Source: Aliiroseovarius sp. S1339 (lineage in GTDB: Bacteria > Pseudomonadota > Alphaproteobacteria > Rhodobacterales > Rhodobacteraceae). Taken from it: a stretch of 64,000 nt of DNA. Positions 1 to 64,000 of this stretch are shown piece by piece. The DNA lies in the NCBI RefSeq assembly GCF_023195695.1, contig NZ_JALPQG010000004.1:248001-312000 (forward strand), read 5' to 3'. How positions within the stretch are numbered: the first letter of the stretch is position 1; each line of letters starts with the position of its first letter. The notes beneath the pieces were generated by a model. The model searched no databases, was not told the origin of the DNA, and saw only the letters and a list, made by a program, of their open reading frames with translations. The translations under genes and the position numbers were made by a program.

Positions 1-577
1 GCATGGGCCGTGAGCGGGTGACCATGTTGTAGATATCCAGATCGTGGCAGCATTTTTCCAACATGAAACCGCCGGACAGCGCGCTTTTGCGCCGCCAGTC
101 GCGCATGAAAAATGCACCGTGATAGGGCGGGATGTGTTCGTTTGCCTCAAGCGAAGCTATCGGTCCTAGCCGGTCCAGCACGGCGCGCAGATCGACCATG
201 TGCTGCGAGTAGCGCAATACCAGCCCGACCATCACTTGATCCGTGCCGTACTCGGCCAGAAGGCGCGCCAGTTCGAACGTGTCCGCCCGCGTTGTCACCA
301 CCGGCTTTTCGGTGAAAATCCGCACGCCAGCTTCCAACCCCAGTTTGATATGCTCAAGGTGAAAAACATTGGGCGAACCGACGAAGAACAGGTCGGGTTT
401 GGTGTCGGCAAGCATTCCGGCCACATCGTCAAAGCGCGGAACATTCGTGCCGATCATGTCCAGATGGGCCGGTTGCGGGTCATAGAACCCGACAAACTCG
501 ACCTCTGGCATGGTTTCTTTCAGGATCGAAAGGACATGGCCTGCGCGCAGACCAACCCCGGCCGTGACGACTTTCAT
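1..577 (-). CDS. Gfo/Idh/MocA-family oxidoreductase, C-terminus cut by window edge
   Basis: The leftward frame starts with ATG at 577 and stays open to base 1, so about 192 N-terminal residues are visible. It opens with MKVVTAGVGLRAGHV, a Rossmann-type glycine-rich start, followed by a FYDP segment and the EKP motif (IFTEKPVVTT) that this family uses at the NAD(P)/substrate site. The start overlaps the stop of the upstream ABC ATPase gene by four bases (ATGA), so the two are probably translationally coupled. Family members oxidise or reduce sugars and sugar derivatives. Beside a sugar ABC importer and a hexosaminidase gene, a role in amino-sugar metabolism is my inference. Confidence 0.85.
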   Translation of the reverse strand, partial: MKVVTAGVGLRAGHVLSILKETMPEVEFVGFYDPQPAHLDMIGTNVPRFDDVAGMLADTKPDLFFVGSPNVFHLEHIKLGLEAGVRIFTEKPVVTTRADTFELARLLAEYGTDQVMVGLVLRYSQHMVDLRAVLDRLGPIASLEANEHIPPYHGAFFMRDWRRKSALSGGFMLEKCCHDLDIYNMVTRSRPM

Positions 578-1674
578 GCAACCATCTCCGGTGCAGCCTG
601 GCGGCGCAATACGTCGCCATTGGCGTCAAACACGTGGCAGTTTTCGGGGGCAACACACAGGGTCAGATTTCTGCCCTCTTCAATCGCAGCATCACCCGGC
701 AAGGCCGCACAGAACCGCGTGCCATTGCCAATGGTGCCGTAGGTGATCGAGGTGCCGCCAAGACGTTCCAGAACATTGACCGAAATATCCAGACCGCTGT
801 CGCCCATGTTCACATGTTCCGGCCGAATGCCGACCTCGACCTTGTCACCCATGCTGACGGTGGATGAGGCCACGGGCAACGCCATGCGGTGGCCGCCATC
901 CAGCTCAACCATGACGCCTGATGCGTCCACGCCTGCCACGCTGGCCGGGATCAAGTTCATATTGGGCTGGCCGATGAAAGATGCCACGAATTTGGTGGCC
1001 GGATGATGATACAGCTCCATCGGGGTTCCGAATTGTTCAACGCGGCCGCCATTTAGAACGACGATCCGGTCGGCCATGGTCATCGCCTCGACCTGATCGT
1101 GGGTGACGTAAACCATGGTCGCGTCCAGTTCTCGGTGCAACTGGCTCAGTTCCACCCGCATATCGCCGCGCAGCGCGGCGTCGAGGTTCGACAAAGGCTC
1201 ATCGAACAGGAAAACCTTGGGGTTGCGCACAATCGAGCGGCCAATGGCGACCCGCTGGCGCTGACCGCCCGACAACTGCCCCGGCTTCAACTGCAACTTG
1301 TCCGTCAGTTGCAGGATCGCGGCAGCCTTTTGCACGCGGCTGTCCATATCTGCCGCATCCAGTTTTTGAACGCGCAGCGGGAAGGCGATGTTTTCATAGA
1401 CGCTCAGGTGCGGATAAAGCGCATAGGACTGAAACACCATCGAGATACCGCGGTCCACGGGATGGGCATTGCTGACATCCTCGCCGCCGATGATGATCAG
1501 GCCGGATGTTGCCTCTTCGAGCCCCGCGATGATGCGCAGAAGGGTGGATTTGCCGCAGCCTGACGGGCCAACAAAGACAACGAATTCCTTGTCTTCAATC
1601 GCAAGGCTGATGTCGTGCAGCACCTTGGCCGAGCCAAAGGATTTGCTGATCGCGTTCAGATCGAGTGTCGCCAT
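574..1674 (-). CDS. Carbohydrate ABC transporter ATP-binding protein (UgpC/MsmX type)
   Basis: This 366-residue ATPase should power the importer encoded just upstream on the same strand. Walker A GPSGCGKST lies at residues 36-44, the signature LSGGQRQR at about 134-141 and Walker B VFLFDEP at 154-160. A long C-terminal TOBE region is typical of sugar importers of the MalK/UgpC group. The ORF is the usual family length. It follows the solute-binding gene after a 77 bp gap that contains a GC-rich hairpin (about 1712-1733), which may help keep binding-protein mRNA more abundant. It overlaps the oxidoreductase start by four bases. The substrate cannot be read from the ATPase. Confidence 0.93.
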   Translation of the reverse strand: MATLDLNAISKSFGSAKVLHDISLAIEDKEFVVFVGPSGCGKSTLLRIIAGLEEATSGLIIIGGEDVSNAHPVDRGISMVFQSYALYPHLSVYENIAFPLRVQKLDAADMDSRVQKAAAILQLTDKLQLKPGQLSGGQRQRVAIGRSIVRNPKVFLFDEPLSNLDAALRGDMRVELSQLHRELDATMVYVTHDQVEAMTMADRIVVLNGGRVEQFGTPMELYHHPATKFVASFIGQPNMNLIPASVAGVDASGVMVELDGGHRMALPVASSTVSMGDKVEVGIRPEHVNMGDSGLDISVNVLERLGGTSITYGTIGNGTRFCAALPGDAAIEEGRNLTLCVAPENCHVFDANGDVLRRQAAPEMVA

Positions 1675-1751
1675 GGTCTGGGCATCCTTTTGTTCAAGTC
1701 AAAGATGGTCCGGGCGACGACCATGCGCCGCCCAAACCAGGGAGGATTGGC

Positions 1752-2957
1752 TTAAAGCGCTTCGTCCAGCTCTTCACCGGCGATGGTCACCAGGTTGTCC
1801 ACGGTGTCATCTTTCAGGATGATGCCCTGCACCATGTTGGTGAATACCGATTGCAGCGACTTGAAGTCTTCGACCAGCGGCTCGGGACCACCTGTCGAAA
1901 TCGTCGCGGTGAAGTTCGGCCAGATGCCGGTTTCATAATACAGATCCGTCTTGCCCAGAGCGGCATAGTCAAGGATCGGCGTCAGACCCCATGTGCTGTC
2001 CAGATCATACTGGCTGTCGCCCGAGGTGATCATTTGCGCCAGTTCATGGGCCAGATCCTCGTGACCTGTGCCTTTGAACACAACAATGCTGTCAGTGATC
2101 AGGATCGTGCCGCTTTCGCCCGACGGGCCTGCGGGCACCGGGGCCACCAACTGGTTGATGTCCTCGTTATGTTGGCCATGGCCCCACGGGCCTTGGACAT
2201 ACATGGCGATCTTGCCGTCGTTGAACAGGTCTTTCAGCTGATCACGTTCCCAAGCGGTCGGGCCTTCCTGCGCCACGTCCACCAGCTTGCCATAGAACTC
2301 CAGCGTTTCGCGGGTCTGTTGGCTGTCCAGCTTGTTTTCACCAGAGGCTGAATCGATTACCACGCCACCATTCGAATACAGATAGTTCAGAAACTGGTGC
2401 ATCGTGTTGTCGAAATCTTTACCGGCAAGGCCGACCCCTGCCACGTCGGTGTTGTCCACCACACCTTTGGCCATTGCATACATCTCGTCCCAGGTTTTGG
2501 GTGCGACGCATTCCTGACCGGACTGCTCGACGATACCGCAGTTGATATACAGCGCCTTGGTCGAAAACGCGTGCGGATAACCCCAGGTCTGTCCTTCGAT
2601 GGTGACGGTGTTCAACACACCTTCCTGATAAGGCGTATCAGCCGAAATCTGGGCCGGAACGATCAAGTCGTTGTTGGCCATCTGGCGCAAGGTGCGCGAC
2701 CCCATATAGGCGATCGAGGGCGGATCGCCCGCTGCGGCCAGCGTCAGCGATTTGTCCTGACAGGTGCCCCACGGCACGGCTTCCAGATTGACAGTCACGC
2801 CTTCGTGCTTGGCGATAAATTCGTCCACGGTCTTTTGATCCGCTTCGCGCACTTCGCCGCCACACATGATGAAGTGCAGTTCAGCCGTATCAGCCGAGGC
2901 GGTCATCGCCGAGCCTGACAGCAGCAGTGCTGCCAATGACAGTTTTGTTACATTCAT
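1752..2957 (-). CDS. Extracellular solute-binding protein of a sugar ABC transporter
   Basis: This 401-residue protein starts with a typical Sec signal peptide (MNVTKLSLAALLLSGSAMTASA) that probably ends after ASA. The mature part looks like a family 1 carbohydrate-binding protein: an early beta-strand LHFIMCGGE, an AAGDPPSIAYMG segment and a GQTWGYPHAFSTKALYINC segment typical of the lobe hinge. It should capture sugar in the periplasm for permeases 2980-3822 and 3824-4813. The binding-protein gene lies between the permeases and the ATPase, an order seen in several alphaproteobacterial sugar operons. Linkage to a GH20 hexosaminidase suggests chito-oligosaccharide or another N-acetylhexosamine sugar; this is inference from context. 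Confidence 0.9.
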   Translation of the reverse strand: MNVTKLSLAALLLSGSAMTASADTAELHFIMCGGEVREADQKTVDEFIAKHEGVTVNLEAVPWGTCQDKSLTLAAAGDPPSIAYMGSRTLRQMANNDLIVPAQISADTPYQEGVLNTVTIEGQTWGYPHAFSTKALYINCGIVEQSGQECVAPKTWDEMYAMAKGVVDNTDVAGVGLAGKDFDNTMHQFLNYLYSNGGVVIDSASGENKLDSQQTRETLEFYGKLVDVAQEGPTAWERDQLKDLFNDGKIAMYVQGPWGHGQHNEDINQLVAPVPAGPSGESGTILITDSIVVFKGTGHEDLAHELAQMITSGDSQYDLDSTWGLTPILDYAALGKTDLYYETGIWPNFTATISTGGPEPLVEDFKSLQSVFTNMVQGIILKDDTVDNLVTIAGEELDEAL

Positions 2958-2979
2958 TTTGGTCTCTCCCTTGGTTGGA

Positions 2980-3822
2980 TTATTCCTTGACCGCTCCGGC
3001 CGTCAGGCCTGCGACAAGGTATTTTTGCAGGAACAGGAAGATGATCATGACTGGCAGAACACCCACCAAGGCCGCGGCCATCATCTCGTTCCAGGTCACC
3101 GACTGATAGCCGATGAATTCGTAAAGACCTGCGGGCAGCGGTTGCAGCTCGCGGGTCTGGTTGAAAGTGATTGCGAACAGGAATTGCTGCGCATAGGCAC
3201 CGATAAAGACGGCCACACCGACCACGATCAGCCCCGGTGTCGCCAGCGGCAGCACCACACGACGCAGGGTATAAAGGCGCGACGCCCCGTCCACGAAGGC
3301 GGCTTCTTCAAGCTCACGCGGGATCTTTTCAAGATACGAGCGCAGAAGCCAGATGCCGGTGGGGATCAGGAAGGCCACACCGGGCACGATCATCGCCCAA
3401 TAGGTGTTCAACAGCCCCAAAGTACGTAGCACCCGGTAAAGCGGGATCAGCAGCACCGCACCGGTGAACATATTGACGCCCAGAAAAATGCCCAACGTCG
3501 CATTTTTGAACGGAAATTGCAGCCGCGCGAACGCATAGGCCGCAGGCACGACAAAGATCATCGTCAGCCCCGTCACCATGAACGAGATATAGATCGAGTT
3601 GAAGATATAGCGGCCCAACAGCGGCACCGTCACCCACATCTGCTTGTAAGCATCAAAGCTGAAATCATCCGACCAGAACTGATAGGGGCTGCGAAACAGA
3701 TGCTCCAACGGGCGCAGCGAGGCCATGAACATCTCAAAGAACGGCAGGAGGATGAAGGTCAGGAAGATCGCAAGGCACGCGTAGATGCCGACAATCTGTA
3801 GCTTGGTGTAGCGATCCATCAT
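2980..3822 (-). CDS. Sugar ABC transporter permease (MalG-like)
   Basis: This 280-residue inner-membrane protein has about six hydrophobic segments, beginning with IVGIYACLAIFLTFILLPFF. The cytoplasmic coupling loop carries the EAA motif region ELEEAAFVDGASRLYTLRRV, where the ATPase docks. The C-terminus LVAGLTAGAVKE is characteristic of MalG-type permeases. Two adjacent ATGs are possible at 3822 and 3819. The gene follows the partner permease with only one base between its first ATG and that gene's stop. It probably forms a heterodimer with that permease. Confidence 0.92.
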   Translation of the reverse strand: MMDRYTKLQIVGIYACLAIFLTFILLPFFEMFMASLRPLEHLFRSPYQFWSDDFSFDAYKQMWVTVPLLGRYIFNSIYISFMVTGLTMIFVVPAAYAFARLQFPFKNATLGIFLGVNMFTGAVLLIPLYRVLRTLGLLNTYWAMIVPGVAFLIPTGIWLLRSYLEKIPRELEEAAFVDGASRLYTLRRVVLPLATPGLIVVGVAVFIGAYAQQFLFAITFNQTRELQPLPAGLYEFIGYQSVTWNEMMAAALVGVLPVMIIFLFLQKYLVAGLTAGAVKE

Positions 3823-3823
3823 C

Positions 3824-4798
3824 TTACTTCACTCCATATTTCTTGTTCACCTTGTTCAGGAAGAACAGATAGGCGAGTGAGAACAGACCAAGCAGCAGCA
3901 CGATGATCACTGCGCGGGCGGAGCCTTCTCCGAATTTGTAGTTGCCGATGGCGGTCTTATAGGTGTCGACGATCAGGGTGGTGGTTGCCCCACGCGGGCC
4001 ACCTTCGGTCAGGATCCAGATAATCTCGAAACTGTTGAAGGTGAAGATGGCGGATAGCAGCGACATCGACACGATCACTGGCATGATTTGCGGGATCGTG
4101 ATGCGGCGGAAGCGATACCAGCGCCCTGCCCCGTCGACCCACGCCGCCTCGTACAGATCGCGGCTGACGCCCTGCATGGCGGCCAGAAAGAACAGCGTAA
4201 CCATTGGCACGCCGACCCAGACATCCGTGGCGATGGCGGAATAGAAGGCAGATTGCTTTTGGGCAAGGAATTCAAACGGCACATCCGTGATCCCCAGACG
4301 CATCATCATGCCCGACAGCACGCCGAAATAGCCGTTATATAGCCAAAGCCAACCGATACAGCCGATTGCAATCGGGATCACCCAAGGCGGCATGACCAGC
4401 ACGCGGAACAGCGCCCGACCCGGCACGGCCGCATTCAAAAGCGTCGCCCCGATCAGGCCCAGCACCAGCTTCAGAGCGACCGACAGGAACATCCAATAGA
4501 AGGTGCGCACGATGGTCTGGTGAAATTTGCGGCTTCCGGCAAGGTCTTCGTAATTGGCCAACCCGACAAATTTCTCACCGCCAAGCCCGGCTTCCATGAA
4601 GGACAGTCTGATTGTTTCAGCCAAGGGCCAAGCAACGATCACGGCGATGAACATCATCGCCGGCCCTACAAGAAGCCACGCGAAAAGGCTTTCGGATATG
4701 GTCTTGCGACCATTGGCTTCGATCGCCCGTCCAACTGCTTGCGTCACGTCTGCCACTAATTTTTCCCCCACAGATGCCCCGACCGAATCGAGGCGCAT
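3824..4798 (-). CDS. Sugar ABC transporter permease (MalF-like)
   Basis: This is the first gene of the leftward sugar operon. The frame extends to a TTG at 4813, but the first ATG is at 4798 and I use that (324 residues). A GTG at 4755 behind a purine-rich GGGGGAAA stretch is another possible start. The hydrophobic segments include FAWLLVGPAMMFIAVIVAWPLA, and the EAA coupling loop reads DLYEAAWVDGAGRWYRFRRI. The conserved LTEGGPRGATTTLIVDTY near the C-terminus is typical of MalF-type partners. ATACCAAA half-sites lie directly upstream and even overlap the 5' end of the frame, so repression by the divergent GntR regulator is likely. Confidence 0.9.
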   Translation of the reverse strand: MRLDSVGASVGEKLVADVTQAVGRAIEANGRKTISESLFAWLLVGPAMMFIAVIVAWPLAETIRLSFMEAGLGGEKFVGLANYEDLAGSRKFHQTIVRTFYWMFLSVALKLVLGLIGATLLNAAVPGRALFRVLVMPPWVIPIAIGCIGWLWLYNGYFGVLSGMMMRLGITDVPFEFLAQKQSAFYSAIATDVWVGVPMVTLFFLAAMQGVSRDLYEAAWVDGAGRWYRFRRITIPQIMPVIVSMSLLSAIFTFNSFEIIWILTEGGPRGATTTLIVDTYKTAIGNYKFGEGSARAVIIVLLLGLFSLAYLFFLNKVNKKYGVK

Positions 4799-4806
4799 AC
4801 TATTTA

Positions 4807-4964
4807 ATACCAAAACGCCCCTCTTTTAGCTACCATTATAATACCAAATTATCTAATCTAGTATTACTTCACGATTTTTCAATTGCTTAGCGTTTGCCAA
4901 GCAGCAGATGGGGGATTAAGGGATTGCAAGTCAGACTACTATGGTATTACTTTTTGATACCAAA
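4807..4964. promoter_or_regulatory. Cluster of ATACCAAA half-sites, probable GntR operators
   Basis: The divergent promoter region is AT-rich compared with its surroundings and holds the octamer ATACCAAA three times on the plus strand: 4807-4814, 4841-4848 and 4957-4964. The last forms an inverted repeat TGGTAT-N9-ATACCA (4942-4962). A second inverted pair is TAATAC (4839-4844) with GTATTA (4861-4866). The sites lie between the sugar permease gene and the GntR/UTRA regulator gene, as expected for an autoregulated repressor that also controls the importer. Which sites are bound is inference. Confidence 0.55.
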
Positions 4965-4979
4965 TGGATTGGATGCTTC

Positions 4980-5735
4980 ATGCAAGTGCAAATTAATTGG
5001 CTCGACCCTTCAGAGTGGTTTCAAGCCGGACGTGGTCCGCGCTATCTGCAATTGCACCGACATATACGTGCGGCCATCCAGTCCGGAGAACTGGCTCCGG
5101 ATGATCAATTGCCGCCCGAACGTGATCTGGCCGAAGCCGCAGATGTCAGCCGTGTCACCGTCCGCAAAGCAATTGCAGAGCTGGTCGGGGATGGGTTGAT
5201 CGAACAACGGCAAGGCGCTGGGTCGTTCGTGCGCGCCGCCGCGCCCAAGTTGGAGCAATCGCTGTCCTCGCTCGTTTCTTTCACCGAGAACATGCAGGCG
5301 CGCGGCATGACCTCGACCAGTGAAACTTTGTCGCTGGGACTGTTTCGTCCCACCAGCGAAGAGATGATGTCGCTGGGCCTGTCCTCGAATGATCGCGTGG
5401 CACGGATCGAGCGCCTGCGAAGCGCCAGCGGGACACCGATGGCGCTGGAACGCTCATCCCTGCCGGGTGATATCCTGCCCCATCCCGAAAAGATCGACGT
5501 GTCGCTTTACGCGCTGCTGCGCAAAACGGGTCAGGCACCCACCCGCGCTATTCAGCGGGTCACGGCAACCAATCTGACCGCAACGGACGCACAGATGTTT
5601 CACTTGCCCGAAGGGGCCGCCGTGCTGAAGATCGAACGGACGGGCTATTTGGACACGGGTCGCCCGATTGAGTTTACAAGTGGCCTCTATCGCTCTGATA
5701 TATATGACTTTGTGTCTGAACTAAGGTTGGACTGA
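4980..5735 (+). CDS. GntR-family transcriptional regulator (HutC/UTRA subfamily)
   Basis: The N-terminal winged helix-turn-helix is clear: YLQLHRHIRAAIQSGELAPD, then LPPERDLAEAADVSRVTVRK, then LIEQRQGAGSFV. The C-terminal half resembles a UTRA ligand domain (SNDRVARIERLRSASGTPMAL, ending with FTSGLYRSDIYDFV). I prefer ATG 4980 (MQVQINWLDP) because an ATG at 4941 would put coding sequence over the palindromic site 4942-4962. UTRA regulators of the NagR/YvoA type sense phosphorylated amino sugars, which fits the GH20 gene one base downstream. The regulator and GH20 genes are clearly one transcript. Confidence 0.9.
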   Translation: MQVQINWLDPSEWFQAGRGPRYLQLHRHIRAAIQSGELAPDDQLPPERDLAEAADVSRVTVRKAIAELVGDGLIEQRQGAGSFVRAAAPKLEQSLSSLVSFTENMQARGMTSTSETLSLGLFRPTSEEMMSLGLSSNDRVARIERLRSASGTPMALERSSLPGDILPHPEKIDVSLYALLRKTGQAPTRAIQRVTATNLTATDAQMFHLPEGAAVLKIERTGYLDTGRPIEFTSGLYRSDIYDFVSELRLD

Positions 5736-5736
5736 A

Positions 5737-7515
5737 ATGGACTATACCTGCCGACTGGATGGTGCGAAAATGATCTGCACCATCACCTCGGATCGGGACC
5801 TTTCGGCCCCGATCTTCTGCTTTTCCGGCATGTCACCGATGACAGCCACCGAAGGCGGCGAACGGCTGCGCGGCATGGGCAGCTTCACCGAGGTCGCCCT
5901 GCCCGACCTGAAAACTGGGCAACCGCATGACGTTGTGGTGGAATACACCCAAGGGCACCGGGCCGCGAACCGGGCATGGTTGCCCCTTGGCCCCTATCTG
6001 CGCATGCGGGACGAGGTGATCGCCTTGCCTTATCATCCCAAGGGCTGCGTTTCGCCCGCCCTGCCCGACCTTGGCCTCTTTGACGGCCTGCCCCTTGTGC
6101 CGCAACCGAAAAAATGGACGCCAAGCGGCGGCACGGTTGACGTGACCGGCGTGCGATGCAGTGACGACGCGTTCACTGCGGTCGCACACCTTGGGCAACG
6201 GCGGGGCTGGTCCTTCGACGGGTCGTTCCCTGTTGCAATCAAGACCGCTGACATGCAGGCTGAGACCTATCGGCTGGAAATCACGTCCACCGGCGTTCAG
6301 ATCACTGCGGGCGATTACGGGGGACGGTTTTACGCTGGCATCACTCTCCTAACCCTGATGCAAGCCGGGCCACTGCCTTGCGGTGTCCTGATCGACGCGC
6401 CCCGTTTCGGCTGGCGCGGGCAGCATCTGGACACGGCGCGCCACTATTACCAACCGCAGACCATTCTGGATCTTCTGGACCTGATGGCGCTTCTGAAACT
6501 GAACCGATTCCACTGGCACTTCGCGGATGACGAGGCGTTCCGCCTGCAAATCGATAGCTTTCCCGAACTTTGGCGCAAGACGGAATTCTGTGGCGAGGGC
6601 CACCTGTTGCCCGCCCTCTTCGCAGGGGCCATTGAGGCTGGTGGCAGCTATTCCAAGGACACCGCACGCGCGATCATTGCCCACGCTGCGGCGCTGAACA
6701 TCGAAGTGATGCCGGAAATCGAAGCCCCGGCCCATGCGATTGCCGTGACCCACGTGTTTCCCGACACCCGTGATCCGGCGGACAACGGCCCCGGGACCTC
6801 GGTTCAGGGGTATCAGGGCAATTGCGTGAACCCCGCCATGCCAAAGACATGGGAGGTGTTAGAGGCCATTGCGAAGGAAGTTGGCGACCTGTTCCCCTTC
6901 GGCCATCTGCATCTGGGTTGCGATGAACTGCCCGAGGACACATGGATGGGATCGCCCAAGGCGCGCGCCTTGATGAAGGAAAAGGGGTTGGAAACCACGC
7001 ATGACCTGCAAGGCTGGACGATAGGAAAACTGGCCGCAACCGTCGTTCAGAACGGCCAGCGTCCCGCCGCATGGGAAGAAGCCGCGCAGGGGTCGAACGG
7101 TGGCATCGGGCATGACGCCATCCTGTTCAGCTGGACCGGACAAGGACCGGGTCTGGACGCCGCGCGCGCGGGCTATGACGTGGTGATGTCACCGGCGCAG
7201 CATATCTATCTGGACATGGCGCATAGCGCCGATCCCGACGATTGGGGGGCAAGTTGGGCCGCCTTCATCTCGCTGGCCGATACGATCAATTGGAATCCCG
7301 TCCCTGATCCGGCGCTCGCCGACAAGATCATCGGTGTGCAGGGCACGTTCTGGTCCGAATTCACCACCGAGGACACACAAATCTGGCCGATGTTGATGCC
7401 TCGAATGCTGGGCGTGTCCGTAAAGGCGTGGCAGGAGGCTGACATAAGCGCAGATGACCTGACCCGCCTTGCGATCTGCTATCAAACGATCTGGCCGGTT
7501 GGGCCGTCGGCCTGA
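5737..7515 (+). CDS. Beta-N-acetylhexosaminidase, glycoside hydrolase family 20
   Basis: GH20 enzymes remove terminal GlcNAc or GalNAc by substrate-assisted catalysis. Family landmarks are visible: GWRGQHLDTARHYYQP around residues 225-240, LLKLNRFHWHFADDEAFRLQ around 255-275, MPEIEAPAHA around 330, and the catalytic Asp-Glu pair in HLGCDELP near residues 395-396. At 592 residues the length is in the normal range. I see no obvious signal peptide (the start is MDYTCRLDGAKMICTI), so it may act in the cytoplasm on imported oligosaccharides, consistent with the neighbouring importer. It lies one base after the GntR stop and ends seven bases before the convergent ugpC stop. Confidence 0.92.
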   Translation: MDYTCRLDGAKMICTITSDRDLSAPIFCFSGMSPMTATEGGERLRGMGSFTEVALPDLKTGQPHDVVVEYTQGHRAANRAWLPLGPYLRMRDEVIALPYHPKGCVSPALPDLGLFDGLPLVPQPKKWTPSGGTVDVTGVRCSDDAFTAVAHLGQRRGWSFDGSFPVAIKTADMQAETYRLEITSTGVQITAGDYGGRFYAGITLLTLMQAGPLPCGVLIDAPRFGWRGQHLDTARHYYQPQTILDLLDLMALLKLNRFHWHFADDEAFRLQIDSFPELWRKTEFCGEGHLLPALFAGAIEAGGSYSKDTARAIIAHAAALNIEVMPEIEAPAHAIAVTHVFPDTRDPADNGPGTSVQGYQGNCVNPAMPKTWEVLEAIAKEVGDLFPFGHLHLGCDELPEDTWMGSPKARALMKEKGLETTHDLQGWTIGKLAATVVQNGQRPAAWEEAAQGSNGGIGHDAILFSWTGQGPGLDAARAGYDVVMSPAQHIYLDMAHSADPDDWGASWAAFISLADTINWNPVPDPALADKIIGVQGTFWSEFTTEDTQIWPMLMPRMLGVSVKAWQEADISADDLTRLAICYQTIWPVGPSA

Positions 7516-7521
7516 CGCACC

Positions 7522-8577
7522 TTACCCAACGATCCGCAACTGGGTCTTAGAGTCGAACAGATGCGCATGGTCGGGCAAAACCGACAGGCGCATCACCTTC
7601 CCCTTGGTTTGTGTCAGATGCACGCCGGGAAGGCTCGCGGTGAACGCAACCCCCGTGCTTTCAAGATGACCATGCAGCAATGTGTTGGCCCCCAACGGCT
7701 CGGACAGTTGCACCGCCAATTCAAGCGGGCCGTTGTCATCTGGCACAAGATGTTCGGGACGGATACCGAGTTTCACAGCGCCGTCCTGATGGTCGGTTGT
7801 GATAACGATGGCATCGCCAAGCCGCACACTGCCCCCGACCACCTCGGCATCCAGAATGTTCATCGCCGGGCTTCCGATAAATTGCGCGGCAAACAGGGTG
7901 CGCGGGGTTTCATAGACCTCTAACGGCGTGCCAATCTGTTCGGCGACGCCGCCATTCATGACGATCATGCGGTCGGCCATGGTCATGGCTTCGACCTGAT
8001 CATGGGTCACGTATAGCGCGGTGATGCCCAGCTTGGATTGCAACTCTTTGATCTCCAAACGCATCTGGACGCGCAGCTTGGCGTCGAGGTTCGACAGCGG
8101 TTCGTCAAACAGGAACACCGCCGGTTCGCGCACAATGGCGCGGCCCATGGCGACGCGCTGGCGTTGACCGCCGGACAGTTGTTTGGGGCGGCGGTCCAGC
8201 AACGCCTCAAGCTGCAACAATTCTGCCGCCTCGCGCACCTTGCGGGCAATCTCATCCTTGGGCAGCCCTGCGATCTTCAGCCCGTAGCCCATATTCTGCG
8301 CCACCGACATATGCGGATAAAGCGCGTAGTTCTGGAACACCATGGCGATGTCGCGGTCCATCGGCTCTTTCTCGTTGGCACGTTCACCGCCGATCAGCAC
8401 CTCGCCCGAGGTCACGGTTTCCAGCCCTGCCACCATACGCAACAGTGTGGACTTGCCACAGCCTGATGGGCCGACGATCACGATGAACTCGCCATCCTCA
8501 ATTTCCGCACTGATGCCGTGGATCACGTCCACGGGGCCAAAGCTTTTCTTGATATCTTTCAGCGTGACAGTCGCCAT
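7522..8577 (-). CDS. ugpC: sn-Glycerol-3-phosphate-type ABC transporter ATP-binding protein
   Basis: This 351-residue ATPase has Walker A GPSGCGKST at 36-44, LSGGQRQR at about 134-141 and a TOBE-type C-terminus. It is the last gene of a ugpB-ugpA-ugpE-ugpC series and starts three bases after ugpE stops. Operon position and close resemblance of the partner permeases to UgpA/UgpE support the ugpC name; on its own it could serve other sugar importers. It is clearly distinct from the other ATPase in the window (574-1674). Confidence 0.88.
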   Translation of the reverse strand: MATVTLKDIKKSFGPVDVIHGISAEIEDGEFIVIVGPSGCGKSTLLRMVAGLETVTSGEVLIGGERANEKEPMDRDIAMVFQNYALYPHMSVAQNMGYGLKIAGLPKDEIARKVREAAELLQLEALLDRRPKQLSGGQRQRVAMGRAIVREPAVFLFDEPLSNLDAKLRVQMRLEIKELQSKLGITALYVTHDQVEAMTMADRMIVMNGGVAEQIGTPLEVYETPRTLFAAQFIGSPAMNILDAEVVGGSVRLGDAIVITTDHQDGAVKLGIRPEHLVPDDNGPLELAVQLSEPLGANTLLHGHLESTGVAFTASLPGVHLTQTKGKVMRLSVLPDHAHLFDSKTQLRIVG

Positions 8578-8580
8578 GAA

Positions 8581-9438
8581 TTATTTCTCGCTATCTACTA
8601 GACCACGGATGAACAGTTTCTGCATCGACACCACCACGATCACAGGCGGGATCATCGCAAGGATCGAGGTCGCCATGATCACCGGCCAATCCGCCACATC
8701 GTCGCCCGACGGGAACATCTGCTTGATGCCCATGACGATGGTATTCATTTCAGGGTCCGTGGTGATCAGCAGCGGCCAGAGGTATTGGTTCCAACCATAA
8801 ATGAACAGGATCACGAACAGGGCGGCCACGTTCGTCCGGCTCATCGGGACGACGATGTCCCAGAAGAACCGCATCGGGCGGGCACCATCGACGCGCGCGG
8901 CCTCGGCCAGTTCATCGGGGATGGTCAGGAAAAACTGGCGAAACAGGAAGGTCGCGGTGGCCGAGGCGATCAGAGGGAAGATCAGCCCGGAATAGCTGTT
9001 GAGCATCCCGAAGCCAGCGACGACCTCGTAAGTCGGCACGATCCGCACCTCGACCGGCAGCATCAGGGTCAGGAAGATCATCCAGAAAAAGAACGTCCGC
9101 CCCGGAAAGCGGAAATAGACGATGGCGAAGGCGGACAGAAGCGAGATGATGATCTTGCCCACGGCAATCCCAATCGCCATCACCAGCGAGTTGAACAACA
9201 TCGTCGCCACCGGCACGTTGACGCCGGAAAACAGCGCCGCCTTGTAGTTTTCAAAGAACTGATCACCGGGCCAAAGCGGCATCGGCGGACGCACGATTTC
9301 CGGCTGCGTGACGGTCGAGGCCACGAAGGCCAGCCAGATCGGGAAGAAGATGATCAACACGCCCAGGATCATCAAAACATGAGTCAGCCAAAGCCCTGCC
9401 CCGCGTTTTTCCACCATGCCATGTATTTCGCGGGCCAT
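8581..9438 (-). CDS. ugpE: sn-Glycerol-3-phosphate ABC transporter permease UgpE
   Basis: This 285-residue permease matches my memory of E. coli UgpE along its length: [19 protein letters not shown] near the N-terminus, [20 protein letters not shown] in the middle, the EAA loop [20 protein letters not shown] and the C-terminal IRGLVDSEK. It overlaps the ugpA stop by one base (TGATG). With UgpA it should form the membrane channel for glycerol-3-phosphate or glycerophosphodiesters. No glpQ-type phosphodiesterase gene, which accompanies some ugp operons, is present here. Confidence 0.93.
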
Positions 9439-10319
9439 CAGTAATGCACCCTTTTCTCGACAAACTTGAACTGGAGGACGGTCAACAGGCCGACCACGAT
9501 CAGAAGGATCACCGACTGCGCCGAGGATGAGCCTAGATCCTGCCCGACAAACCCGTCCGCAAACACCTTATAGACAAGGATCGTGGTGGATTGTTGCGGC
9601 CCGCCCGAGGTGATGGTGTGGATCACGCCGAAGGTTTCAAAGAAGGAATAGACCACGTTGACCACCAGCAGAAAAAACGTGGTGGGCGACAGAAGTGGCA
9701 AGACGATGGTGAAGAAGCGCCGCCAGAAGCGCGCGCCGTCGATCGCGGCAGCCTCGATCACCGAACGGGGCACCGCTTGCAGGGCGGCAAAGAAAAACAG
9801 GAAGTTATAGCTGATCCGCCCCCATGCCGAGGCGACAACGACCAGCCCCATCGCCTCGTTGCCGTTCAGTACGTGGTTCCAGTCATACCCCAGATTGCCC
9901 AGATACCACGACACCACGCCGACGCGGGTGTTGAACATGAACAGCCACAGCACCCCGGCCACAGCAGGCGCGACCGCATAGGGCCAGATCAGCAGCGTGC
10001 GGTAGACGCCCGCCCCCTTGATCAGACGATCCGCCATCACCGCCAGAAACAGCGCCGGGATCATAGAGACAAGCGTGACGAGGATCGAGAATACTCCCGT
10101 CGTCACGAAGGACGCGCGATAGAACTTGTCCGACAGCAGATATTCGAAATTGCCCAAGCCCACATATTGCATCGACAGCCCGAACGGGTCGGGAATGAAC
10201 AGCGACTGCCAGATCGCCTGCCCCGCCGGATAAAAGAAAAACACCGCCGAGATGATGACCTGCGGCGCAATCAGACACAGTGGCAAAAGCCACCCGCGAA
10301 ATGTGACGCGTTTTTCCAT
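9438..10319 (-). CDS. ugpA: sn-Glycerol-3-phosphate ABC transporter permease UgpA
   Basis: This 293-residue membrane protein strongly resembles Ugp[21 protein letters not shown] at the first membrane span, [20 protein letters not shown] next, [20 protein letters not shown] in the middle, and the EAA loop [17 protein letters not shown]. The C-terminus ends [12 protein letters not shown]. It follows ugpB after a 57 bp gap that contains a perfect 10 bp stem-loop. The starts and stops of ugpA, ugpE and ugpC are nearly abutting, so they form one transcription unit. Confidence 0.93.
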
Positions 10320-10338
10320 GTGAGCCCTCGGAATGGAA

Positions 10339-10363
10339 ACGGCGGGCCGAAATGGCCCGCCGT
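10339..10363 (-). terminator. Intercistronic stem-loop between ugpB and ugpA
   Basis: A perfect 10 bp inverted repeat, ACGGCGGGCC with GGCCCGCCGT, encloses a five-base loop. It sits in the 57 bp gap between the ugpB stop and the ugpA start. It lacks a strong U-tract on the leftward transcript, so I read it as a stem that partly terminates or protects the 3' end of ugpB mRNA. This arrangement commonly makes binding protein more abundant than permeases. Confidence 0.6.
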
Positions 10364-10376
10364 CTTGATGCGTGAC

Positions 10377-11690
10377 TTACTTGTTGGCTTGCTCGAACCG
10401 GCGCAGAAGCGCGTCGCCGCGTTCCTTGGCGCTGTCCATCGCCTCTTGCGCGGTTTTGTCACCGGCCCAGATGCCTTCCAGCTCTTCGTCGATGATGCCG
10501 CGGATCTGGTCAAACGACCCCAGACGAAGGCCCTTGGAATTGGCGGTAGGCTCTTTGGCGGTCATCTGGATCACCGCAATATCAGTGCCTGGGTTTTCTT
10601 CGTAGAACCCAGCCTCTTTGGTGGCGTCGCCCGCGGCGACCGTGATCGGCAGATAGCCGGTGTCCTGATGCCATTGCGCCTGAACCGGGGTCGAAGACAG
10701 GAAGGACAGGAATTCACCCACGCCCTTGTATTCCTCGGCCTCGTGACCCTGCATCACCCACAGGGACGCGCCCCCGATGATGGTGTTTTGCGGCGCGTTG
10801 CCGACACCTTCCCAATAAGGCAACGGGCGCACGTCGAAGGCAAATTGGGCCTCGTCCTTGATGCCCGCGTAACCGGCCGAGCTTTCGGTGAACAACGCGC
10901 ATTCGCCGGCACGGAAGTTTGCGCCGCCTTCATTACGCCGACCGGTGTAGATGAATTCGCCATCCTTGGCCCATTCGCCCATCTTTGTCAGATGCGCCAC
11001 CTGCGCTTCGCCGTTCAAAGCAAGCTCTGTGTCCAGACCGGCAAAGCCGTTGTCCTGCGTGGCAAATGGCACGTCATGATAGGCCGAGAAGTTTTCAAGA
11101 TGGATCCAGCTTTGCCATGCGGTGACCAACGGGCAGTCTTCGCCGCCAGCCTTCAACTGCTCAAGCACCGCATCGACGTTTTGCCACGTGGACAGGTCAG
11201 TGTCGGGGTCCACCCCGGCGGCCTCCATCGCGTCACGGTTCACCCACAGAACGGGCGTGGACGAGTTGAAGGGCAAGGACAGCATCTGGCCGTCTGTGGT
11301 GGTGTAATAGCCTTTGACAGCGCCGATGTAGGCGTCAGAATCGAACGCGGCACCGCTTTCGGCCATCACCTCATAGACGGGCTTGATCGCACCGCCCGCC
11401 GCCATCATCGTGGCGGTGCCAACTTCGAACACCATCAGAACATGGGGTTGTTCGCCCGCACGAAACGCCGCGATCCCGGCGTTCAGGGTTTCCGAATAGT
11501 TGCCCTTGTGGCTGGCAACGACGGTGTAGTCGCTTTGACTGCCGTTGAACTGGTCCACCTGTGCGGCCACAAGCTCGCCCAAACGGCCAGTAAAGGCGTG
11601 CCAGAATTGGATTTCAGTTTGAGCGTATGCCCCGATTGGGGACATCGCAGTGGTTGCGGCAGCAAGTGCGCCAAACACGAGTTTCTTCAC
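10377..11690 (-). CDS. ugpB: Periplasmic glycerol-3-phosphate-binding protein UgpB
   Basis: This 437-residue protein has a signal peptide (MKKLVFGALAAATTAMSPIGAYAQ). The mature start TEIQFWHAFTGRLGELVAAQ matches UgpB-type binding proteins (WWH/FWHAM region). Internal segments such as LPFNSSTPVLWVNRDAMEAA and the C-terminal ANSKGLRLGSFDQIRGIIDE also fit the family. It is the promoter-proximal gene of the operon, 186 bp from the divergent LysR gene. In E. coli ugp is a PhoB target; I cannot point to a convincing Pho box here, and a LysR regulator may have taken over control. Confidence 0.92.
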   Translation of the reverse strand: MKKLVFGALAAATTAMSPIGAYAQTEIQFWHAFTGRLGELVAAQVDQFNGSQSDYTVVASHKGNYSETLNAGIAAFRAGEQPHVLMVFEVGTATMMAAGGAIKPVYEVMAESGAAFDSDAYIGAVKGYYTTTDGQMLSLPFNSSTPVLWVNRDAMEAAGVDPDTDLSTWQNVDAVLEQLKAGGEDCPLVTAWQSWIHLENFSAYHDVPFATQDNGFAGLDTELALNGEAQVAHLTKMGEWAKDGEFIYTGRRNEGGANFRAGECALFTESSAGYAGIKDEAQFAFDVRPLPYWEGVGNAPQNTIIGGASLWVMQGHEAEEYKGVGEFLSFLSSTPVQAQWHQDTGYLPITVAAGDATKEAGFYEENPGTDIAVIQMTAKEPTANSKGLRLGSFDQIRGIIDEELEGIWAGDKTAQEAMDSAKERGDALLRRFEQANK

Positions 11691-11876
11691 TTCATCCTCC
11701 CTTGCACCAAAAAGCGGTGCATTTTCCCAGGTTCAACCACGCAAGCCATCTGGCCATATTGCGTGTCTTGCAAAAGGGTTACATCCCGCTTGACATAATG
11801 CAAGAGCATTTACTGCAACGGTTTTATAACACAGCATTATACCGCTATGCTCAGCCAGTAAGAGAAGGGAGATTGC
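11691..11876. promoter_or_regulatory. Divergent promoter region ugpB / LysR
   Basis: This 186 bp gap between two divergent genes must hold both promoters. An inverted pair CTTGCA (11767-11772) and TGCAAG (11799-11804), plus nearby CTGCAA and TTGCAA words, could be LysR recognition elements. I cannot assign an unambiguous T-N11-A box. The right half (about 11785-11850) is the AT-richer part. Confidence 0.35.
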
Positions 11877-12779
11877 ATGACACACCCATTGCGACTGCGT
11901 CAGCTAGAGGCCCTTATGGCCGTCACACATCACGGGTCCATGACACGTGGTGCGCAGGAATTGGGCGTCAGCCAGCCCGCCGTGAGTCGCCTTCTGTCCG
12001 ATCTGCGCGATGTCTTGGGGTTTAACCTGTTCAACCGTCGCGACGGGCGGTTGGTGCCCACGCAAGAGGTGCGCTTTCTGCTGCCAGATATCCGTCGCGT
12101 GCTAGACATGATGCACCAGATATCGGAGGCCAGTCAGAACATCACAGATAAGAAAGCGGGCCATTTGCGAATTGCTTGCCTGCCCGGTTTTGCCACCAGC
12201 CACCTGCCCGGCGTCGTTGCGGCTTTTCTGCGAGATCGGCCCGGTGTCAGTCTCACGTTGGAACCCGACCGGCCCGAACGCATTCTGGAATGGATGGTGG
12301 GCGAGCAATATGATTTCGGCATCACCGACGGATTCGAAGGCCACCCAGCGGTCGAATACGAACATATCGACATCCGCACCGTCTGTGTGTTTCCGACCGG
12401 GCACAATCTGGCCGGGTTAGAGGTCATCGGCCCGCGTGATTTGACGGACGAGAACCTGATCCACACCCGCCGTGACAGCGCGTTTTTTCGGGATTTGAAC
12501 GAGGCATTTCAGAAAGAAAACACGGCGATTAATTCACTGGTGGAATCGCGCCAGTTTACAGCGGCGTGCGAAATGGTCTGTCAGGGCGTTGGCGTCTCGA
12601 TCGTCAGCGCGCTGGATGCCGCGAAATATGTTGGCCATGGCCTTGACCACCGGCCGTTCACCCCCACGATTCCGCACCGACTGTCGCTGGTGCGCCCCAC
12701 ACTGAAGCAGCCATCCATGATCTCTCTGGAATTCATGGAAGCCTTCGCGGCCAGCTTGGCACCTTACCGGCTTACCTAG
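11877..12779 (+). CDS. LysR-family transcriptional regulator
   Basis: This 300-residue protein has the LysR helix-turn-helix at the N-terminus: LRLRQLEALMAVTHHGSMTR, AQELGVSQPAVSRLLSDLRD, then LFNRRDGRLVPTQE. The remainder resembles the substrate-binding fold (RIACLPGFATSHLPGVVAAF, ITDGFEGHPAVEYE, VCQGVGVSIVSALDA). The last segment is typical of LysR members that activate transport and catabolic operons. Divergent placement opposite ugpB makes the glycerol-phosphate operon its likely target. LysR control of ugp is not the enterobacterial arrangement. Confidence 0.9.
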   Translation: MTHPLRLRQLEALMAVTHHGSMTRGAQELGVSQPAVSRLLSDLRDVLGFNLFNRRDGRLVPTQEVRFLLPDIRRVLDMMHQISEASQNITDKKAGHLRIACLPGFATSHLPGVVAAFLRDRPGVSLTLEPDRPERILEWMVGEQYDFGITDGFEGHPAVEYEHIDIRTVCVFPTGHNLAGLEVIGPRDLTDENLIHTRRDSAFFRDLNEAFQKENTAINSLVESRQFTAACEMVCQGVGVSIVSALDAAKYVGHGLDHRPFTPTIPHRLSLVRPTLKQPSMISLEFMEAFAASLAPYRLT

Positions 12780-12811
12780 CGCGCGCGATGACCTGACACA
12801 AACCAGCGGCC

Positions 12812-13066
12812 CTATTTTTCGCGAATTGTTTCTTTCAGCCAGCGGGCGCGCTCCAACTGCTCTCTGACCATCTCAAGTTTTCGCTCAAGCCGTTGCTTTT
12901 TCGTTTCTTTCGCAGTCTCGCCAAGCTCGGCCTGAAGCGACTGAGCCTTGGCTTCGAGCTTCAGCATGATTTTTTCGACATGCGAGGGTTTGATCTTCTC
13001 AGCCTTACCCTTTTCAAGCCGACCGTAATACTTGTCTAGTTTCTCAACAGCGCTTTCAAGTCCCAT
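12812..13066 (-). CDS. Small charged helical protein, function unknown
   Basis: I use ATG 13066, which has an excellent ribosome site (AAGGGGGC) and gives 84 residues; an upstream ATG would add nine. The protein is highly charged and almost entirely helical in appearance: KLDKYYGRLEKGKAEKIKPS, EKIMLKLEAKAQSLQAELGE, RLERKLEMVREQLERARWL. This suggests a coiled coil. It has no signal peptide or membrane span. It lies downstream of the two phosphate transporter genes on the same strand, 70 bp after the NptA-like stop, so it may be a late member of that operon. I do not recognise a family. Confidence 0.7.
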   Translation of the reverse strand: MGLESAVEKLDKYYGRLEKGKAEKIKPSHVEKIMLKLEAKAQSLQAELGETAKETKKQRLERKLEMVREQLERARWLKETIREK

Positions 13067-13135
13067 TGCAGCCCCCTTTTTGCGACGACACAATATGTCG
13101 ACCGAATGTAATAGCCGTATGATAAGATCTGTTGG

Positions 13136-14968
13136 TCATGGCGCTTGTTCCTTCTTTTTTTCATTCAACGCGCCCATGACAATGGCTGTCAGTTCCTCGT
13201 CATCAAGCGCCAATATGCGTTCCACCTCGGCCATCGCGTCTTCGCGTTCGATGTAATAGGCCCGTGCCGCCCCAAGCAGGTCGCGCATCGCTGATTGGGC
13301 ATAGTTGGAATCGTTCAGAAACGACGTAGCTACGGCGGCATCAAGTTTCCGGTTTCGGATCAATGCCTCGACCCGATCATTGGCTTCGCGCCCGGAACTT
13401 TCCACCTGAACCCGTTCTTGATCCAGCCACAGGCTTGACCGATCCTCGGGGTCAGTCAGATCGAGTTTGCGGATTTCGACGATGATGCGCGCAATCTCAA
13501 TGCGCAGTTGGTTGTAAAGCTCGGTGATCGTCCCCTGTGGCCGTTCGGTATAAAGCGTAGCGTTGCCTCTCAGGTGCTTCACCGCCTTCACGGCCCTGAC
13601 GATCCGTCCGGCCACGTCGCGCAAAGAATAAATCTCTTCCATGACATCTTCGGGCATGCCTTTTGCGCCTGCACGGGTGGCAAATTCGACAATCGCAGAA
13701 TAAAGCGTTTTGACACGCGCCTCGTAGCGTTCGTCGATATCAAACTCGACCGGCTTGCGGCTTGCCCTGACCGTTGCGGCGATGTCCTTCGTTTCAAAAA
13801 GCTCGGTGCGATGCAGGTTTAGCCCGTGCACGATCAGTTCGACCGCATTGTCATACAGATGTTTGACCTCTCGTCGCAGCGCAACCTCGACGGTTTGGGG
13901 AAACTCATCGACCGCCTCGGACAGATATTTTGGTTTGCTCAGATCTTCTTCGGGTTGCTTGATCGTGCGTTCCAGAAAAGCAATCAGGCGATGAAGAAGC
14001 GGCAGCATGATCACCACGCCCAGCGTGTTAAACACCGTGTGGAATACCGCAAGCTTAAGCGTGAAATCATTGTCCGGTATGCCCACCCCAGCCGAGATGA
14101 AATCGACGGTCACGCGGATCGGCCCAATGAATACCAGCGCGACGCCAGCGGTGAGCAGATTGAAGATCAGATGCGCCAGCGCCAGCCGTTTTCCCTGATA
14201 GTTGGCGGTAAACGAGCCGATAATAGCTGTAATCGTCGTGCCGACATTCGCGCCAATCGCCAGCGCCAACGCGTTTTCATAGGATATCTGCCCAGCCGCA
14301 AGGGCGGTGATGATTAGGGTCATCGTGGCGTGGCTGGATTGCATGACCACGGTCGCTGTCGCACCAACCAGCGTATAGACCACCAGCCCCAATAACCCCG
14401 TCAAAGCGAAGCGGGTCAGGTCAAACTGGTCTTTGAAGGATACAAACCCCTCTTTCATATGGTGGATGCCAAGGAACAGAAAACCAAGCCCGGCAAGGAC
14501 AAATCCGAACCCGCGCAGATACTTGTTTTTCTGAAACACCAGCACGATGGCCAGCGCCAACATCGGCAGTGCATAGGCCGAGATATTGACCTTAAGACCA
14601 AACCCCGCGACCAGCCATGCGCCCGTGGTGGTGCCGATATTGGCCCCGAAAATGATCCCAACACCACCTATGAGAGATATAAGCCCAGCCGACAGGAAAG
14701 ATATCGTGATCACCGAGACCAGCGAACTGGATTGCATAATCGTGGTCGTAAGGATGCCAAACCCCATTGATTTGGCGACGGAACCTGTCGCTTTTTCCAG
14801 TGCGGCTTCTAGAAATCCACCGCTGAACAGCTTAAAGCCGTCCTCTAGCATCAACATACCAAACAGAAAAATAGCGACGCCGGCAGCAATTTCCTGGAAA
14901 TCTCGGCTGGCCCAGAAGCCAAAGCTCAGGGCCAGCAGGATAACCGGCAAAAGGAGTTTTTTCATCAT
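13136..14968 (-). CDS. Na+/phosphate cotransporter family protein with PhoU-like C-terminus
   Basis: This 610-residue protein combines an N-terminal NptA/YjbB-type transporter with a cytoplasmic helical domain. The first half has repeated membrane segments and the family's duplicated QSS motif: GILTTTIMQSSSLVSVITIS and TLVGATATVVMQSSHATMTL, with GANIGTT and GANVGTT nearby. From about residue 340 the protein becomes charged and helical, like PhoU. The likely role is sodium-coupled phosphate movement. It follows the PiT gene by 16 bp. Confidence 0.9.
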   Translation of the reverse strand: MMKKLLLPVILLALSFGFWASRDFQEIAAGVAIFLFGMLMLEDGFKLFSGGFLEAALEKATGSVAKSMGFGILTTTIMQSSSLVSVITISFLSAGLISLIGGVGIIFGANIGTTTGAWLVAGFGLKVNISAYALPMLALAIVLVFQKNKYLRGFGFVLAGLGFLFLGIHHMKEGFVSFKDQFDLTRFALTGLLGLVVYTLVGATATVVMQSSHATMTLIITALAAGQISYENALALAIGANVGTTITAIIGSFTANYQGKRLALAHLIFNLLTAGVALVFIGPIRVTVDFISAGVGIPDNDFTLKLAVFHTVFNTLGVVIMLPLLHRLIAFLERTIKQPEEDLSKPKYLSEAVDEFPQTVEVALRREVKHLYDNAVELIVHGLNLHRTELFETKDIAATVRASRKPVEFDIDERYEARVKTLYSAIVEFATRAGAKGMPEDVMEEIYSLRDVAGRIVRAVKAVKHLRGNATLYTERPQGTITELYNQLRIEIARIIVEIRKLDLTDPEDRSSLWLDQERVQVESSGREANDRVEALIRNRKLDAAVATSFLNDSNYAQSAMRDLLGAARAYYIEREDAMAEVERILALDDEELTAIVMGALNEKKKEQAP

Positions 14969-14984
14969 GACGGTATGCGGGCTC

Positions 14985-16559
14985 CTATGGCAGCATCATG
15001 CCGCGCAGCACAAAATAGAACAGCGCCGCCAACACGGCAGACACCGGAACGGTGATGATCCACGCCGACACGATCTTCAGAAGCGAGGAACGATGCACCA
15101 ACTGACGCTTTAAAGCCTTTTGAAGCATCTTGCGCTCGGCGGCGTCAATCACCGCCTCTGGGCCCATTTTCTTTAACTTGTCCAAAATGCGCTGCTTGTC
15201 TTCGGGCGGCGCGTTCAGGAAGGACATCAAAACCTGTTCAACCAGCGCGAAATCCTTTTCGCCTTTGTTTTGATTTAACACGTCTTCGACGACCTGGCTC
15301 ATCCGGCTTTCAAGGAATTCTCGCAAAAAACCCACGCCAAAGACGGCCCCCAAGGCCACATGGGTCGAACTGATCGGCATGCCCAACTGACTGGCGAAGA
15401 TCACGGTGATCGCCGCGGCCAGTGCGATACAGAACGCACGCGAGCGATCCAGTTCGGTGATTTCAGAGCCGACGGTGCGGATCAACTTGGGGCCAAACAA
15501 GGCAAGCCCGACCGAGATGCCCAACGCGCCGATCACCATCACCCATAATGGGATAGAGACTTTGGAGGCCCCCCCTTGCGTATTGGTTAGTGCGTCCACC
15601 ACCCCGGCCAGCGGCCCGACCGCGTTGGCCACGTCATTGGCGCCATGCGCAAAGCTCAGCAGTGCTGCCGAGATGATCAGGGGGACGGTGAACAGCGTGT
15701 TCACCCCATTGCCGTTATTTTCCAGCTTTGGCGCGGCCCTGTTGATCATCGGGCGCACCAGAACGATTGCCGCCAGCCCCACAACAAGACCAATCAGAAC
15801 GGCGTTGAAAAAGTCGATCTCGATCAGCCTTTTTACGCCCTTAAGCGCGATATAGGTGGTAAAGGCCCATGCCATGATGCCGATCATGAAGGGAACAACT
15901 TTGCGCGCGGCCTCGACGGGGTCTTTTTTGAAAAAAATCGTCTTTTGCAGAAAAAAAAGGAATAGGGCCGCAACAACGCCGCCAGTCAGGGGCGAAATAA
16001 CCCAGCTCAGTGCAATTTTGCCCATCGAATCCCAGTTGACGACATCCCAGCCGACGGCAGCGATCCCTGCCCCCATCACACCGCCCACAATCGAATGGGT
16101 CGTCGAGACGGGCGCGCCCAACCATGTGGCCGCGTTCAACCAAAGCGCGGCACCGATCAACGCGCCCATCATCACCCAGATAAACGTATCCGGGTCAGGC
16201 ACATCGGCCGGGTCGATAATCCCTTTCTTCACGGTCGAGACCACGTCCCCACCCGCGATGATGGCACCTGCAGCCTCGAAAACGGCGGCAATCACGATCG
16301 CCCCGGTCAAGGTCAGGGCGAATGATCCCACCGCCGGGCCGACATTGTTGGCAACGTCATTTGCGCCAATGTTCATTGCCATATAGGCCCCGATCACTGC
16401 GGCAGCGATCAACAGGTAAAGCTGGTCGACATGTGCAAAACGCGTACCCGTGTAAACTATCACACCCACTACAAAAAGAATGGCTGTGCCCAATCGCCCG
16501 ACTTCCGAGCGGCTCAGGTCTGCTGCACTTTCAATCTTGAGGTATTCTTTCACTTTCAT
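14985..16559 (-). CDS. Inorganic phosphate transporter, PiT family
   Basis: This 524-residue multi-pass protein carries the two PiT signature repeats: AYMAMNIGANDVANNVGPAV near residue 60 and ALLSFAHGANDVANAVGPLA near residue 300. Matching GAPVSTTHSIVGGVMG and GMPISSTHVALGAVFG segments appear in each half. PiT proteins take up metal-phosphate with protons or sodium. Its position 16 bp ahead of a second, unrelated phosphate transporter is notable. A cytoplasmic loop of about 90 residues (NQNKGEKDFALVEQVLMSFL onward) precedes the last membrane spans. Confidence 0.93.
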   Translation of the reverse strand: MKVKEYLKIESAADLSRSEVGRLGTAILFVVGVIVYTGTRFAHVDQLYLLIAAAVIGAYMAMNIGANDVANNVGPAVGSFALTLTGAIVIAAVFEAAGAIIAGGDVVSTVKKGIIDPADVPDPDTFIWVMMGALIGAALWLNAATWLGAPVSTTHSIVGGVMGAGIAAVGWDVVNWDSMGKIALSWVISPLTGGVVAALFLFFLQKTIFFKKDPVEAARKVVPFMIGIMAWAFTTYIALKGVKRLIEIDFFNAVLIGLVVGLAAIVLVRPMINRAAPKLENNGNGVNTLFTVPLIISAALLSFAHGANDVANAVGPLAGVVDALTNTQGGASKVSIPLWVMVIGALGISVGLALFGPKLIRTVGSEITELDRSRAFCIALAAAITVIFASQLGMPISSTHVALGAVFGVGFLREFLESRMSQVVEDVLNQNKGEKDFALVEQVLMSFLNAPPEDKQRILDKLKKMGPEAVIDAAERKMLQKALKRQLVHRSSLLKIVSAWIITVPVSAVLAALFYFVLRGMMLP

Positions 16560-16675
16560 GGGACCCCCATCCGGCCGAAATACGCCACATCCAGACCACC
16601 GGACCGACGGTCACGGGGCCATGCTACATACACAAGACTGGCACGCAGTATTCCAGGGGAAACTGAGGTGGATCA

Positions 16676-16864
16676 TTGACACAGCTTATCTGCGCCGCCT
16701 GTTCTAAATTTGTAACGCGCCGCGTGGAGGCTGGAGAGTGGGAAGAACCCGGCAACCGCTCATGTCGCGCCTGCCGGGTGTGCTGTGACCGCTACGAATG
16801 CGCACCGGTGTTTGGGTGGTTGATCCCGTGGCGGCATTCATCATTGCCGCCAGGTTTCACTTAA
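16676..16864 (+). CDS. Candidate cysteine-rich small protein (possible zinc ribbon)
   Basis: In the 316 bp gap between the PiT and aldehyde dehydrogenase genes, a 62-codon frame begins with TTG at 16676. It lies five bases after a strong ribosome site (GAGGTG, 16665-16670). The protein contains CAAC near the N-terminus and a CRACRVCCDRYEC cluster in the middle, giving pairs of cysteines spaced as in zinc-binding folds. It ends 12 bp before the convergent dehydrogenase stop. The good ribosome site and cysteine spacing argue for a real gene; its short length and lack of a recognised family argue against certainty. Confidence 0.4.
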   Translation: MTQLICAACSKFVTRRVEAGEWEEPGNRSCRACRVCCDRYECAPVFGWLIPWRHSSLPPGFT

Positions 16865-16875
16865 TCGAAGACCTG

Positions 16876-18393
16876 TCAAACCGCCGCATCGCGCGGCAAC
16901 AGCGCGGCTGGCATATTCTGATACGCCACAGGTCGCAGGAACCGACGGATCGACAGCGTCCCGACACTTGTCGCGCCGAAATTCGTGCTTGCCGGATAGG
17001 GCCCACCATGAACCATGGAATCCACAACCTCGACACCGGTCGGGAAGCCGTTCGCCAACAAGCGGCCAGCCTTGCGTTCAAGCACGGGGAATAAAGTCTG
17101 CGCGGCGTCAGCGTCGGCATCGTCCATATGCAGCGTTACGGTCAGTTGACCTTGCAACCCGCGCGCCAGTGTTTCCATTTCGGCCAATGACGCCACACGA
17201 ACCACCAGACCCAATGGGCCGAAAACCTCTTCATGCAAGGCGGGGTTTGCCAGAAACTCGGAGCCGGTCGTTTCAAACAAGGCAGGGCCCGCGTCGCGAT
17301 CCGCACTATCGGCCACATAGACCCGACGCACAGACCCATCGCCTTGGACGCGATCGCGCCCATTGCAGAAGGCTTTCGCAATGCCATCCGTCAGCATGGT
17401 CTGGGCGGCGATGCCTTCCAAGGCCGTCGCGGCACTTTTCACAAAGCGATCCGCGTCACCCCCGTCAATAACCACAGCGATTCCAGGATTGGTGCAGAAT
17501 TGCCCCGCCCCCATCGTCAAAGACCCGGCCCACCCCTGCCCCAATTCGTCGGCGCGCGCGGCAACCGCCTTTGGCATCATGAACATCGGGTTCACCGACC
17601 CAAGCTCTCCGAAAAATGGGATGGGCTCGGAACGGGCTGCACAAAGATCAAACAGCGCGCGCCCACCAGCCAGACTGCCGGTGAAGCCGACGGCTTTGAT
17701 CAGCGGATGCTGCACGACGGCCTGACCAACGGCGCGATCGCCGCCTTGGATCAGCGAGAACACGCCTTTGGGCATACCTGTGCGTTCGATGGCGGCGTGG
17801 ATGGCTTCTGCGACGATCTCGCCCGTGCCGGGATGTGCGGAATGGCCCTTGACCACAACGGGACACCCAGCCGCCAACGCCGCCGCCGTATCGCCGCCGG
17901 CGACCGAAAATGCCAGCGGGAAGTTTGACGCACCAAACACCGCCACAGGCCCAATCGGGCGCTGCATCATGGTGATCTCGGGGCGCGGCACAGGCTGTCG
18001 ATCAGGAAGGGCTGCATCGTGACGACGGTCAAGATAATCCCCATTTTCAATATGCTGCGCAAACAGGCGCAACTGTCCGACTGTGCGCCCGCGCTCGCCA
18101 TCCAGGCGCGCGGCTGGAAGTCCGGTTTCTTGCGTTCCGATTTCGGTGATCTGTGCTGCGCGCGCGTCAATCTCGTCAGCTATGGCGTTCAGGAACGCGG
18201 CCCGTTCACTGCGCGTTGTATTGCTGTAAGTCCAAAACGCGTCCTCAGCTGCCTCGCAGGCGCGGTCCACAAGATCTGTGGTGCCGACAGAAAACACATG
18301 CGACGGGCCATGTGCCGGCGAGGACGAAAACTTTTCACCCGACGCAATCCATGCGCCAGCAATCAGGTGTTTACCATGAGGAACGAATGTCAT
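16876..18393 (-). CDS. Alpha-ketoglutaric semialdehyde dehydrogenase (2,5-dioxovalerate dehydrogenase)
   Basis: This 505-residue aldehyde dehydrogenase belongs to the subgroup that oxidises 2,5-dioxopentanoate to 2-oxoglutarate. Family features include RPIGPVAVFGASNFPLAFSV, GDTAAALAAGCPVVVKGHSA, the glutamate motif FFGELGSVNP near residue 265 and the catalytic cysteine in GAGQFCTNPG near residue 297. It is the second gene after the DapA-family deaminase gene (92 bp apart, same strand), which would supply exactly this semialdehyde in hydroxyproline breakdown. The same enzyme type also serves sugar-acid pathways, so the pathway rests on the neighbour. Confidence 0.88.
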   Translation of the reverse strand: MTFVPHGKHLIAGAWIASGEKFSSSPAHGPSHVFSVGTTDLVDRACEAAEDAFWTYSNTTRSERAAFLNAIADEIDARAAQITEIGTQETGLPAARLDGERGRTVGQLRLFAQHIENGDYLDRRHDAALPDRQPVPRPEITMMQRPIGPVAVFGASNFPLAFSVAGGDTAAALAAGCPVVVKGHSAHPGTGEIVAEAIHAAIERTGMPKGVFSLIQGGDRAVGQAVVQHPLIKAVGFTGSLAGGRALFDLCAARSEPIPFFGELGSVNPMFMMPKAVAARADELGQGWAGSLTMGAGQFCTNPGIAVVIDGGDADRFVKSAATALEGIAAQTMLTDGIAKAFCNGRDRVQGDGSVRRVYVADSADRDAGPALFETTGSEFLANPALHEEVFGPLGLVVRVASLAEMETLARGLQGQLTVTLHMDDADADAAQTLFPVLERKAGRLLANGFPTGVEVVDSMVHGGPYPASTNFGATSVGTLSIRRFLRPVAYQNMPAALLPRDAAV

Positions 18394-18485
18394 CTGTCAT
18401 ATCCCTTTCAATGGGTTCGGCAATGTGGGCACTAGATCAGGCGGGAAAAGCCCTCCGAATCCAGTCGGCCTTTTTCATTTCGCCG

Positions 18486-19448
18486 TCAAACCGCGTATTT
18501 TGCGACGGCGCCACCTTGCTTGCTCCAAGCTGCGTACCATGTGCAAAACAGCTCGTATTGCGCCTCGACATAGCCGCGTTGGCTGTCGCTCAGCGCATCG
18601 GTTTCGTTGAAGTGCAGCGCGTATTCCGCATGGCCCTTCAGGACCATCAGATGTTTATAATAGAGAACCAGATCAGGCCCTTCATCAAAAGAGGACAGCA
18701 CAGCAAGAGCTGCTTCCAACTCCAGCGCGCGCCGGCGTGCATCGACGTCGCCTTTTGAAGCGGCTTGAGACAATGCGACAAGGTGCAAGACCTCTTCCGG
18801 CAACACGTTTCCGATGCCGGTGATCGCACCGGCTGCGCCGCAATTTACGAACCCCTGAAAGACGGTGGTGTCGACGCCGATCATCAGGATCACGTCATCA
18901 TCACCGCTGGTGATGTTTTCCGCAGCATAGCGCAGATCAGCCGCACCGCCGAATTCCTTGAACCCTACCAGATTGGGGTGGTCCGCGCGCAAGTCGAAAA
19001 ACAGGTCGGCGCGTGTCGCAAAGCCGTAATAAGGGCTGTTATAAATCACCGCCGGAAGGTAGGGGGCGGCCGCCAGAACCGCTTTGAAATGCGCGCGCTG
19101 TGCCGTGATGGAGGGCCCGCGCGACAGAACCCGTGGGATCACCATCAAACCGTGCGCGCCAACCCTTTGGGCGTGTGCCGCATGTTCCGCTGCCAGCTTT
19201 GAGTTCACCGCACCGGTGCCGACGATCACAGGCACACCTGCGTTGACCAGATGTTCGACGCCTTGCATACGCTCTTCATCGGTCAAAAGCGGCCAGTCCC
19301 CCATCGACCCGCAATACACAACAGCGCGCATTCCTTTCGCGATCAGCTCTTTGCCCATGCGGACCAACGCGTCGAAATCGGGTTTACGGTCTGCGGTGCA
19401 AGGCGTCATCAAAGCCGGAATGCAGCCTGAAAAGATAGTCGAAGTCAT
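18486..19448 (-). CDS. DapA-family lyase, probable 1-pyrroline-4-hydroxy-2-carboxylate deaminase
   Basis: I use ATG 19448 (MTSTIFSGCIPALMTPC), preceded by GGGGGAC, which gives 320 residues. The Schiff-base lysine lies in LVGFKEFGGAADLRYA near residue 165 and the partner tyrosine in YNSPYYGF. The YCGSMGDWPLLTDEERMQGV and FNETDALSDSQRGYVEAQYE segments match what I recall of the LhpC/HypD deaminases of hydroxyproline operons rather than DapA itself. The product would be 2-oxoglutarate semialdehyde, the substrate of the next gene. Epimerase and D-hydroxyproline dehydrogenase genes are not in the window, so the pathway is incomplete here. Confidence 0.8.
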   Translation of the reverse strand: MTSTIFSGCIPALMTPCTADRKPDFDALVRMGKELIAKGMRAVVYCGSMGDWPLLTDEERMQGVEHLVNAGVPVIVGTGAVNSKLAAEHAAHAQRVGAHGLMVIPRVLSRGPSITAQRAHFKAVLAAAPYLPAVIYNSPYYGFATRADLFFDLRADHPNLVGFKEFGGAADLRYAAENITSGDDDVILMIGVDTTVFQGFVNCGAAGAITGIGNVLPEEVLHLVALSQAASKGDVDARRRALELEAALAVLSSFDEGPDLVLYYKHLMVLKGHAEYALHFNETDALSDSQRGYVEAQYELFCTWYAAWSKQGGAVAKYAV

Positions 19449-19544
19449 CGTGTCCCCCATCAAAAAATCCGGCCAGCCAATCTGTGCGCTTTCGCGTTCG
19501 TAGTAGATGCCGGGCTGTCGGCATGATACATTTTGTATTTTATT

Positions 19545-19552
19545 TGTCGACA
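19545..19552. promoter_or_regulatory. Operator-like palindrome TGTCGACA upstream of the deaminase gene
   Basis: TTGTCGACAG occurs about 97 bp upstream of the deaminase start, in an AT-rich stretch. The same eight-base palindrome TGTCGACA recurs at the 5' end of the neighbouring GntR gene (20305-20312). Sharing of a palindrome between an FCD-type GntR gene and the operon beside it is what a local regulon would show. Binding is inference. Confidence 0.5.
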
Positions 19553-19593
19553 GAAAATATTTCCAAAGGTGCGTTCCAATTTTTCACTTTAAA

Positions 19594-20292
19594 TTACAAC
19601 GATATATGCTGCCTTTTGTCGCGCGCGATTAGCGTTTGAATCTGCTGAACGATCTGGTCGGCATGGGCCGACGCCAAGGCGTCCGCCCGGTCCACATCGC
19701 GCGCAGTAATCGCGTCAATCAGATCCTCGTGTTCCTGAACGTATTGTTTGGGCAACTGGTCATCAAAGGACGAATAATACATCCGCAACAACCGCCGCCC
19801 CTCGTCCAACAACCGCAGGCACAGCGCCTCGTAATAAGGATTGCGCCCTGCCCTTGCGATCACAGCGTGAAACTCGCGGTTCGTTGCAATCATCGCCAAG
19901 GCGTCCTGCGCTTCAACCGCCGCTGCAAAGTCGACCTGACGGGCGCGAATGGCATCCATATCAGCTGGCGTATGACACTGCGCGGCCAAGCGCGTGGTAA
20001 CCCGGTACATCAGGGTCATCGCGTCGAAAAACGTGTGCAGGTTCATGAAGTCAATGTTGGATACAACGGTCGACCTGTTGGGCAGTGTGGTCACCAGCCC
20101 CTCGCTCGCCAGTCGCACCAAAGCTTCGCGGATCGGCGTGCGCGACATTGAAAGCCGTTCTGACAGTTGAATTTCATCAATCGGGCTGCCCGGCGGCAAC
20201 GTCAGATCAAGGATATCATCACGCAAAATGGAATAGACGATCTGAACGCCCGACCCTCGTTTACGCTCTACCGCTTTGGGCTTTCTTGTCAT
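19594..20292 (-). CDS. GntR-family regulator, FadR/FCD subfamily
   Basis: The winged helix is visible in VQIVYSILRDDILDLTLPPG, LSERLSMSRTPIREALVRLA and LVTTLPNRSTVVSNI. The C-terminal all-helical half (FFDAMTLMYRVTTRLAAQCH, REFHAVIARAGRNPYYEALC, EHEDLIDAITARDVDRADAL) is a typical FCD ligand domain. I choose ATG 20292 with AAGGTG upstream (232 residues). A GTG 21 bases earlier would place the start inside the TGTCGACA site. Divergent to the TRAP genes and upstream of the deaminase/dehydrogenase pair, it is well placed to control both. Confidence 0.88.
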   Translation of the reverse strand: MTRKPKAVERKRGSGVQIVYSILRDDILDLTLPPGSPIDEIQLSERLSMSRTPIREALVRLASEGLVTTLPNRSTVVSNIDFMNLHTFFDAMTLMYRVTTRLAAQCHTPADMDAIRARQVDFAAAVEAQDALAMIATNREFHAVIARAGRNPYYEALCLRLLDEGRRLLRMYYSSFDDQLPKQYVQEHEDLIDAITARDVDRADALASAHADQIVQQIQTLIARDKRQHISL

Positions 20293-20304
20293 CGGGCACC
20301 TTGT

Positions 20305-20312
20305 TGTCGACA
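20305..20312. promoter_or_regulatory. Operator-like palindrome TGTCGACA in the GntR/TRAP divergent region
   Basis: This is the second copy of TGTCGACA, in the context TTGTTGTCGACACAG, 13 bp upstream of the chosen GntR start and at the edge of the 303 bp gap that separates the regulator from the TRAP genes. It could serve autoregulation and possibly TRAP control. The rest of the gap (20313-20595) shows no convincing gene; rightward frames that cross it are out-of-phase readings. Confidence 0.5.
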
Positions 20313-20595
20313 CAGTTTATAATAGAGCCTTTTGGGTGGTACGACAATCGCGGACGCTTTCACACAAAACACATGCAACGCGAATTATCACGCTTTCGAC
20401 TGGGCGACCACAACAGAGCACCAGTTGAGATTACGTCCATGCATCCCGGCCTGGTAAAGTCAGGCCTGCACACTGTTGCCCCGCTTTACCATCGCCGCGA
20501 TCCTGTCGAGGATAACATCGCTTCATTGATTTCATCGGGAAGGATTGCACCACGTGAAAATATGTCGTTCCATGTGACGCGAAATGGGGGACGCT

Positions 20596-21114
20596 ATGTT
20601 CAAAGGCCTGCAATCTGCGACGATGGGTGCGCTGGCTGTCGCGCTGATCGTGATGATGTGCGGGATTGTCGTGCAGGTTCTGTTCAGCGCGCTGGACATC
20701 AATCCGATCACAGCTTTTGAGGCGTCCTTGCCTGTCCTCGGCAAGGCTATCACGCTGAATTCGCTGCTTGATCTGCAATGGCATCTACTGGTGATTGTTG
20801 GACTGACACCGGCGGGGATGGTCTGGTTGATGAACAAACATGTGCGGGTTGATTTTCTATATCAAAGCAGCAGCGACCGCGTGAAAGCGCGCATCGACTT
20901 GGCGGGAAATTTGGTCTTTGCTGTGCCGTTCTTCGCGTTGGGCCTACCAGCGGCCTGGAACTTCATGCAGCGGGCCTGGTCTTCCGACGAAGGATCGCGC
21001 AATGGCGGCTTGAACGACCTTTGGCTGATAAAAGCCGTATTACCCTTAGGTCTGGGCCTGTTGGCCCTCGCGATTCTGATCGAGACCTTCCGCCTGATCA
21101 GATCCATCCGATGA
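20596..21114 (+). CDS. TRAP transporter small permease subunit (DctQ-like)
   Basis: This protein of about 172 residues has four hydrophobic segments: TMGALAVALIVMMCGIVVQV, WHLLVIVGLTPAGMVWLMNK, LAGNLVFAVPFFALGLPAAW and AVLPLGLGLLALAILIETFR. That is the DctQ layout. An in-frame ATG 12 bases upstream is possible, but ATG 20596 has GGGGGAC at the right distance. The stop overlaps the DctM start (ATGA). It partners DctM 21111-22421 and the binding protein 22435-23454. Confidence 0.87.
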   Translation: MFKGLQSATMGALAVALIVMMCGIVVQVLFSALDINPITAFEASLPVLGKAITLNSLLDLQWHLLVIVGLTPAGMVWLMNKHVRVDFLYQSSSDRVKARIDLAGNLVFAVPFFALGLPAAWNFMQRAWSSDEGSRNGGLNDLWLIKAVLPLGLGLLALAILIETFRLIRSIR

Positions 21115-22421
21115 GCGAAAGTTTTCTGCCTCTGGCGATGGCCGGTCTGACCTTGACTGCAATCTTTGCCGGATACCGTGTTGGGATGGCGCTTGCCGGG
21201 TCAGCGGCGATTTTCATTCTGTTGTCCGATCTGCCGGTCGCCTTCTTTAACCTGCTGGTCAGTCGGATTTATGCAAACGTCCTGTCAAACTGGCTGCTGG
21301 TTGCGGTGCCGATGTTCATCCTGATGGGATTGATCATGGAAATCTCCGGCGCGGCGGAACGTTCGCTTCGCGCATCCCAACGCGCTTTGGGCGGAAGTGC
21401 GGCTGGCATGGGCTTCTCGGTCCTCGTCATCGGCGTGTTGCTTGCGGCGTCATCGGGGATCGTTGGGGCGTCAGTCGTTTTGCTTGCCCTGCTGGCCCTG
21501 CCCCGACTGGAAGAGGCGGGATTTGATAAACCAACCTCGGCCGGGCTGATCGCAGCCTCTGGCACGCTGGCAATTCTGATCCCTCCATCGGTGATGCTGA
21601 TCGTATTGGGCGATCAGTTGCAAACCCCCGTGCCAGATATGTTTGCAGGCGCAATCGGGCCGGGCTTGTTGCTGGTGCTGGCCTATGGTGCTTTCATCAT
21701 TTGGGGCGCGCGTGGCTTACCCGCGCTGGTTCAACATGACCGCATTTCGGTGCCGCAACTGATCTTTGATCTTGGCCCGCTGCTGGTGCTGGTCATTTCT
21801 GTGCTTGGCTCCATCGTCTCAGGCATTGCCACTCCGACCGAAGCCAGTGGCCTTGGTGCATTTGGCGCAGTCCTGATCACGCTTCTGTATGGCAAGTTCA
21901 GCTTCGCGATGCTGAAAGAGGCCGCCACGCGGACCGTCATTACAACGTCCGTCGTCCTGTTCGTGATGATCGGTGCGACGTGTTTTTCTGCCGTGTTCAA
22001 AGGCATTGGCGGCGACAATCTGGTTAAAGCGGGCATCATGGCCTTCGGGTCCGAGCCGTACACCGTGCTGGCGGTTGTGATGGCCGCGATCTTCCTGTTG
22101 GGGTTCGTATTGGACTGGCTGGAAATCACCCTGATCCTGATGCCGATCTTTGCGCCCATCGTGGCGGGTTTGGATTTCGGCAATGGGCTGTCGGGCGATA
22201 CACTCCTGATCTGGTTTGGCATTCTGGTGGCCGTGAACTTGCAAACATCCTTCCTGACCCCGCCCTTTGGCTTTTCACTGTTCTATCTGCGCGGCGCGGC
22301 TGGCGATGCGCTGACCACCCCGCAAATCTATCGCGGCGTCCTGCCCTTCATTGCGTTACAAGTGCTGGTGCTGGTGCTGCTGATCCTGTTCCCCGGTTTG
22401 ATCACCGGACTCACCTCATGA
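21111..22421 (+). CDS. TRAP transporter large permease subunit (DctM-like)
   Basis: This 436-residue, multi-pass protein starts MSESFLPLAMAGLTLTAIFA at the four-base overlap with dctQ. Typical DctM segments include VPMFILMGLIMEISGAAERS, SSGIVGASVVLLALLALPRL, GTLAILIPPSVMLIVLGDQL and the late LQTSFLTPPFGFSLFYLRGA. It is the secondary-active ion-coupled part of the transporter. The hydroxyproline-like enzyme genes across the regulator suggest the substrate, but nothing in the membrane sequence fixes it. Confidence 0.92.
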   Translation: MSESFLPLAMAGLTLTAIFAGYRVGMALAGSAAIFILLSDLPVAFFNLLVSRIYANVLSNWLLVAVPMFILMGLIMEISGAAERSLRASQRALGGSAAGMGFSVLVIGVLLAASSGIVGASVVLLALLALPRLEEAGFDKPTSAGLIAASGTLAILIPPSVMLIVLGDQLQTPVPDMFAGAIGPGLLLVLAYGAFIIWGARGLPALVQHDRISVPQLIFDLGPLLVLVISVLGSIVSGIATPTEASGLGAFGAVLITLLYGKFSFAMLKEAATRTVITTSVVLFVMIGATCFSAVFKGIGGDNLVKAGIMAFGSEPYTVLAVVMAAIFLLGFVLDWLEITLILMPIFAPIVAGLDFGNGLSGDTLLIWFGILVAVNLQTSFLTPPFGFSLFYLRGAAGDALTTPQIYRGVLPFIALQVLVLVLLILFPGLITGLTS

Positions 22422-22434
22422 AAGGGAGAAACTC

Positions 22435-23454
22435 ATGAAGAAGACATTGATGCTCGCGGCAGTCGCCGCTCTCGCGGCAACAAGTGCGACGGCAGAAACC
22501 TACAACCTGCAGGGCGCCTTTGGCGGGCTGCCGGTGCTGGACCCGACGGCCAAACGCTTTGTGGCGAATGTGTCCGCGCTGACCGGCGGCGAGGTCGAAT
22601 TCAACTACTTGTTGGCGGGCGAGATGTCGCCTCCGTTCGAAATCTTCGACAATGTCAGCGTCGGGGCGATTGATGCAGGTTGGTCCTTCGCGGCTTATGC
22701 CAGTGGCAAAGAACCAGCCGCAGCGCTGTTTGGGTCCGTGCCGTTTGGCGGCGATCCGCTTTCGTACATCAGTTGGCTACAACACGGAGGAGGTCTTGAA
22801 CTTTGGCAAGAGATTTACGCGCCCTATAACCTCGTGCCGATGGCCTGTGGCGTGATCCTGTCTGAAGCCGGTGGCTGGTACACGAAAGAGATTAATGCGC
22901 CCGAAGATTTGCAGGGCCTCAACATCCGGATCGGCGGGCTGGGCGGTGAAATCCTTGCCAAGCTGGGTGCAAACGCGATGTCGCTGCCAACCGGCGAAAT
23001 CTCCACATCGCTTGAAACAGGCCGCCTTGATGCGACCGAGCTCAGCTTTCCGCAGGTCGACAAGCTTCTGGGCTTCGATAAGGTCGCCAAGAACTACTAC
23101 TTCCCCGGCTGGCACCAACCTGCAGGCTTCATCGAATTCTATATGAACAAAGACAAGTGGGACGCGTTGACAGATAGCCAGCGCACCGCGATCGAAGTGT
23201 CATGTTCGGATGCCAACCTTTATGCGCTGGGGGCTGCCGCAGGCGCGCAAAGCGCAGTGCTTGAGGAATTCCGCGCCAAGGGTGTGGACGTTAAACGGTT
23301 TCCTGACCCTGTGATTGACGCGCTGCGCGCCGCCGCGGACGAAGTCTATGCCGAGAAATCGGCAGAGGATGAGATGTTCAAGCGCGTGATCGACAGCTAC
23401 CGCGCCTATGCTGCGGACTATCGCGAATATCAGGACCTGACCGATCTGAACTGA
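22435..23454 (+). CDS. TRAP transporter substrate-binding protein (DctP-like)
   Basis: This 339-residue periplasmic protein has a signal peptide (MKKTLMLAAVAALAATSATA) and a good ribosome site (AAAGGGAGAAA). The mature protein shows DctP features: DPTAKRFVANVSALTGGEVE, the conserved GLNIRIGGLGGEILAKLGAN segment, whose arginine pairs with a substrate carboxylate in this family, and YYFPGWHQPAGFIEFYMNKD. A carboxylate-bearing substrate is therefore likely. It ends the TRAP operon, directly before a stem-loop. Confidence 0.91.
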   Translation: MKKTLMLAAVAALAATSATAETYNLQGAFGGLPVLDPTAKRFVANVSALTGGEVEFNYLLAGEMSPPFEIFDNVSVGAIDAGWSFAAYASGKEPAAALFGSVPFGGDPLSYISWLQHGGGLELWQEIYAPYNLVPMACGVILSEAGGWYTKEINAPEDLQGLNIRIGGLGGEILAKLGANAMSLPTGEISTSLETGRLDATELSFPQVDKLLGFDKVAKNYYFPGWHQPAGFIEFYMNKDKWDALTDSQRTAIEVSCSDANLYALGAAAGAQSAVLEEFRAKGVDVKRFPDPVIDALRAAADEVYAEKSAEDEMFKRVIDSYRAYAADYREYQDLTDLN

Positions 23455-23460
23455 TCATTG

Positions 23461-23491
23461 CGGCCTCGTCTCTTTTTGGGGGGCGAGGCCG
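23461..23491. terminator. Stem-loop terminator between convergent TRAP and amino-acid ABC operons
   Basis: CGGCCTCG pairs perfectly with CGAGGCCG around a 15-base loop, seven bases past the dctP stop and 19 bases before the stop of the convergent permease gene. It lacks a clear T-run after the stem on the rightward strand, so it may act with Rho or as a 3' end protector. Confidence 0.55.
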
Positions 23492-23509
23492 TCGATGGGG
23501 GTTAGTCTG

Positions 23510-24283
23510 CTATCGCTGAACAGTCTGGTTTTCAAACCGGCGAAACATCAGCGTGATGATCCCCGCAATGATCATGTAAAATACCGCCAGCAATATCAGC
23601 GGCTCGTAAACGATAAACGTGTCTGATCGCACGCGTGATGAGACCGAATAAATCTCGACCACCGTGATCGTTGCAACCAGTGGCGTGGCCTTCAGTTGAA
23701 GGATCGTTTCGCCACCCAAAGTTGGCAGCACATTACGGATCGCCTGCGGCAACCAGATTCGGCGAAACATCGTAAACCGGGGCATACCAAATGCGTTCGC
23801 CGCCTCCAGCTGGCCCTTGTTTACACCTGAGAATGCACCGCGCATCACCTCGCCTTCATAGCCCGCATAAGACAAGGTCAGGGCCAGCACCGCATAAGGC
23901 CAGGCTTGGCGCAGATAGGGCCAAAGCTCGCTTCCACGTATCCATGGGATTTGCGGGAAAAGCGATCCCAAACCGTAATAGAGCAGCCAAATTTGCAGCA
24001 GCAGCGGCGTGCCACGGATGATGGTGCAAAAGGTCTTGGCCGGGGCAGACAGATACCACGGCCCCACCGCTTGCGCGAGGCCAAGGGGGATCGCCAAAAG
24101 AAACCCCGCAACGGTGGTGACAACCAATATCCAGATCGTGCGCCACGCGCCTTCGATGGCCAGTGGCGTGTATTCCGGGATCCAGTCCCAGCGCAGGGAG
24201 ACCGCGCACCAGATCACCAGCCCGGCAAACAACGCCATCAGCACAATCCGGTGTGGTTGCAGTAAGCTGCGCCAATCTATCAT
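23510..24283 (-). CDS. Polar amino-acid ABC transporter permease (HisM-like)
   Basis: I use ATG 24283 (MIDWRSLLQPH), which overlaps the upstream permease stop by four bases and gives 257 residues. The His/Glu/Gln/Arg family permease core is plain: GAWRTIWILVVTTVAGFLLA, IIRGTPLLLQIWLLYYGLGS, and the coupling loop QLEAANAFGMPRFTMFRRIW with LPQAIRNVLPTLGGE. It pairs with HisQ-like 24280-25032. It is the last gene of the leftward importer operon. Confidence 0.92.
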   Translation of the reverse strand: MIDWRSLLQPHRIVLMALFAGLVIWCAVSLRWDWIPEYTPLAIEGAWRTIWILVVTTVAGFLLAIPLGLAQAVGPWYLSAPAKTFCTIIRGTPLLLQIWLLYYGLGSLFPQIPWIRGSELWPYLRQAWPYAVLALTLSYAGYEGEVMRGAFSGVNKGQLEAANAFGMPRFTMFRRIWLPQAIRNVLPTLGGETILQLKATPLVATITVVEIYSVSSRVRSDTFIVYEPLILLAVFYMIIAGIITLMFRRFENQTVQR

Positions 24284-25032
24284 TTGCTTGTCCCCCGCAG
24301 CGAGGGTTGGCCGCGGCGCGCCCATTTTTCAATCCGAGCGAATATCGCGCCCGAGAAAAGCGTGACCATCATGTAAAGCGCGCCTGCCGCCAGAAAGAAG
24401 GTAAAATATGCGCGCGTGCTGGCGGCGGCTTGGCGGGTTTCCAGCGTCAACTCGCTGAAGCCGACAATTGCAAGAAGCGCGGTATCTTTCGTGGCAATCA
24501 GCCACAAGTTGGCCAGTCCGGGCGTGGCGAAAGACATCATCGCCGGGATTGTGACCCGGCGCATGATCATCGTGGGCGGCATGCCGTAAGCCCGCGCCGC
24601 TTCGATCTGGCCCTTAGGAACCGCTTGAATTGCGCCGCGCAGCACTTCGGTTGCATAGGCCCCCTGAACAATACCCAAAACCCAAATGCCTGCAACGACG
24701 CCGCTGATCTCGACGCGCCCGTATCCCATGGCCTGGGACACCTGATTGATAAGGTCCGTGCCAACGTAATAAAGGATCAGGATCAGCACCAATTCGGGCA
24801 CCGCCCGGATCACAGTCGTATAAATGGCGAGGAGATCACGAACGACCACCCCGCCATAAAGTTTACCAGACGCCCCGAAAAGCCCGATCACCAACCCAAA
24901 GCCAAATGCGCCAAAAGCGATCTGGAGTGAGTTAGCAAGGCCACGCAGAAGGTTCCCGCCCCACCCCGGAGGGTTGAGCGCAAGCAGCTCTGCACTTCTG
25001 GCCAAGCCAAGCGTTTCGAGGATCAGCTCCAA
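24280..25032 (-). CDS. Polar amino-acid ABC transporter permease (HisQ-like)
   Basis: The frame opens with TTG at 25032 and codes 250 residues. Typical features are GNLLRGLANSLQIAFGAFGF, VIRAVPELVLILILYYVGTD and the coupling loop QIEAARAYGMPPTMIMRRVT followed by IPAMMSFATPGLANLW. The eight-base gap to the binding-protein stop and four-base overlap with the next permease indicate one operon. The true initiation codon is uncertain because no ATG lies near the 5' end. Confidence 0.88.
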   Translation of the reverse strand: MELILETLGLARSAELLALNPPGWGGNLLRGLANSLQIAFGAFGFGLVIGLFGASGKLYGGVVVRDLLAIYTTVIRAVPELVLILILYYVGTDLINQVSQAMGYGRVEISGVVAGIWVLGIVQGAYATEVLRGAIQAVPKGQIEAARAYGMPPTMIMRRVTIPAMMSFATPGLANLWLIATKDTALLAIVGFSELTLETRQAAASTRAYFTFFLAAGALYMMVTLFSGAIFARIEKWARRGQPSLRGTSK

Positions 25033-25040
25033 AGCGACGC

Positions 25041-25814
25041 TTATTCGCTATAGATGCTGGTCGTGAAGTAGCGCGAGGTGATCTCGGCGTGGGTGCCGTC
25101 CGCGAGGATGGCGGCAATACCAGCGTTCAGACTTTCGCGCAGCGCATCATCACCTTTGCGGATACCAGCGCCAACGCCCTTGCCCAGAATGGCTTCATCA
25201 TTGGCAACCGGCCCCTTGATCTCGCAACAGGCACCCGTATCGGAGCCGACAAAATCGGCCATCGCAATGCTGTCTGCCTGCGTGGCATCAATCCGGCCTG
25301 CGACCAGGTCTTGGTTCGCCTCATCCTGAGTTTGGTAGACGCGAACTTCTGCCGCGTCGCCAAAATAGGCATTGGCGTATGATTGGTGGATCGTTGAAGC
25401 TTGAATGCCCACAATCTTACCTGCCAATGATTCAGGTGTCGGCTCAATGTCCATGGACTTGTCAGCCACAATCACGGCTGGTGTGTTGTAGTAGGGATCG
25501 CTGAAATCAATCGTTTCCATACGCTCTTCGGTGATCGACATCGACGCCATAATCGCATCAATTTGCTGACCTGTCAGCGACGGAATGATACCGTCCCACG
25601 CAACGGGTGTGATCACGCAGTTAAGTTCGGCAGCCGCACAAATCGCGCCAATAATCTCGACCTCCCAGCCGGTCCAGTTGCCGGACGCGTCAAGCGAGGC
25701 GAAGGGCGGATAAGGCTCTGCGGCGATTCCGATCTTCACTTCTTGCGCCGAAGCAGCACCCGCTGCCAATACGCTCGCCGTCAGCCCTGCGGCCAATAGA
25801 GTCTTGAATTTCAT
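25041..25814 (-). CDS. Basic amino-acid-binding protein of ABC transporter (Lys/Arg/Orn/His type)
   Basis: This 257-residue protein begins with a signal peptide (MKFKTLLAAGLTASVLAAGA...SAQ). The mature start VKIGIAAEPYPPFASLDASG matches lysine/arginine/ornithine-binding proteins. MASMSITEERMETIDFSDPY is the ligand-pocket and hinge segment common to this family. Two internal cysteine pairs (ICAAAELNC and GACC) may form disulfides, as in LAO/HisJ. The linked arginine-related enzymes suggest arginine or methylated arginine as ligand; that is inference. Confidence 0.9.
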   Translation of the reverse strand: MKFKTLLAAGLTASVLAAGAASAQEVKIGIAAEPYPPFASLDASGNWTGWEVEIIGAICAAAELNCVITPVAWDGIIPSLTGQQIDAIMASMSITEERMETIDFSDPYYNTPAVIVADKSMDIEPTPESLAGKIVGIQASTIHQSYANAYFGDAAEVRVYQTQDEANQDLVAGRIDATQADSIAMADFVGSDTGACCEIKGPVANDEAILGKGVGAGIRKGDDALRESLNAGIAAILADGTHAEITSRYFTTSIYSE

Positions 25815-25845
25815 TAGTTTTCTCCCATTGTTGGTTTTGGTTTTG

Positions 25846-26646
25846 TTAGCCGACTGTTTGTAAGAACTGTTGCAGCCTTGCAGATTTCGGATTGCCGAAC
25901 AATTCGGCAGGTGGACCTTGTTCTTCTATGCATCCCTCGAAAAGATAAACGACATGGGTCGCCACTTCGCGGGCAAACTTCATCTCGTGCGTGACAAGCA
26001 GCATGGTCCGCCCCTCGGCCGCCAGATCGCGAATAACGGTCAGGACTTCACCGACAAGTTCAGGGTCAAGCGCGCTGGTCGGCTCGTCAAACAGCATCAC
26101 GCTGGGATCAACCGCCAAAGCCCGCGCGATCGCCGCCCGCTGTTGTTGTCCGCCAGAGAGGTAGGATGGAAAGGTATCGGCCTTGTCGCCAAGCCCAACG
26201 CGATCTAGCAGGATCTTGGCCTTCTCAATCGCCTCGGCGCGAGGGACCTTCAGTACATGGATCGGCACTTCGATGACATTTTCCAGCAAGGTGCGGTGGG
26301 TCCAAAGGTTAAAGGCCTGAAACACCATACCAAGGCGCGTGCGCACACGTTCAATTTGGCGCCGCTTAACGGGTGTGCCGTCTGCGCGCATCAAAATCTC
26401 TTCGCCATTCACCACGATCTGGCCAGAGGTGGGCGTTTCCAGAAAATTGATGCATCGCAGGAAGGTGGATTTACCCGAGCCACTGCCCCCAATGATGGCC
26501 ACGACATCGCCCTTGTGCGCGGTCAGGGAAACGCCCTTGAGCACTTCCAGTGAGCCAAAAGACTTATGCAGATCGGTCACGCGAATGGCTTCGCTTTGTT
26601 CGTCTGGTGCCTGAATTTCTTTGGCTGCCGAATCTGACACTGCCAT
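25846..26646 (-). CDS. Polar amino-acid ABC transporter ATP-binding protein (HisP/ArtP-like)
   Basis: I use ATG 26646 (MAVSDSAAKE), with GGGGGAAG upstream, giving 266 residues. Walker A GGSGSGKST lies at about 53-61, the signature LSGGQQQRAAIARALA near 165 and Walker B VMLFDEPTSALDPELVGEVL after it, exactly as in HisP/ArtP/GlnQ ATPases. It is the promoter-proximal gene of the importer operon and runs divergently from the TetR regulator 84 bp away. Confidence 0.93.
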   Translation of the reverse strand: MAVSDSAAKEIQAPDEQSEAIRVTDLHKSFGSLEVLKGVSLTAHKGDVVAIIGGSGSGKSTFLRCINFLETPTSGQIVVNGEEILMRADGTPVKRRQIERVRTRLGMVFQAFNLWTHRTLLENVIEVPIHVLKVPRAEAIEKAKILLDRVGLGDKADTFPSYLSGGQQQRAAIARALAVDPSVMLFDEPTSALDPELVGEVLTVIRDLAAEGRTMLLVTHEMKFAREVATHVVYLFEGCIEEQGPPAELFGNPKSARLQQFLQTVG

Positions 26647-26730
26647 CAACTTCCCCCAAATTTCCCGCTTGTAGTAAGGCGCGCTTTCCGTAACTATGCA
26701 AGCGTATAATTAAAAAAGCAGAGACCTGCC
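26647..26730. promoter_or_regulatory. Divergent promoter region, amino-acid importer / TetR-catabolic operon
   Basis: This short gap must carry both promoters. A GCTTG (about 26667-26671) and CAAGC (26699-26703) pair flank it, and the stretch CGTATAATTAAAA just before the TetR start is a good -10-like element for the rightward unit. A TetR site would be expected here, but I see no long palindrome. Confidence 0.35.
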
Positions 26731-27375
26731 GTGACCCAAAACCATCCTAAATTCAGGCGCGAACCAGCCGAACATCGCAGGGATGCGTTGGTTCTGGCGA
26801 CCCTCGCCTTGATCGCCGAGCAAGGCGTTAGGGGGGCGACAGTGCGCGCTATTGCCGACCGCGCGAATGTTTCGCAGGGCATGATCCGGTATCACTTTTC
26901 GTCAAAGGAAGACCTGATTTCGGCGGCCTATGCCCATCACATGAGCCACATGACCAACCTGACAGCCGCTCCAAACGTACCGGATGGCGCATCGGCCAAA
27001 GTGCGATTGGCGGCTTTTGTCGAGGCTGGTCTGACGTCACCTGTTGTCGATCCGGGCTCGGTTTCGCTTTGGGCCAGTTTTCTGAACAAAGTCCGGGAAG
27101 ACGCGCGTATGCGGCAGATTCACGAACAGACCTATCATGATTTTCGCGACCGGCTGGAGGCCCTGATTGCCGACGCCTTGAACGAGGCAAAGATCACCAC
27201 GACACCGCCGCAGCTGCGCCACTTGGCCATTGCCTGCAACGCGGTGATTGATGGGTTGTGGATGGAGGGCGGCGCCCTTCCCAGTGCGTTTCAGCCGGGT
27301 GAATTGCCCGAAATCGGATTGCAGTCGGTTGGTGCGATCATCGGTGTAGAATTGCAAGATACAGGAAGCCAGTAA
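26731..27375 (+). CDS. TetR-family regulator (BetI-like)
   Basis: The 214-residue protein starts at GTG 26731. The helix-turn-helix reads ALVLATLALIAEQGVRGATV, AIADRANVSQGMIRYHFSSK and EDLISAAYAHHM. The C-terminal half, including WASFLNKVREDARMRQIHEQ and CNAVIDGLWMEGGALPS, matches the BetI-type ligand domain (TetR_C_6). It overlaps the aminotransferase start by one base (TAATG) and faces the importer genes. It therefore probably controls both the ABC importer and the catabolic genes in response to the imported compound or a product. Confidence 0.9.
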   Translation: MTQNHPKFRREPAEHRRDALVLATLALIAEQGVRGATVRAIADRANVSQGMIRYHFSSKEDLISAAYAHHMSHMTNLTAAPNVPDGASAKVRLAAFVEAGLTSPVVDPGSVSLWASFLNKVREDARMRQIHEQTYHDFRDRLEALIADALNEAKITTTPPQLRHLAIACNAVIDGLWMEGGALPSAFQPGELPEIGLQSVGAIIGVELQDTGSQ

Positions 27376-28562
27376 TGAGACATGCAGAAATCACGCGCCG
27401 CCTAGCGGGTCTGGGTGGGGCGAAGTGGGAAGTCTACCTCAAGGCAAAAGAGCTTGTCGCGCAGGGCCGAGACATCATCGACGTGACGATAGGTGAGCCG
27501 GACGTTGCGACCCCTGCCCCATTAATTGAAGCCGCAGCGGATGCCATGCGGCGGGGTCGCACGACCTATTCAAGCGGGCGCGGGGAAGCTGGACTAAGGG
27601 CGGCACTATCAGAGCGCTACACCCAATCGTCAGGCCGCGATATCCGTGCGGACCAGGTGATGTGTTTTCCCGGTACACAGACGGCGCTTTTTGCCGTGGT
27701 GATGGGCGTTGCTGAAAAAGGGTGCGAGATGCTGGTGGGTGATCCGATGTATGCCACATATGAAGGTGTGATCCGGGCAAGCGGCGCTGACATGGTGCCC
27801 GTGCCCCTGCACTCTGAGAATGGGTTTCGCATCAGCCCACGTGACATTGCGGCGCGCATAACCCCCAAGACGGCCGCGATTTTGTTAACCACGCCACACA
27901 ATCCCACTGGGTCCATACTAACCGCGTCCGATATCGACGCCATTGGAGAACTGGCGATTGAACATGATCTGTGGATCATATCGGACGAGGTGTATGAAGA
28001 TTTGGTTTTTGACGGGTCGACTTTTGTATCGCCGCTGTCGCGACCGAAACTTGCGGACCGTGTGATTGTCGTCTCGTCAATCTCAAAATCCCATGCGGCA
28101 CCGGGCTTTCGAAGCGGTTGGTGCGTTGCGCCCGCCGCGTTCACTGAAGCGCTTTTGCCCCTGTCGGAAACCATGCTGTTTGGCAACCAGCCATTCATTG
28201 CTGACATGACGGAAAAAGCCGTTCGCGAAGGGTCTGAGGTCGCACCGGGAATGCGTCAGCGATTTGCGGCACGCGCGAAGCACCTTGAACGCCGCCTGAC
28301 GAAAGACAGCAATCTGAAGGTCCATCAACCGCTGGCAGGCATGTTTGCCATGATCGACATTTCGTCGACAGGATTAAGCGGTCACGACTATGCGCTGCAC
28401 CTATTGGAACATGGGAACGTGGCGGTCATGCCGGGCGCATCTTTCGGCACCACGCTGGATGGCTGGGTTCGGGTCGCGCTTACTGTTGACGACGCCAAGT
28501 TCGATGCCGCCTGCGACCGGATCATCCAACATGCCAAACAGTTGGAACTGGAAACAGCATGA
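27375..28562 (+). CDS. PLP-dependent aminotransferase, AruH-like (arginine:pyruvate transaminase)
   Basis: This 395-residue fold-type I aminotransferase has the GEPDVATPAPLIEAAADAMR and TTYSSGRGEAGLRAALSERY segments, the LTTPHNPTGSILTASDIDAI motif, DEVYEDLVFDG, and the PLP lysine in SSISKSHAAPGFRSGWCVAP. The order of segments resembles P. aeruginosa AruH as I recall it (GDPMYATYEGV, IDISSTGLS). The four-base overlap with an AruI-like decarboxylase gene strongly supports a transamination-then-decarboxylation route for arginine or a substituted arginine. The substrate is inferred. Confidence 0.82.
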   Translation: MRHAEITRRLAGLGGAKWEVYLKAKELVAQGRDIIDVTIGEPDVATPAPLIEAAADAMRRGRTTYSSGRGEAGLRAALSERYTQSSGRDIRADQVMCFPGTQTALFAVVMGVAEKGCEMLVGDPMYATYEGVIRASGADMVPVPLHSENGFRISPRDIAARITPKTAAILLTTPHNPTGSILTASDIDAIGELAIEHDLWIISDEVYEDLVFDGSTFVSPLSRPKLADRVIVVSSISKSHAAPGFRSGWCVAPAAFTEALLPLSETMLFGNQPFIADMTEKAVREGSEVAPGMRQRFAARAKHLERRLTKDSNLKVHQPLAGMFAMIDISSTGLSGHDYALHLLEHGNVAVMPGASFGTTLDGWVRVALTVDDAKFDAACDRIIQHAKQLELETA

Positions 28563-30157
28563 CAAGTATTGGCGAAGCGCTGGTCGCACATCTGGCCGTG
28601 CGCGGGGTTGAGTGCGTCTTCGGCATTCCGGGCGTTCATACAATCGAGCTGTATCGCGGATTGGCCGCGTCCGGCATTCGCCATGTCACGCCCCGGCACG
28701 AACAAGGCGCGGGGTTTATGGCGGACGGTTATGCGCGGGTGTCTGGCAAACCGGGCGTGGCATTCGTGATCACCGGGCCGGGCCTGACCAACACGCTGAC
28801 TGCGATGGGACAGGCTCGCGCCGACAGCGTGCCGATGCTGGTGGTGTCAGGTGTGAATGCAATGGACAGCCTTGGCAAAAGCTTGGGACATTTGCATGAA
28901 CTACCCGACCAGCAAGCCTTAGCACGAACGGTGGCGTTGGTGTCAGAGCGTGTTGAGAGTGCAGACCATCTGGCCCCCGCGCTCGAGCGCGCCTTTGCGC
29001 CGTTTCAGTCCGGTAGACCCGGCCCCACACATATCGAGATACCTTTGGATGTCGCGGGACAGGCCCACACGGTATCCGACTTGCCTGCCATCCCAGAACC
29101 CAAGTCGATCGTAGACCCAGACCAGATTGCGCGAGCTGCAGAGATGCTCGCCAACGCCCAGACGCCGGTCATTCTGGCAGGCGGAGGCGCGCGCTTTGCT
29201 GCAACCGAAATCCGCAAACTCGCAGAAAAACTGGGCGCGCCGGTGGTGCAAACCGTGAATGCGCGCGGCGTTCTGTATGACCACCCGCTCGGCGTTCCTG
29301 CCAGCCCCAGCCTGACGGCGGTGCGAGATTTGATCGAAGCCTCAGACGTGACTCTCGCCGTCGGCACGGAGCTTGGTCAGACAGATTACGACATGTACGC
29401 CACCGGCAAAATGCCAGCAATGCGCTCGCTGATCCGTATTGACCTTTGCCCCGATCAACTGGCGCGTCACGCAGCCGATGTGCCAGTTTTGGGAGATGCG
29501 ACACAGGCGCTAACAGCCCTGACAGCACAACTTGAAACCAACGCGCCTTGTGCAGACGGTGCTGAGCACGCAGCCAAAACCCGCCGCGCTGCGTTTGAAG
29601 AAATCGGCCCCGAAATGCGCACGCTCAGTGACACACTGTGCGCCATGAGATCAGCCGTACCCAATGCAATCATCGTCGGCGATTCCGCTTATCCGATCTA
29701 TGCGGGCAACCTTTATTACGACCACGACCGCCCCGGCGGCTGGTTCAACGCAGCCACTGGATTTGGGGCGCTTGGCTATGGCATTCCGGCCGCCATTGGT
29801 GCCGCACTGGCTGATCCTTCCGCTTCGGTAATCTGCATCGCAGGCGATGGTGGTGCGCAATTCAGCCTGCCCGAACTGATGTGCGCGGTGGACGAAAACT
29901 TGCCGATCACGTTCGTGATCTGGAACAATCATGGCTATCAGGAAATCGCAACGTCGATGCAGGCCGTCGACGTGACAGTGGTCGGCTGCGACCCGACCCC
30001 GCCTGATTTCGAACATGTCGCCCGATCCTGCGGTATGCCGTTTTGGCAATGCGGACCTGAAGCAAAAACCATCGCCAGCACATTGAAAGCCGCATCCTGC
30101 GAACGCGGACCGACCCTGATCGAAATTCGCGCGCCCAACGTCGCGCATGCCTCTTAA
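28559..30157 (+). CDS. Thiamine-diphosphate enzyme, AruI-like (5-guanidino-2-oxopentanoate decarboxylase)
   Basis: This 532-residue protein has the acetolactate-synthase-like architecture. The N-terminal PYR domain has VECVFGIPGVHTIELYRGLA and TPRHEQGAGFMADGYARVSG, carrying the cofactor-activating glutamate. A central domain follows, then the C-terminal TPP motif GDGGAQFSLPELMCAVDE with FVIWNNHGY. The GVHTIELYRGL wording is what I associate with AruI. AruI converts 2-ketoarginine to 4-guanidinobutyraldehyde. Start ATG 28559 overlaps the aminotransferase stop. Other TPP decarboxylases look similar, so the name is likely rather than certain. Confidence 0.78.
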   Translation: MTSIGEALVAHLAVRGVECVFGIPGVHTIELYRGLAASGIRHVTPRHEQGAGFMADGYARVSGKPGVAFVITGPGLTNTLTAMGQARADSVPMLVVSGVNAMDSLGKSLGHLHELPDQQALARTVALVSERVESADHLAPALERAFAPFQSGRPGPTHIEIPLDVAGQAHTVSDLPAIPEPKSIVDPDQIARAAEMLANAQTPVILAGGGARFAATEIRKLAEKLGAPVVQTVNARGVLYDHPLGVPASPSLTAVRDLIEASDVTLAVGTELGQTDYDMYATGKMPAMRSLIRIDLCPDQLARHAADVPVLGDATQALTALTAQLETNAPCADGAEHAAKTRRAAFEEIGPEMRTLSDTLCAMRSAVPNAIIVGDSAYPIYAGNLYYDHDRPGGWFNAATGFGALGYGIPAAIGAALADPSASVICIAGDGGAQFSLPELMCAVDENLPITFVIWNNHGYQEIATSMQAVDVTVVGCDPTPPDFEHVARSCGMPFWQCGPEAKTIASTLKAASCERGPTLIEIRAPNVAHAS

Positions 30158-30169
30158 AGAAATGAGACA

Positions 30170-30955
30170 ATGATGACCAACCCATCCTTTGAATTTACCC
30201 GCGCCATAACACGCCGTCCTGCGGCGAGCATCGCAGATGGCCTGCGCGCCGAAGATATTGGCGCACCTGACCTTGACCAAATGCTGGCAGATCACGCCCA
30301 CTATGTTGCAACCTTGAAAAAGACGGGGGCCGAGGTGATCGAACTGCCTCCGCTTGAGGCTTATCCCGATGCGCAATTTGTCGAGGATACTGCCCTGTGC
30401 CTGCCGCAAGGTGCCATCCTGATGCGTCCCGGCGCGCCCAGCCGTATGGGGGAAGTTGCCGAGATGGAACCGACCTTGCGCGACGTTTACGATGACGTTC
30501 GAAAGATCAACGGGCCGGGGCATATCGAGGGTGGCGATATTCTGGTAACCGGGCGCGAGGTTCTGGTGGGCCGGTCTGATCGAACGGACGCGGCGGGTGT
30601 CGCTGAACTGACCGCAATTACTTCCGAATGGGGCCATGCCTTGCGCGAAGTGTTCACCCCGCCCGGCGTGCTTCATTTCAAAACCGACTGCTCCCTTTTG
30701 GACGGCGACACCATTCTGTCGACCAAACGGCTGGACGCTTCAGGCTGTTTCAAGGGCTACAACGTTTTGCACGTCGCAGACGGCGAGGAAGCCGCCGCCA
30801 ACAGCATTCGGTTCAACCAGCTTGTGCTGTGCCCAGCGGGCTTCCCGCGTACGGCAGACATGCTGGCCAAGGCTGGTTATGAAGTGGTTGAGATCAACAA
30901 TTCAGAATGCGCCAAGCTTGATGGCGGCATGTCTTGTCTGTCGCTGCGGTTCTGA
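30170..30955 (+). CDS. Dimethylarginine dimethylaminohydrolase (DDAH)
   Basis: The 261-residue protein is of the amidinotransferase superfamily. Markers are FVEDTALCLPQGAILMRPGA, INGPGHIEGGDILVTGREVL, the catalytic histidine in VLHFKTDCSLL and the nucleophilic cysteine near residue 256 in AKLDGGMSCLSLRF. DDAH hydrolyses asymmetric dimethylarginine or monomethylarginine to citrulline and a methylamine. It lies 12 bp after the AruI-like stop and closes the operon. Arginine deiminase is much longer and is excluded. Confidence 0.88.
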   Translation: MMTNPSFEFTRAITRRPAASIADGLRAEDIGAPDLDQMLADHAHYVATLKKTGAEVIELPPLEAYPDAQFVEDTALCLPQGAILMRPGAPSRMGEVAEMEPTLRDVYDDVRKINGPGHIEGGDILVTGREVLVGRSDRTDAAGVAELTAITSEWGHALREVFTPPGVLHFKTDCSLLDGDTILSTKRLDASGCFKGYNVLHVADGEEAAANSIRFNQLVLCPAGFPRTADMLAKAGYEVVEINNSECAKLDGGMSCLSLRF

Positions 30956-30982
30956 GACGCCTGTCAGAAACGGTACTTGTGC

Positions 30983-31011
30983 AAAAAGGCCGCCCGATCA
31001 GGGGCGGCCTT
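30983..31011. terminator. Bidirectional rho-independent terminator
   Basis: AAGGCCGCCC (30986-30995) and GGGCGGCCTT (31002-31011) form a 10 bp stem with a six-base loop. A run of A bases at 30983-30987 supplies a U-tract for the leftward transcript. It lies between the converging DDAH and BCCT genes and should stop both. Confidence 0.85.
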
Positions 31012-31016
31012 CGCGT

Positions 31017-32684
31017 TTAATCCGCGTCTTTGATTGATCGCCTCTCTGACGCCAATCCCTTGCCGATTGCGACGCACATCAGCAGCAACACCACGGTGAA
31101 GGGCAAGCCCGTCGAGATCACCATGGATTGAAGCGACTGCAAGCCGCCCGCGCTCAGCAGCAAAACGATGGCCACAGCGCCTTCGAAAATGCACCAGAAG
31201 GCCCGTTGCGGCACCGGAGCGTCGATCTTGCCCCCTGCCGTGATTGTGTCGATCACCAGCGACCCGGAGTCTGAGGACGTCACGAAGAACACCACAACAA
31301 GAATGATGCCAACCAGCGACGTGATGCTTGCCAGAGGCAGGACATCCAGCATCTTGAACAGCTTCAGCTCAAGCGACGCGTCCTGTGCCACAGTGTAGCC
31401 TTCGTTTACCACCTGGTACAATGCAGTGCCGCCAAAGACGGACATCCAAAGCACACAGACCATCGACGGGATCAACAGAACACAGATGATGAATTCACGC
31501 ACGGTCCGACCACGGCTGACACGGGCGATGAACATCCCAACAAAGGGTGACCAGCTGATCCACCAAGCCCAGTAAAACGAAGTCCAGCCTTGGCTGAAGT
31601 TCACGTCTTCACGCCCAATCGGGTTCGAAAGTGCGGGAAGATATTGGATATAGGCTGCCAAAGAGCTGAAGAACAGTTTCACCAGATAGATCGTCGGCCC
31701 GACCAGAAGCACGAAGATCAGCAACAGGAATGCCAGTCCCATGTTGATTTCGGACAGAACCTTCACGCCGCCATCCAGACCGCGCAATACTGAAATCAAA
31801 GCGATCGCGGTGATGACAGAGATAAGGATGACCTCGGTCGTCGCGCCCACGGGAACGCCGAACAACTCGTTCAGCCCTGCATTCGCCTGCGTCGCGCCAA
31901 ACCCCAGCGAAGTTGCCAACCCGAAGAGCGTTGCAAAGACGGCCAGCGTGTCGATAACGTGCCCGACCCAGCCCCAGACCGCATCACCGAAGATCGGATA
32001 GAAGGCCGAACGGATCGTCAGCGGCAGACCCTTGTTATAGGAAAAGAGCGCGAGCGACAGCGCGACGATGGCATAGATCGCCCAAGGGTGCAGACCCCAA
32101 TGGAAGATTGTCGCAGCCATGCCAAGCCGGACGGCAGCGGCCTCATCCCCCTCGGCTCCGCCAAGCGGTGCCCAATCCGTTCGCATGCCATTCTCAGCCG
32201 CGGTCCCGCCGAAAGACGACGAAAAGTGGCTCATGGGTTCCGAGACGCCATAGAACATCAGACCGATGCCCATCCCGGCGGCGAACAGCATGGCGAACCA
32301 GCCGACATAAGTATAATCGGGCGTGGCCTCGGTGCCGCCAAGGCGCACATTGCCCCATGGCGTAACGATCAGAACAAGGCAAAACAGCACAAAGATGTTT
32401 GCCGCGCTGATAAAGAACCAATCAAAACCCTTTGTTACTGCGCCAAAAAGCCAGCTGAACAGACTATTAGACTGTTCGGGCAAAGCGAGCGTGTAGAAAA
32501 CGAAGGCCACAATCGAAAGACCTGAGATCAGGAAGACCGGGTTGTGGATATCAAAGCCGAAAGGTCCGACGTTGCCTTCGACGTTGTCCTCGCCGATCTC
32601 GTATTCGGTATCAATGAGGTGGGTAGTACCATCGGGCGTCGGTATGCCCGCGGCTTCGTCGGTGTCTGTTGATTGGTCAGCCAT
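31017..32684 (-). CDS. BCCT-family betaine/carnitine/choline-type transporter
   Basis: I use ATG 32684 (MADQSTDTDEA), with AAGGAAAGGACG upstream, giving 555 residues. About 12 membrane segments are visible. The BCCT signature WTSFYWAWWISWSPFVGMFI lies near residue 360 and is followed by ARVSRGRTVREFI. NKGLPLTIRSAFYPIFGD is also family-typical. Substrates are quaternary ammonium or sulfonium compounds such as glycine betaine, choline or DMSP; the tryptophan box is intact, but the ligand cannot be read. It is downstream of a universal stress protein gene (42 bp gap) on the same strand. Confidence 0.92.
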   Translation of the reverse strand: MADQSTDTDEAAGIPTPDGTTHLIDTEYEIGEDNVEGNVGPFGFDIHNPVFLISGLSIVAFVFYTLALPEQSNSLFSWLFGAVTKGFDWFFISAANIFVLFCLVLIVTPWGNVRLGGTEATPDYTYVGWFAMLFAAGMGIGLMFYGVSEPMSHFSSSFGGTAAENGMRTDWAPLGGAEGDEAAAVRLGMAATIFHWGLHPWAIYAIVALSLALFSYNKGLPLTIRSAFYPIFGDAVWGWVGHVIDTLAVFATLFGLATSLGFGATQANAGLNELFGVPVGATTEVILISVITAIALISVLRGLDGGVKVLSEINMGLAFLLLIFVLLVGPTIYLVKLFFSSLAAYIQYLPALSNPIGREDVNFSQGWTSFYWAWWISWSPFVGMFIARVSRGRTVREFIICVLLIPSMVCVLWMSVFGGTALYQVVNEGYTVAQDASLELKLFKMLDVLPLASITSLVGIILVVVFFVTSSDSGSLVIDTITAGGKIDAPVPQRAFWCIFEGAVAIVLLLSAGGLQSLQSMVISTGLPFTVVLLLMCVAIGKGLASERRSIKDAD

Positions 32685-32726
32685 CAAACGTCCTTTCCTT
32701 CTTTATTTCCGTCTCGACGAGATCGG

Positions 32727-33143
32727 TTAACCACGGATCAGCATCACCGAAGCGTCGCTGTGCGCGGCCAGATGTGCGCCATGCCCCGACCAAAAATAGT
32801 CGCTGACGCCCGGCGGATGTGTCGCCATAACCACCAAGTCGGCTCCGATTTTGTCAACGGCAGCCTCAAGCTCTTGGTTCATCTGAACCGCCGGGTCAGT
32901 GCTTACGATCATGTGGCTCGACGTGGCGACGCCAAGTTTAGTGCCCTGTTCGGCGGCGAATTTCGCAAGCTGTTTGGCATATTCTTTGGGGTTGCGGGCC
33001 AGTTCACTTGGCGTTGGTCCCGTCACGCCAACGAAGCAGACCTCTGCCCCGTAGGACCGCGCCAGCTCGCCAGTGACGGCCAGCGCCTTTTCAAGCTTGT
33101 CCGCATGGGCAAGATCGACGGGCGAGAGTATTTTCTTGAACAT
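32727..33143 (-). CDS. Universal stress protein, UspA family
   Basis: Starting at ATG 33143 (MFKKILSPVDLAHADK) the protein has 138 residues, the normal size. It has the conserved PVD start, the VMATHPP strand and the ATP-type glycine motif SGHGAHLAAHSDASVMLIRG at the C-terminus. UspA proteins next to secondary transporters often bind nucleotide and modulate the transporter. Here it precedes the BCCT gene in the same unit. Confidence 0.9.
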   Translation of the reverse strand: MFKKILSPVDLAHADKLEKALAVTGELARSYGAEVCFVGVTGPTPSELARNPKEYAKQLAKFAAEQGTKLGVATSSHMIVSTDPAVQMNQELEAAVDKIGADLVVMATHPPGVSDYFWSGHGAHLAAHSDASVMLIRG

Positions 33144-33482
33144 TTCCCATCCTTTATTCGGCGACATTGATGTTGCCGCTGGTTACCGGGTGGCGCCACC
33201 ATAAGAAGCGACGATCCTATTCCGGAAAATCTCGGCCTGCGCGAGGTGCGGGCAAATCCATCCAGAATACAATCGTCAGTCTTGCATCCGTGGCACTGGC
33301 GATCAACCCACGACGCCGGAACAGGTCTTACCCTGCGAAAAGTCTCGCGTGCAAATTCTGTATCGAACGGATTGCGACATGATTGCCGCTGTATTTGCAA
33401 AGGGTCTGCTGATGGGCGGCGAGCGAGATATGGGCGAAAAAATGAAACAGACGTGATGGAACGCCCCCCGCGTACCAGCGGC
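33144..33482. other. 339 bp gap without a supported gene
   Basis: This gap separates the uspA start from the stop of the TetR gene. It must contain the promoter of the uspA-BCCT unit. Short frames exist on both strands, but none has a ribosome site plus family resemblance. I found no clear stem-loop with a U-tract. Confidence 0.5.
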
Positions 33483-34061
33483 CTATCCTTTTGGGCCTAT
33501 GATCTGGGTCAGGTAGCCGATGCCCTCCTCGATCTCATCGAACCGCTCTGCACGATTTGCGATACCTTGGCTCGCTGCAAAGAAAACCCGCGCGATGGTG
33601 GATGCCTCTTTTTTTCCGAATGGCCCCGCTCCCAGCAATGCGGCAATCTGCCCCTCAATCTCACGATCTGAATCGCGAAAACGCTGCTGGCTGGTGCGAT
33701 CTTTGGCGGCAAAAAGTTCACTTGCATGTGGCGATGTTCTAACCAGATCGAAAACCACCCGGTGCTTGGCGATCAACGCATTTGCGATCTTCTCTTTAAG
33801 AGTCTGCCCATCGCGCAACTCGAGCTTGACCACCTCGACAAGCTGGCGATCAAGGCGATCCGCCACGGCGGCAAACACGGCGTCCTTGTCCTTGAAATAG
33901 CCGTAGACCGTGACTTTCGACATCCCAACAGCCGCGGCAATGCCTTCCATAGTGGCACCGCGAAAGCCTTGCGTCACAAAGATATGCTGGGCCGCATTCA
34001 GAATTTTGTTTCGGCGGGCCGCCTTGACTGGCGAAAGGTTGAGTATATCAGTCATTGGCAT
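33483..34061 (-). CDS. TetR-family regulator
   Basis: This 192-residue protein has the TetR DNA-binding unit ARRNKILNAAQHIFVTQGFR, MEGIAAAVGMSKVTVYGYFK and DKDAVFAAVADRLDRQLVEV. The ligand domain (LIAKHRVVFDLVRTSPHASE onward) resembles the AcrR-like group. Two starts six bases apart are possible (34061 or 34055). The gene faces an SDR reductase gene across a 70 bp gap that contains a perfect 12-bp-arm palindrome, so it is almost certainly the local repressor. Confidence 0.9.
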   Translation of the reverse strand: MPMTDILNLSPVKAARRNKILNAAQHIFVTQGFRGATMEGIAAAVGMSKVTVYGYFKDKDAVFAAVADRLDRQLVEVVKLELRDGQTLKEKIANALIAKHRVVFDLVRTSPHASELFAAKDRTSQQRFRDSDREIEGQIAALLGAGPFGKKEASTIARVFFAASQGIANRAERFDEIEEGIGYLTQIIGPKG

Positions 34062-34074
34062 CGGCTTGACAGTT

Positions 34075-34104
34075 ATTGAACGTATAGATACTTATACGTT
34101 CAAT
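34075..34104. promoter_or_regulatory. Perfect palindromic operator for the adjacent TetR regulator
   Basis: The arms ATTGAACGTATA and TATACGTTCAAT are perfectly inverted, 12 bp each, with six bases between. It lies 14 bp from the TetR start and 27 bp from the reductase start, so one bound dimer pair could repress both genes. The AT-rich arms themselves probably overlap the -10 elements. Confidence 0.8.
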
Positions 34105-34131
34105 TCGCATTGAATCAATAGAGTTCTCCTC

Positions 34132-35169
34132 ATGTCCGACAAAGTGCTCGTCAGCGGCGCAAGCGGCTTCATCGCAGGCCACACAATCGAACGTTTGCTG
34201 GCGGACGGCCATGATGTCATCGGCACCGTGCGCGATCCGGAAAACACCGGAAAGATCGCGCATCTGCGCGCGATGGCCGGTGCGCCGAAACACCTGACGC
34301 TTGTCGCGGCCGACCTGACTGACCCGGACCCGTTTTCGGCGCATGTCGACGTTGACGTGATTATGCACATGGCAAGCCCCTATGTTATGAACGTCGATGA
34401 CGCGCAACGCGATTTGGTCGATCCAGCCGTGCAGGGCACGGTCTCGATGCTGAGGGCTGCCGCCAAATCCCCCCGTGTGCGCCGTGTTATTCTGACCTCA
34501 TCATTGGCGGCAATCACTGATGAACCTGATGGGCGTATTCTGACGGAAGAAGACTGGAACGACAAAAGCACGCTGACCCGCAACCCATATTACTATTCTA
34601 AAACAATGGCAGAACGGGCCGCGTGGAAATTCATGGAGACTGAAAAGCCCCCCTTTGATCTGGTGGTCATCAACCCGTTTTTGGTGATTGGTCCGGCGCA
34701 TACGAAGGCAATCAACACCTCTAACCAGATCTTTGTCGATGTCATCAACGGGGTATATCAGGTGGTGATGGCACTGAACTGGGGCATCGTGGATGTCCGC
34801 GACGTGGCCGATGCGCATGTCACTGCTCTGTCTGGCGACGTTCCGTCGGGGCGCTATCTGGCGGCCAGTGCGAATATGGACATGACCGAGATCGTCGCGT
34901 TGTTGCGCAGCGCTGGCTATGGCCACACCAAACTACCCAAACTCGCATTTACCGGCGCCATAGGGACCGCATTGATGAAACTGGCCAGCTATGGCCAACC
35001 CAAGGGCATCGGGTCATACCTGCGCACCAATCTGGGCGGGGTTCCGCGCTTTGATAACGCCAAGATTAAGCGCGAGATGGGCATTACGTTTCGCAGCCCA
35101 CAAGACAGCATCCGGGACACGCTTGCCGATCTGACCAAGTGGGGTCATATCCCTGCACCCAAATCATGA
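34132..35169 (+). CDS. NAD(P)-dependent extended SDR, aldehyde/ketone reductase-like
   Basis: This 345-residue protein begins VLVSGASGFIAGHTIERLLA, the GxxGxxG Rossmann motif of extended SDRs. The active-site tyrosine-lysine pair lies in NPYYYSKTMAERAAWKF (YxxxK), and the serine in RVILTSSLAAI. FDLVVINPFLVIGPAH is typical of dihydroflavonol-reductase/cinnamoyl-CoA-reductase-like bacterial aldehyde reductases. A TetR regulator and palindrome directly upstream point to induction by a reactive carbonyl or phenolic compound. No further pathway gene is attached. Confidence 0.87.
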   Translation: MSDKVLVSGASGFIAGHTIERLLADGHDVIGTVRDPENTGKIAHLRAMAGAPKHLTLVAADLTDPDPFSAHVDVDVIMHMASPYVMNVDDAQRDLVDPAVQGTVSMLRAAAKSPRVRRVILTSSLAAITDEPDGRILTEEDWNDKSTLTRNPYYYSKTMAERAAWKFMETEKPPFDLVVINPFLVIGPAHTKAINTSNQIFVDVINGVYQVVMALNWGIVDVRDVADAHVTALSGDVPSGRYLAASANMDMTEIVALLRSAGYGHTKLPKLAFTGAIGTALMKLASYGQPKGIGSYLRTNLGGVPRFDNAKIKREMGITFRSPQDSIRDTLADLTKWGHIPAPKS

Positions 35170-35276
35170 GAGACCGCACAGATGTGAAAACCGGGCCTGA
35201 CTGAGCGTCAGCGCGGCTTTTAATCTTGGCCAAATGCTGCGGTCAATTCTTGTGCGTCTGCGCAACGCGACAGGCA

Positions 35277-35873
35277 TCAGGCCGCCAGTAATTTTCGCAC
35301 AACGAGCGAAAGGGCTGCAGTGTAAGTGTCCTTATTTCCACCTTCGGCAATTTGAAGCGCGGCCCGATCATAGGCTGCGGAAAGAATGTCGGTCAGGGCA
35401 TCCAACTCTGCGGCTTTCAGTTTGGGCATCGCTTGCGATAGCCCGGCGCGCAGCTCTGCGCGTCCTTCCGAAGCAGTCAACTTCTCGGCCGCCTCTGGCC
35501 CCATGATTGCGGGGGCGAGCACCAGCAATATCTCCGCCCTGCCCGGAGCTGCCATCGCATCAAAGTAGGCATTGGTTCCGACGGCCATCGCTTCATCCGG
35601 GTCCGCCACATCTTTTGTTGCCAAGCCAATCGCATGCCCAATCGACTGTGCCTCTGTTTCGGCGACGGCTTTGAACAAATCGGCCTTGCTGTCAAAATGA
35701 TGATAAAGAGCACCGCGCGTAAGGCCCACTTTCTTAACAATCTCTGGCATCCCCGTCTGGTCATAGCCTTTCGACAAGAAAAGCTCTCTTGCAGCATTCA
35801 AAAGCAAGCCACGTGTTTCGGCGCGTCTTTGCGCTTGAGTTCGGTGCGGCAAGGCTTCGGCTTCGTTGGTCAT
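35277..35873 (-). CDS. TetR-family regulator
   Basis: This 198-residue protein has the DNA-binding helices TRGLLLNAARELFLSKGYDQ, MPEIVKKVGLTRGALYHHFD and SKADLFKAVAETEA. The C-terminal domain contains LVLAPAIMGPEAAEKLTASE, common in TetR proteins that control drug- or aldehyde-response genes. It is divergent from the VOC gene, with near-palindromic sites between. Like the other TetR in this stretch it appears to be a one-target local switch. Confidence 0.9.
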   Translation of the reverse strand: MTNEAEALPHRTQAQRRAETRGLLLNAARELFLSKGYDQTGMPEIVKKVGLTRGALYHHFDSKADLFKAVAETEAQSIGHAIGLATKDVADPDEAMAVGTNAYFDAMAAPGRAEILLVLAPAIMGPEAAEKLTASEGRAELRAGLSQAMPKLKAAELDALTDILSAAYDRAALQIAEGGNKDTYTAALSLVVRKLLAA

Positions 35874-35917
35874 GGATCGCTCCTCACGAGATGGTTAGCG
35901 CTGACGATAGTTCATTT

Positions 35918-35965
35918 ACATACAACTTGCATGTTTTAAATTATCATGTTACATACACTTTGTAT
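35918..35965. promoter_or_regulatory. Two near-palindromic TetR operator candidates
   Basis: ACATACAACTTGCATGT (35918-35934) has arms ACATaCAA/TTGcATGT with one mismatch about a central base. ATACACTTTGTAT (35953-35965) is a similar, weaker site. Both share ACATACA and lie in the only AT-rich stretch between the TetR gene and the VOC gene. Confidence 0.6.
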
Positions 35966-35986
35966 TTAACTTAATGGGAGGGCACC

Positions 35987-36412
35987 ATGAACACAATTCA
36001 GTATTATCCACTCATTCAGGTCCAGGATGTCGGCGCGACCGCTGCTTTCTATTCACAGCACTTTGGTTTCAAAGCGATGTTTGAGAGCGACTGGTATGTC
36101 CACCTGCAAAGCGAAGAAAACGACGCGATCAACCTCGCCATCTTGCGGTATGATCACGATACAATTCCGCACGAAGGTCGAGGTAAAACCAAAGGCGTTA
36201 TCCTTACTTTTGAAGTTGCCGATATAGACGGCGAACACGAACGGCTTCACAAAGCAGGTGTAAGTGTGGCGCAGGAATTGCGCGATGAACCACATGGTCA
36301 GCGCCATGCAATTTATCGCGATCCAAACGGCGTACTGGTCGATCTTGTGACACCGATTGCGCCGTCGCAAGAGTTCGCGAGCGGCTATGACCCCTCTGCG
36401 CTGCCGCAATAG
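35987..36412 (+). CDS. VOC-superfamily (glyoxalase/bleomycin-resistance-like) protein
   Basis: The 141-residue protein has a strong ribosome site (GGGAGGG). Its start YYPLIQVQDVGATAAFYSQH and later ILTFEVADIDGEHERLHKAG and HAIYRDPNGVLVDLVTPI show the paired beta-alpha-beta-beta-beta units of VOC proteins. VOC members bind a metal and act in detoxification or ring cleavage. The actual substrate is unknown; the TetR partner suggests a stress or xenobiotic inducer. Confidence 0.88.
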   Translation: MNTIQYYPLIQVQDVGATAAFYSQHFGFKAMFESDWYVHLQSEENDAINLAILRYDHDTIPHEGRGKTKGVILTFEVADIDGEHERLHKAGVSVAQELRDEPHGQRHAIYRDPNGVLVDLVTPIAPSQEFASGYDPSALPQ

Positions 36413-36426
36413 GATCGGAGAAAGCC

Positions 36427-36829
36427 ATGGCCAAGAACATAAGCACTGGTTCGACCGCGATTGTGCGGTGCGGCTCGGTGAAGAGATCCAACAGAATTAT
36501 CCCGACTTCGACGTGTTACGGTTTGCGGATGAAGTGGCGGCCGGTGTGCCACCTTTGGGCTCAAGGATCGTGTGTTCTTGATGGCAGATGCCATAAGGCG
36601 TCAATTGCCCCCGGACCACGCCAAGGCTGCGAAAATCCTGTCCAAATCGCTTGGCAAGCCGCTCGAAGGCGTGGCTGGCATATTCACCAAGGGCTATTGG
36701 CTGATGCCGGTGACGCGCTTCGTCGAAGAATTTGGGTTGGCTGACTATGACCTGTCGATGGAACTTTGCGCACAGATCACGCGCAGGTATACGTGGGAAT
36801 ACGCGGTTCATTCCCTGTTCCCGCTGTAA
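36427..36829 (+). pseudogene. Decayed DNA alkylation repair (HEAT-repeat AlkD-like) gene
   Basis: Two frames together read like the N-terminal half of an alphaproteobacterial DNA alkylation repair protein. The first part is HKHWFDRDCAVRLGEEIQQN up to GVPPLG (about 36438-36559). The second, in another frame, is LKDRVFLMADAIRRQLPP onward (36560-36829). A one-base loss near 36559 and another just after the ATG at 36427 (behind GGAGAAAG) explain the frames. The reading then ends early at AVHSLFPL, where the family would continue with further HEAT helices. I therefore call it a pseudogene; sequencing error could mimic one of the shifts. Confidence 0.65.
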
Positions 36830-37016
36830 ATGTTCCTTTTAGAAGGGAAAACAGGCCTGACCGAAGCGCGTAATGCTGGCGGCGGAGACGGCCGAGAGTT
36901 ACGACCCTGATCGACTGGGGCACGGGTGTCTCCCACGCATATGGCACAGCGAAAGACCCCGGAAAGTCGTCATCAAAAAAGGAAATAGCGTCTTTTCTGA
37001 CAGAAGTTGGGGTGAG

Positions 37017-37106
37017 TGGCGGAGCGGAAGGGATTCGAACCCTCGAGACGGTTCCCCGCCTACACACTTTCCAGGCGTGCGCCTTCGACCACTCGGCCAC
37101 CGCTCC
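37017..37106 (-). tRNA. tRNA-Ser(GGA)
   Basis: The leftward 90-base sequence folds as a class II tRNA. The acceptor strands are GGAGCGG and CCGCTCC (37100-37106 and 37021-37027). The anticodon loop CTGGAAA carries GGA, there is a long variable arm, and the T-loop is GGTTCGAATCC. The CCA end is encoded (37017-37019). The long variable arm and GGA anticodon identify serine. Confidence 0.95.
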
Positions 37107-37410
37107 GAGGGCGTTGCTACAGCAAAAGCCCAAGCGGGTTCAAGGCGTCATTGCGATTTTCCCTCAGGATATTGCGGGGCCTCAATCTGGCGGGCAGCCA
37201 GCCCTCGTTTGGCCAGCCATACACGCCATCGTCCTTGTTGCGAGATGGTTGAAAACGTGCCAAAGGGCGGTATCATGGTCGTTATGCCATGGCAGCGTCA
37301 TATCCGGGCTGATGATCACTCGGCGCGTGGTTCAGATAGGATGGCAGAAATGTGGACCATCCATCTGGCAAACGATTTGCGGTTTCATCAAACCCTCCCC
37401 GCTGGGATCG
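37107..37410. other. 304 bp gap between tRNA-Ser and the alanyl-tRNA editing gene
   Basis: This gap lies upstream of the leftward tRNA and downstream of alaX, so it should hold the tRNA promoter. A rightward 52-codon frame (about 37275-37433) exists but lacks a good ribosome site and any recognisable family. I see nothing else. Confidence 0.5.
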
Positions 37411-38127
37411 TCAATCGTCTAAATGAATGCTGAATCGCCGGTTCAGGCGGCTTTTCTTTTCGACCTTACCAAACCGGATACGCCCGATTTCGGAACTGCG
37501 AGCAACATGGGTGCCGCCGCAGGGTTGCAGGTCAATCTGCTCGTCACCCTTACCGATCCGCACCAGACGCACGCGCCCGGCCCCTTTGGGCGGCTGCACG
37601 GACATCGTTTTGACCAGACCCGGATTGGCCGCAAGCTCTGCATCGGTGATCCAGCGCTCGGAGACTTCCAGATCACGCGCGATCAGCGTGTTCAGCGCGT
37701 CTTCCAACGCTTGTTTATCCTCTGGCGGATCCTCCATCGCGAAATCGAGACGCGATTTTTCGGCGCCAATCTGGCCGCCGGTGACCGGCAGTGGAATGAT
37801 GACTGACAGAAGATGCAGCGCCGTGTGCATCCGCATGTGACGCGCACGAAGGTCCCAATCAAGGGTTTGGCTCACCTGCACGCCGATGGGTGGCAATGCG
37901 TCGCCGTCGGCGGGCACAAGCGCGATGTCGTCGGCGTCTGCTTTCAGCGTGTTCACGACCTCCATCGCCCCGCCTTCCCATGTCAGACGGCCACGGTCGC
38001 CGGGCTGTCCGCCTCCGGTCGGATAGAAAACGGCTTGATCCAGAACCACGCCGCGGTCGGCATGAGCCACGACGATGCCCTTAGACTGTCGCAGATAGGC
38101 GTCTTGGCGGAACAGCGCATCAGTCAT
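37411..38127 (-). CDS. Alanyl-tRNA editing protein (AlaX-like)
   Basis: I use ATG 38127 ([14 protein letters not shown]), giving 238 residues. Earlier starts would translate a Thr-Val dipeptide run that is simply the reverse reading of a hexanucleotide repeat. The editing-domain motifs are present: [13 protein letters not shown] near residue 33, HTALH near 97 and [15 protein letters not shown] near 210, which supply the zinc ligands. AlaX hydrolyses mischarged Ser- or Gly-tRNA(Ala). The start overlaps the C-terminal codons of the upstream mechanosensitive-channel gene by eight bases. Confidence 0.88.
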
Positions 38128-40633
38128 CACCGTCACCGTCACCGTCACCGTCACCGTCACCGTCACTATTGTCGGACTCATGCATGTCATCAACCGTCAG
38201 CGCTTCTTTGGACGGCGGCTTGGCGGGCTTGTCTGCCACGGGCGCGGTAGGCGCTGTTGGGGCTGCAGGGGCGGCGGGCGATCCGGTCAGCGCTTCGGGG
38301 TTGCGAATCCAGATGTCGCGTTGCGCATAAGGAATTTCGATACCCTCTTCCATAAATCGGCGGGCGATCTCGTGGTTGATCTCGCTTTTGACCGAAAGCA
38401 TGTAGTTCACATCGCTCAGGATCGCGCGGATTTCAAAATCGAGACTATCGGCACCGAACCCCTGAAACACGACCGAGGGGGATGGGTTCACGGTGACCAT
38501 CGGGTGGTTTTCGGCGATCTCTTGCAATATCGCCTCGATCCGGCGGGTGTCAGAGCCGTAGGCAACACCAACCGGCACGATCACACGCCCGATGGAATTG
38601 CCGCGGGTGTAGTTCGTCACAACACCCGACACAAGGTCGCTATTGGGCAAGATCACATCGGTGCGATCGAAGGTTTCGATCCGGGTGGCGCGCACCGAAA
38701 TGTCGCGCACATAGCCCATATGGCCGCCCACCTCGATCCAGTCGCCTTCGGAAATCGGGCGTTCGATCAACAAAATAATGCCAGATACGAAGTTGGACAC
38801 AATGGTCTGAAGGCCAAAACCAATGCCGACCGACAACGCCCCGGCGATGATAGCGATTGAGCTGAGGTCGATCCCCGCCGTCGTGATTGCAACGACCGCC
38901 GCAAGAAACAGGCCCAGATAACCGACGCCGACGGAAATGGCGTTCTGCCCGCCCTTGTCGAGCTTCGTTTTCGGCAAGATCGAGGTGCGAAGGGCGGATT
39001 GTGTGGCACGGGTCGCCACATAGCCCACTGCGAAGATCAGCGCGAAAATCATGAAGGTGCGCGGGGTGACCCGCGCCTCGCCCAGTTGGAAGCCTTCTTG
39101 GAAGGTGGTCCAAAGCTCGGTCAGCTCGGTGGGGCGCACGCCCCAGATCAATGCCAGAATGGGCATCGATAAAAGCACCAGCGTTGATGTCACCAACACC
39201 GGCACCAATGCCTGCGCGGCCGCCTCTTCATCAAGGTTGCGTATAACACCGTAAAGGTTGGTGAAGAACACATGCAATAGCGCCAGAACGGCGATGACGC
39301 CCATGGTTAAAACTGTCGGGAATAGAATTGACGACGCTAAAGTCGTATAGCCAATTGCCGCCAGAACGGGCGAGGCAAAGCCCACCATTTCGCAAACCCG
39401 ACCCATCAAAACTACAGCCCGTTCGCGGAAAGTCTTTGTATCGCCGTCAGAGTGGGCAAGGATGTGCCGCCGCAAAATCCGCCCCATCCGAACCAAAAGA
39501 TAACCAGCAGCAACGATCGCGGGTAAACCCAGAACGGCAAATGTGCCGCTGGAATAACCTTCGTGATCAGATAGTTTTGTCAGGATCGGCCACAGGCCAA
39601 GCAACGCCCCCAACAGGGCGACATTGACGCGCGCCTCGATGCGTTGGCTAGGGCGCGCCAGATGGACCAGACTGACACCATCGCCATCGGATATGAACAC
39701 CCGATTGCCGATCCAAAGGCCGCCAAACAGAACGAAGCCGAACCAAGGCAACGCGTCGGCGATCACCTGCCCCCGCAGCCCCAGTACCCCGACCCGGTTC
39801 AGCGCTTCGATCAGGGTGTATATCCCGATCACAGGCGCTACGACTTGGCCGATGGACATAAGAAAGCCAACAACGCCGCGTGACGGACCCTTGCGCCGGT
39901 CACGCACTTTGCTGCCAAGCCGCATGATCCACAATCGGCTGCGGATCAGAAGCACCAGGGCGACCGCCAGCAAAAGCAGAGTCAGCGGCAGATCGGCGCG
40001 CAGGTCCTTGCTCTGGGCCTCGCTTCCCCAGGACTTGCGCGTTTCGGCGATGGCACGGTCTGTTGTCAGTTTCAGGTCGGACAGCGCCGTCGGCCAAAGC
40101 GCCGGATTGAGCGGGCTTGGCCCCAATGCCAGCATCTGGTCGGTTTGGCGCGACCGCACAAGTGCGTCAATTTCCCCGATCAGTACATCGGCGCGGGAAT
40201 ATGCCCCTTCGGCCTCTTGCACTGGAAGTTGGGCCGCGTTCAATTTCTCGGTCAGCTCGCTCCGGCGCTGGGTTAGCACTGCCGGTTCGGCACCGGGCGT
40301 TTCGGGCTCAGGGCCGAGTGTCGACAGTTGCATCTTCAAAGTGTTGATGCGGATCGAATTTTCTTTCTGCGCGTCGGCGAACAACGTGCGCCAGTCGTTC
40401 AGTTCAACCCGCAATCCTTCCAACACCTGGTCTGAGGCGCGGCCAAGTTCGATCGCACCCTCGACTCGCTCGGCCGTTCGGTCCCAAGCGGCGTAATCGG
40501 GCGAGCCGTCCGCCGCAACTACATAGGCCGGGATGCGGGTTTCAGCCGCCGCATCCTTGTCTTGCGCCAGCGCGCCAAACGCGGTCAGAAAAAGGAAAAT
40601 GGCCGCAAAGCCGGCCGTCAGAATGCGGGTCAT
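38120..40633 (-). CDS. MscS-family mechanosensitive channel with DUF3772 domain
   Basis: This 837-residue protein has a signal peptide (MTRILTAGFAAIFLFLTAFGALAQ), then a periplasmic helical DUF3772-type region (about 30-200), then many membrane spans. The MscS core lies near the end: ALSVGIGFGLQTIVSNFVSG followed by RPISEGDWIEVGGHMGYVRD. The C-terminus is a short Pro/Ala linker, then an acidic tail ending in a DG repeat encoded by tandem GGTGAC units. It overlaps cysK by four bases upstream and alaX downstream. It should release solutes on hypo-osmotic shock. Confidence 0.92.
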   Translation of the reverse strand: MTRILTAGFAAIFLFLTAFGALAQDKDAAAETRIPAYVVAADGSPDYAAWDRTAERVEGAIELGRASDQVLEGLRVELNDWRTLFADAQKENSIRINTLKMQLSTLGPEPETPGAEPAVLTQRRSELTEKLNAAQLPVQEAEGAYSRADVLIGEIDALVRSRQTDQMLALGPSPLNPALWPTALSDLKLTTDRAIAETRKSWGSEAQSKDLRADLPLTLLLLAVALVLLIRSRLWIMRLGSKVRDRRKGPSRGVVGFLMSIGQVVAPVIGIYTLIEALNRVGVLGLRGQVIADALPWFGFVLFGGLWIGNRVFISDGDGVSLVHLARPSQRIEARVNVALLGALLGLWPILTKLSDHEGYSSGTFAVLGLPAIVAAGYLLVRMGRILRRHILAHSDGDTKTFRERAVVLMGRVCEMVGFASPVLAAIGYTTLASSILFPTVLTMGVIAVLALLHVFFTNLYGVIRNLDEEAAAQALVPVLVTSTLVLLSMPILALIWGVRPTELTELWTTFQEGFQLGEARVTPRTFMIFALIFAVGYVATRATQSALRTSILPKTKLDKGGQNAISVGVGYLGLFLAAVVAITTAGIDLSSIAIIAGALSVGIGFGLQTIVSNFVSGIILLIERPISEGDWIEVGGHMGYVRDISVRATRIETFDRTDVILPNSDLVSGVVTNYTRGNSIGRVIVPVGVAYGSDTRRIEAILQEIAENHPMVTVNPSPSVVFQGFGADSLDFEIRAILSDVNYMLSVKSEINHEIARRFMEEGIEIPYAQRDIWIRNPEALTGSPAAPAAPTAPTAPVADKPAKPPSKEALTVDDMHESDNSDGDGDGDGDGDGDD
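38125..38166. repeat. Hexanucleotide tandem repeat (CGTCAC)6
   Basis: CGTCAC is repeated six times without change at 38131-38166, preceded by one degenerate unit CATCAC (38125-38130). It codes the Asp-Gly repeat at the end of the MscS-like protein and lies immediately in front of, and partly within, the alaX start. Unit gain or loss keeps the mscS frame but changes the tail length and the distance to the alaX ATG. Confidence 0.9.
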
Positions 40634-41667
40634 TCGACCTCCTCAAATACCTCGGGAAGCATGACGGGGCCACGATCCAGCCATTCAGGAACCGGCAGTT
40701 CTTTTTCGCGTAGGAATTCCGGGTTGAACAGTTTGGATTGATAGCGCGTGCCATAGTCGCACAGGACGGTCACAATTGTATGGCCCGGCCCCATTTCTTT
40801 CGCCATACGGATCGCGCCGGCGACGTTGATGCCGGACGAGCCGCCAAGGCACAGACCTTCGTCTTGCAACAGGTCAAAAATGATCGGCAACGCCTCTTCA
40901 TCCGGCACTTGCCACGCCATGTCGGGGGTGAACTCTTCAAGGTTCTTGGTGATCCGCACCTGCCCGATGCCTTCTGCGATCGAGCTTCCCTCCATCGCGA
41001 TTTCGCCGGTGGTGTAATAGCTGTAAAGCCCTGCCCCCATCGGATCAGCGATGCCGATTTTCACGCCTTTGGGTTGCAGCACCATGCCGACACCCGCCAG
41101 CGTGCCGCCGGACCCGACCGCACAGACAAAGCCATCGACCTTGCCGCCAGTCTGTTCCCAGATTTCCGGGCCAGTGGTTTCGACATGCGCGACGCGGTTG
41201 GCGACATTGTCAAACTGGTTGGCCCAGATCACGCCATTGGGTTCGGTCTTTGCCAGCTTCTCGGCCAGACGGCGCGAATAGTGGATGAAGTTGTTCGGGT
41301 TGCGATACGGGGCGGCGGGCACTTGCACCAGTTCAGCGCCAGCCAGCCGCAACATGTCTTTCTTTTCCTCGGACTGGGTTTCCGGGATTACAATCACCGT
41401 CTTGAACCCCATCGAGGCCCCGACCAGCGCCAAACCAATGCCGGTGTTGCCCGCCGTTCCTTCGACGATAGTGCCGCCGGGCTTCAATTCGCCCCGCGCC
41501 ACCGCATCCTTGATAATATACAGCGCCGCGCGGTCCTTGACGGACTGGCCGGGGTTCATGAATTCAGCCTTGCCCAGAATTTCGCAGCCGGTTTCCTCGG
41601 ATGCTTTTTTCAGCCGGATCAGTGGCGTGTTGCCAACGGTCGCCTCTAGGTCCTGTTTGATATCCAT
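40630..41667 (-). CDS. cysK: Cysteine synthase A (O-acetylserine sulfhydrylase)
   Basis: From ATG 41667 (MDIKQDLEATVGNTPLIRLK) the protein has 345 residues. The PLP lysine lies in MNPGQSVKDRAALYIIKDAV (near residue 44), GTAGNTGIGLALVGASMGFK is the substrate-binding loop, and VGSGGTLAGVG binds the cofactor phosphate. It makes cysteine from O-acetylserine and sulfide. In Rhodobacter sphaeroides cysK lies beside trgAB and was linked to tellurite resistance; the same order is seen here. It overlaps the MscS-like gene by four bases. Confidence 0.93.
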   Translation of the reverse strand: MDIKQDLEATVGNTPLIRLKKASEETGCEILGKAEFMNPGQSVKDRAALYIIKDAVARGELKPGGTIVEGTAGNTGIGLALVGASMGFKTVIVIPETQSEEKKDMLRLAGAELVQVPAAPYRNPNNFIHYSRRLAEKLAKTEPNGVIWANQFDNVANRVAHVETTGPEIWEQTGGKVDGFVCAVGSGGTLAGVGMVLQPKGVKIGIADPMGAGLYSYYTTGEIAMEGSSIAEGIGQVRITKNLEEFTPDMAWQVPDEEALPIIFDLLQDEGLCLGGSSGINVAGAIRMAKEMGPGHTIVTVLCDYGTRYQSKLFNPEFLREKELPVPEWLDRGPVMLPEVFEEVE

Positions 41668-41738
41668 GTCATGCCCCATTTGTCGCGGTTTCCCCACAAT
41701 CTGTAGGGGTTGGCAATGGGGGGTTCAAGGGGCCGCGG

Positions 41739-42860
41739 TCAGCTTCCCGCGCGAAGATCATCACGGTTCAGCGATAACCAAAGCGCGCACAGCACCAGCG
41801 GGCCACAGGCGGCCTCGCCGCTGTTCACCAGATCCATTAGGCGTTCAAATGGGATGACGTGGCTGCGAATATCCTCGGCCTCGTTGGCGACACCGCCGAT
41901 CCCGGCGGCCGCATCAGGCAGGTCACATAGCGCCACATAGGTATAGAAGTATTCTGTGTTGGAACCGGGGCTGGGATAGTGATGTGGCAGCGGCAGCAGG
42001 CGATCAAGCTTCAGTCCCGCTTCTTCTTGGGCTTCGCGATGGGCGCTGTCTTGCGGTGTTTCGCCTGCATCAATGCGCCCCGCGATGGGCTCTAACGTCC
42101 AAGGATGCGGGTCGCCGCGCATATGTGGCCCGATCCGAAATTGTTCGACCAACATCACATTGTCACGCACCGGGTCAAAGGGCAGCACAATAACCGCATC
42201 CCCGCCGACAAACGCCGCCCGGTTCACGGTCTCGCCCATTTCGCCAGAGTAGCGGCGGAACGACAGGTCTTGTTCATCCAGAGTGAAAAAGCGCGAATAG
42301 GGTCGGTGGCTTGCGTGGATGTCTATATCCCCTGCCCCAAAGGCCGCGCGAAGCGTGGTCGGCGTTGTGCTGGCGCGCGCACGAACCCGGCTTGCCGCAC
42401 GGGTGCGGATCATCGCGAAGCGCTGCGCAACCACCTCGGGCGAGACGTCGCCGAAATAGGACATGACCTCCTGCCCCGCCTCCAGCGTCACATCACCCCA
42501 ACCTGCCACCCAGTCGCTCAAAGACCACGGGGCTGCCGGGGTCCACAGGCCGGGCGTGGGGAAATAAACCTTCGCGGCGACCTGCTCAGCACCATCGTCC
42601 GGCGTCACGACCACGTCTTTCAGTGCATAGTCAAAGCCGCCCTCATAGAAATCCAATCGGGCTTTGGCCATCTCTGTCAAGCCCTCGACCAACAAGCCCT
42701 CGGCGCTTGCACCAGCGTCGGCTTCGATGGTTGGAAAAGGCTGATCCTTGACCCAGCTTACGCGGTAACCTGTCAATCTTGCGGGGCGCGCGCGATAAGT
42801 TTCGCCCTCAAGCACAAGCTCGAGCAAGGGCAGATGGCACAAAGTGCCATAGAAAAACAT
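41739..42860 (-). CDS. trgB: Tellurite-resistance protein TrgB: GGCT-like domain fused to Nudix hydrolase
   Basis: From ATG 42860 (MFFYGTLCHLPLLELVLEG) the protein has 373 residues. The first third is a gamma-glutamylcyclotransferase-like fold with the YGTL motif. The second half has a complete Nudix box, GRIDAGETPQDSAHREAQEE followed by AGL, preceded by a VEQFRIGPHMRG segment typical of ADP-ribose pyrophosphatases. Order trgA-trgB-cysK matches the R. sphaeroides locus. Biochemical function is not established; hydrolysis of ADP-ribose-like compounds is likely. Confidence 0.87.
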   Translation of the reverse strand: MFFYGTLCHLPLLELVLEGETYRARPARLTGYRVSWVKDQPFPTIEADAGASAEGLLVEGLTEMAKARLDFYEGGFDYALKDVVVTPDDGAEQVAAKVYFPTPGLWTPAAPWSLSDWVAGWGDVTLEAGQEVMSYFGDVSPEVVAQRFAMIRTRAASRVRARASTTPTTLRAAFGAGDIDIHASHRPYSRFFTLDEQDLSFRRYSGEMGETVNRAAFVGGDAVIVLPFDPVRDNVMLVEQFRIGPHMRGDPHPWTLEPIAGRIDAGETPQDSAHREAQEEAGLKLDRLLPLPHHYPSPGSNTEYFYTYVALCDLPDAAAGIGGVANEAEDIRSHVIPFERLMDLVNSGEAACGPLVLCALWLSLNRDDLRAGS

Positions 42861-42873
42861 GGTGGTCACGTGG

Positions 42874-43314
42874 TCAGCCCCACTTGCGAGCCGCATTGAT
42901 AGCGCACCAAGACGCCAGCGCGCCCCCAAGCAGCACCGCACCGATCACTTCGAACGTGAAATACTTCTGGAAAAAATCGACGCTGATCATGAAAATATCC
43001 TGCAACGCCTCGATCGGGCCGTCATACGCCTTGCGCAGGCTTTGCTTGATCATGACCGTGAATGCAAAGATGAAAAGCGTCAATCCCGTCTGTACCAAAG
43101 CGGTGGTGAACGCATTGGCACCAACACTGCCCAGGCGGCGATCTGCCCGCGGCCCAAGGTATTTCCAACCAACGACCAGACCAACCGCAGCACAGATTGG
43201 CGACAATTTCGAAAGATCGCGCCCTTCTTCCATCAGCGGTTTTATCAGCTCGGCGCAGAACCAGCCGGTAACGGCCAGAATAGCTGCGGCGACAAGTTTT
43301 GCGGCTGTTGGCAT
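42874..43314 (-). CDS. trgA: Tellurium-resistance membrane protein TrgA
   Basis: This 146-residue protein has four hydrophobic segments: LVAAAILAVTGWFCAELIKP, LSPICAAVGLVVGWKYLGP, TLFIFAFTVMIKQSL and FEVIGAVLLGGALASWCAIN. It sits 13 bp upstream of trgB. Size, topology and position fit TrgA of Rhodobacter. Its mechanism is unknown. Confidence 0.82.
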   Translation of the reverse strand: MPTAAKLVAAAILAVTGWFCAELIKPLMEEGRDLSKLSPICAAVGLVVGWKYLGPRADRRLGSVGANAFTTALVQTGLTLFIFAFTVMIKQSLRKAYDGPIEALQDIFMISVDFFQKYFTFEVIGAVLLGGALASWCAINAARKWG

Positions 43315-43438
43315 TTCATACTCCTGCGCGTTCTGCCTTTGCGTGGCAGTTTTTGCAGGGGGTTATGGCCATTTTATGGCGCGTTGACCATGATCTTATG
43401 CGCTGTAGTGCCGAAGGCACGTTCTCGATGTGTCGGTG

Positions 43439-44644
43439 TTATTCAGGATTTGCCAAAGTGACCTGCACAACATCGCAATTGCCGGACTGAAACGCCGCTG
43501 CACACGAGGTTAGGTAAAAATTCCACATGCGCTTGAACCGATCGTCAAATCCAAGGGCGGAAACTTGCGCCCATTTGGCGTTGAACACATCGTGCCACCG
43601 CCTCAGCGTCGCTGAATAACTTTCCCCAAAAGCGACCTGATCGCGGAAGGCCAGCCCGGCTTTTTCAACTTCGGCCTTCAGCGCAGTCTTAGATGGCAAC
43701 ATCCCACCCGGAAAGATGTATTTCTGTATGAAATCAACGCCTTTCCGATAGACCTCAAAGCGTTTTTCGGTGATGGTGATGATCTGCAAAACGGCCTGCG
43801 CGCCGGGGCGCAGGCATTTGCGCACCGTGTTGAAATACACCGGCCAGTATTTCTCGCCCACCGCCTCAAACATCTCGATCGAGGCGACGCCGTCGTAAAG
43901 ACCCGTCTCATCGCGATAGTCCTGCAGCTTGATGGTGACCAGATCGGACAGCCCGGCTTTGCGCAGACGCTCAACCGCGAAATCGTGCTGTTCCTGACTG
44001 ATGGTCAACCCGGTCACCCGGATACCTTTGCGCGCCGCATGTTCGGCAAACCCGCCCCAACCGCAGCCAATTTCCAGAACATGATCACCCGGCCCGACCC
44101 CCATCTGATCTATCATCAAGGCGTATTTCTGCTCCTGTGCTTTCTCAAGGCTGTCCTGCCCGCTTCTGAACAGCGCCGAGGAATAGGTCATCGTGTCATC
44201 CAGCCACAGCGCATAGAAATCATTCCCCAAATCATAGTGATAGCTGATGTTCTTTTTCGCCCGGCTCTTGGTATTCGAATTCATCAGATGGCGCAGTCGC
44301 TCATAGGCGCGCAGGAAAATCTGGGCGGGAAAACCGTCATAAAGAACGTCGTTGTCATCTTGCAGCAAGTCCAGAAAGGCCTGCAGATCCGGCGTTGACC
44401 AGCCACCGTCGATATAGGCATCGCAAAAACCCAGATCGCCCTCGCGGATCAGGCGCGCGAAAACGTCGTTGTCGTGAATATGCAGCTCAGCGACATAACC
44501 CGGATGCGCGCCGTCTGCACGAAATCTGCGACCATCCGGCATTACGAAATCTAGGCGGCCCCGGTTCATCCGGCCCGCTGTCTCGAACACATTTACGAAA
44601 TACCGAGGCAGGTCTTTCTGCCCCGCTGTGCTGGTCAGGATCAT
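43439..44644 (-). CDS. Cyclopropane-fatty-acyl-phospholipid synthase family protein
   Basis: From ATG 44644, with GGGGGGCG upstream, the protein has 401 residues. An N-terminal region resembling the CFA accessory domain (HIHDNDVFARLIREGDLGFC, DAYIDGGWSTPDL) is followed by the methyltransferase core: ISYHYDLGNDFYALWLDDTM, the SAM loop VLEIGCGWGGFAEHAAR and IKLQDYRDE. It should transfer a methylene from SAM to unsaturated acyl chains of membrane lipids. It lies upstream of trgAB on the same strand, 124 bp away. Confidence 0.9.
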   Translation of the reverse strand: MILTSTAGQKDLPRYFVNVFETAGRMNRGRLDFVMPDGRRFRADGAHPGYVAELHIHDNDVFARLIREGDLGFCDAYIDGGWSTPDLQAFLDLLQDDNDVLYDGFPAQIFLRAYERLRHLMNSNTKSRAKKNISYHYDLGNDFYALWLDDTMTYSSALFRSGQDSLEKAQEQKYALMIDQMGVGPGDHVLEIGCGWGGFAEHAARKGIRVTGLTISQEQHDFAVERLRKAGLSDLVTIKLQDYRDETGLYDGVASIEMFEAVGEKYWPVYFNTVRKCLRPGAQAVLQIITITEKRFEVYRKGVDFIQKYIFPGGMLPSKTALKAEVEKAGLAFRDQVAFGESYSATLRRWHDVFNAKWAQVSALGFDDRFKRMWNFYLTSCAAAFQSGNCDVVQVTLANPE

Positions 44645-44961
44645 ATCGCCCCCCATCGTCTTGACCCACTATGACAAGGCTAGGACGGAGACGCCGGGCC
44701 TGACAAGATGGTCGCTATGCAGGTGCAGTACGCGTTGCTGCGGGTGCGAAGGGCATGAAGACGGTCTGCCCAAGGTCTACGCGGCGAACCTTGGGGTCAG
44801 CGTGCCAAGATCACTATTGCCATGCGCGGCCGATTGGGTTTGCCGCGCGCCTGCGTGACCCGTGGCCCGCAATTTGAAATTGATATCTGGCACCTTACGC
44901 GGAACATTTGCGGTTATTGCGTTAGCAATACATCATAATTATCTGACAATATTCACTTTTA
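44645..44961. other. 317 bp gap between cfa and the class V aminotransferase gene
   Basis: The gap should contain the promoter for the leftward cfa gene. Its right end (about 44915-44961) is unusually AT-rich, just after the aminotransferase stop. I see no terminator with a clear T-run, no RNA gene and no supported frame. Confidence 0.5.
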
Positions 44962-46188
44962 TTAGAGAACACTATCAAGAGATTCGATCAATTTCGTTGC
45001 CTCAGCCTCTGATGTGTAATGCGTGAAACTGACCCGCAAAACCCCGTGATCCGGGTCCACGCCCTGCGCCCTTAAGGCGCGGGTGGCATAGAAGTCCCCG
45101 CCCCCGGCCATGATACCCAGCGGGGCAAGCCGCTCGGCAAGGTCCGCTCCGTTCGCTTGTGCAGCAACGGCCACCGTTGGCGCGCGGTTTTCCGCCTGTG
45201 CGGGCCCCAACAGCCGAACCGAGTTCTTCGATGTCAGGTAATCCAGCAGCGGCTGTAAAAGGCGCGCTTCATGCGCACGCATCAAATCATGTGCCCCTGC
45301 CGCGATCGTCGCTGGGTTGCCGGTGATGCGGTGATGGGTCGCCAGCGCCTCGAAATAATCTGCCATCCCCGCCGAGGCCGCGATTTGCGCGTGATCCGGC
45401 CCCGCAGGGGTGAACTTTTTGTAAAGCGCGTCCGCATTGAAGAAATGTCCCTGGTTGGGTAGGACGTCGCCCAGCGCGCGGCGGATCACCATGATCCCCT
45501 GATGCGGGCCATAGGTCTTATAGGCCGAGAACAGATAGACATCCGCGCCCAGCGCATCGACATTCACCAACCCATGCGGCGCGTAGCTGACGCCATCGAC
45601 GCAAGTGAACGCCCCGGCGGACTTGGCCTTGGCGCAGATGGCCGCCACATCGTTCACCTCGCCCACCACGTTCGAGCAATGGGGGAAGCAGACCAGTTTC
45701 ACCTTGCCGTCACCCAGCAGATCATCCAGCTTCGTTGGGTCCAAATGCCCGGTGTCGGGGTCAATCTGCCATTCGCGGATCTCTAACCCCTCGTCAGCCA
45801 AACGGCGCCAAGGGCCGGTATTCGCCTCGTGGTCCTGATTGGTCACGACAATTGCGTCGCCGGGCGTCAGGTACTGCCGAAACGCCTGCGCCAGCACATA
45901 GGTATTTTGGGTGGTCGAGGGGCCAAAGCTCAGCTCATCCGTTTCAACACCCATCATGGCGGCCAAACGGCGGCGCGCCTCGTCCATTTCCTCGCCCGCC
46001 AAGCGAGAGGCCTCATAGGGGCCGTAGGGCTGCACCTTGCGTTGGTGGTAGTAGCGTGTGAGCCGGTCGATAACGGGCTTGCATGTATATGACCCGCCCG
46101 CGTTTTCAAAGAACGCCTGCCCCTGCAAGCTTGGCTCGGCAAAGGCGGGAAACTGTGCCCGCACCCAGTTGATGTCCAGTTCAGCCAT
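44962..46188 (-). CDS. Class V aminotransferase, cysteine-desulfurase-like
   Basis: This 408-residue fold-type I PLP enzyme has ENAGGSYTCKPVIDRLTRYY at the start, GPSTTQNTYVLAQAF, VVTNQDHEANTGPWRRLADE and the PLP lysine in VYLFSAYKTYGPHQG near residue 221. The group includes cysteine desulfurases, selenocysteine lyases and isopenicillin-epimerase-like enzymes. I see no obvious mobile catalytic cysteine loop, so the reaction is open. It is preceded by a 250 bp leader with strong secondary structure. Confidence 0.85.
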   Translation of the reverse strand: MAELDINWVRAQFPAFAEPSLQGQAFFENAGGSYTCKPVIDRLTRYYHQRKVQPYGPYEASRLAGEEMDEARRRLAAMMGVETDELSFGPSTTQNTYVLAQAFRQYLTPGDAIVVTNQDHEANTGPWRRLADEGLEIREWQIDPDTGHLDPTKLDDLLGDGKVKLVCFPHCSNVVGEVNDVAAICAKAKSAGAFTCVDGVSYAPHGLVNVDALGADVYLFSAYKTYGPHQGIMVIRRALGDVLPNQGHFFNADALYKKFTPAGPDHAQIAASAGMADYFEALATHHRITGNPATIAAGAHDLMRAHEARLLQPLLDYLTSKNSVRLLGPAQAENRAPTVAVAAQANGADLAERLAPLGIMAGGGDFYATRALRAQGVDPDHGVLRVSFTHYTSEAEATKLIESLDSVL

Positions 46189-46214
46189 AAGGTGGCTCCT
46201 TCACGTCTGTCATT

Positions 46215-46370
46215 CGCGGGGTGCGCCTGACAGATCAGGCGCACATGCTGATCTGGCAGGTCTTCCAGCCAGCCAAAGGGGCTCTCCCCAAGGCAGTCGG
46301 GTGTTTTGGTTGATGCCAACACGTTGATCCCGGACCCTTTTTGGCTATCCGCCAACTGGCAACCGGTCAA
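46215..46370 (-). promoter_or_regulatory. Structured leader of the aminotransferase gene, possible cobalamin-riboswitch relative
   Basis: On the leftward strand the leader contains GCTGGAAGACCTGCCAG, close to the 3' B12 box of cobalamin riboswitches (AAGACCTGCC). It is preceded by GACTGCC-N3-GGGGAGAGCCCC and an upstream AGCCAAAAAGGG, similar in order to parts of that aptamer. A GTGCGCCTGA...TCAGGCGCAC hairpin follows before the start codon. The usual CCGCAACTGT core and the GGTG box are not evident and the element is short, so it may be a degenerate or different structured RNA. Confidence 0.3.
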
Positions 46371-46403
46371 GGCTGAACTTTGCCACGGGCACTGGCATTA
46401 GCG

Positions 46404-46436
46404 GGGGCGAGGCCAAAACCGGCCTCGCCCCTTTTT
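46404..46436 (+). terminator. Strong rho-independent terminator reading rightward
   Basis: GGGGCGAGGCC (46404-46414) and GGCCTCGCCCC (46421-46431) form an 11 bp stem with a six-base loop, followed by TTTTT on the plus strand. No plus-strand gene precedes it within several kilobases. For the leftward gene ending at 46439 it gives a hairpin without a U-tract. It may serve that gene, or end an unannotated rightward transcript. Confidence 0.75.
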
Positions 46437-46438
46437 GT

Positions 46439-46888
46439 TTAGAAGCTCATCCGCGCATCAGCGTCCAGCATCGCGGCGGCCATGGCGTCGGGCGCAGCGA
46501 CGGTGACACCGTCAAGCAGCACCTCGGGCCCTGCGCCTTTGTTGGGCAGATAGATCGCGCAAACCTCAACCTTGGCACCGGGCAGGCCCATGATCTTTTG
46601 CATCAATTGCTGCGGGCCAACGCCCAGCGGTTTTTGCGGGGCGGTTGCGCTTTCAGGGGCCTCTTTCAGCGCCAGATCAGCAGCGGGACCGCACAACATC
46701 ACATGAGGCATGGCCCCTTGTTCGGCAGATTTCATGGTCAGCACCATGGCCATCATCTGGGTCTGGGCTTCGGGCGCGGTCAGGATCGTGACAAGCGTGT
46801 CCGCTTCATCGGCATGGGCCGTGCCAGCAAACGCTGCCAGCCCAAGGGCGGCGGCGGTCAGGGTGGTTTTGATCGAGAATTTGGTCAT
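46439..46888 (-). CDS. Secreted DsrE-like small protein
   Basis: This 149-residue protein has a clear signal peptide (MTKFSIKTTLTAAALGLAAF, cleavage after AHA). The mature part has MPHVMLCGPAADLALKEAP, LMQKIMGLPGAKVEVCAIYL and LLDGVTVAAPDAMAAAMLDA, matching the DsrE/F-like fold in which a cysteine may carry sulfur. Two cysteines (CGP and CAI) remain. It is probably periplasmic. It stands alone between a terminator and acuI. Confidence 0.7.
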   Translation of the reverse strand: MTKFSIKTTLTAAALGLAAFAGTAHADEADTLVTILTAPEAQTQMMAMVLTMKSAEQGAMPHVMLCGPAADLALKEAPESATAPQKPLGVGPQQLMQKIMGLPGAKVEVCAIYLPNKGAGPEVLLDGVTVAAPDAMAAAMLDADARMSF

Positions 46889-47064
46889 GTGATCTATCCT
46901 TGAAAACGGGTGAACCCGGCCCGGCGTCGAACAGACACGGAGCGGGCGAGGCTGTGCGCCTCACCACATGACCTAGGCCTTACATTCCAAGAAAAGAATG
47001 CGTCATTTCGCACCGCGACCAACCGCCTCATGCAGAGGCACATGGCGGGTGGTCACAACAGCCG

Positions 47065-48057
47065 TCAGCCGTTCACATCGACAACCACGCGCCCCTTGAC
47101 CTGACCTTTCAGGATATCCGCGCCAAGGCCCGGCAGGTCCGCCAGCGTTGCGGGTTGGACCATCGCTTCAAGCTTGTCCATCGGCAGATCACTCGCAATC
47201 CGTGTCCAGGCGCGCAGGCGGTTCTCGTAAGGCTGCATCACACTGTCGATGCCCAGCAAGTTCACACCACGCAACAAGAACGGGATGACTGTGGCAGGCA
47301 GCCCAGCGCCACCGGCCAGACCAACCGCCGACACGCTCGCCCCGTATTTCATCTGACCCAAGACGCGCGCCAGCATGTCGCCGCCCACGGCATCCACGCA
47401 ACCAGCCCAAGTCTCGGCCTCAAGTGGGCGCTTGACGGTCTCGTTCAGCTCTTCGCGCGGCACGATGGTGGTGGCACCAAGGCCTTTCAGATAGTCCGCC
47501 TGATCGGGGCGCCCGGTGACGGCGGCGACCTCGTAACCCAGATTGGCCAAAATGGCGGTCGCAACCGAGCCGACGCCACCAGCAGCCCCCGTGACCAGCA
47601 CCGGTCCCTGCCCCGGTTTCAATCCGTGATCTTCCAGCGCCATCACGGCCAGCATCGCCGTGAAGCCCGCCGTGCCCACGGCCATCGCCTGACGCGTGTC
47701 CAGCCCCTTGGGCAACGGCACCAGCTTGTCTGCCGCGATCCGGGCCTTCTGAGCATACCCGCCCCACGACACCTCGCCCACACGCCAGCCGGTTAGGACA
47801 ACTTTGTCGCCGGGCGTGTAGCGGTCGTCATCTGAGGTCTCGACGGTGCCCGCATAGTCGATCCCCGGCACATGGGGATAATTGCGCACCAGCCCGCCGC
47901 CCTTGGGCGACATGCACAGCCCATCCTTATAGTTCACGGTCGAGTATTCGACGGCGACGGTCACGTTGCCTTCGGGCAGTTGATCCTCGCTGAGTTCCTT
48001 GATCTCTGCCGAGGCCAGCCCGTCGTCATTCTGCTCCATCACAAGTGCTTTAAACAT
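47065..48057 (-). CDS. acuI: Acrylyl-CoA reductase AcuI (YhdH/MDR family)
   Basis: From ATG 48057 (MFKALVMEQNDDG), with AGGGAAAC upstream, the protein has 330 residues. It is a zinc-free medium-chain reductase: EYSTVNYKDGLCMSPKGGG, PGIDYAGTV, the NADPH motif VTGAAGGVGSVATAILANLG and the C-terminal DILKGQVKGRVVVDV. AcuI reduces acryloyl-CoA to propionyl-CoA and detoxifies acrylate from DMSP. It follows dmdA by ten bases, the arrangement known in Ruegeria and other roseobacters. Confidence 0.92.
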   Translation of the reverse strand: MFKALVMEQNDDGLASAEIKELSEDQLPEGNVTVAVEYSTVNYKDGLCMSPKGGGLVRNYPHVPGIDYAGTVETSDDDRYTPGDKVVLTGWRVGEVSWGGYAQKARIAADKLVPLPKGLDTRQAMAVGTAGFTAMLAVMALEDHGLKPGQGPVLVTGAAGGVGSVATAILANLGYEVAAVTGRPDQADYLKGLGATTIVPREELNETVKRPLEAETWAGCVDAVGGDMLARVLGQMKYGASVSAVGLAGGAGLPATVIPFLLRGVNLLGIDSVMQPYENRLRAWTRIASDLPMDKLEAMVQPATLADLPGLGADILKGQVKGRVVVDVNG

Positions 48058-48067
48058 CGTTGTTTCC

Positions 48068-49168
48068 CTATATCCAGAAAGTGTCATAGACGGTCGCGGC
48101 ACGCGGCCCGTCAGGCGTCATCACATCAAGTTCGGTGCCCGTATCCCAATGGGTCATACGCACCATACCTATGGCGACACCGGTGTTGAAATCAGGCGAG
48201 TTCGCGGCCGAAGTCACCTGCCCCACCTGCTTATCCCCATCCATCAGGGGCCACGCCCGATCACACGGGGGCACGCCACCCAAAATCTCGATTGCGCGTA
48301 TTTGTTGCACAGGGCCTTCCTTGGCCACGCGCAAAAGCGCATCGCGCCCGACACAGCCCAGCGCGCTTTGGGTCGAACAAAAGCGCCCAAGCCCGGCCTC
48401 GTGCGGGGTATTTTCGCGGGTCATGTCATTACCATAGCTTAAAAGCCCGCCCTCGATCCGTTCGATCCCGTTGGGGCAGCCGGCATGCACATCCATGCTT
48501 TTGCCCGCCTCCATCAGCGCGTTCCACAGCGGCATGGCGATGTCAGCGCCTTCGACGTAAACCTCAAACCCGCCCTGCTTAGAATAGCCCGAGCGCGCCA
48601 CCACAAGGCTGCGCCCTTGGAACGCCAGCCGCTTGTAGCGGAAGAACCGGATATCGCGCACCGCGTCGCCAAAGACAGCCGCCGCCAGATCGTCGGACTT
48701 CGGCCCTTGAATGGCCAAGGGCGAGACGTCGGGTTCATCCACCAGCACATCCAGCCGAAACCCATAGGCCAGCCCCTTGACCCAAAACAGAAGATCACTG
48801 TCCGCGATCGAGATCCAGAACCGGTTGTCATCCAGCTTCACCGCCACAGGGTCATTCAGCAAGCCCCCGGTTTCATCGACCATAGGCACATAGAAACACT
48901 GCCCGTCCTGCATCTTTGACAGGTCGCGCGGGGTCAGCATCTGGATCAGGCGGGCGGCATCCGGGCCGCGCAGCTCGACCTGCCGTTCGCAGGCCACATC
49001 CCAGACCTGCACAGCGTCTTTCAGGTGGCGATAATCCTCTTCCACCGACCGAAAAACAGTCGGCAGCAGCATGTGATTGTAAACCGTATAGCCTTTCACC
49101 CCGGCAGCTTCGACACCGGGGCTGAAGGGCGTGCGCCGCAAGCGGCGGGAGGGTGAGATCAGGGCCAT
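48068..49168 (-). CDS. dmdA: Dimethylsulfoniopropionate demethylase DmdA
   Basis: This 366-residue protein belongs to the GcvT-type folate-dependent family. It has AAGVKGYTVYNHMLLPTVFR, VQVWDVACERQVELRGPDAA, PRDLSKMQDGQCFYVPMVDE and GYSKQGGFEVYVEGADI, and ends with the barrel-type domain. The YTVYNHMLLP wording and direct coupling to acuI mark it as DmdA rather than aminomethyltransferase. DmdA moves a methyl group from DMSP to tetrahydrofolate, giving methylmercaptopropionate. dmdB, dmdC and dmdD are not in the window. Confidence 0.92.
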   Translation of the reverse strand: MALISPSRRLRRTPFSPGVEAAGVKGYTVYNHMLLPTVFRSVEEDYRHLKDAVQVWDVACERQVELRGPDAARLIQMLTPRDLSKMQDGQCFYVPMVDETGGLLNDPVAVKLDDNRFWISIADSDLLFWVKGLAYGFRLDVLVDEPDVSPLAIQGPKSDDLAAAVFGDAVRDIRFFRYKRLAFQGRSLVVARSGYSKQGGFEVYVEGADIAMPLWNALMEAGKSMDVHAGCPNGIERIEGGLLSYGNDMTRENTPHEAGLGRFCSTQSALGCVGRDALLRVAKEGPVQQIRAIEILGGVPPCDRAWPLMDGDKQVGQVTSAANSPDFNTGVAIGMVRMTHWDTGTELDVMTPDGPRAATVYDTFWI

Positions 49169-49201
49169 GGGTCGAGCTTCCGTGCCAGAACTCCGGCCGC
49201 C

Positions 49202-49837
49202 TTAGCGACCGGGACCTTTCCAGTCGATCTGGCAGATCTCGGCCGAGCGGCCATCGAAGTCCCACACCCGCCCATGCGCGCGCAGCTTGCCTTTGGTGGC
49301 TGTGGCGACGGTGATGTCCGGCCCCATCCAGTATTGGGTGTTACGGATGACAATATCCTCGTCCGGGTCCGCCCCGCCAACCGGATGCACGACGCCGTCG
49401 ATCTTGCGCCCCACCGTGATGTGGCGGGTCTTGCCCTCGGTCTCATACGTGACCGGCTGGCGTTCTGCGCCAAGGAATTCGCCCACCAACATTTGGAACA
49501 GCCCCGTCGTGCCTTTGGCAGCACCCGAGAAGATGGTGACCAGCGCCTCATAGGCATCGTCACTGGCGCGCTCATCGACGAACAGCGCCACTTTCCAGTT
49601 GCCGCGCCCCATATTGCCGGGGATTTCGATCATCAGACCGAGGTTCAAGCCTGACAGGTCAATATCGCCGTATTGCCCGCTATCAATCCGCACCCCGCCC
49701 CATGTCTGGCAATGCCCTTCTGTGGGCGGGTGTTTGCCAAGGCTCACCACACACGGGCAAAAGACCGTGCAGTTACAGTTGAGGATCAGCTCCCCTTTGA
49801 TGGTCCATTCGACCTGACCGACTTGTGTTCCGTCCAT
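49202..49837 (-). CDS. DUF1326 domain protein
   Basis: From ATG 49837 (MDGTQVGQVEWTIKGELIL) the protein has 211 residues. The start ELILNCNCTVFCPCVVSLGK carries a dense cysteine cluster (CNC and CPC) typical of DUF1326, which suggests metal or redox chemistry. No signal peptide or membrane span is seen. It follows the DUF2182 gene by one base and precedes dmdA by 33 bp. DUF1326 and DUF2182 are frequent neighbours; their function is not established. Confidence 0.88.
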   Translation of the reverse strand: MDGTQVGQVEWTIKGELILNCNCTVFCPCVVSLGKHPPTEGHCQTWGGVRIDSGQYGDIDLSGLNLGLMIEIPGNMGRGNWKVALFVDERASDDAYEALVTIFSGAAKGTTGLFQMLVGEFLGAERQPVTYETEGKTRHITVGRKIDGVVHPVGGADPDEDIVIRNTQYWMGPDITVATATKGKLRAHGRVWDFDGRSAEICQIDWKGPGR

Positions 49838-49838
49838 G

Positions 49839-50618
49839 TTATCCTCCCTGGACAAGCACCAAGACCCCGCCCGCGATCAGCGCCCAGCCCAAGGGGCGGG
49901 TCAGATAGCGGCCAAGATCCGGCAGTTTTTCAAAAATCATGATGAGAGTGGCGAGCCCCATGAAGGCAAGGTTCATCACCCCGCCGACAAAGCCCAAAAG
50001 CATCAGCGCCCAGCAGCAACCAAGGCAGATCGCACCAAGGCGCAGGCCAAGGGCTGCGTCGTTCCACCGCGTCTCGCGCCAGTATTGCATGAAGAAACTC
50101 ATCGGCTGGCGGCATTTCGACAGGCAGGCGTCTTTGAGGGTCGAGAACTGATAGGCCCCTGCCCCGATCAACAGCGCACCCGTGAGCCAAGGCGAGATGC
50201 TTTGACCCAGAGGCGACAACAGCCCCGCGCGAAACAGCATCAACTGTCCCGCAGCAGCGATTACGGCAAAGCCAAGCCAAATGACCAGATAGCCCGAGAC
50301 CAATTCCCCAAACCCGCGCCGTGACCCCGCGCCCGAGGCGATCATGTCGTCATAGGTGGCGAAGGTCGGCAAGGCGGTCGGGGCCATCATCGCCGCCGAC
50401 ATCACCGCCCACATGGCGAAGAGCCCAAGGAACCCAGCCTTGTCGGGTTCAACCAGACAAAGCGACCGCCAGAAGTCCGCCCCATAGATGCGCGACAATT
50501 CCAGCGCGTCCGGCGGAAGCGCCATCGCATAAAGCAGCCCCCACCCCACAAGGATCAACCCGAACAGCGCCAGCCAATGCGGCGCGCTCATGGTTCTTAT
50601 CCTTGACGAAACGGACAT
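49839..50618 (-). CDS. DUF2182 predicted metal-binding membrane protein
   Basis: From ATG 50618 (MSVSSRIRTMSAPHW), with GGGGGAAG upstream, the protein has 259 residues and about six membrane segments. The family hallmarks are AMWAVMSAAMMAPTALPTFA, with conserved methionines, and a cysteine/lysine stretch LKDACLSKCRQP followed by LGAICLGCCWALMLL. It is the first gene of the leftward unit that ends with dmdA-acuI. Copper or another soft metal is a reasonable guess from Met/Cys content, nothing more. Confidence 0.87.
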   Translation of the reverse strand: MSVSSRIRTMSAPHWLALFGLILVGWGLLYAMALPPDALELSRIYGADFWRSLCLVEPDKAGFLGLFAMWAVMSAAMMAPTALPTFATYDDMIASGAGSRRGFGELVSGYLVIWLGFAVIAAAGQLMLFRAGLLSPLGQSISPWLTGALLIGAGAYQFSTLKDACLSKCRQPMSFFMQYWRETRWNDAALGLRLGAICLGCCWALMLLGFVGGVMNLAFMGLATLIMIFEKLPDLGRYLTRPLGWALIAGGVLVLVQGG

Positions 50619-50649
50619 GCTTCCCCCATCTTGCGAGTCGGAATGATAA

Positions 50650-50692
50650 TGTCTGACAATTGCCGTTCCGGCAAATGAATTGTCAGACAATT
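50650..50692. promoter_or_regulatory. GntR operators between DUF2182-dmdA unit and regulator
   Basis: AATTGTCAGACAATT (50678-50692) is a perfect 15 bp palindrome about a central base. A second core TGTCTGACA (50650-50658) has the same half-site TGTC/GACA. Between them is TGCCG-TTC-CGGCA (50661-50673). The sites lie in the 89 bp divergent gap and suit an FCD-type GntR dimer that controls both directions. Confidence 0.72.
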
Positions 50693-50707
50693 AAGAGGCG
50701 ACGTAGC

Positions 50708-51439
50708 GTGAAAACTGATCTGGACGACAATCAGGACCTCTCAAAGCAGATTGCCGAGGCCATTCGCGACGCAATTATCAACGGCAGCCTGCTGGTCGAT
50801 CAGCGCCTGCCATCCGAGGCCGAGTTGTGCGACAAATTTGGTGTTGGACGCTCTACCGTCCGTGAGGCACTGAAACGCCTTGCTGCCCAAAACCTGATCC
50901 GCACCCAACGCGGCGCATCCGGTGGGGCGTTCGTGAACCGAATGTCGTTTGAGGAAGCCTACGGCCAGCAAATCACCACCTCAACCTTGCTGCTGTCGAT
51001 GAACCAAGTGGATTTCGAAACTGCCTGCGAAGCCCGCTATGCACTGGAACGCGCTTGTGCCCCCCTGTCGGCCCAGCGTCGCACCGCAGATCACCTCGCC
51101 ACCATGCGCGCCGAAATCCACCGCCAAACCCAGCCCGGCCTGACGGACGAGGCGTTCTGTGCATCTGACGTGGCCTTTCACCGCGCATTGGTCGATGGCG
51201 CGGGCAATCCGGTGCTGTCCTATCAACTGGCGGGCGCGGTCGAGGCGATGCAGCCCTTGATGAACATGATCACCTATACACAGAGGGATCGGGATCGGAT
51301 CGTTGAGTTTCACACGCAACTGGCAGATGCAATTGAGGGTCAAGATGGCCCGACCGCCGAAGCCAGCCTGGGGCAGCTTGCAGAATATACAGTCGAGCTT
51401 GGCCGCAGTCGGCTGACCCAATCCAAAGACCGCAGATAG
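50708..51439 (+). CDS. GntR-family regulator, FadR/FCD subfamily
   Basis: I place the start at GTG 50708 (VKTDLDDNQD), behind GAGGCG, giving 243 residues. An upstream frame opening at 50660 would code through the operators. Winged helix: LSKQIAEAIRDAIINGSLLV, LPSEAELCDKFGVGRSTVRE and LIRTQRGASGGAFVNRM. The FCD domain contains ARYALERACAPLSAQRRTAD and SDVAFHRALVDGAGNPVLSY. Divergent to the dmdA-containing unit with two palindromes between, it is the probable regulator of DMSP demethylation here. Confidence 0.88.
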   Translation: MKTDLDDNQDLSKQIAEAIRDAIINGSLLVDQRLPSEAELCDKFGVGRSTVREALKRLAAQNLIRTQRGASGGAFVNRMSFEEAYGQQITTSTLLLSMNQVDFETACEARYALERACAPLSAQRRTADHLATMRAEIHRQTQPGLTDEAFCASDVAFHRALVDGAGNPVLSYQLAGAVEAMQPLMNMITYTQRDRDRIVEFHTQLADAIEGQDGPTAEASLGQLAEYTVELGRSRLTQSKDRR

Positions 51440-51568
51440 CCTATCTCCGAGCACGGATTGGCTTGGCAATAATTGCCCGCACACGCTCGGCCATGCCTGA
51501 AACCGCTCGGTGAAGACAAAGAAAGACCCGGCCTGCGCGATGGCAAGCCGGGTCAGACACAGGAACGA

Positions 51569-52474
51569 TTAGGCGACGCCATACATCCAGCAGGCAGGGA
51601 ACACATCCTGACCGTCGGTCGTATCACCATCTTGGCTGGCATCCGCAACCTCGGTTGCCCCGGCCTCTGGGACGTCCGTGTCTATGTCGGCGGTGTTAAC
51701 GCCCGCATCATCGTCATCATAGTCCCAATTGCCCAATTGCTCGATCAACCAGTCAATGCCGTCCTGCAAATCTTGGCTATCGTCGACATTTTCCACGAAC
51801 ACGAAAATATCGCTTTCACCGTCGCCATCGCGATCAGCCTCAAACAACCATGAAACATCCCAAGGCTGGTCGGGCGTTTCTGGCTCCGGCTCAGGTTGGG
51901 GATCCGGTTCTGGCTGCGGGTCCGGCTCCGGTTGCGGATCAGGCTCAGGTTGCGGATCAGGCTCAGGTTGCGGATCAGGCTCAGGTTGCGGGTCAGGCTG
52001 AGGCGTCGGCTCAGAGGTGTCGGCATCCGTATTGCCAAAGTTCTGGGTCACCATCACACCATCATAGGTCAGGCCACCTTCGGTGAACGCTCCTTCTTCG
52101 ATACCAATGCCGATATCGGTGAAGGTCGGGCTAAGGATGTTCGCGCGGTGCCCCGGGCTCTGCATCAGCCCCTCGTGCAGCTGGACCACGTCATCCGCGA
52201 TCCCCTCTTCACCGCGTTCACTTTGCCACGCGATATTCTCGCCCGATCCGAAATTGCCTTCGAACGGATAGTTCGCATCGGCCATCCGCTCGCCCGGCGA
52301 CGATCCGTCTTCACCGGTATGGGAAAACTGGTTCGTGTCCAGCATCCATTTGCTGTGATCTTCGCTGGACTCATTCAACAGCCCGTTGAATGTCAGCTGG
52401 TTCAATCCGGCGCCTTCGCGTTCCTTATTGATCAGGTCCAGCATCTGCTGTTCGTATTGGTTTGGTAGAGACAT
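51569..52474 (-). CDS. CAP-domain (SCP/PR1) protein with Pro-Glu-Asp repeat linker
   Basis: From ATG 52474 (MSLPNQYEQQMLDLINKERE) the protein has 301 residues. The CAP domain occupies about 1-160: SSEDHSKWMLDTNQFSHTGE, GSGENIAWQS, QSPGHRANILSPTFTDIGIG. Then a PEPDPQ-type repeat (about 170-210), a short acidic region (EADRDGDGESDIFVFVENVD, QLGNWDYDDDDAG) and a final AS-rich tail ending FPACWMYGVA. There is no N-terminal signal peptide, yet such proteins are usually exported, so a C-terminal (type I) route is possible. Confidence 0.82.
   Translation of the reverse strand: MSLPNQYEQQMLDLINKEREGAGLNQLTFNGLLNESSEDHSKWMLDTNQFSHTGEDGSSPGERMADANYPFEGNFGSGENIAWQSERGEEGIADDVVQLHEGLMQSPGHRANILSPTFTDIGIGIEEGAFTEGGLTYDGVMVTQNFGNTDADTSEPTPQPDPQPEPDPQPEPDPQPEPDPQPEPDPQPEPDPQPEPEPETPDQPWDVSWLFEADRDGDGESDIFVFVENVDDSQDLQDGIDWLIEQLGNWDYDDDDAGVNTADIDTDVPEAGATEVADASQDGDTTDGQDVFPACWMYGVA
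51885..52005. repeat. 18 bp tandem repeat inside the CAP-protein gene
   Basis: The unit GGCTCAGGTTGCGGATCA (plus strand) recurs about six times with the inner three nearly identical and the outer copies degenerate. It encodes the PEPDPQ linker. The repeated unit and its drift indicate expansion by slippage or unequal exchange. It is coding and has no spacers, so it is not a CRISPR array. Confidence 0.85.
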
Positions 52475-52749
52475 GGGAGTTTCTCCTTTGGTTCCATGTG
52501 AGTGGTTCCGTACACAGACCCTGCCCAACCCCTCGCCTCAACGCGTGGCGGATCAGCGCCGAAAAACCGGCTTTCCACTGCCAGAACACACCCGCCAGTA
52601 CCGCGATAACTTGCTGAGAATTTTCTTGCTGGTGTTCGGCTGCAAACCGCCATCCGGGGGGCGCATCCTAAGGTGCAGAGCCTATGCCCATCTGCCCATG
52701 GCCAAGATAAATTTCGTGCCAACGTCTTCTCTTTGCTGCCATCATCGCC

Positions 52750-53082
52750 TATATGTTTCATGTCCCTTCGGGGACTATGGACATAAACGCGCTCGTAATA
52801 AGCGGATCGGACCCGGGGGCGGTACCCGGCGTCTCCACCAAACATCCCTCATTTGGGGATCATGGGGACGAAATAGGATCGACGGACGTCTAAAGGGGTT
52901 TGCTTTGTCTCGGTGAGATACCACCGTTATCGGTTCACTAAAGCTAGTTGCAAATGACAACAAAGCTCCGGCTATGGCTCTGGCTGCGTAAGCAGTTCGA
53001 GTTGCCGATTTAAGCCCTTGCGCCTAGCAGCGTAAGGCGGGGTTCGCAGGCACCTGGCAACAGAAGCCTGCACTTCCTTTTT
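52750..53082 (+). ncRNA. ssrA: Transfer-messenger RNA, circularly permuted two-piece form
   Basis: The acceptor piece comes first and ends ACCCGGCGTCTCCACCA at 52839, with T-arm CCGGGGGCGGTACCCGG. A 23-base spacer follows, itself able to fold into a hairpin. The coding piece then starts GGGGACGAAATAGGATCGAC at 52863; GGGGAC pairs with GTCTCC of the acceptor end. The tag frame at 52950-52991 reads ANDNKAPAMALAA and stop, a typical alphaproteobacterial degradation tag. A hairpin and T-run close the gene. The outer 5' end (about 52750) is approximate. tmRNA rescues stalled ribosomes. Confidence 0.93.
53046..53082 (+). terminator. Terminator of the tmRNA gene
   Basis: GCAGGC (53046-53051) pairs with GCCTGC (53066-53071), and TTTTT follows at 53078-53082. 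It lies at the expected place after the coding piece of the permuted tmRNA. Confidence 0.7.
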
Positions 53083-53194
53083 CATTTCGGCAGTGACGGC
53101 GCTTTTTCGGGCGCTGGTTACATATCATTAATCGTTCCGCCATAGATTTGCAGATGAGAGAACTCGCAAACAACGATATTGGAAGGAGCGTCGC

Positions 53195-53620
53195 ATGCCC
53201 TCATTAGAGCTTCTGAAAGAATGGTATGACACGGTCTGGGTCCAGCAAGACCTTGACGCGATTGACCGCTTGTTCACGCCCGACATTGAAGCGCAGGGCG
53301 TGATGGATTTCGGCGTCGGACCCGATGACTTCCGGGTGTTGGCCGAAGCCGTTCTGGCACAGGTCGAAATCAGCGAAATTCGCTTTGATCGCGACGTTGC
53401 AATGGGCGACTGGGTCTGGGCGACGTTCACCGTTTTCGCTGTTACACTGGCAGATCGCTTGCCCGTACAAACAACTGGCCAGATCATGGCGCGCGTTAAG
53501 GATGGGCAGGTTGTCGAAGCCTATAATCAAATTGATTTCCTGACGTTCTTTGAACAGCTCGGCTACCTGCCCCCCGACAGCCTTGCCTTGTGCCTGTCTG
53601 GCGAAGGAATTGCGGCCTAA
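53195..53620 (+). CDS. SnoaL/NTF2-like protein
   Basis: The 141-residue protein has a strong ribosome site (GGAAGGAG). The sequence LLKEWYDTVWVQQDLDAIDR and the later VWATFTVFAVTLADRLPVQT and QIMARVKDGQVVEAYNQID fit the cone-shaped SnoaL-like fold, often a polyketide-cyclase or ester-cyclase relative. No catalytic residues can be named with confidence. It ends 47 bp before chrA and may be co-transcribed. Confidence 0.78.
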   Translation: MPSLELLKEWYDTVWVQQDLDAIDRLFTPDIEAQGVMDFGVGPDDFRVLAEAVLAQVEISEIRFDRDVAMGDWVWATFTVFAVTLADRLPVQTTGQIMARVKDGQVVEAYNQIDFLTFFEQLGYLPPDSLALCLSGEGIAA

Positions 53621-53667
53621 CACAGGTTTTGCTTGCCACGGCGGGCGGATCAAGGCCCTATCCGGCC

Positions 53668-54930
53668 ATGACGCCAAGCCTTTCTGATCTGATCCGCGTA
53701 TTCACTCGCATTGGGCTTATGTCCTTTGGTGGACCTGCCGCGCAGATCGCTGTGATGCACCGGGAATTGGTCGACGATCGTCCCTGGCTGACCGAACAGC
53801 AATTTCTGAACGCCCTGTCGTTCTGTATGCTGCTGCCCGGTCCCGAGGCGATGCAACTGTGCACCTACGCTGGTTGGCGGCTGCGTGGTGTTCTTGGCGG
53901 ATTGATCGCTGGGCTTTTGTTCGTTCTTCCGGGGGCCACGGTCATGCTGGCGCTGGCCTTTGCCTATGCCAATTGGGGACGGCTCCCGGTGATCGAGGCG
54001 CTGTTTCTGGGCGTGAAAGCCACCGTGGTCATTATCGTCAGCCAGGCCGTCCTGCGGCTGGCTCGAAAAACGCTGAAACGCGCGGACCATTGGGTGATTG
54101 CGCTTGCCTCCTTCGTCGCACTCTATGCCTTTAACGCCCCCTTCCCATTGGTGATCCTGATTGCCGCCGCCTACGGTATGATGTGGCGTGCGAAATCGGG
54201 TGCAAGTGCGGCGCAAGCGCCAGCCCGACCGACATCGCTTCGACAAACGCTACTGCGCGCCACCCTTTGGCTATCGCTTTGGTTTGCCCCCATTGCCGTA
54301 TCCTACGCATCGGGGGCGGCCACGCTTGCAAAGATTGGCCTGTTCTTCTCAAAACTCGCCGTCGTCAGTTTTGGTGGTGCCTACGCAGTGTTGGCCTATA
54401 TGACGCAAGAGGCCGTAGACACCCACGGCTGGCTGACCCCCGCACAAATGATGGACGGATTAGGCTTGGCCGAAACCACCCCCGGGCCGCTGATCCTTGT
54501 GACGGAATTTGTGGGCTACATGGCCGGGTACACGCTGTCGGGGCCGGCATTTGCGCTGGCCGCCGCCGCGATGACCCTTTGGGCCACCTTCGTACCCTGC
54601 TTTCTGTGGATTTTCGCCGCAGCCCCCCATGTTGAATGGCTGACCACACGGCCCCGCCTGACATCCGCCCTCAGCGCCATCACAGCGGCTGTCGTGGGCG
54701 TGATCGCCAACCTGTCGCTCTGGTTTGCACTGCACGTCTTTTTCGAACACGTAACGCGCGCCGACACCGCCTTTGCCCCCACCCTGCCTGTCATTTCCAG
54801 CCTGAACCTTGCTGCCGTTGCCCTTGCCAGCCTTGCCGCATTCTTGCTGTTACGACTCCGCTTGTCCCTGCCGCTGACCCTGGCGATCATGGCCGGTGTC
54901 GGCGCGGGTCTTCCCATGCTCTGCCCTTAA
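53668..54930 (+). CDS. chrA: Chromate transporter ChrA (two-domain)
   Basis: From ATG 53668 (MTPSLSDLIRVFTRIGLMSF) the protein has 420 residues. The two homologous halves each start with the CHR motif: FTRIGLMSFGGPAAQIAVMH and SKLAVVSFGGAYAVLAYMTQ. They contain LLPGPEAMQLCTYAGWRLRG and GLAETTPGPLILVTEFVGYM respectively. ChrA exports chromate, and sulfate analogues compete. The full length and intact motifs suggest activity. Confidence 0.92.
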   Translation: MTPSLSDLIRVFTRIGLMSFGGPAAQIAVMHRELVDDRPWLTEQQFLNALSFCMLLPGPEAMQLCTYAGWRLRGVLGGLIAGLLFVLPGATVMLALAFAYANWGRLPVIEALFLGVKATVVIIVSQAVLRLARKTLKRADHWVIALASFVALYAFNAPFPLVILIAAAYGMMWRAKSGASAAQAPARPTSLRQTLLRATLWLSLWFAPIAVSYASGAATLAKIGLFFSKLAVVSFGGAYAVLAYMTQEAVDTHGWLTPAQMMDGLGLAETTPGPLILVTEFVGYMAGYTLSGPAFALAAAAMTLWATFVPCFLWIFAAAPHVEWLTTRPRLTSALSAITAAVVGVIANLSLWFALHVFFEHVTRADTAFAPTLPVISSLNLAAVALASLAAFLLLRLRLSLPLTLAIMAGVGAGLPMLCP

Positions 54931-54998
54931 CCATCTTGCGCCTTTTCTTCACCGCCGAATCCCTTATTCTGGACCCAACCCCACGGGAGAGAACATAC

Positions 54999-55511
54999 AT
55001 GTCCGACACCATCGACTATGGAAACCTGATGCATGACGCCATGCGTGACTTGATCCGCAAGGTGCTGGACAACGTGTCAAAGACCGGTTTGCCCGGCGAG
55101 CATCATTTTTTCATAAATTTCGACACCAACCACGATGCGGTCGAGATTGCCGATTGGATGAACGATCGCTTCCCCGACGACATGACCATCGTTTTGCAAC
55201 ATTGGTTTGAGAACCTGAATGTCGGCGATGAGGGCTTTTCCGTCACGCTGAATTTCGGCGATGCGCCCGAAACTCTTTTCGTGCCATTTGACGCGATCAA
55301 CACTTTCGTCGATCCCTCGGTCGAATTTGGCTTGCGCTTTGAAATGCAGGACGAACACCACCCCGATCTTCATGTAGCCAGCGACGATGGCGAGTTGGCA
55401 GAAGAGGACTCGCCGGTCGAAGACCCCGAACGCGTCACGCCGGATGCCGAAAAAGCCGAAGTTACACCCAAAAAGGCAGAAATCGTCAGCTTGGACAGTT
55501 TCCGCAAGTAA
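54999..55511 (+). CDS. sspB: SspB-family stringent starvation protein B (ClpXP adaptor)
   Basis: From ATG 54999 (MSDTIDYGNLMHDAMRDLIR), behind GGGAGAG, the protein has 170 residues. The alphaproteobacterial SspB fold is evident: GLPGEHHFFINFDTNHDAVE, DDMTIVLQHWFENLNVGDEG, FSVTLNFGDAPETLFVPFDA. A flexible acidic/lysine tail ends in VSLDSFRK, where the ClpX-binding peptide is expected. SspB delivers tmRNA-tagged proteins to ClpXP. The permuted tmRNA gene lies only about 2 kb upstream on the same strand. Confidence 0.9.
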   Translation: MSDTIDYGNLMHDAMRDLIRKVLDNVSKTGLPGEHHFFINFDTNHDAVEIADWMNDRFPDDMTIVLQHWFENLNVGDEGFSVTLNFGDAPETLFVPFDAINTFVDPSVEFGLRFEMQDEHHPDLHVASDDGELAEEDSPVEDPERVTPDAEKAEVTPKKAEIVSLDSFRK

Positions 55512-55660
55512 TGGCCAACAGGTCACTGGCGATGGGTTCAGGGCGTTCGAATTTCAGCGTCAAAACCACTCAAAATACGGGCGGTTCGGGCGCTACCAGC
55601 ATTGAAATCGGTGTACAATCGGGTACAACAGCGACGGTTTTATAACAAAGGCGCCAAGAT

Positions 55661-57055
55661 ATGACCCAGACCCGCACCGAATCCGACAGCTTTGGCCCAC
55701 TAGAGGTTCCCGCAGACAAATATTGGGGCGCGCAGACGCAGCGCTCGCTGATGAACTTCCCCATTGGGTGGGAGCGTCAGCCCGTCGCCATTGTGCGCGC
55801 CCTTGGCGTGATCAAACAGGCCTGTGCCGAAGCAAACAAGAAATCCGGTGCGATGGACGGAGCAATTGCCGACGCGGTCATTCAGGCGGCGGGTGAAGTG
55901 GTTGCCGGCAAGTTTGACGACAACTTTCCGTTGGTCGTTTGGCAGACCGGGTCCGGCACCCAGTCCAACATGAACGCCAACGAGGTGATCGCAAACCGCG
56001 CGATTGAAATCATGGGCGGCGTGATCGGGTCGAAAGAACCCGTGCACCCCAATGATCACTGCAATATGGGCCAGTCGTCAAACGACACCTTCCCCACCGC
56101 CATGCACATCGCCACCGCGATGTCTGTGCGTGACGTGCTGCTGCCCGGTCTGGAAAAACTGCTGGCGGGCCTTGAGGCCAAAGAGGCTGAGTTCAAAGAC
56201 ATCATCAAGATCGGGCGCACCCATACGCAGGACGCGACGCCTCTGACCTTGGGGCAGGAATTTTCGGGCTATGCCCACATGATCCGTCAAGGGATCGCGC
56301 GGGTGAAGCTTGCCCTGCCCGGCATCTATGAGCTTGCCCAAGGCGGCACCGCCGTCGGCACCGGGCTTAACACCAAGGTTGGTTGGGGCGAAGAGGTTGC
56401 CGCCAACATGGCGCGCATCACCGACCTGCCCTTCGTCACCGCCCCCAACAAGTTCGAGGCTCTGGCCGCCCATGACGCGATGGTCTTCATGTCGGGCGCT
56501 TTGGCGACAGTGGCAGGCAGCTGCTACAAAATCGCCAATGACATCCGTTTCCTTGGCTCCGGCCCACGCTCGGGTCTGGGCGAGTTGATCTTGCCGGAAA
56601 ACGAACCCGGCTCGTCGATCATGCCGGGCAAAGTGAACCCCACACAGGCCGAGGCGCTGACCCAAGTTGCCGCGCATGTCATGGGCAACAATGCGGCGAT
56701 GACCTTCGCCGGTTCGCAGGGGCATTTCGAACTGAACGTCTATAATCCGATGATGAGCTATAATTTGCTTCAGTCGATCCAGCTTCTGGGCGACGCCGCC
56801 GACAGCTTCACCGAACGGATGTTAAACGGTATTCAAGCCAACGAACCCCGCATCGACAAGCTGATGAAGGAAAGCCTGATGCTGGTCACGGCCCTGGCCC
56901 CGACGATCGGTTACGACAACGCAACGAAAGTGGCCAAGACCGCGCATAAGAACGGCACCACCCTGAAGGAAGAGGCCATCGCGCTTGGCTTCGTGGATGC
57001 AGAAACCTTCGACAAAGTCGTGCGCCCCGAACAGATGATCGGCCCCAAGGCCTGA
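55661..57055 (+). CDS. fumC: Fumarate hydratase class II
   Basis: This 464-residue enzyme opens [20 protein letters not shown]. Family motifs: [58 protein letters not shown] and the signature [20 protein letters not shown] near residue 317. It converts fumarate to malate in the TCA cycle without an iron-sulfur cluster. The stop overlaps the start of the following small gene (TGATG). Confidence 0.95.
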
Positions 57056-57252
57056 TGGGGAAACCGGTCAGCCTGTCCAAACATCGCAAGGCGAAGAACC
57101 GCGTGAAGAAGCGTGCCCAAGCCAATGAAAATGCCGTGAAGTTTGGGCGCACATTGGCAGACAAACAGCTGGATAAAGCGCGGGCTGAGAAGTTGGCCCG
57201 CGACCTCAACGGTCACAAACGCGACGGCGACACACAGTCAGACAAGACATGA
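57055..57252 (+). CDS. DUF4169-family small basic protein
   Basis: This 65-residue protein, [20 protein letters not shown] then QANENAVKFGRTLADKQLDK and ARAEKLARDLNGHK, is highly basic and helical. It overlaps fumC by one base and the next gene by four. DUF4169 proteins commonly occur directly behind fumC in Rhodobacterales, as I recall. The function is unknown; strong lysine/arginine content suggests nucleic-acid or ribosome contact. Confidence 0.85.
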   Translation: MGKPVSLSKHRKAKNRVKKRAQANENAVKFGRTLADKQLDKARAEKLARDLNGHKRDGDTQSDKT

Positions 57253-57476
57253 GCGCACGGCCAGAAAAACACTCCCTCACCCTGCACGGGCACCGGACAT
57301 CGGTATCGTTAGAGCCGGAGTTCTGGCAAGCATTCCGCGACATCGCAAAGGCGCGCGGCCTGCCCCTGAACGCATTGGCCGCTGAGGTGGACGAGGCGCG
57401 CGGTGTGGACCGGGGGTTGGCCTCGGCCATCCGCGTCTATGTACTGAACCACCACAGACAACCGCCCATAGATTAG
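57249..57476 (+). CDS. Ribbon-helix-helix domain protein
   Basis: The 75-residue protein has LTLHGHRTSVSLEPEFWQAF (beta-strand then first helix) and LNALAAEVDEARGVDRGLAS followed by AIRVYVLNHHR. This is the short RHH fold found in many alphaproteobacteria beside fumC. It may bind DNA. It overlaps the DUF4169 gene by four bases, and its stop overlaps that of the convergent gene by four. Confidence 0.87.
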   Translation: MSARPEKHSLTLHGHRTSVSLEPEFWQAFRDIAKARGLPLNALAAEVDEARGVDRGLASAIRVYVLNHHRQPPID

Positions 57477-57745
57477 TGTTGGGCGGTCAAGGCTTGGCGC
57501 AAACGTGTGTCATGGCGAAGTTGCTTTGCATCCTGAGGGGTCAGGCAATCATCATCGGATTTGCGCTGCAAGATATCTGAGAACAGTTCTTCAACCTCGT
57601 TTCGCGACAAGCCTTCATCGTTCTCTTCAGTCTCAAACTGCACAATGGTCTTGCGCCACGCCGGGACGGCAAGCGTATAGGACTTCAAAAAGCGTTGATT
57701 GCGCGCGCCATCCGGCTTGTTGAAACTTGAATAAAACTGGATCAT
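57473..57745 (-). CDS. Small protein of unknown function
   Basis: The 90-residue frame MIQFYSSFNKPDGARNQRFL continues with KSYTLAVPAWRKTIVQFETE and a helical acidic part (NEVEELFSDILQRK). The start has a purine-rich GGGGGAGG upstream, which supports it. Composition is normal for a soluble protein. I do not recognise a family. It is convergent with the RHH gene and overlaps it by four bases. Confidence 0.65.
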   Translation of the reverse strand: MIQFYSSFNKPDGARNQRFLKSYTLAVPAWRKTIVQFETEENDEGLSRNEVEELFSDILQRKSDDDCLTPQDAKQLRHDTRLRQALTAQH

Positions 57746-57874
57746 TGCATCCTCCCCCAGGACTGTTCGTGCAACTGAGATGGGGACATAATGGCCGACA
57801 ACAAGGCAATCATAGGGGGGAAAAGGTGGCGTCTGGTCACCGTAGAGTAGGTTTTCGGTGAGGATCGGCGACCA

Positions 57875-59245
57875 TTATCTGGGCGTCAGCGATAGCCATA
57901 TCCCATCTTTCCCGCGCACGGTCAGATGCGCGACGGGGTTTGCTGGACGATCTGCAACCAGTGCGAAGCGGAAACTGCGCACCAACATCGACAAGATCAG
58001 CGGCCCCTCAATCATCGCAAATCCGGCACCGGGGCAGACCCGCTGCCCGCTGGAAAACGGTATATAGGCGTTGCGCAGGCACGCCTTCCCGTTTTCGGTC
58101 TGAAACCGGCCGGGGTCGAAATCATCGGGTTGATCCCACAGGCGTTCGTGGCGATGGAGGTGCCAAGGGCTCAGCACGACCTGGCTGCCTTTGGGGACAT
58201 CACGGCCCCGGAAATGCTCGGGGCAGCGTGCCTCGCGGACCATCATCGGCACGGGCGGATACAGGCGCAACGTTTCGCGAAACACGTCACGTGATAGGCG
58301 TAGTTTGGACATCACAGAAAATTCAGCTTTTTCCGGGTCAATCTGCGCCTGTGCTTCCTCGGCGACGCGGGTCTGCCAATCGGGATACAGCGCCAGCAAA
58401 TACAGCGCCCACGCCAAGGCCGACGCGCTGGTTTCATGCCCAGCCAAGAAGAAAATCGCCACCTGATCGACCATCTCAGCGGTGTCGAACCTGTCGCCGG
58501 TGTCAGGGTCGGTTGTTGTCATAATCTTGGTGGCAAGGTCGTCGGGTGCGGTGCCTTGGTCGATTGCAACCTGACGCGCAGCGGTCAGGTCGCGGATCAA
58601 CCAGCGTATCTGGCTTGCGGTCTGCTTGGTTTTGCGGCTGTGGAAACGCGGCATCCAGCGCGGCAGGGGCAACAACGCGCCGAGATTTAACACAGGTTGC
58701 GCGCGCTGGTGTTCCCGGAACTTATCGAACACCTGCGCAGCAGTCTGATTTTCTATCGGGATCGAAAAGAGCGTGCGGAAAATAACGTCTGCTGCCGCGT
58801 GACTCGCGTGAGATTCAACCTCGACCGGGGTGCCGTTGGCCAAAGGGTGCAAACGGTCCACGGTGGCCACCGCGACGTCCCACATCGCGGGAAACACCTC
58901 TTTCAGCCGTCCCCCTTCAAACGCCGGGTCAATGATGCGGCGTTGGCGTTTCCAGACCTCGCCATTGGTGACAAAGACTGAATTGCCCAGCAGCGGGGCC
59001 AAGCCTTCACGTATACGGTCGGATTTTGGAAAATCGTCAGGCCGTTTCTTCAGCACCAGATCAACCAGCGACGGGTCGTTGCACAGATAGCTACGGAAAA
59101 ACGGCGTGCGGAACTCGGCCATCCATGCGCGATACAGGCGCGCGGGCTGCGCCGACAGGATATCGCGGCGAAACAGCTTCGCGTATCGCCACAACGACAC
59201 CCGCTCGTCGCGTGACGGGGGTTTGGGGGGGATGCGATCTGTCAC
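57875..59245 (-). CDS. Cytochrome P450
   Basis: This 456-residue protein has P450 landmarks in the right order: the I-helix FFLAGHETSASALAWALYLL near residue 270, the ExxR in FRETLRLYPPVPMMVREARC, HLHRHERLWDQPDDFDPGRF and the heme loop FSSGQRVCPGAGFAMIEG with the cysteine near 402. The layout resembles class E-type bacterial P450s of the fatty-acid-hydroxylase kind. No ferredoxin or reductase gene is beside it. The start overlaps the stop of the upstream hydrolase-like gene by four bases. Confidence 0.92.
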   Translation of the reverse strand: MTDRIPPKPPSRDERVSLWRYAKLFRRDILSAQPARLYRAWMAEFRTPFFRSYLCNDPSLVDLVLKKRPDDFPKSDRIREGLAPLLGNSVFVTNGEVWKRQRRIIDPAFEGGRLKEVFPAMWDVAVATVDRLHPLANGTPVEVESHASHAAADVIFRTLFSIPIENQTAAQVFDKFREHQRAQPVLNLGALLPLPRWMPRFHSRKTKQTASQIRWLIRDLTAARQVAIDQGTAPDDLATKIMTTTDPDTGDRFDTAEMVDQVAIFFLAGHETSASALAWALYLLALYPDWQTRVAEEAQAQIDPEKAEFSVMSKLRLSRDVFRETLRLYPPVPMMVREARCPEHFRGRDVPKGSQVVLSPWHLHRHERLWDQPDDFDPGRFQTENGKACLRNAYIPFSSGQRVCPGAGFAMIEGPLILSMLVRSFRFALVADRPANPVAHLTVRGKDGIWLSLTPR

Positions 59246-60504
59246 GGCGCCATACCCGTGTATTTCGACACAGGCGTTTCGATTCGGCTGGCCGAGGGTC
59301 GGCGGTCTTTATACCGGTGCCCCAATGTCAGCGGCCCCGCTGTGATTTGGAAATAGTCATAATCACCGGGTCGATCGAACGCGCATAAGTATTGGAAATG
59401 GAGGCGGAAAAAACGCCAGCGCAATTCTTTCCAGCGCGCGGGGCTAAGGGTTTTGGTAAACGCGGCAGACAGGACCAGCGGCCAGCGCTTCCCAGTTTCC
59501 GGCGCGACACCGGACACGGCGACAGGGTCGCACAGCGCAAAGGCGCAGCCATCGCCGGGAGCGGTCACATCAACCCACGCAATCAGGGACTGAGCGCTGA
59601 GTTCATGCAAATCGCGTCGCAGCCTGTGCGCGTCAGGCAGGAAACTGACCATCGGCACCACTTGGCCAAGGGACAGAAAGGCAAGCTCCGGGCCACCATC
59701 CGGCACGTGCCCGGCGCGCAGGAGGTCTGCCAATATCGACACGCCCAGATGTGCGCCTGAGCTGTGCCCGATCACCAGAACCTCGTCGACATCGGAGTTC
59801 AGCGCCTCGGCGATCTGGTCGGCGAACAGTGCCATGCGCGCCTCTAACTCGGGTGAATTCGCCCCTTTCAGACGCGCGGAATAGGCGTAGTCATGCATCA
59901 GGTAGTAGACATAAAGCTTGTTGTCGATCTTGCGAAACCACTTGAGCAGAACGATCACGGTTAGGCAGAGGACGACCCAATATCCGACAACCATCGCTTC
60001 GGACATCAGCGTCAGATGTCCAGCAACAAACGCGGCAGTAAAACCGAGAATGTGGCCCAGAAGCAGCGCCAGCACCAATTGCAGGATCAACATCCCCACC
60101 GGGTAAAGCGCGGCGATCACAGGCCCTTTGCGCAGACGCATGAGCCGCCACAATGCGCCCGAGCTGACATAGGTCCACGCCGTGCGTGCCATCAGCAAAT
60201 AGGTCTGCGCGATGTTCAGGTCCATACTGTCGCGCACAATGTCAGACCAGAACAGCACATCGAATTCTGCCTCGGTCTCGGCGCCGTCGATCCGGCCCGT
60301 CACTTGCCAGCCATAGGTGCCCGGCCCTTGTCGTCCGATCAGACCGATCTGATAGCCAGAGATCGCCGCCTGTGCCGCACCTTCCTTTCGGTAAAGCTCA
60401 CGGTATCTGCGGGGGTGAATCGGATCGTAGCCGGGGATGTAGAACACCCGGCGGCGGCGCACCTCTTGGGTGGTGTGGGATGGGGGGGCGTCGTGTTTTT
60501 CCAT
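59242..60504 (-). CDS. Membrane-associated alpha/beta-hydrolase-like protein
   Basis: This 420-residue protein begins with RRRRVFYIPGYDPIHPRRYR (an oxyanion-strand-like segment), has two or more membrane spans (VIAALYPVGMLILQLVLALL and VVGYWVVLCLTVIVLLKWFR, about 130-210), and then a nucleophile elbow VLVIGHSSGAHLGVSILADL (GHSSG). A candidate acid and histidine follow but cannot be assigned firmly. It overlaps the P450 gene, so the two are surely co-expressed. Lipid, ester or wax substrates are possible. Confidence 0.72.
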   Translation of the reverse strand: MEKHDAPPSHTTQEVRRRRVFYIPGYDPIHPRRYRELYRKEGAAQAAISGYQIGLIGRQGPGTYGWQVTGRIDGAETEAEFDVLFWSDIVRDSMDLNIAQTYLLMARTAWTYVSSGALWRLMRLRKGPVIAALYPVGMLILQLVLALLLGHILGFTAAFVAGHLTLMSEAMVVGYWVVLCLTVIVLLKWFRKIDNKLYVYYLMHDYAYSARLKGANSPELEARMALFADQIAEALNSDVDEVLVIGHSSGAHLGVSILADLLRAGHVPDGGPELAFLSLGQVVPMVSFLPDAHRLRRDLHELSAQSLIAWVDVTAPGDGCAFALCDPVAVSGVAPETGKRWPLVLSAAFTKTLSPARWKELRWRFFRLHFQYLCAFDRPGDYDYFQITAGPLTLGHRYKDRRPSASRIETPVSKYTGMAP

Positions 60505-60584
60505 GGGCCCAGCCTGACTGATTTCCCCCGAACATTAGCCGGATAGTCGGGCAACATTAAGCCCTTATCTGATAGGCCCGGCGG

Positions 60585-61337
60585 TCAGCCCAGCACGGCC
60601 AGCGCCGGGAAGGTTTCAAGCAACCAATATGAGAAGCGCGAGAACCCACCGGTCAGCATCATCAAACCAATGGTCCACAACAACAGGCCCATGATCCGCT
60701 CAATCCGTTCCATATGGCGCTTCATGAAATTCATCAGGCGGGTCATGCGCGGGAAGAACGCGGCGACGAGAAGGAACGGAATACCCAATCCGGCGGCATA
60801 GATCGCCAACAACGTGGTGCCCCGCACGACGGAGCCTTCGGATGCCGCAAGCGATAGGATCGCGCCGAGTTGCGGACCGATACAGGGGGTCCAGCCAAAG
60901 GCGAAGGCAAGGCCAAGAACATAGGCCCCAAAGGCGCTGCCGCCCTGATCGCCCGCATCTATCCGCGCGTCGCGGTTTAGGAAGGGGATCGAGATGACGC
61001 CCAAAAAATGCGCGCCGAACACCATCACGACAATACCTGCAAAGGTCGCGAAAATCGTTTGATTTTGCAGGAAAAAAGCCCCGAATGCCGAGGCCGCGAA
61101 GCCGAGGAACAGAAAGACCGTAGACAGCCCCATAACGAAGAAAAGCGCGGCAAGGGTGGCTTTGCGCGACGCAGATTTCCCTTCGCTCATTTCACCAATG
61201 CTGACCCCTGACATATAGGCCAGATAGGGCGGCACAATGGGCAGCACGCACGGGCTGAGGAAGCTCAGAATTCCGGCGACAAAGGCAATGATCAAAGCCG
61301 GAAGCAGGCTCGCGTCGATGAGTTCAAATCCAAACAT
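60585..61337 (-). CDS. ccdA: Cytochrome c biogenesis protein CcdA
   Basis: From ATG 61337 (MFGFELIDASLLPALIIAFV), with GGAGG upstream, the protein has 250 residues and six membrane spans. The two redox cysteines lie in GILSFLSPCVLPIVPPYLAY and AFGWTPCIGPQLGAILS, the CcdA hallmark. It carries electrons across the membrane for cytochrome c maturation and periplasmic thiol reduction. It is divergent from tusA. Confidence 0.92.
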   Translation of the reverse strand: MFGFELIDASLLPALIIAFVAGILSFLSPCVLPIVPPYLAYMSGVSIGEMSEGKSASRKATLAALFFVMGLSTVFLFLGFAASAFGAFFLQNQTIFATFAGIVVMVFGAHFLGVISIPFLNRDARIDAGDQGGSAFGAYVLGLAFAFGWTPCIGPQLGAILSLAASEGSVVRGTTLLAIYAAGLGIPFLLVAAFFPRMTRLMNFMKRHMERIERIMGLLLWTIGLMMLTGGFSRFSYWLLETFPALAVLG

Positions 61338-61463
61338 ATCCTCCACATAGCGCGCAATTAGGATGGCGTCACCTGCATGTTCGTCACAACTGCGCGACAT
61401 ATTGGTGCAGTTTAGCGGTCTCCAACAGATAGACAGACCCACGCCGACCGCCTATGGAAAGAT

Positions 61464-61691
61464 ATGGAGTTTGACGACGATCTTGACGCAATGGGGCTGC
61501 TATGCCCCCTGCCCGTGCTTAAAGCCCGCAAGCGTTTGAAATCGCTTGAAAAGGGTCAGGTTTTGCGCGTGCAAGCAACCGACCCTGCTGCAGTGATTGA
61601 CGTGCCGCATTTCTGCGCCGAACAGGGACACACGCTTGTGAGCCAGCAGGAGCACGGCGAGGTTACCCATTACTTTATCCGCAAGGGCTAA
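61464..61691 (+). CDS. TusA-family sulfurtransferase
   Basis: This 75-residue protein has the TusA motif AMGLLCPLPVLKARKRLKSL with the active cysteine near residue 14, then ATDPAAVIDVPHFCAEQGHT. It carries sulfur as a persulfide for tRNA thiolation, molybdenum cofactor or other sulfur transfer. It has a good ribosome site (GGAAAG) and ends at a terminator shared with rne. Confidence 0.9.
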   Translation: MEFDDDLDAMGLLCPLPVLKARKRLKSLEKGQVLRVQATDPAAVIDVPHFCAEQGHTLVSQQEHGEVTHYFIRKG

Positions 61692-61700
61692 GACGTAAGA

Positions 61701-61723
61701 AAGGCCGGACATTGCCCGGCCTT
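61701..61723. terminator. Terminator between tusA and rne
   Basis: AAGGCCGG (61701-61708) and CCGGCCTT (61716-61723) form an eight-bp stem with a seven-base loop between the convergent tusA and rne stops. T-runs are weak on either side. Confidence 0.65.
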
Positions 61724-61737
61724 CCTGTGCTCAACGC

Positions 61738-64000
61738 TTAGCCACCCAGTGACCACCAGCCTTTACGTTTCGGCTTTGGTGGGTCTTCTGGTTTTGCCTC
61801 GGCTGCCGGAGCAGGTTCGGCGCTGGCCATCACAGGCTCGGGCGCTTTTTCCGGGGCCTGGGCCGGTTTCGCGTCTGACTCGCTAGCGGCAGCAGGTGTC
61901 GCATCCTCCGTCTTTTTCTTCCGGGTTGCGGGGGCACGTTTGCGCGTGGCCTTTTTAGGCTTGGCATCCTCGTCTGTCGCGACCTCGGTCGACGAAGCGG
62001 CTTCAGCGGCCTCTGCCTTAGGCTTTCTGGCGCGCGACTTGCGGGCCGGCTTTTCGGCGGGTGTCTCGTCCGCGTCCGCCTCTGCCGTTGCATCGCTCAC
62101 AGCTTCCTCGGCCTTGGGCTTGGCCGCCCGTTTGCGAGGGGCACGTTTGGGTTTGGCGACAGCTTCGGCGTCTACTGCAGGAGATTCTGCCACACCTTCT
62201 GCCGGAACTTCGGCCTCAGACGCATCAGCCGAAACTTCATCAGCCTTATTGGCCCGTCGACGCGGTGCGCGCTTGCGCTTGGGTTTCTCGTCGGCGTCCT
62301 GCACAGGCTTGTCCGCCTCGCCCTCTGCGTCGGAGGCAACCTTGGCCTCGCCGTTGCTGCTATTGTCGCTATTCTCGGCAGCGTTGTCGCCATTCTGGTT
62401 GTCCTGACGGCCATCTTCGCCGTTGGACGACCTGCGCCGACGACGTCGACGACGGCGCTTCTTCGGCTTGATCTCTTCCTCGCCGTTTGCTTCCGAAACC
62501 ACCTCGGCCTCTTCAACCACATCGGCATCGTCGATGTCATCCATCAATGACGCGTCGACCGACACAACCTGGGCCGAGACTTCAGGAACGGTGCGGGTCG
62601 CGGTCTTGAACTTCTCAATCGAATAATCGGGCGAGATCAGGAACGGGTCGGCCTCAATGCGCACGGCCATACCGTAACGCGCTTCAATCTGCGCGATATG
62701 TTCACGTTTGTAGTTCATCAGGAAGTTGACGATGCCAACCGGCGCTTTCACCAGAACTTCACGCGACCGACGACGCACGCCTTCTTCTTCCAGCTGACGC
62801 AGGATCGACAAAGCTAGGTTGTCATCTGATCGGATCAGACCTGTGCCGTGGCAGTGGTTGCAGGGCTGGGTTGTCGCCTCGATCATACCGGGCCGCAGAC
62901 GTTGGCGGGACATTTCCGCCAACCCGAAGCCCGAGATGCGGCCCACCTGAATGCGCGCGCGGTCGGTTTTCAGCTTGTCTTTCAGCCGCTTTTCGACCGC
63001 ATTGTTATTGCGGCGTTCATCCATATCGATGAAGTCGATCACGATCAGGCCAGCAAGGTCACGCAGACGCAGTTGGCGTGCCACTTCTTCTGCGGCCTCA
63101 AGGTTGGTCTTCAGCGCCGTTTCCTCGATCGAGCCTTCTTTCGTCGACCGACCAGAGTTCACGTCGATAGCGACCAGCGCTTCCGTCACGTCGATCACTA
63201 TATAGCCGCCGGACTTCAGCTGAACCGTGGGGCTGAACATTCCCGACAGATAGCTTTCCACCTGATAGCGCGCGAAAAGCGGCATTTGCTCGTGATACAA
63301 TTTCACGTTTTTGGCATGGGACGGCATGATCATTTTCATGAAGTCCTTGGCGGTGCGATACCCGGCCTCGCCTTCCACGAACACCTCATCAATCTCGCGC
63401 GAATACAGATCGCGGATCGAGCGTTTGATCAGGTTGCCTTCTTCATAGATCTTGGCGGGGGCCGACGAATTCAGCGTCAGTTCACGGATCTGTTCCCACA
63501 ACCGTTGAAGATATTCATAGTCGCGCTTGATTTCCGACTTGGTGCGCTTGGCCCCTGCGGTGCGCACGATCAGGCCCGCACCTTTCGGCACGTCGATCTC
63601 AGCCGCGATCTCTTTCAGTTTCTTGCGGTCGGGGGCATTGGTGATTTTGCGGCTGATCCCGCCGCCACGTGCGGTATTGGGCATCAAGACACAGTAACGG
63701 CCTGCCAGCGACAGATAGGTGGTCAGAGCGGCGCCTTTGTTGCCACGCTCCTCTTTCACGACCTGCACCAGAAGGATCTGGCGCACTTTGATCACTTCTT
63801 GGATCTTATAACGCTTGGCGCGCGGTTTGCGGCGTGGGCGAATATCCTCAGCCGCATCGTCATCGGCAACGCTTTCGATCTGGTCGTCTTTTTCAGACGC
63901 ATCAAGCGGCGCATCATCATCATCGTCGTCGTCGTCGGAATCGTCGCTGTCTTGTTGATCTGACGTATCCGCATCGGTGACGGCGTCGTCATCAGAAACA
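61738..64000 (-). CDS. rne: Ribonuclease E/G family protein, N-terminus cut by window edge
   Basis: The frame is open to the right edge, with about 754 codons present. An S1-domain half is split by an acidic insert: a run of eight Asp near 63900, then RPRRKPRAKRYKIQEVIKVR leading into QILLVQVVKEERGNKGAALT. The catalytic part shows YIVIDVTEALVAIDVNSGRS, LAGLIVIDFIDMDERRNN and the zinc-link CNHCHGTGLI. The tail (61760-62480) is disordered, with alternating acidic and basic blocks such as KPKRKRAPRRRANKADE. It processes rRNA, tRNA and mRNA. The true start lies beyond 64000. Confidence 0.93.
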   Translation of the reverse strand, partial: VSDDDAVTDADTSDQQDSDDSDDDDDDDDAPLDASEKDDQIESVADDDAAEDIRPRRKPRAKRYKIQEVIKVRQILLVQVVKEERGNKGAALTTYLSLAGRYCVLMPNTARGGGISRKITNAPDRKKLKEIAAEIDVPKGAGLIVRTAGAKRTKSEIKRDYEYLQRLWEQIRELTLNSSAPAKIYEEGNLIKRSIRDLYSREIDEVFVEGEAGYRTAKDFMKMIMPSHAKNVKLYHEQMPLFARYQVESYLSGMFSPTVQLKSGGYIVIDVTEALVAIDVNSGRSTKEGSIEETALKTNLEAAEEVARQLRLRDLAGLIVIDFIDMDERRNNNAVEKRLKDKLKTDRARIQVGRISGFGLAEMSRQRLRPGMIEATTQPCNHCHGTGLIRSDDNLALSILRQLEEEGVRRRSREVLVKAPVGIVNFLMNYKREHIAQIEARYGMAVRIEADPFLISPDYSIEKFKTATRTVPEVSAQVVSVDASLMDDIDDADVVEEAEVVSEANGEEEIKPKKRRRRRRRRRSSNGEDGRQDNQNGDNAAENSDNSSNGEAKVASDAEGEADKPVQDADEKPKRKRAPRRRANKADEVSADASEAEVPAEGVAESPAVDAEAVAKPKRAPRKRAAKPKAEEAVSDATAEADADETPAEKPARKSRARKPKAEAAEAASSTEVATDEDAKPKKATRKRAPATRKKKTEDATPAAASESDAKPAQAPEKAPEPVMASAEPAPAAEAKPEDPPKPKRKGWWSLGG

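Follow-up and report, generated by a model that had tools for sequence, protein, structure and literature searches.

A conserved gene unit predicted to act under TetR control in the import and breakdown of arginine and N-methylated arginine

Introduction

Most work on DDAH concerns mammals, in which it removes an inhibitor of nitric oxide synthase, and to our knowledge its role in bacteria outside Pseudomonas has been little worked out. In Pseudomonas aeruginosa the use of methylarginine is under the control of DdaR, and DDAH-based growth on methylarginine is therefore an idea that is already known. The regulator of that system is presumably of another kind than the TetR protein of the unit described here. 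We know of no P. aeruginosa DDAH in a unit with AruHI, nor of an arrangement of TetR, importer and DDAH genes around the AruHI genes of that species.

The AruHI arginine transaminase pathway of P. aeruginosa is named in a study that tested arginine transamination by AspC and IlvB1 of S. meliloti (SMc02262-SMc02263; PMC7268258). According to the available part of that study, AspC is promiscuous and the decarboxylase shows sevenfold higher activity with the 2-oxo acid of ornithine; the transaminase assay mix held citrulline, which is not named as accepted in section 11. The main text, as far as it was available, does not contain "dimethylarginin", and the arginine transporters named in it are other loci by their tags. 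AruHI-like arginine transamination is already known from this work; no description of a coupling of DDAH to it under one switch was found in the literature searched.

Results

The window (the whole stretch of Aliiroseovarius sp. S1339 DNA that was analysed, 64,000 nucleotides) contains all eight genes of the original prediction as intact frames in two divergent arms. The importer arm (minus strand, 23510-26649) encodes a HisM-like permease (23510-24325, alternative start 24238) and a HisQ-like permease (24280-25032), both assigned from profile matches and conserved neighbours, a periplasmic binding protein of the HisJ/LAO (cationic amino acid) type (25041-25814) and, from profile matches, a HisP-like ATPase (25846-26649, alternative start 26646). 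The plus arm (26731-30955) encodes a TetR-family regulator with a BetI-type C-terminal domain (26731-27375, alternative start 26788), a class I/II PLP aminotransferase predicted to be of the arginine type and to form a 2-oxo acid (27375-28562), a TPP-dependent decarboxylase of the AruI type (28559-30157) and a DDAH-type guanidine hydrolase predicted to convert methylarginine into citrulline and methylamines (30170-30955). The overlaps and short gaps claimed along the TetR run were confirmed: the TetR and aminotransferase genes share 1 nt (27375), the aminotransferase and decarboxylase genes share 4 nt (28559-28562), and 12 nt separate the decarboxylase and DDAH genes. The 81 nt between the divergent HisP and TetR genes hold a predicted TetR operator (TAACTATGCAAGCGTATAATTA, 26691-26712) with a 16-bp core at 26694-26709, identified by footprint alignment and site scans; TATAAT is present on the plus strand at 26705-26710.

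Protein families were assigned by NCBIfam/Pfam profile search with curated cut-offs. The importer has the predicted HisJQMP-type make-up of two permeases, a HisP-type ATPase and a HisJ/LAO-type binding protein, with best matches to HisJ/LAO, HisP, HisQ and HisM that all fall short of the cut-offs set for these equivalog or subfamily models; the nearest solved structures to the binding protein are cationic amino acid, histidine, arginine and LAO binding proteins. The regulator features the PF13977 domain, in line with the original description as BetI-like, and is not named BetI because its score against the BetI model (85 bits) is far under the cut-off of 201. A BCCT transporter gene adjoins the unit in 6 of 77 clustered stretches (the window and L080-L084) and is not counted as part of it, and a link to glycine betaine through this gene and the BetI-like domain was rejected given the BetI score. 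The AruI-like assignment of the decarboxylase held: it scores 723 bits against a cut-off of 500 in the curated 5-guanidino-2-oxopentanoate decarboxylase model (NF005712), which is a subfamily and not an equivalog model. A single TGA was seen in 5 of 33 genome matches to this gene, none of them inside the tblastn-aligned translated ranges; these are taken as ordinary gene-end stop codons overrun by scoring, and selenocysteine was discarded.

The aminotransferase is left without a named equivalog, since its top NCBIfam match, GntC, scores 243 bits against a cut-off of 415, and no AruH-named model is among the 25 profile matches shown. GntC was also the top match of three homologues scanned and VioD was matched too; both are PLP enzymes acting on arginine derivatives. 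Their cut-offs (415 and 391 bits) were missed by far, no biosynthetic neighbours were recognised by eye around the unit, and a GntC identity was rejected. The name AruH-like is supported only indirectly: the nearest tested counterpart is of the S. meliloti AspC type, as described in the available part of PMC7268258. In that organism, as in the window, the aminotransferase is directly followed by an AruI-like decarboxylase. Of 124 loci compared, 83 have an aminotransferase gene of at least 40% identity next to the AruI-type gene. The window aminotransferase and TPP enzyme share 54% and 53% identity with those of S. medicae L165, a locus that is presumably the counterpart of SMc02262-02263. The Sinorhizobium/Ensifer loci fetched have the same TetR protein, operator and HisPJQM importer with the pair but, unlike the window, no adjacent hydrolase. 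For the window pair we predict the same two reactions as those of P. aeruginosa AruHI, with the decarboxylase passing the curated model.

The original identification of DDAH is supported by catalytic and binding residues and by Lys171, although the curated DDAH model was missed: the hydrolase scores 218 bits against a cut-off of 450 (NF045658), and is therefore named DDAH-type and not filed as an equivalog. It matches P. aeruginosa DDAH (PDB 1h70, 3rhy, 3bpb) over its full length with an E value of about 1e-54 and keeps all nine positions tested. C256, H169 and E120 align with P. aeruginosa C249, H162 and E114. Across 15 aligned DDAH-type proteins, which we selected from the 46 loci where a DDAH gene was called and supplemented with named ones, the catalytic Cys and His are present in all, the acidic residue is Glu in 12 and Asp in three, and R92, R138, D67 and K171 are invariant; K171 lies two residues after the catalytic His. 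Two Arg bind the alpha-carboxylate and an Asp the alpha-amine in DDAH, and the Lys, which is Asp in arginine deiminases, makes room for the dimethylamino group, as set out in the available part of PMC11659421. Since the window hydrolase keeps these residues, methylated arginine is a likely substrate.

The association of DDAH with an AruI-type gene, which the original prediction had proposed to look for and whose absence it had named as a refutation, was found in other genomes. Within the genus, DDAH is present in 9 of 21 genomes and adjoins an AruI-type gene in all nine. Of 199 genomes of the family, sampled as one from each genus, 39 have DDAH (E ≤ 1e-20) and 33 the AruI-type gene (E ≤ 1e-120); both occur in 23, against 6.5 expected (Fisher p = 2e-12, relatedness ignored). 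Most DDAH genes of the family lie away from AruHI, with adjacency in 6 of these 23 genomes, and 10 of the 33 genomes with an AruI-type gene have no DDAH. Plasmids carry the whole unit in Ruegeria pomeroyi DSS-3 and Phaeobacter inhibens DSM 17395 as well; in the literature available for P. inhibens the plasmid is represented by a pipecolate oxidase tag alone, and that available on R. pomeroyi transporters does not name the importer.

To compare gene neighbourhoods we used 124 decarboxylase loci, which are those of 160 stretches with at least 44% identity over at least 470 aligned residues. The stretches comprise the best 80 of at least 577 relatives, the genus and family samples and three plasmids, a mixture that gives related species too much weight (L046 and L178 are a single locus). 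An importer was recorded where at least three of its four genes lay within 9 kb and reached 50% identity; neighbouring genes were called with our own codon-usage script, and short stretches can hide genes. DDAH, importer and aminotransferase genes occur together in 24 of the 124 loci, mainly in Rhodobacterales and on plasmids too. A guanidine hydrolase gene is adjacent in 59 of 76 loci with an importer against 4 of 48 without; among the 97 loci with at least 7 kb on both sides, it is present in 48 and absent from 16 with an importer, and absent from all 33 without. In 17 loci, which include members of Rhizobiales and Paracoccaceae, the AruHI-like pair and importer have no hydrolase gene next to them, so that the pairing with an importer is a wider association than the DDAH link. 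DDAH is encoded elsewhere in 16 of these 17 genomes (as two overlapping pieces in that of L164), and also in 6 of 10 comparison genomes without an importer. Conversely, two loci (L073 and L074) have the importer next to DDAH but no AruHI pair. A second, distantly related importer is found beside a TPP-DDAH pair that overlaps by 4 nt and lacks this aminotransferase (L024), an aminotransferase-TPP pair (L053) and DDAH (L093 and L077). Together, these comparisons support a conserved gene unit with its own importer.

The adjacent hydrolase is DDAH mainly in Rhodobacterales and a distant DDAH-like protein mainly in Rhizobiales. This second hydrolase is 24% identical to P. aeruginosa DDAH, to which it was related by a fold match, and it also keeps the Asp and both Arg of alpha-amino and alpha-carboxylate binding; two residues after the catalytic His, 20 of 21 rows carry Met in place of Lys or Asp. 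Its gene precedes the decarboxylase gene, and 22 of 36 such loci (Mesorhizobium-type) have no adjoining aminotransferase of the unit's type. It would be a new DDAH-like enzyme family, found mainly in Rhizobiales (Mesorhizobium, Rhizobium, Shinella and Phyllobacterium). Relatives at 44-48% identity (L189-L192) have other neighbours, by eye isochorismatase-like and TauD-like genes at L189, and the second importer lies about 1.8 kb away at L192.

The operator core was found with at most one mismatch in 62 of 64 loci having importer and TetR genes: 24 of 24 with DDAH, 17 of 17 without an adjacent hydrolase, 20 of 22 with the second hydrolase, and L073, where importer, TetR and DDAH genes occur without the transaminase pair; no further site was seen in the 2.32 Mb of loci scanned. 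Of 21 loci with TetR but neither importer nor hydrolase, only 11 have it. The pattern was derived from 20 Rhodobacterales loci, mainly Roseobacter-type, and its ninth position was relaxed to allow any base once L073 had been seen, which leaves the remaining groups as an independent check. A scan of the 199 genomes matched 10, against none for a control pattern. Nine of these matches are at such a unit, eight of them between the importer and the divergent genes and one (G190) immediately in front of the TetR gene of a unit that lacks the importer; the tenth (G024:C509, L193) is not close to any gene of the unit and is probably due to chance. As the operator is common to these loci, the unit is probably under one switch.

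Genes for use of the released amine were considered as further partners. PF11927, the dimethylamine monooxygenase type, occurs in 150 of the 199 genomes and does not discriminate. A high-scoring group of 28 genomes (above 214 bits, a cut set after the scores were seen) is weakly linked to DDAH (10 of 39 against 18 of 160, p = 0.036, relatedness ignored); it includes G000 and G046 but not G047, G058, G089 or G192. Given this weak association and these absences, use of the amine is not a fixed part of the unit. Ureohydrolases were present in all 13 genomes queried and none lay within the unit, the nearest seen being about 24 kb away (G010); the capacity exists without linkage.

Discussion

The unit looks like one switch-controlled gene set for the uptake and use of arginine-like compounds, probably including methylated arginine. 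Genes, conservation, shared operator motif and hydrolase residues are seen in the sequence, and we infer the substrates, the order of steps, the binding of TetR to the motif, its inducer and the fate of citrulline. Our main reading, to which we assign a probability of about 0.55, is a TetR-controlled unit that serves to take up and catabolise both arginine and N-methylated arginine. Cationic amino acids would enter through the HisPJQM-type importer, and the DDAH-type enzyme would act first, converting N-methyl- or N,N-dimethylarginine into citrulline and mono- or dimethylamine. With pyruvate as acceptor, the aminotransferase would form the 2-oxo acid of arginine (or ornithine), from which the TPP enzyme would make 4-guanidinobutyraldehyde (or 4-aminobutyraldehyde), and enzymes encoded elsewhere would lead on to GABA and succinate. 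Citrulline would most likely join this stream after conversion to arginine by ArgG/ArgH. TetR would bind the one operator between the divergent arms and repress both in the absence of an arginine-type inducer. The methylated-arginine pathway with its own importer that was first proposed gains from the conserved unit, the shared operator and the DDAH-type residues, which make this substrate likely. The available part of PMC11965087 names N,N-dimethylarginine among the metabolites of marine radiolaria and free-living dinoflagellates.

The steps could be ordered differently. Citrulline from DDAH might feed the aminotransferase and decarboxylase in one straight line, through 5-ureido-2-oxopentanoate to 4-ureidobutyraldehyde; DDAH as the last gene of a close-set run, the TPP-DDAH pair of L024 and the promiscuity of S. 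meliloti AspC would suit such a line. We nevertheless consider it unlikely, as citrulline was assayed but is not named as accepted in the available section 11 of PMC7268258 and the decarboxylase lies above the cut-off for the 5-guanidino-2-oxopentanoate type. The original prediction also allowed transamination and decarboxylation to act directly on methylated arginine, in which case the hydrolase would work on a later methylguanidino product, as the order of aminotransferase, decarboxylase and hydrolase genes in the window and the promiscuity of AruHI-type enzymes (available part of PMC7268258) might suggest. Both hydrolases look built for the intact amino acid, however, because they keep the Asp and both Arg that hold its alpha-amino and alpha-carboxylate groups, and the hydrolase gene comes before the decarboxylase gene in the second-hydrolase loci; we regard this order as very improbable.

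Other doubts concern the place of the hydrolases in the unit. Their natural substrate might be another N-substituted arginine (hydroxyarginine, a canavanine-like or an opine-type compound) and not methylarginine, a view favoured by the second hydrolase with its Met, its distance from tested DDAH and its occurrence in plant-associated Rhizobiales; the window protein, with the DDAH Lys and every DDAH residue tested, speaks against it, and we give it little credence. It is more doubtful still that DDAH is a chance, if handy, neighbour of an ordinary arginine/ornithine transamination unit in one clade. The 17 loci without an adjacent hydrolase would fit this, as would a tree on which two changes relative to the second-hydrolase rows could suffice to explain the adjacency of DDAH, which may have one origin. 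Against it stand the distant second hydrolase in the same operator-bearing unit of another group, DDAH with importer, TetR and operator but no AruHI at L073, the second importer beside parts of the same gene set at L024, L053, L093 and L077, and the genome-level co-occurrence.

Taken further, the tentative and somewhat less probable proposal is a previously undescribed regulon for the use of methylarginine as a natural nutrient, in which TetR and its operator would govern a dedicated importer together with the arginine transamination pair and one of two distantly related hydrolases, DDAH in marine Rhodobacterales and the second hydrolase mainly in Rhizobiales. Its users look like marine and plant-associated bacteria, with close copies in many species carrying either of the two hydrolases. 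If the proposal is true, an importer, a regulator and an operator would be added to the S. meliloti-type arginine transamination pathway, which is important for nitrogen fixation, the second hydrolase would offer a new enzyme family for assay, and methylarginine from algal and plant protein turnover would be a regular nitrogen source for the bacteria that live with these organisms.

Gene content of the unit

The unit at 23510-30955 of the window consists of a HisPJQM-type importer encoded by four genes on the minus strand (23510-26649), divergent from plus-strand genes for a TetR regulator (26731-27375), a class I/II aminotransferase (27375-28562), an AruI-type TPP decarboxylase (28559-30157) and a dimethylargininase (DDAH)-type hydrolase (30170-30955). 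The regulator and aminotransferase genes overlap by 1 nt, the aminotransferase and decarboxylase genes overlap by 4 nt, and 12 nt separate the decarboxylase from the hydrolase. The cluster claimed in the original prediction, an importer facing TetR, aminotransferase, AruI and DDAH genes, is real, and its gene set forms a conserved unit with one common operator motif. Family scans assigned the importer binding protein to the lysine/arginine/ornithine-histidine type, gave the regulator a BetI-type C-terminal domain, yet not the identity of BetI, and matched the aminotransferase to no named equivalog and best to GntC, an enzyme acting on an arginine derivative. The decarboxylase scores above the curated 5-guanidino-2-oxopentanoate decarboxylase cut-off, and its closest named relatives among the matches listed are from Sulfitobacter (77% and 75%). 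Dimethylargininase models match the hydrolase best, under their cut-offs. A BCCT-family transporter gene and a universal-stress-type gene adjoin the unit (31017-33167); of 77 clustered stretches six show this arrangement, the window plus L080-L084 from the same genus.

Co-occurrence of importer, hydrolase and decarboxylase

Within the genus, a DDAH gene is present in 9 of 21 genomes and lies directly beside an AruI-type gene in all nine. Across the family (199 genomes, one per genus), 39 genomes have DDAH, 33 have an AruI-type gene (E <= 1e-120) and 23 have both, versus 6.5 expected; the two genes adjoin in six (G000, G046, G047, G058, G089 and G192). Complete eight-gene units are carried by the Ruegeria pomeroyi DSS-3 megaplasmid, Phaeobacter inhibens DSM 17395 plasmid pPGA1_262 and a plasmid of Sulfitobacter sp. 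W027.

We compared 124 AruI-type loci, in 83 of which an aminotransferase of the window type adjoins the decarboxylase. DDAH is adjacent in 27 (3-44 nt between aligned ends), another hydrolase of the DDAH superfamily, here called GME2, occurs in 36 (35 distinct loci), and 61 have neither; in none of the 124 do DDAH and GME2 occur together within 6 kb. Importer and hydrolase travel together across these loci, with a hydrolase in 59 of the 76 that have at least three importer genes versus 4 of the 48 without. Contig ends truncate three of these four importer-less loci; the fourth, L024, carries a different importer that is only distantly related, its binding protein being 29% identical. This second importer lies beside decarboxylase-DDAH in L024 (9336-14389), beside aminotransferase-decarboxylase in L053 (7968-13399) and beside DDAH alone in L093 (8166-11572) and L077; in all four it recurs as a binding protein plus a long permease.

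Where an importer-bearing genome lacks an adjacent hydrolase, DDAH is encoded elsewhere in 16 of 17 cases (3/3 and 13/14), while a search for GME2 in the same 17 genomes found none. One of the 16 is Sinorhizobium fredii USDA 205 (L164 genome), where the DDAH-type gene (G224:C2:60693-61468) lies in two overlapping pieces, apparently because its frame is broken or the sequence contains an error. Importer-less comparison genomes have DDAH too (6 of 10; an eleventh, L149, was left out), so DDAH in trans is not importer-specific. Two loci, L073 and L074, have the importer beside DDAH with the transaminase pair absent, and the family genome scan gave no AruI-type match in their genomes (G099 and G106). 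Ten stretches around stand-alone DDAH genes (L031, L033, L034, L037, L039, L043, L045, L050, L064 and L079) share a gene for a protein of ~328 aa with no assigned function; in L037, the locus in which its position was read, this gene (7060-8046) immediately adjoins DDAH.

Two hydrolases of the DDAH superfamily

The window hydrolase aligns over its full length to Pseudomonas aeruginosa DDAH (E about 1e-54). Nine positions, which we take to be L18, D60, E65, D66, R85, E114, R132, H162 and C249 of that protein (numbering partly assumed), are all conserved in the window hydrolase and across the 15 proteins aligned, three of which have Asp in place of Glu at E114. According to PMC11659421, a paper on a related enzyme, the arginine deiminases compared have Asp two residues past the catalytic His, and DDAHs have Lys, giving the dimethylamino group room. 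The window hydrolase has Lys171 at this position, invariant in the 15 aligned proteins.

GME2 (mostly 280-295 aa, PF02274; for example L117:8512-9360, L145:7242-8120 and L178:7332-8201) replaces DDAH in importer-decarboxylase units (34 named loci), mostly in Rhizobiales (Mesorhizobium, Phyllobacterium, Rhizobium, Shinella and Ciceribacter) and in one Pararhodobacter. Its gene lies between importer and TetR or directly 5' of the decarboxylase, and 22 of the 36 loci have no adjoining aminotransferase of the window type. All 21 aligned rows keep the six residues Cys, His, Glu, two Arg and Asp; at the position two past the catalytic His, 20 rows have Met and one has Thr, versus Lys in DDAH and Asp in arginine deiminase. 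The predicted model (mean pLDDT 79.6) has P. aeruginosa DDAH as its closest structure (TM 0.73-0.83, 24% identity). Both hydrolases look unlike plain arginine deiminases because of the residues kept and the position after the catalytic His; from these residues we predict that both act on intact, substituted arginines, and GME2 is possibly a new enzyme family. Reading of GME2 loci by eye showed two further genes, one for an SDR downstream (L117, L122, L123 and L131) and one for an Ldh_2-like dehydrogenase on the far side of the importer (L116, L122, L123 and L131), with Pfam backing for the two L122 genes. Three stretches, L116:1286-8505, L122:4569-12329 and L123:4489-12450, combine importer, GME2 and decarboxylase without aminotransferase or TetR.

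A predicted operator shared by both arms

Alignment of 20 importer-TetR gaps revealed a conserved near-palindrome with consensus TAATTATGCAAGTGTATAATTA, read exactly in six of them; the window copy of this predicted operator is TAACTATGCAAGCGTATAATTA (26691-26712). Scanning the loci with a 16-base degenerate core (one mismatch allowed) placed the operator in 62 of 64 loci with importer and TetR: 24/24 with DDAH, 17/17 without an adjacent hydrolase, 20/22 with GME2 (absent from L139 and L152), and L073. It is also present in 3/3 hydrolase-TetR loci that lose the importer, wholly or in part, to a contig end (L101, L105 and L128), in 11/21 loci where TetR is accompanied by no importer and no hydrolase, and in 1/13 loci that combine GME2 and importer but have no TetR. 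It is absent from all 23 loci lacking importer, TetR and hydrolase, and from L024 and L074, and no further site was found away from the units in 2.32 Mb of loci (<=1 mismatch).

For the 199 whole genomes, an exact scan used a somewhat stricter pattern, which misses the window site because that site has C as its first base; 10 genomes gave one match each, and a control pattern gave none. Nine of the matches fall at units of this kind: eight lie in the gap that separates the importer from the divergent genes, and the ninth, in G190, precedes TetR by ~12 bases in an importer-less unit. As the sites are almost confined to such units, TetR looks like their local regulator, putatively of the unit alone, whichever hydrolase is present. 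Two hexamers overlap the operator: TATAAT, directed at the enzyme genes, and TTGCAT on the opposite strand, a candidate -35 element for the importer promoter. One site could shut off both divergent arms. A second conserved block (CTTGTAGTAAGGC and like; 26668-26680), between operator and HisP, is possibly the importer -10 region.

Relation to arginine transamination and proposed pathway

In PMC7268258, Sinorhizobium meliloti AspC (SMc02262) is an aminotransferase that uses arginine, ornithine, agmatine and putrescine as amino donors to pyruvate. The next gene downstream encodes the decarboxylase IlvB1 (SMc02263), sevenfold more active on the 2-oxo acid from ornithine than on the one from arginine. 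Sinorhizobium/Ensifer loci have an AspC/IlvB1-like pair with TetR, operator and importer as in the window unit. Transamination is thus the already known part of the pathway; the unit is a variant of the known arginine transamination unit, and what is new here is the regulator, operator, importer and hydrolase link. In some Rhodobacterales loci (L032, L035, L040, L044, L049, L140 and L158), genes for a transaminase of PRK07046 type and a glutamine-synthetase-like protein lie near the unit. In L035 (9602-12363), L044 (10997-13752) and L049 (9775-12543) this transaminase and a type-III glutamine-synthetase/gamma-glutamylputrescine-synthetase-like gene lie downstream of the aminotransferase-decarboxylase pair, the assignments coming from a family scan of the L035 pair. 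These neighbours are in keeping with onward polyamine/GABA breakdown.

We infer the substrates, step order and inducer of the unit. The importer would bring in arginine and methylarginines, the hydrolase would convert methylarginines to citrulline and methylamines, and ordinary ArgG/ArgH would return citrulline to arginine. Aminotransferase and decarboxylase would then take arginine or ornithine to a C4 aldehyde, with oxidation and ureohydrolase steps supplied by genes elsewhere in the genome; the ureohydrolase family is present in 13 of 13 genomes examined. P. aeruginosa has a regulated DDAH gene by which it can use methylarginines. A marine source exists, since PMC11965087 lists N,N-dimethylarginine as a metabolite of both marine radiolaria and free-living dinoflagellates. 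No description of such a unit was found in the titles, abstract openings and passages searched, which is weak evidence of absence with most subscription journals and supplements outside the search and approximate locus-tag ranges for R. pomeroyi and P. inhibens. Methylarginine and arginine catabolism is the best-supported predicted role of the unit, and the clear operator makes this reading directly testable.
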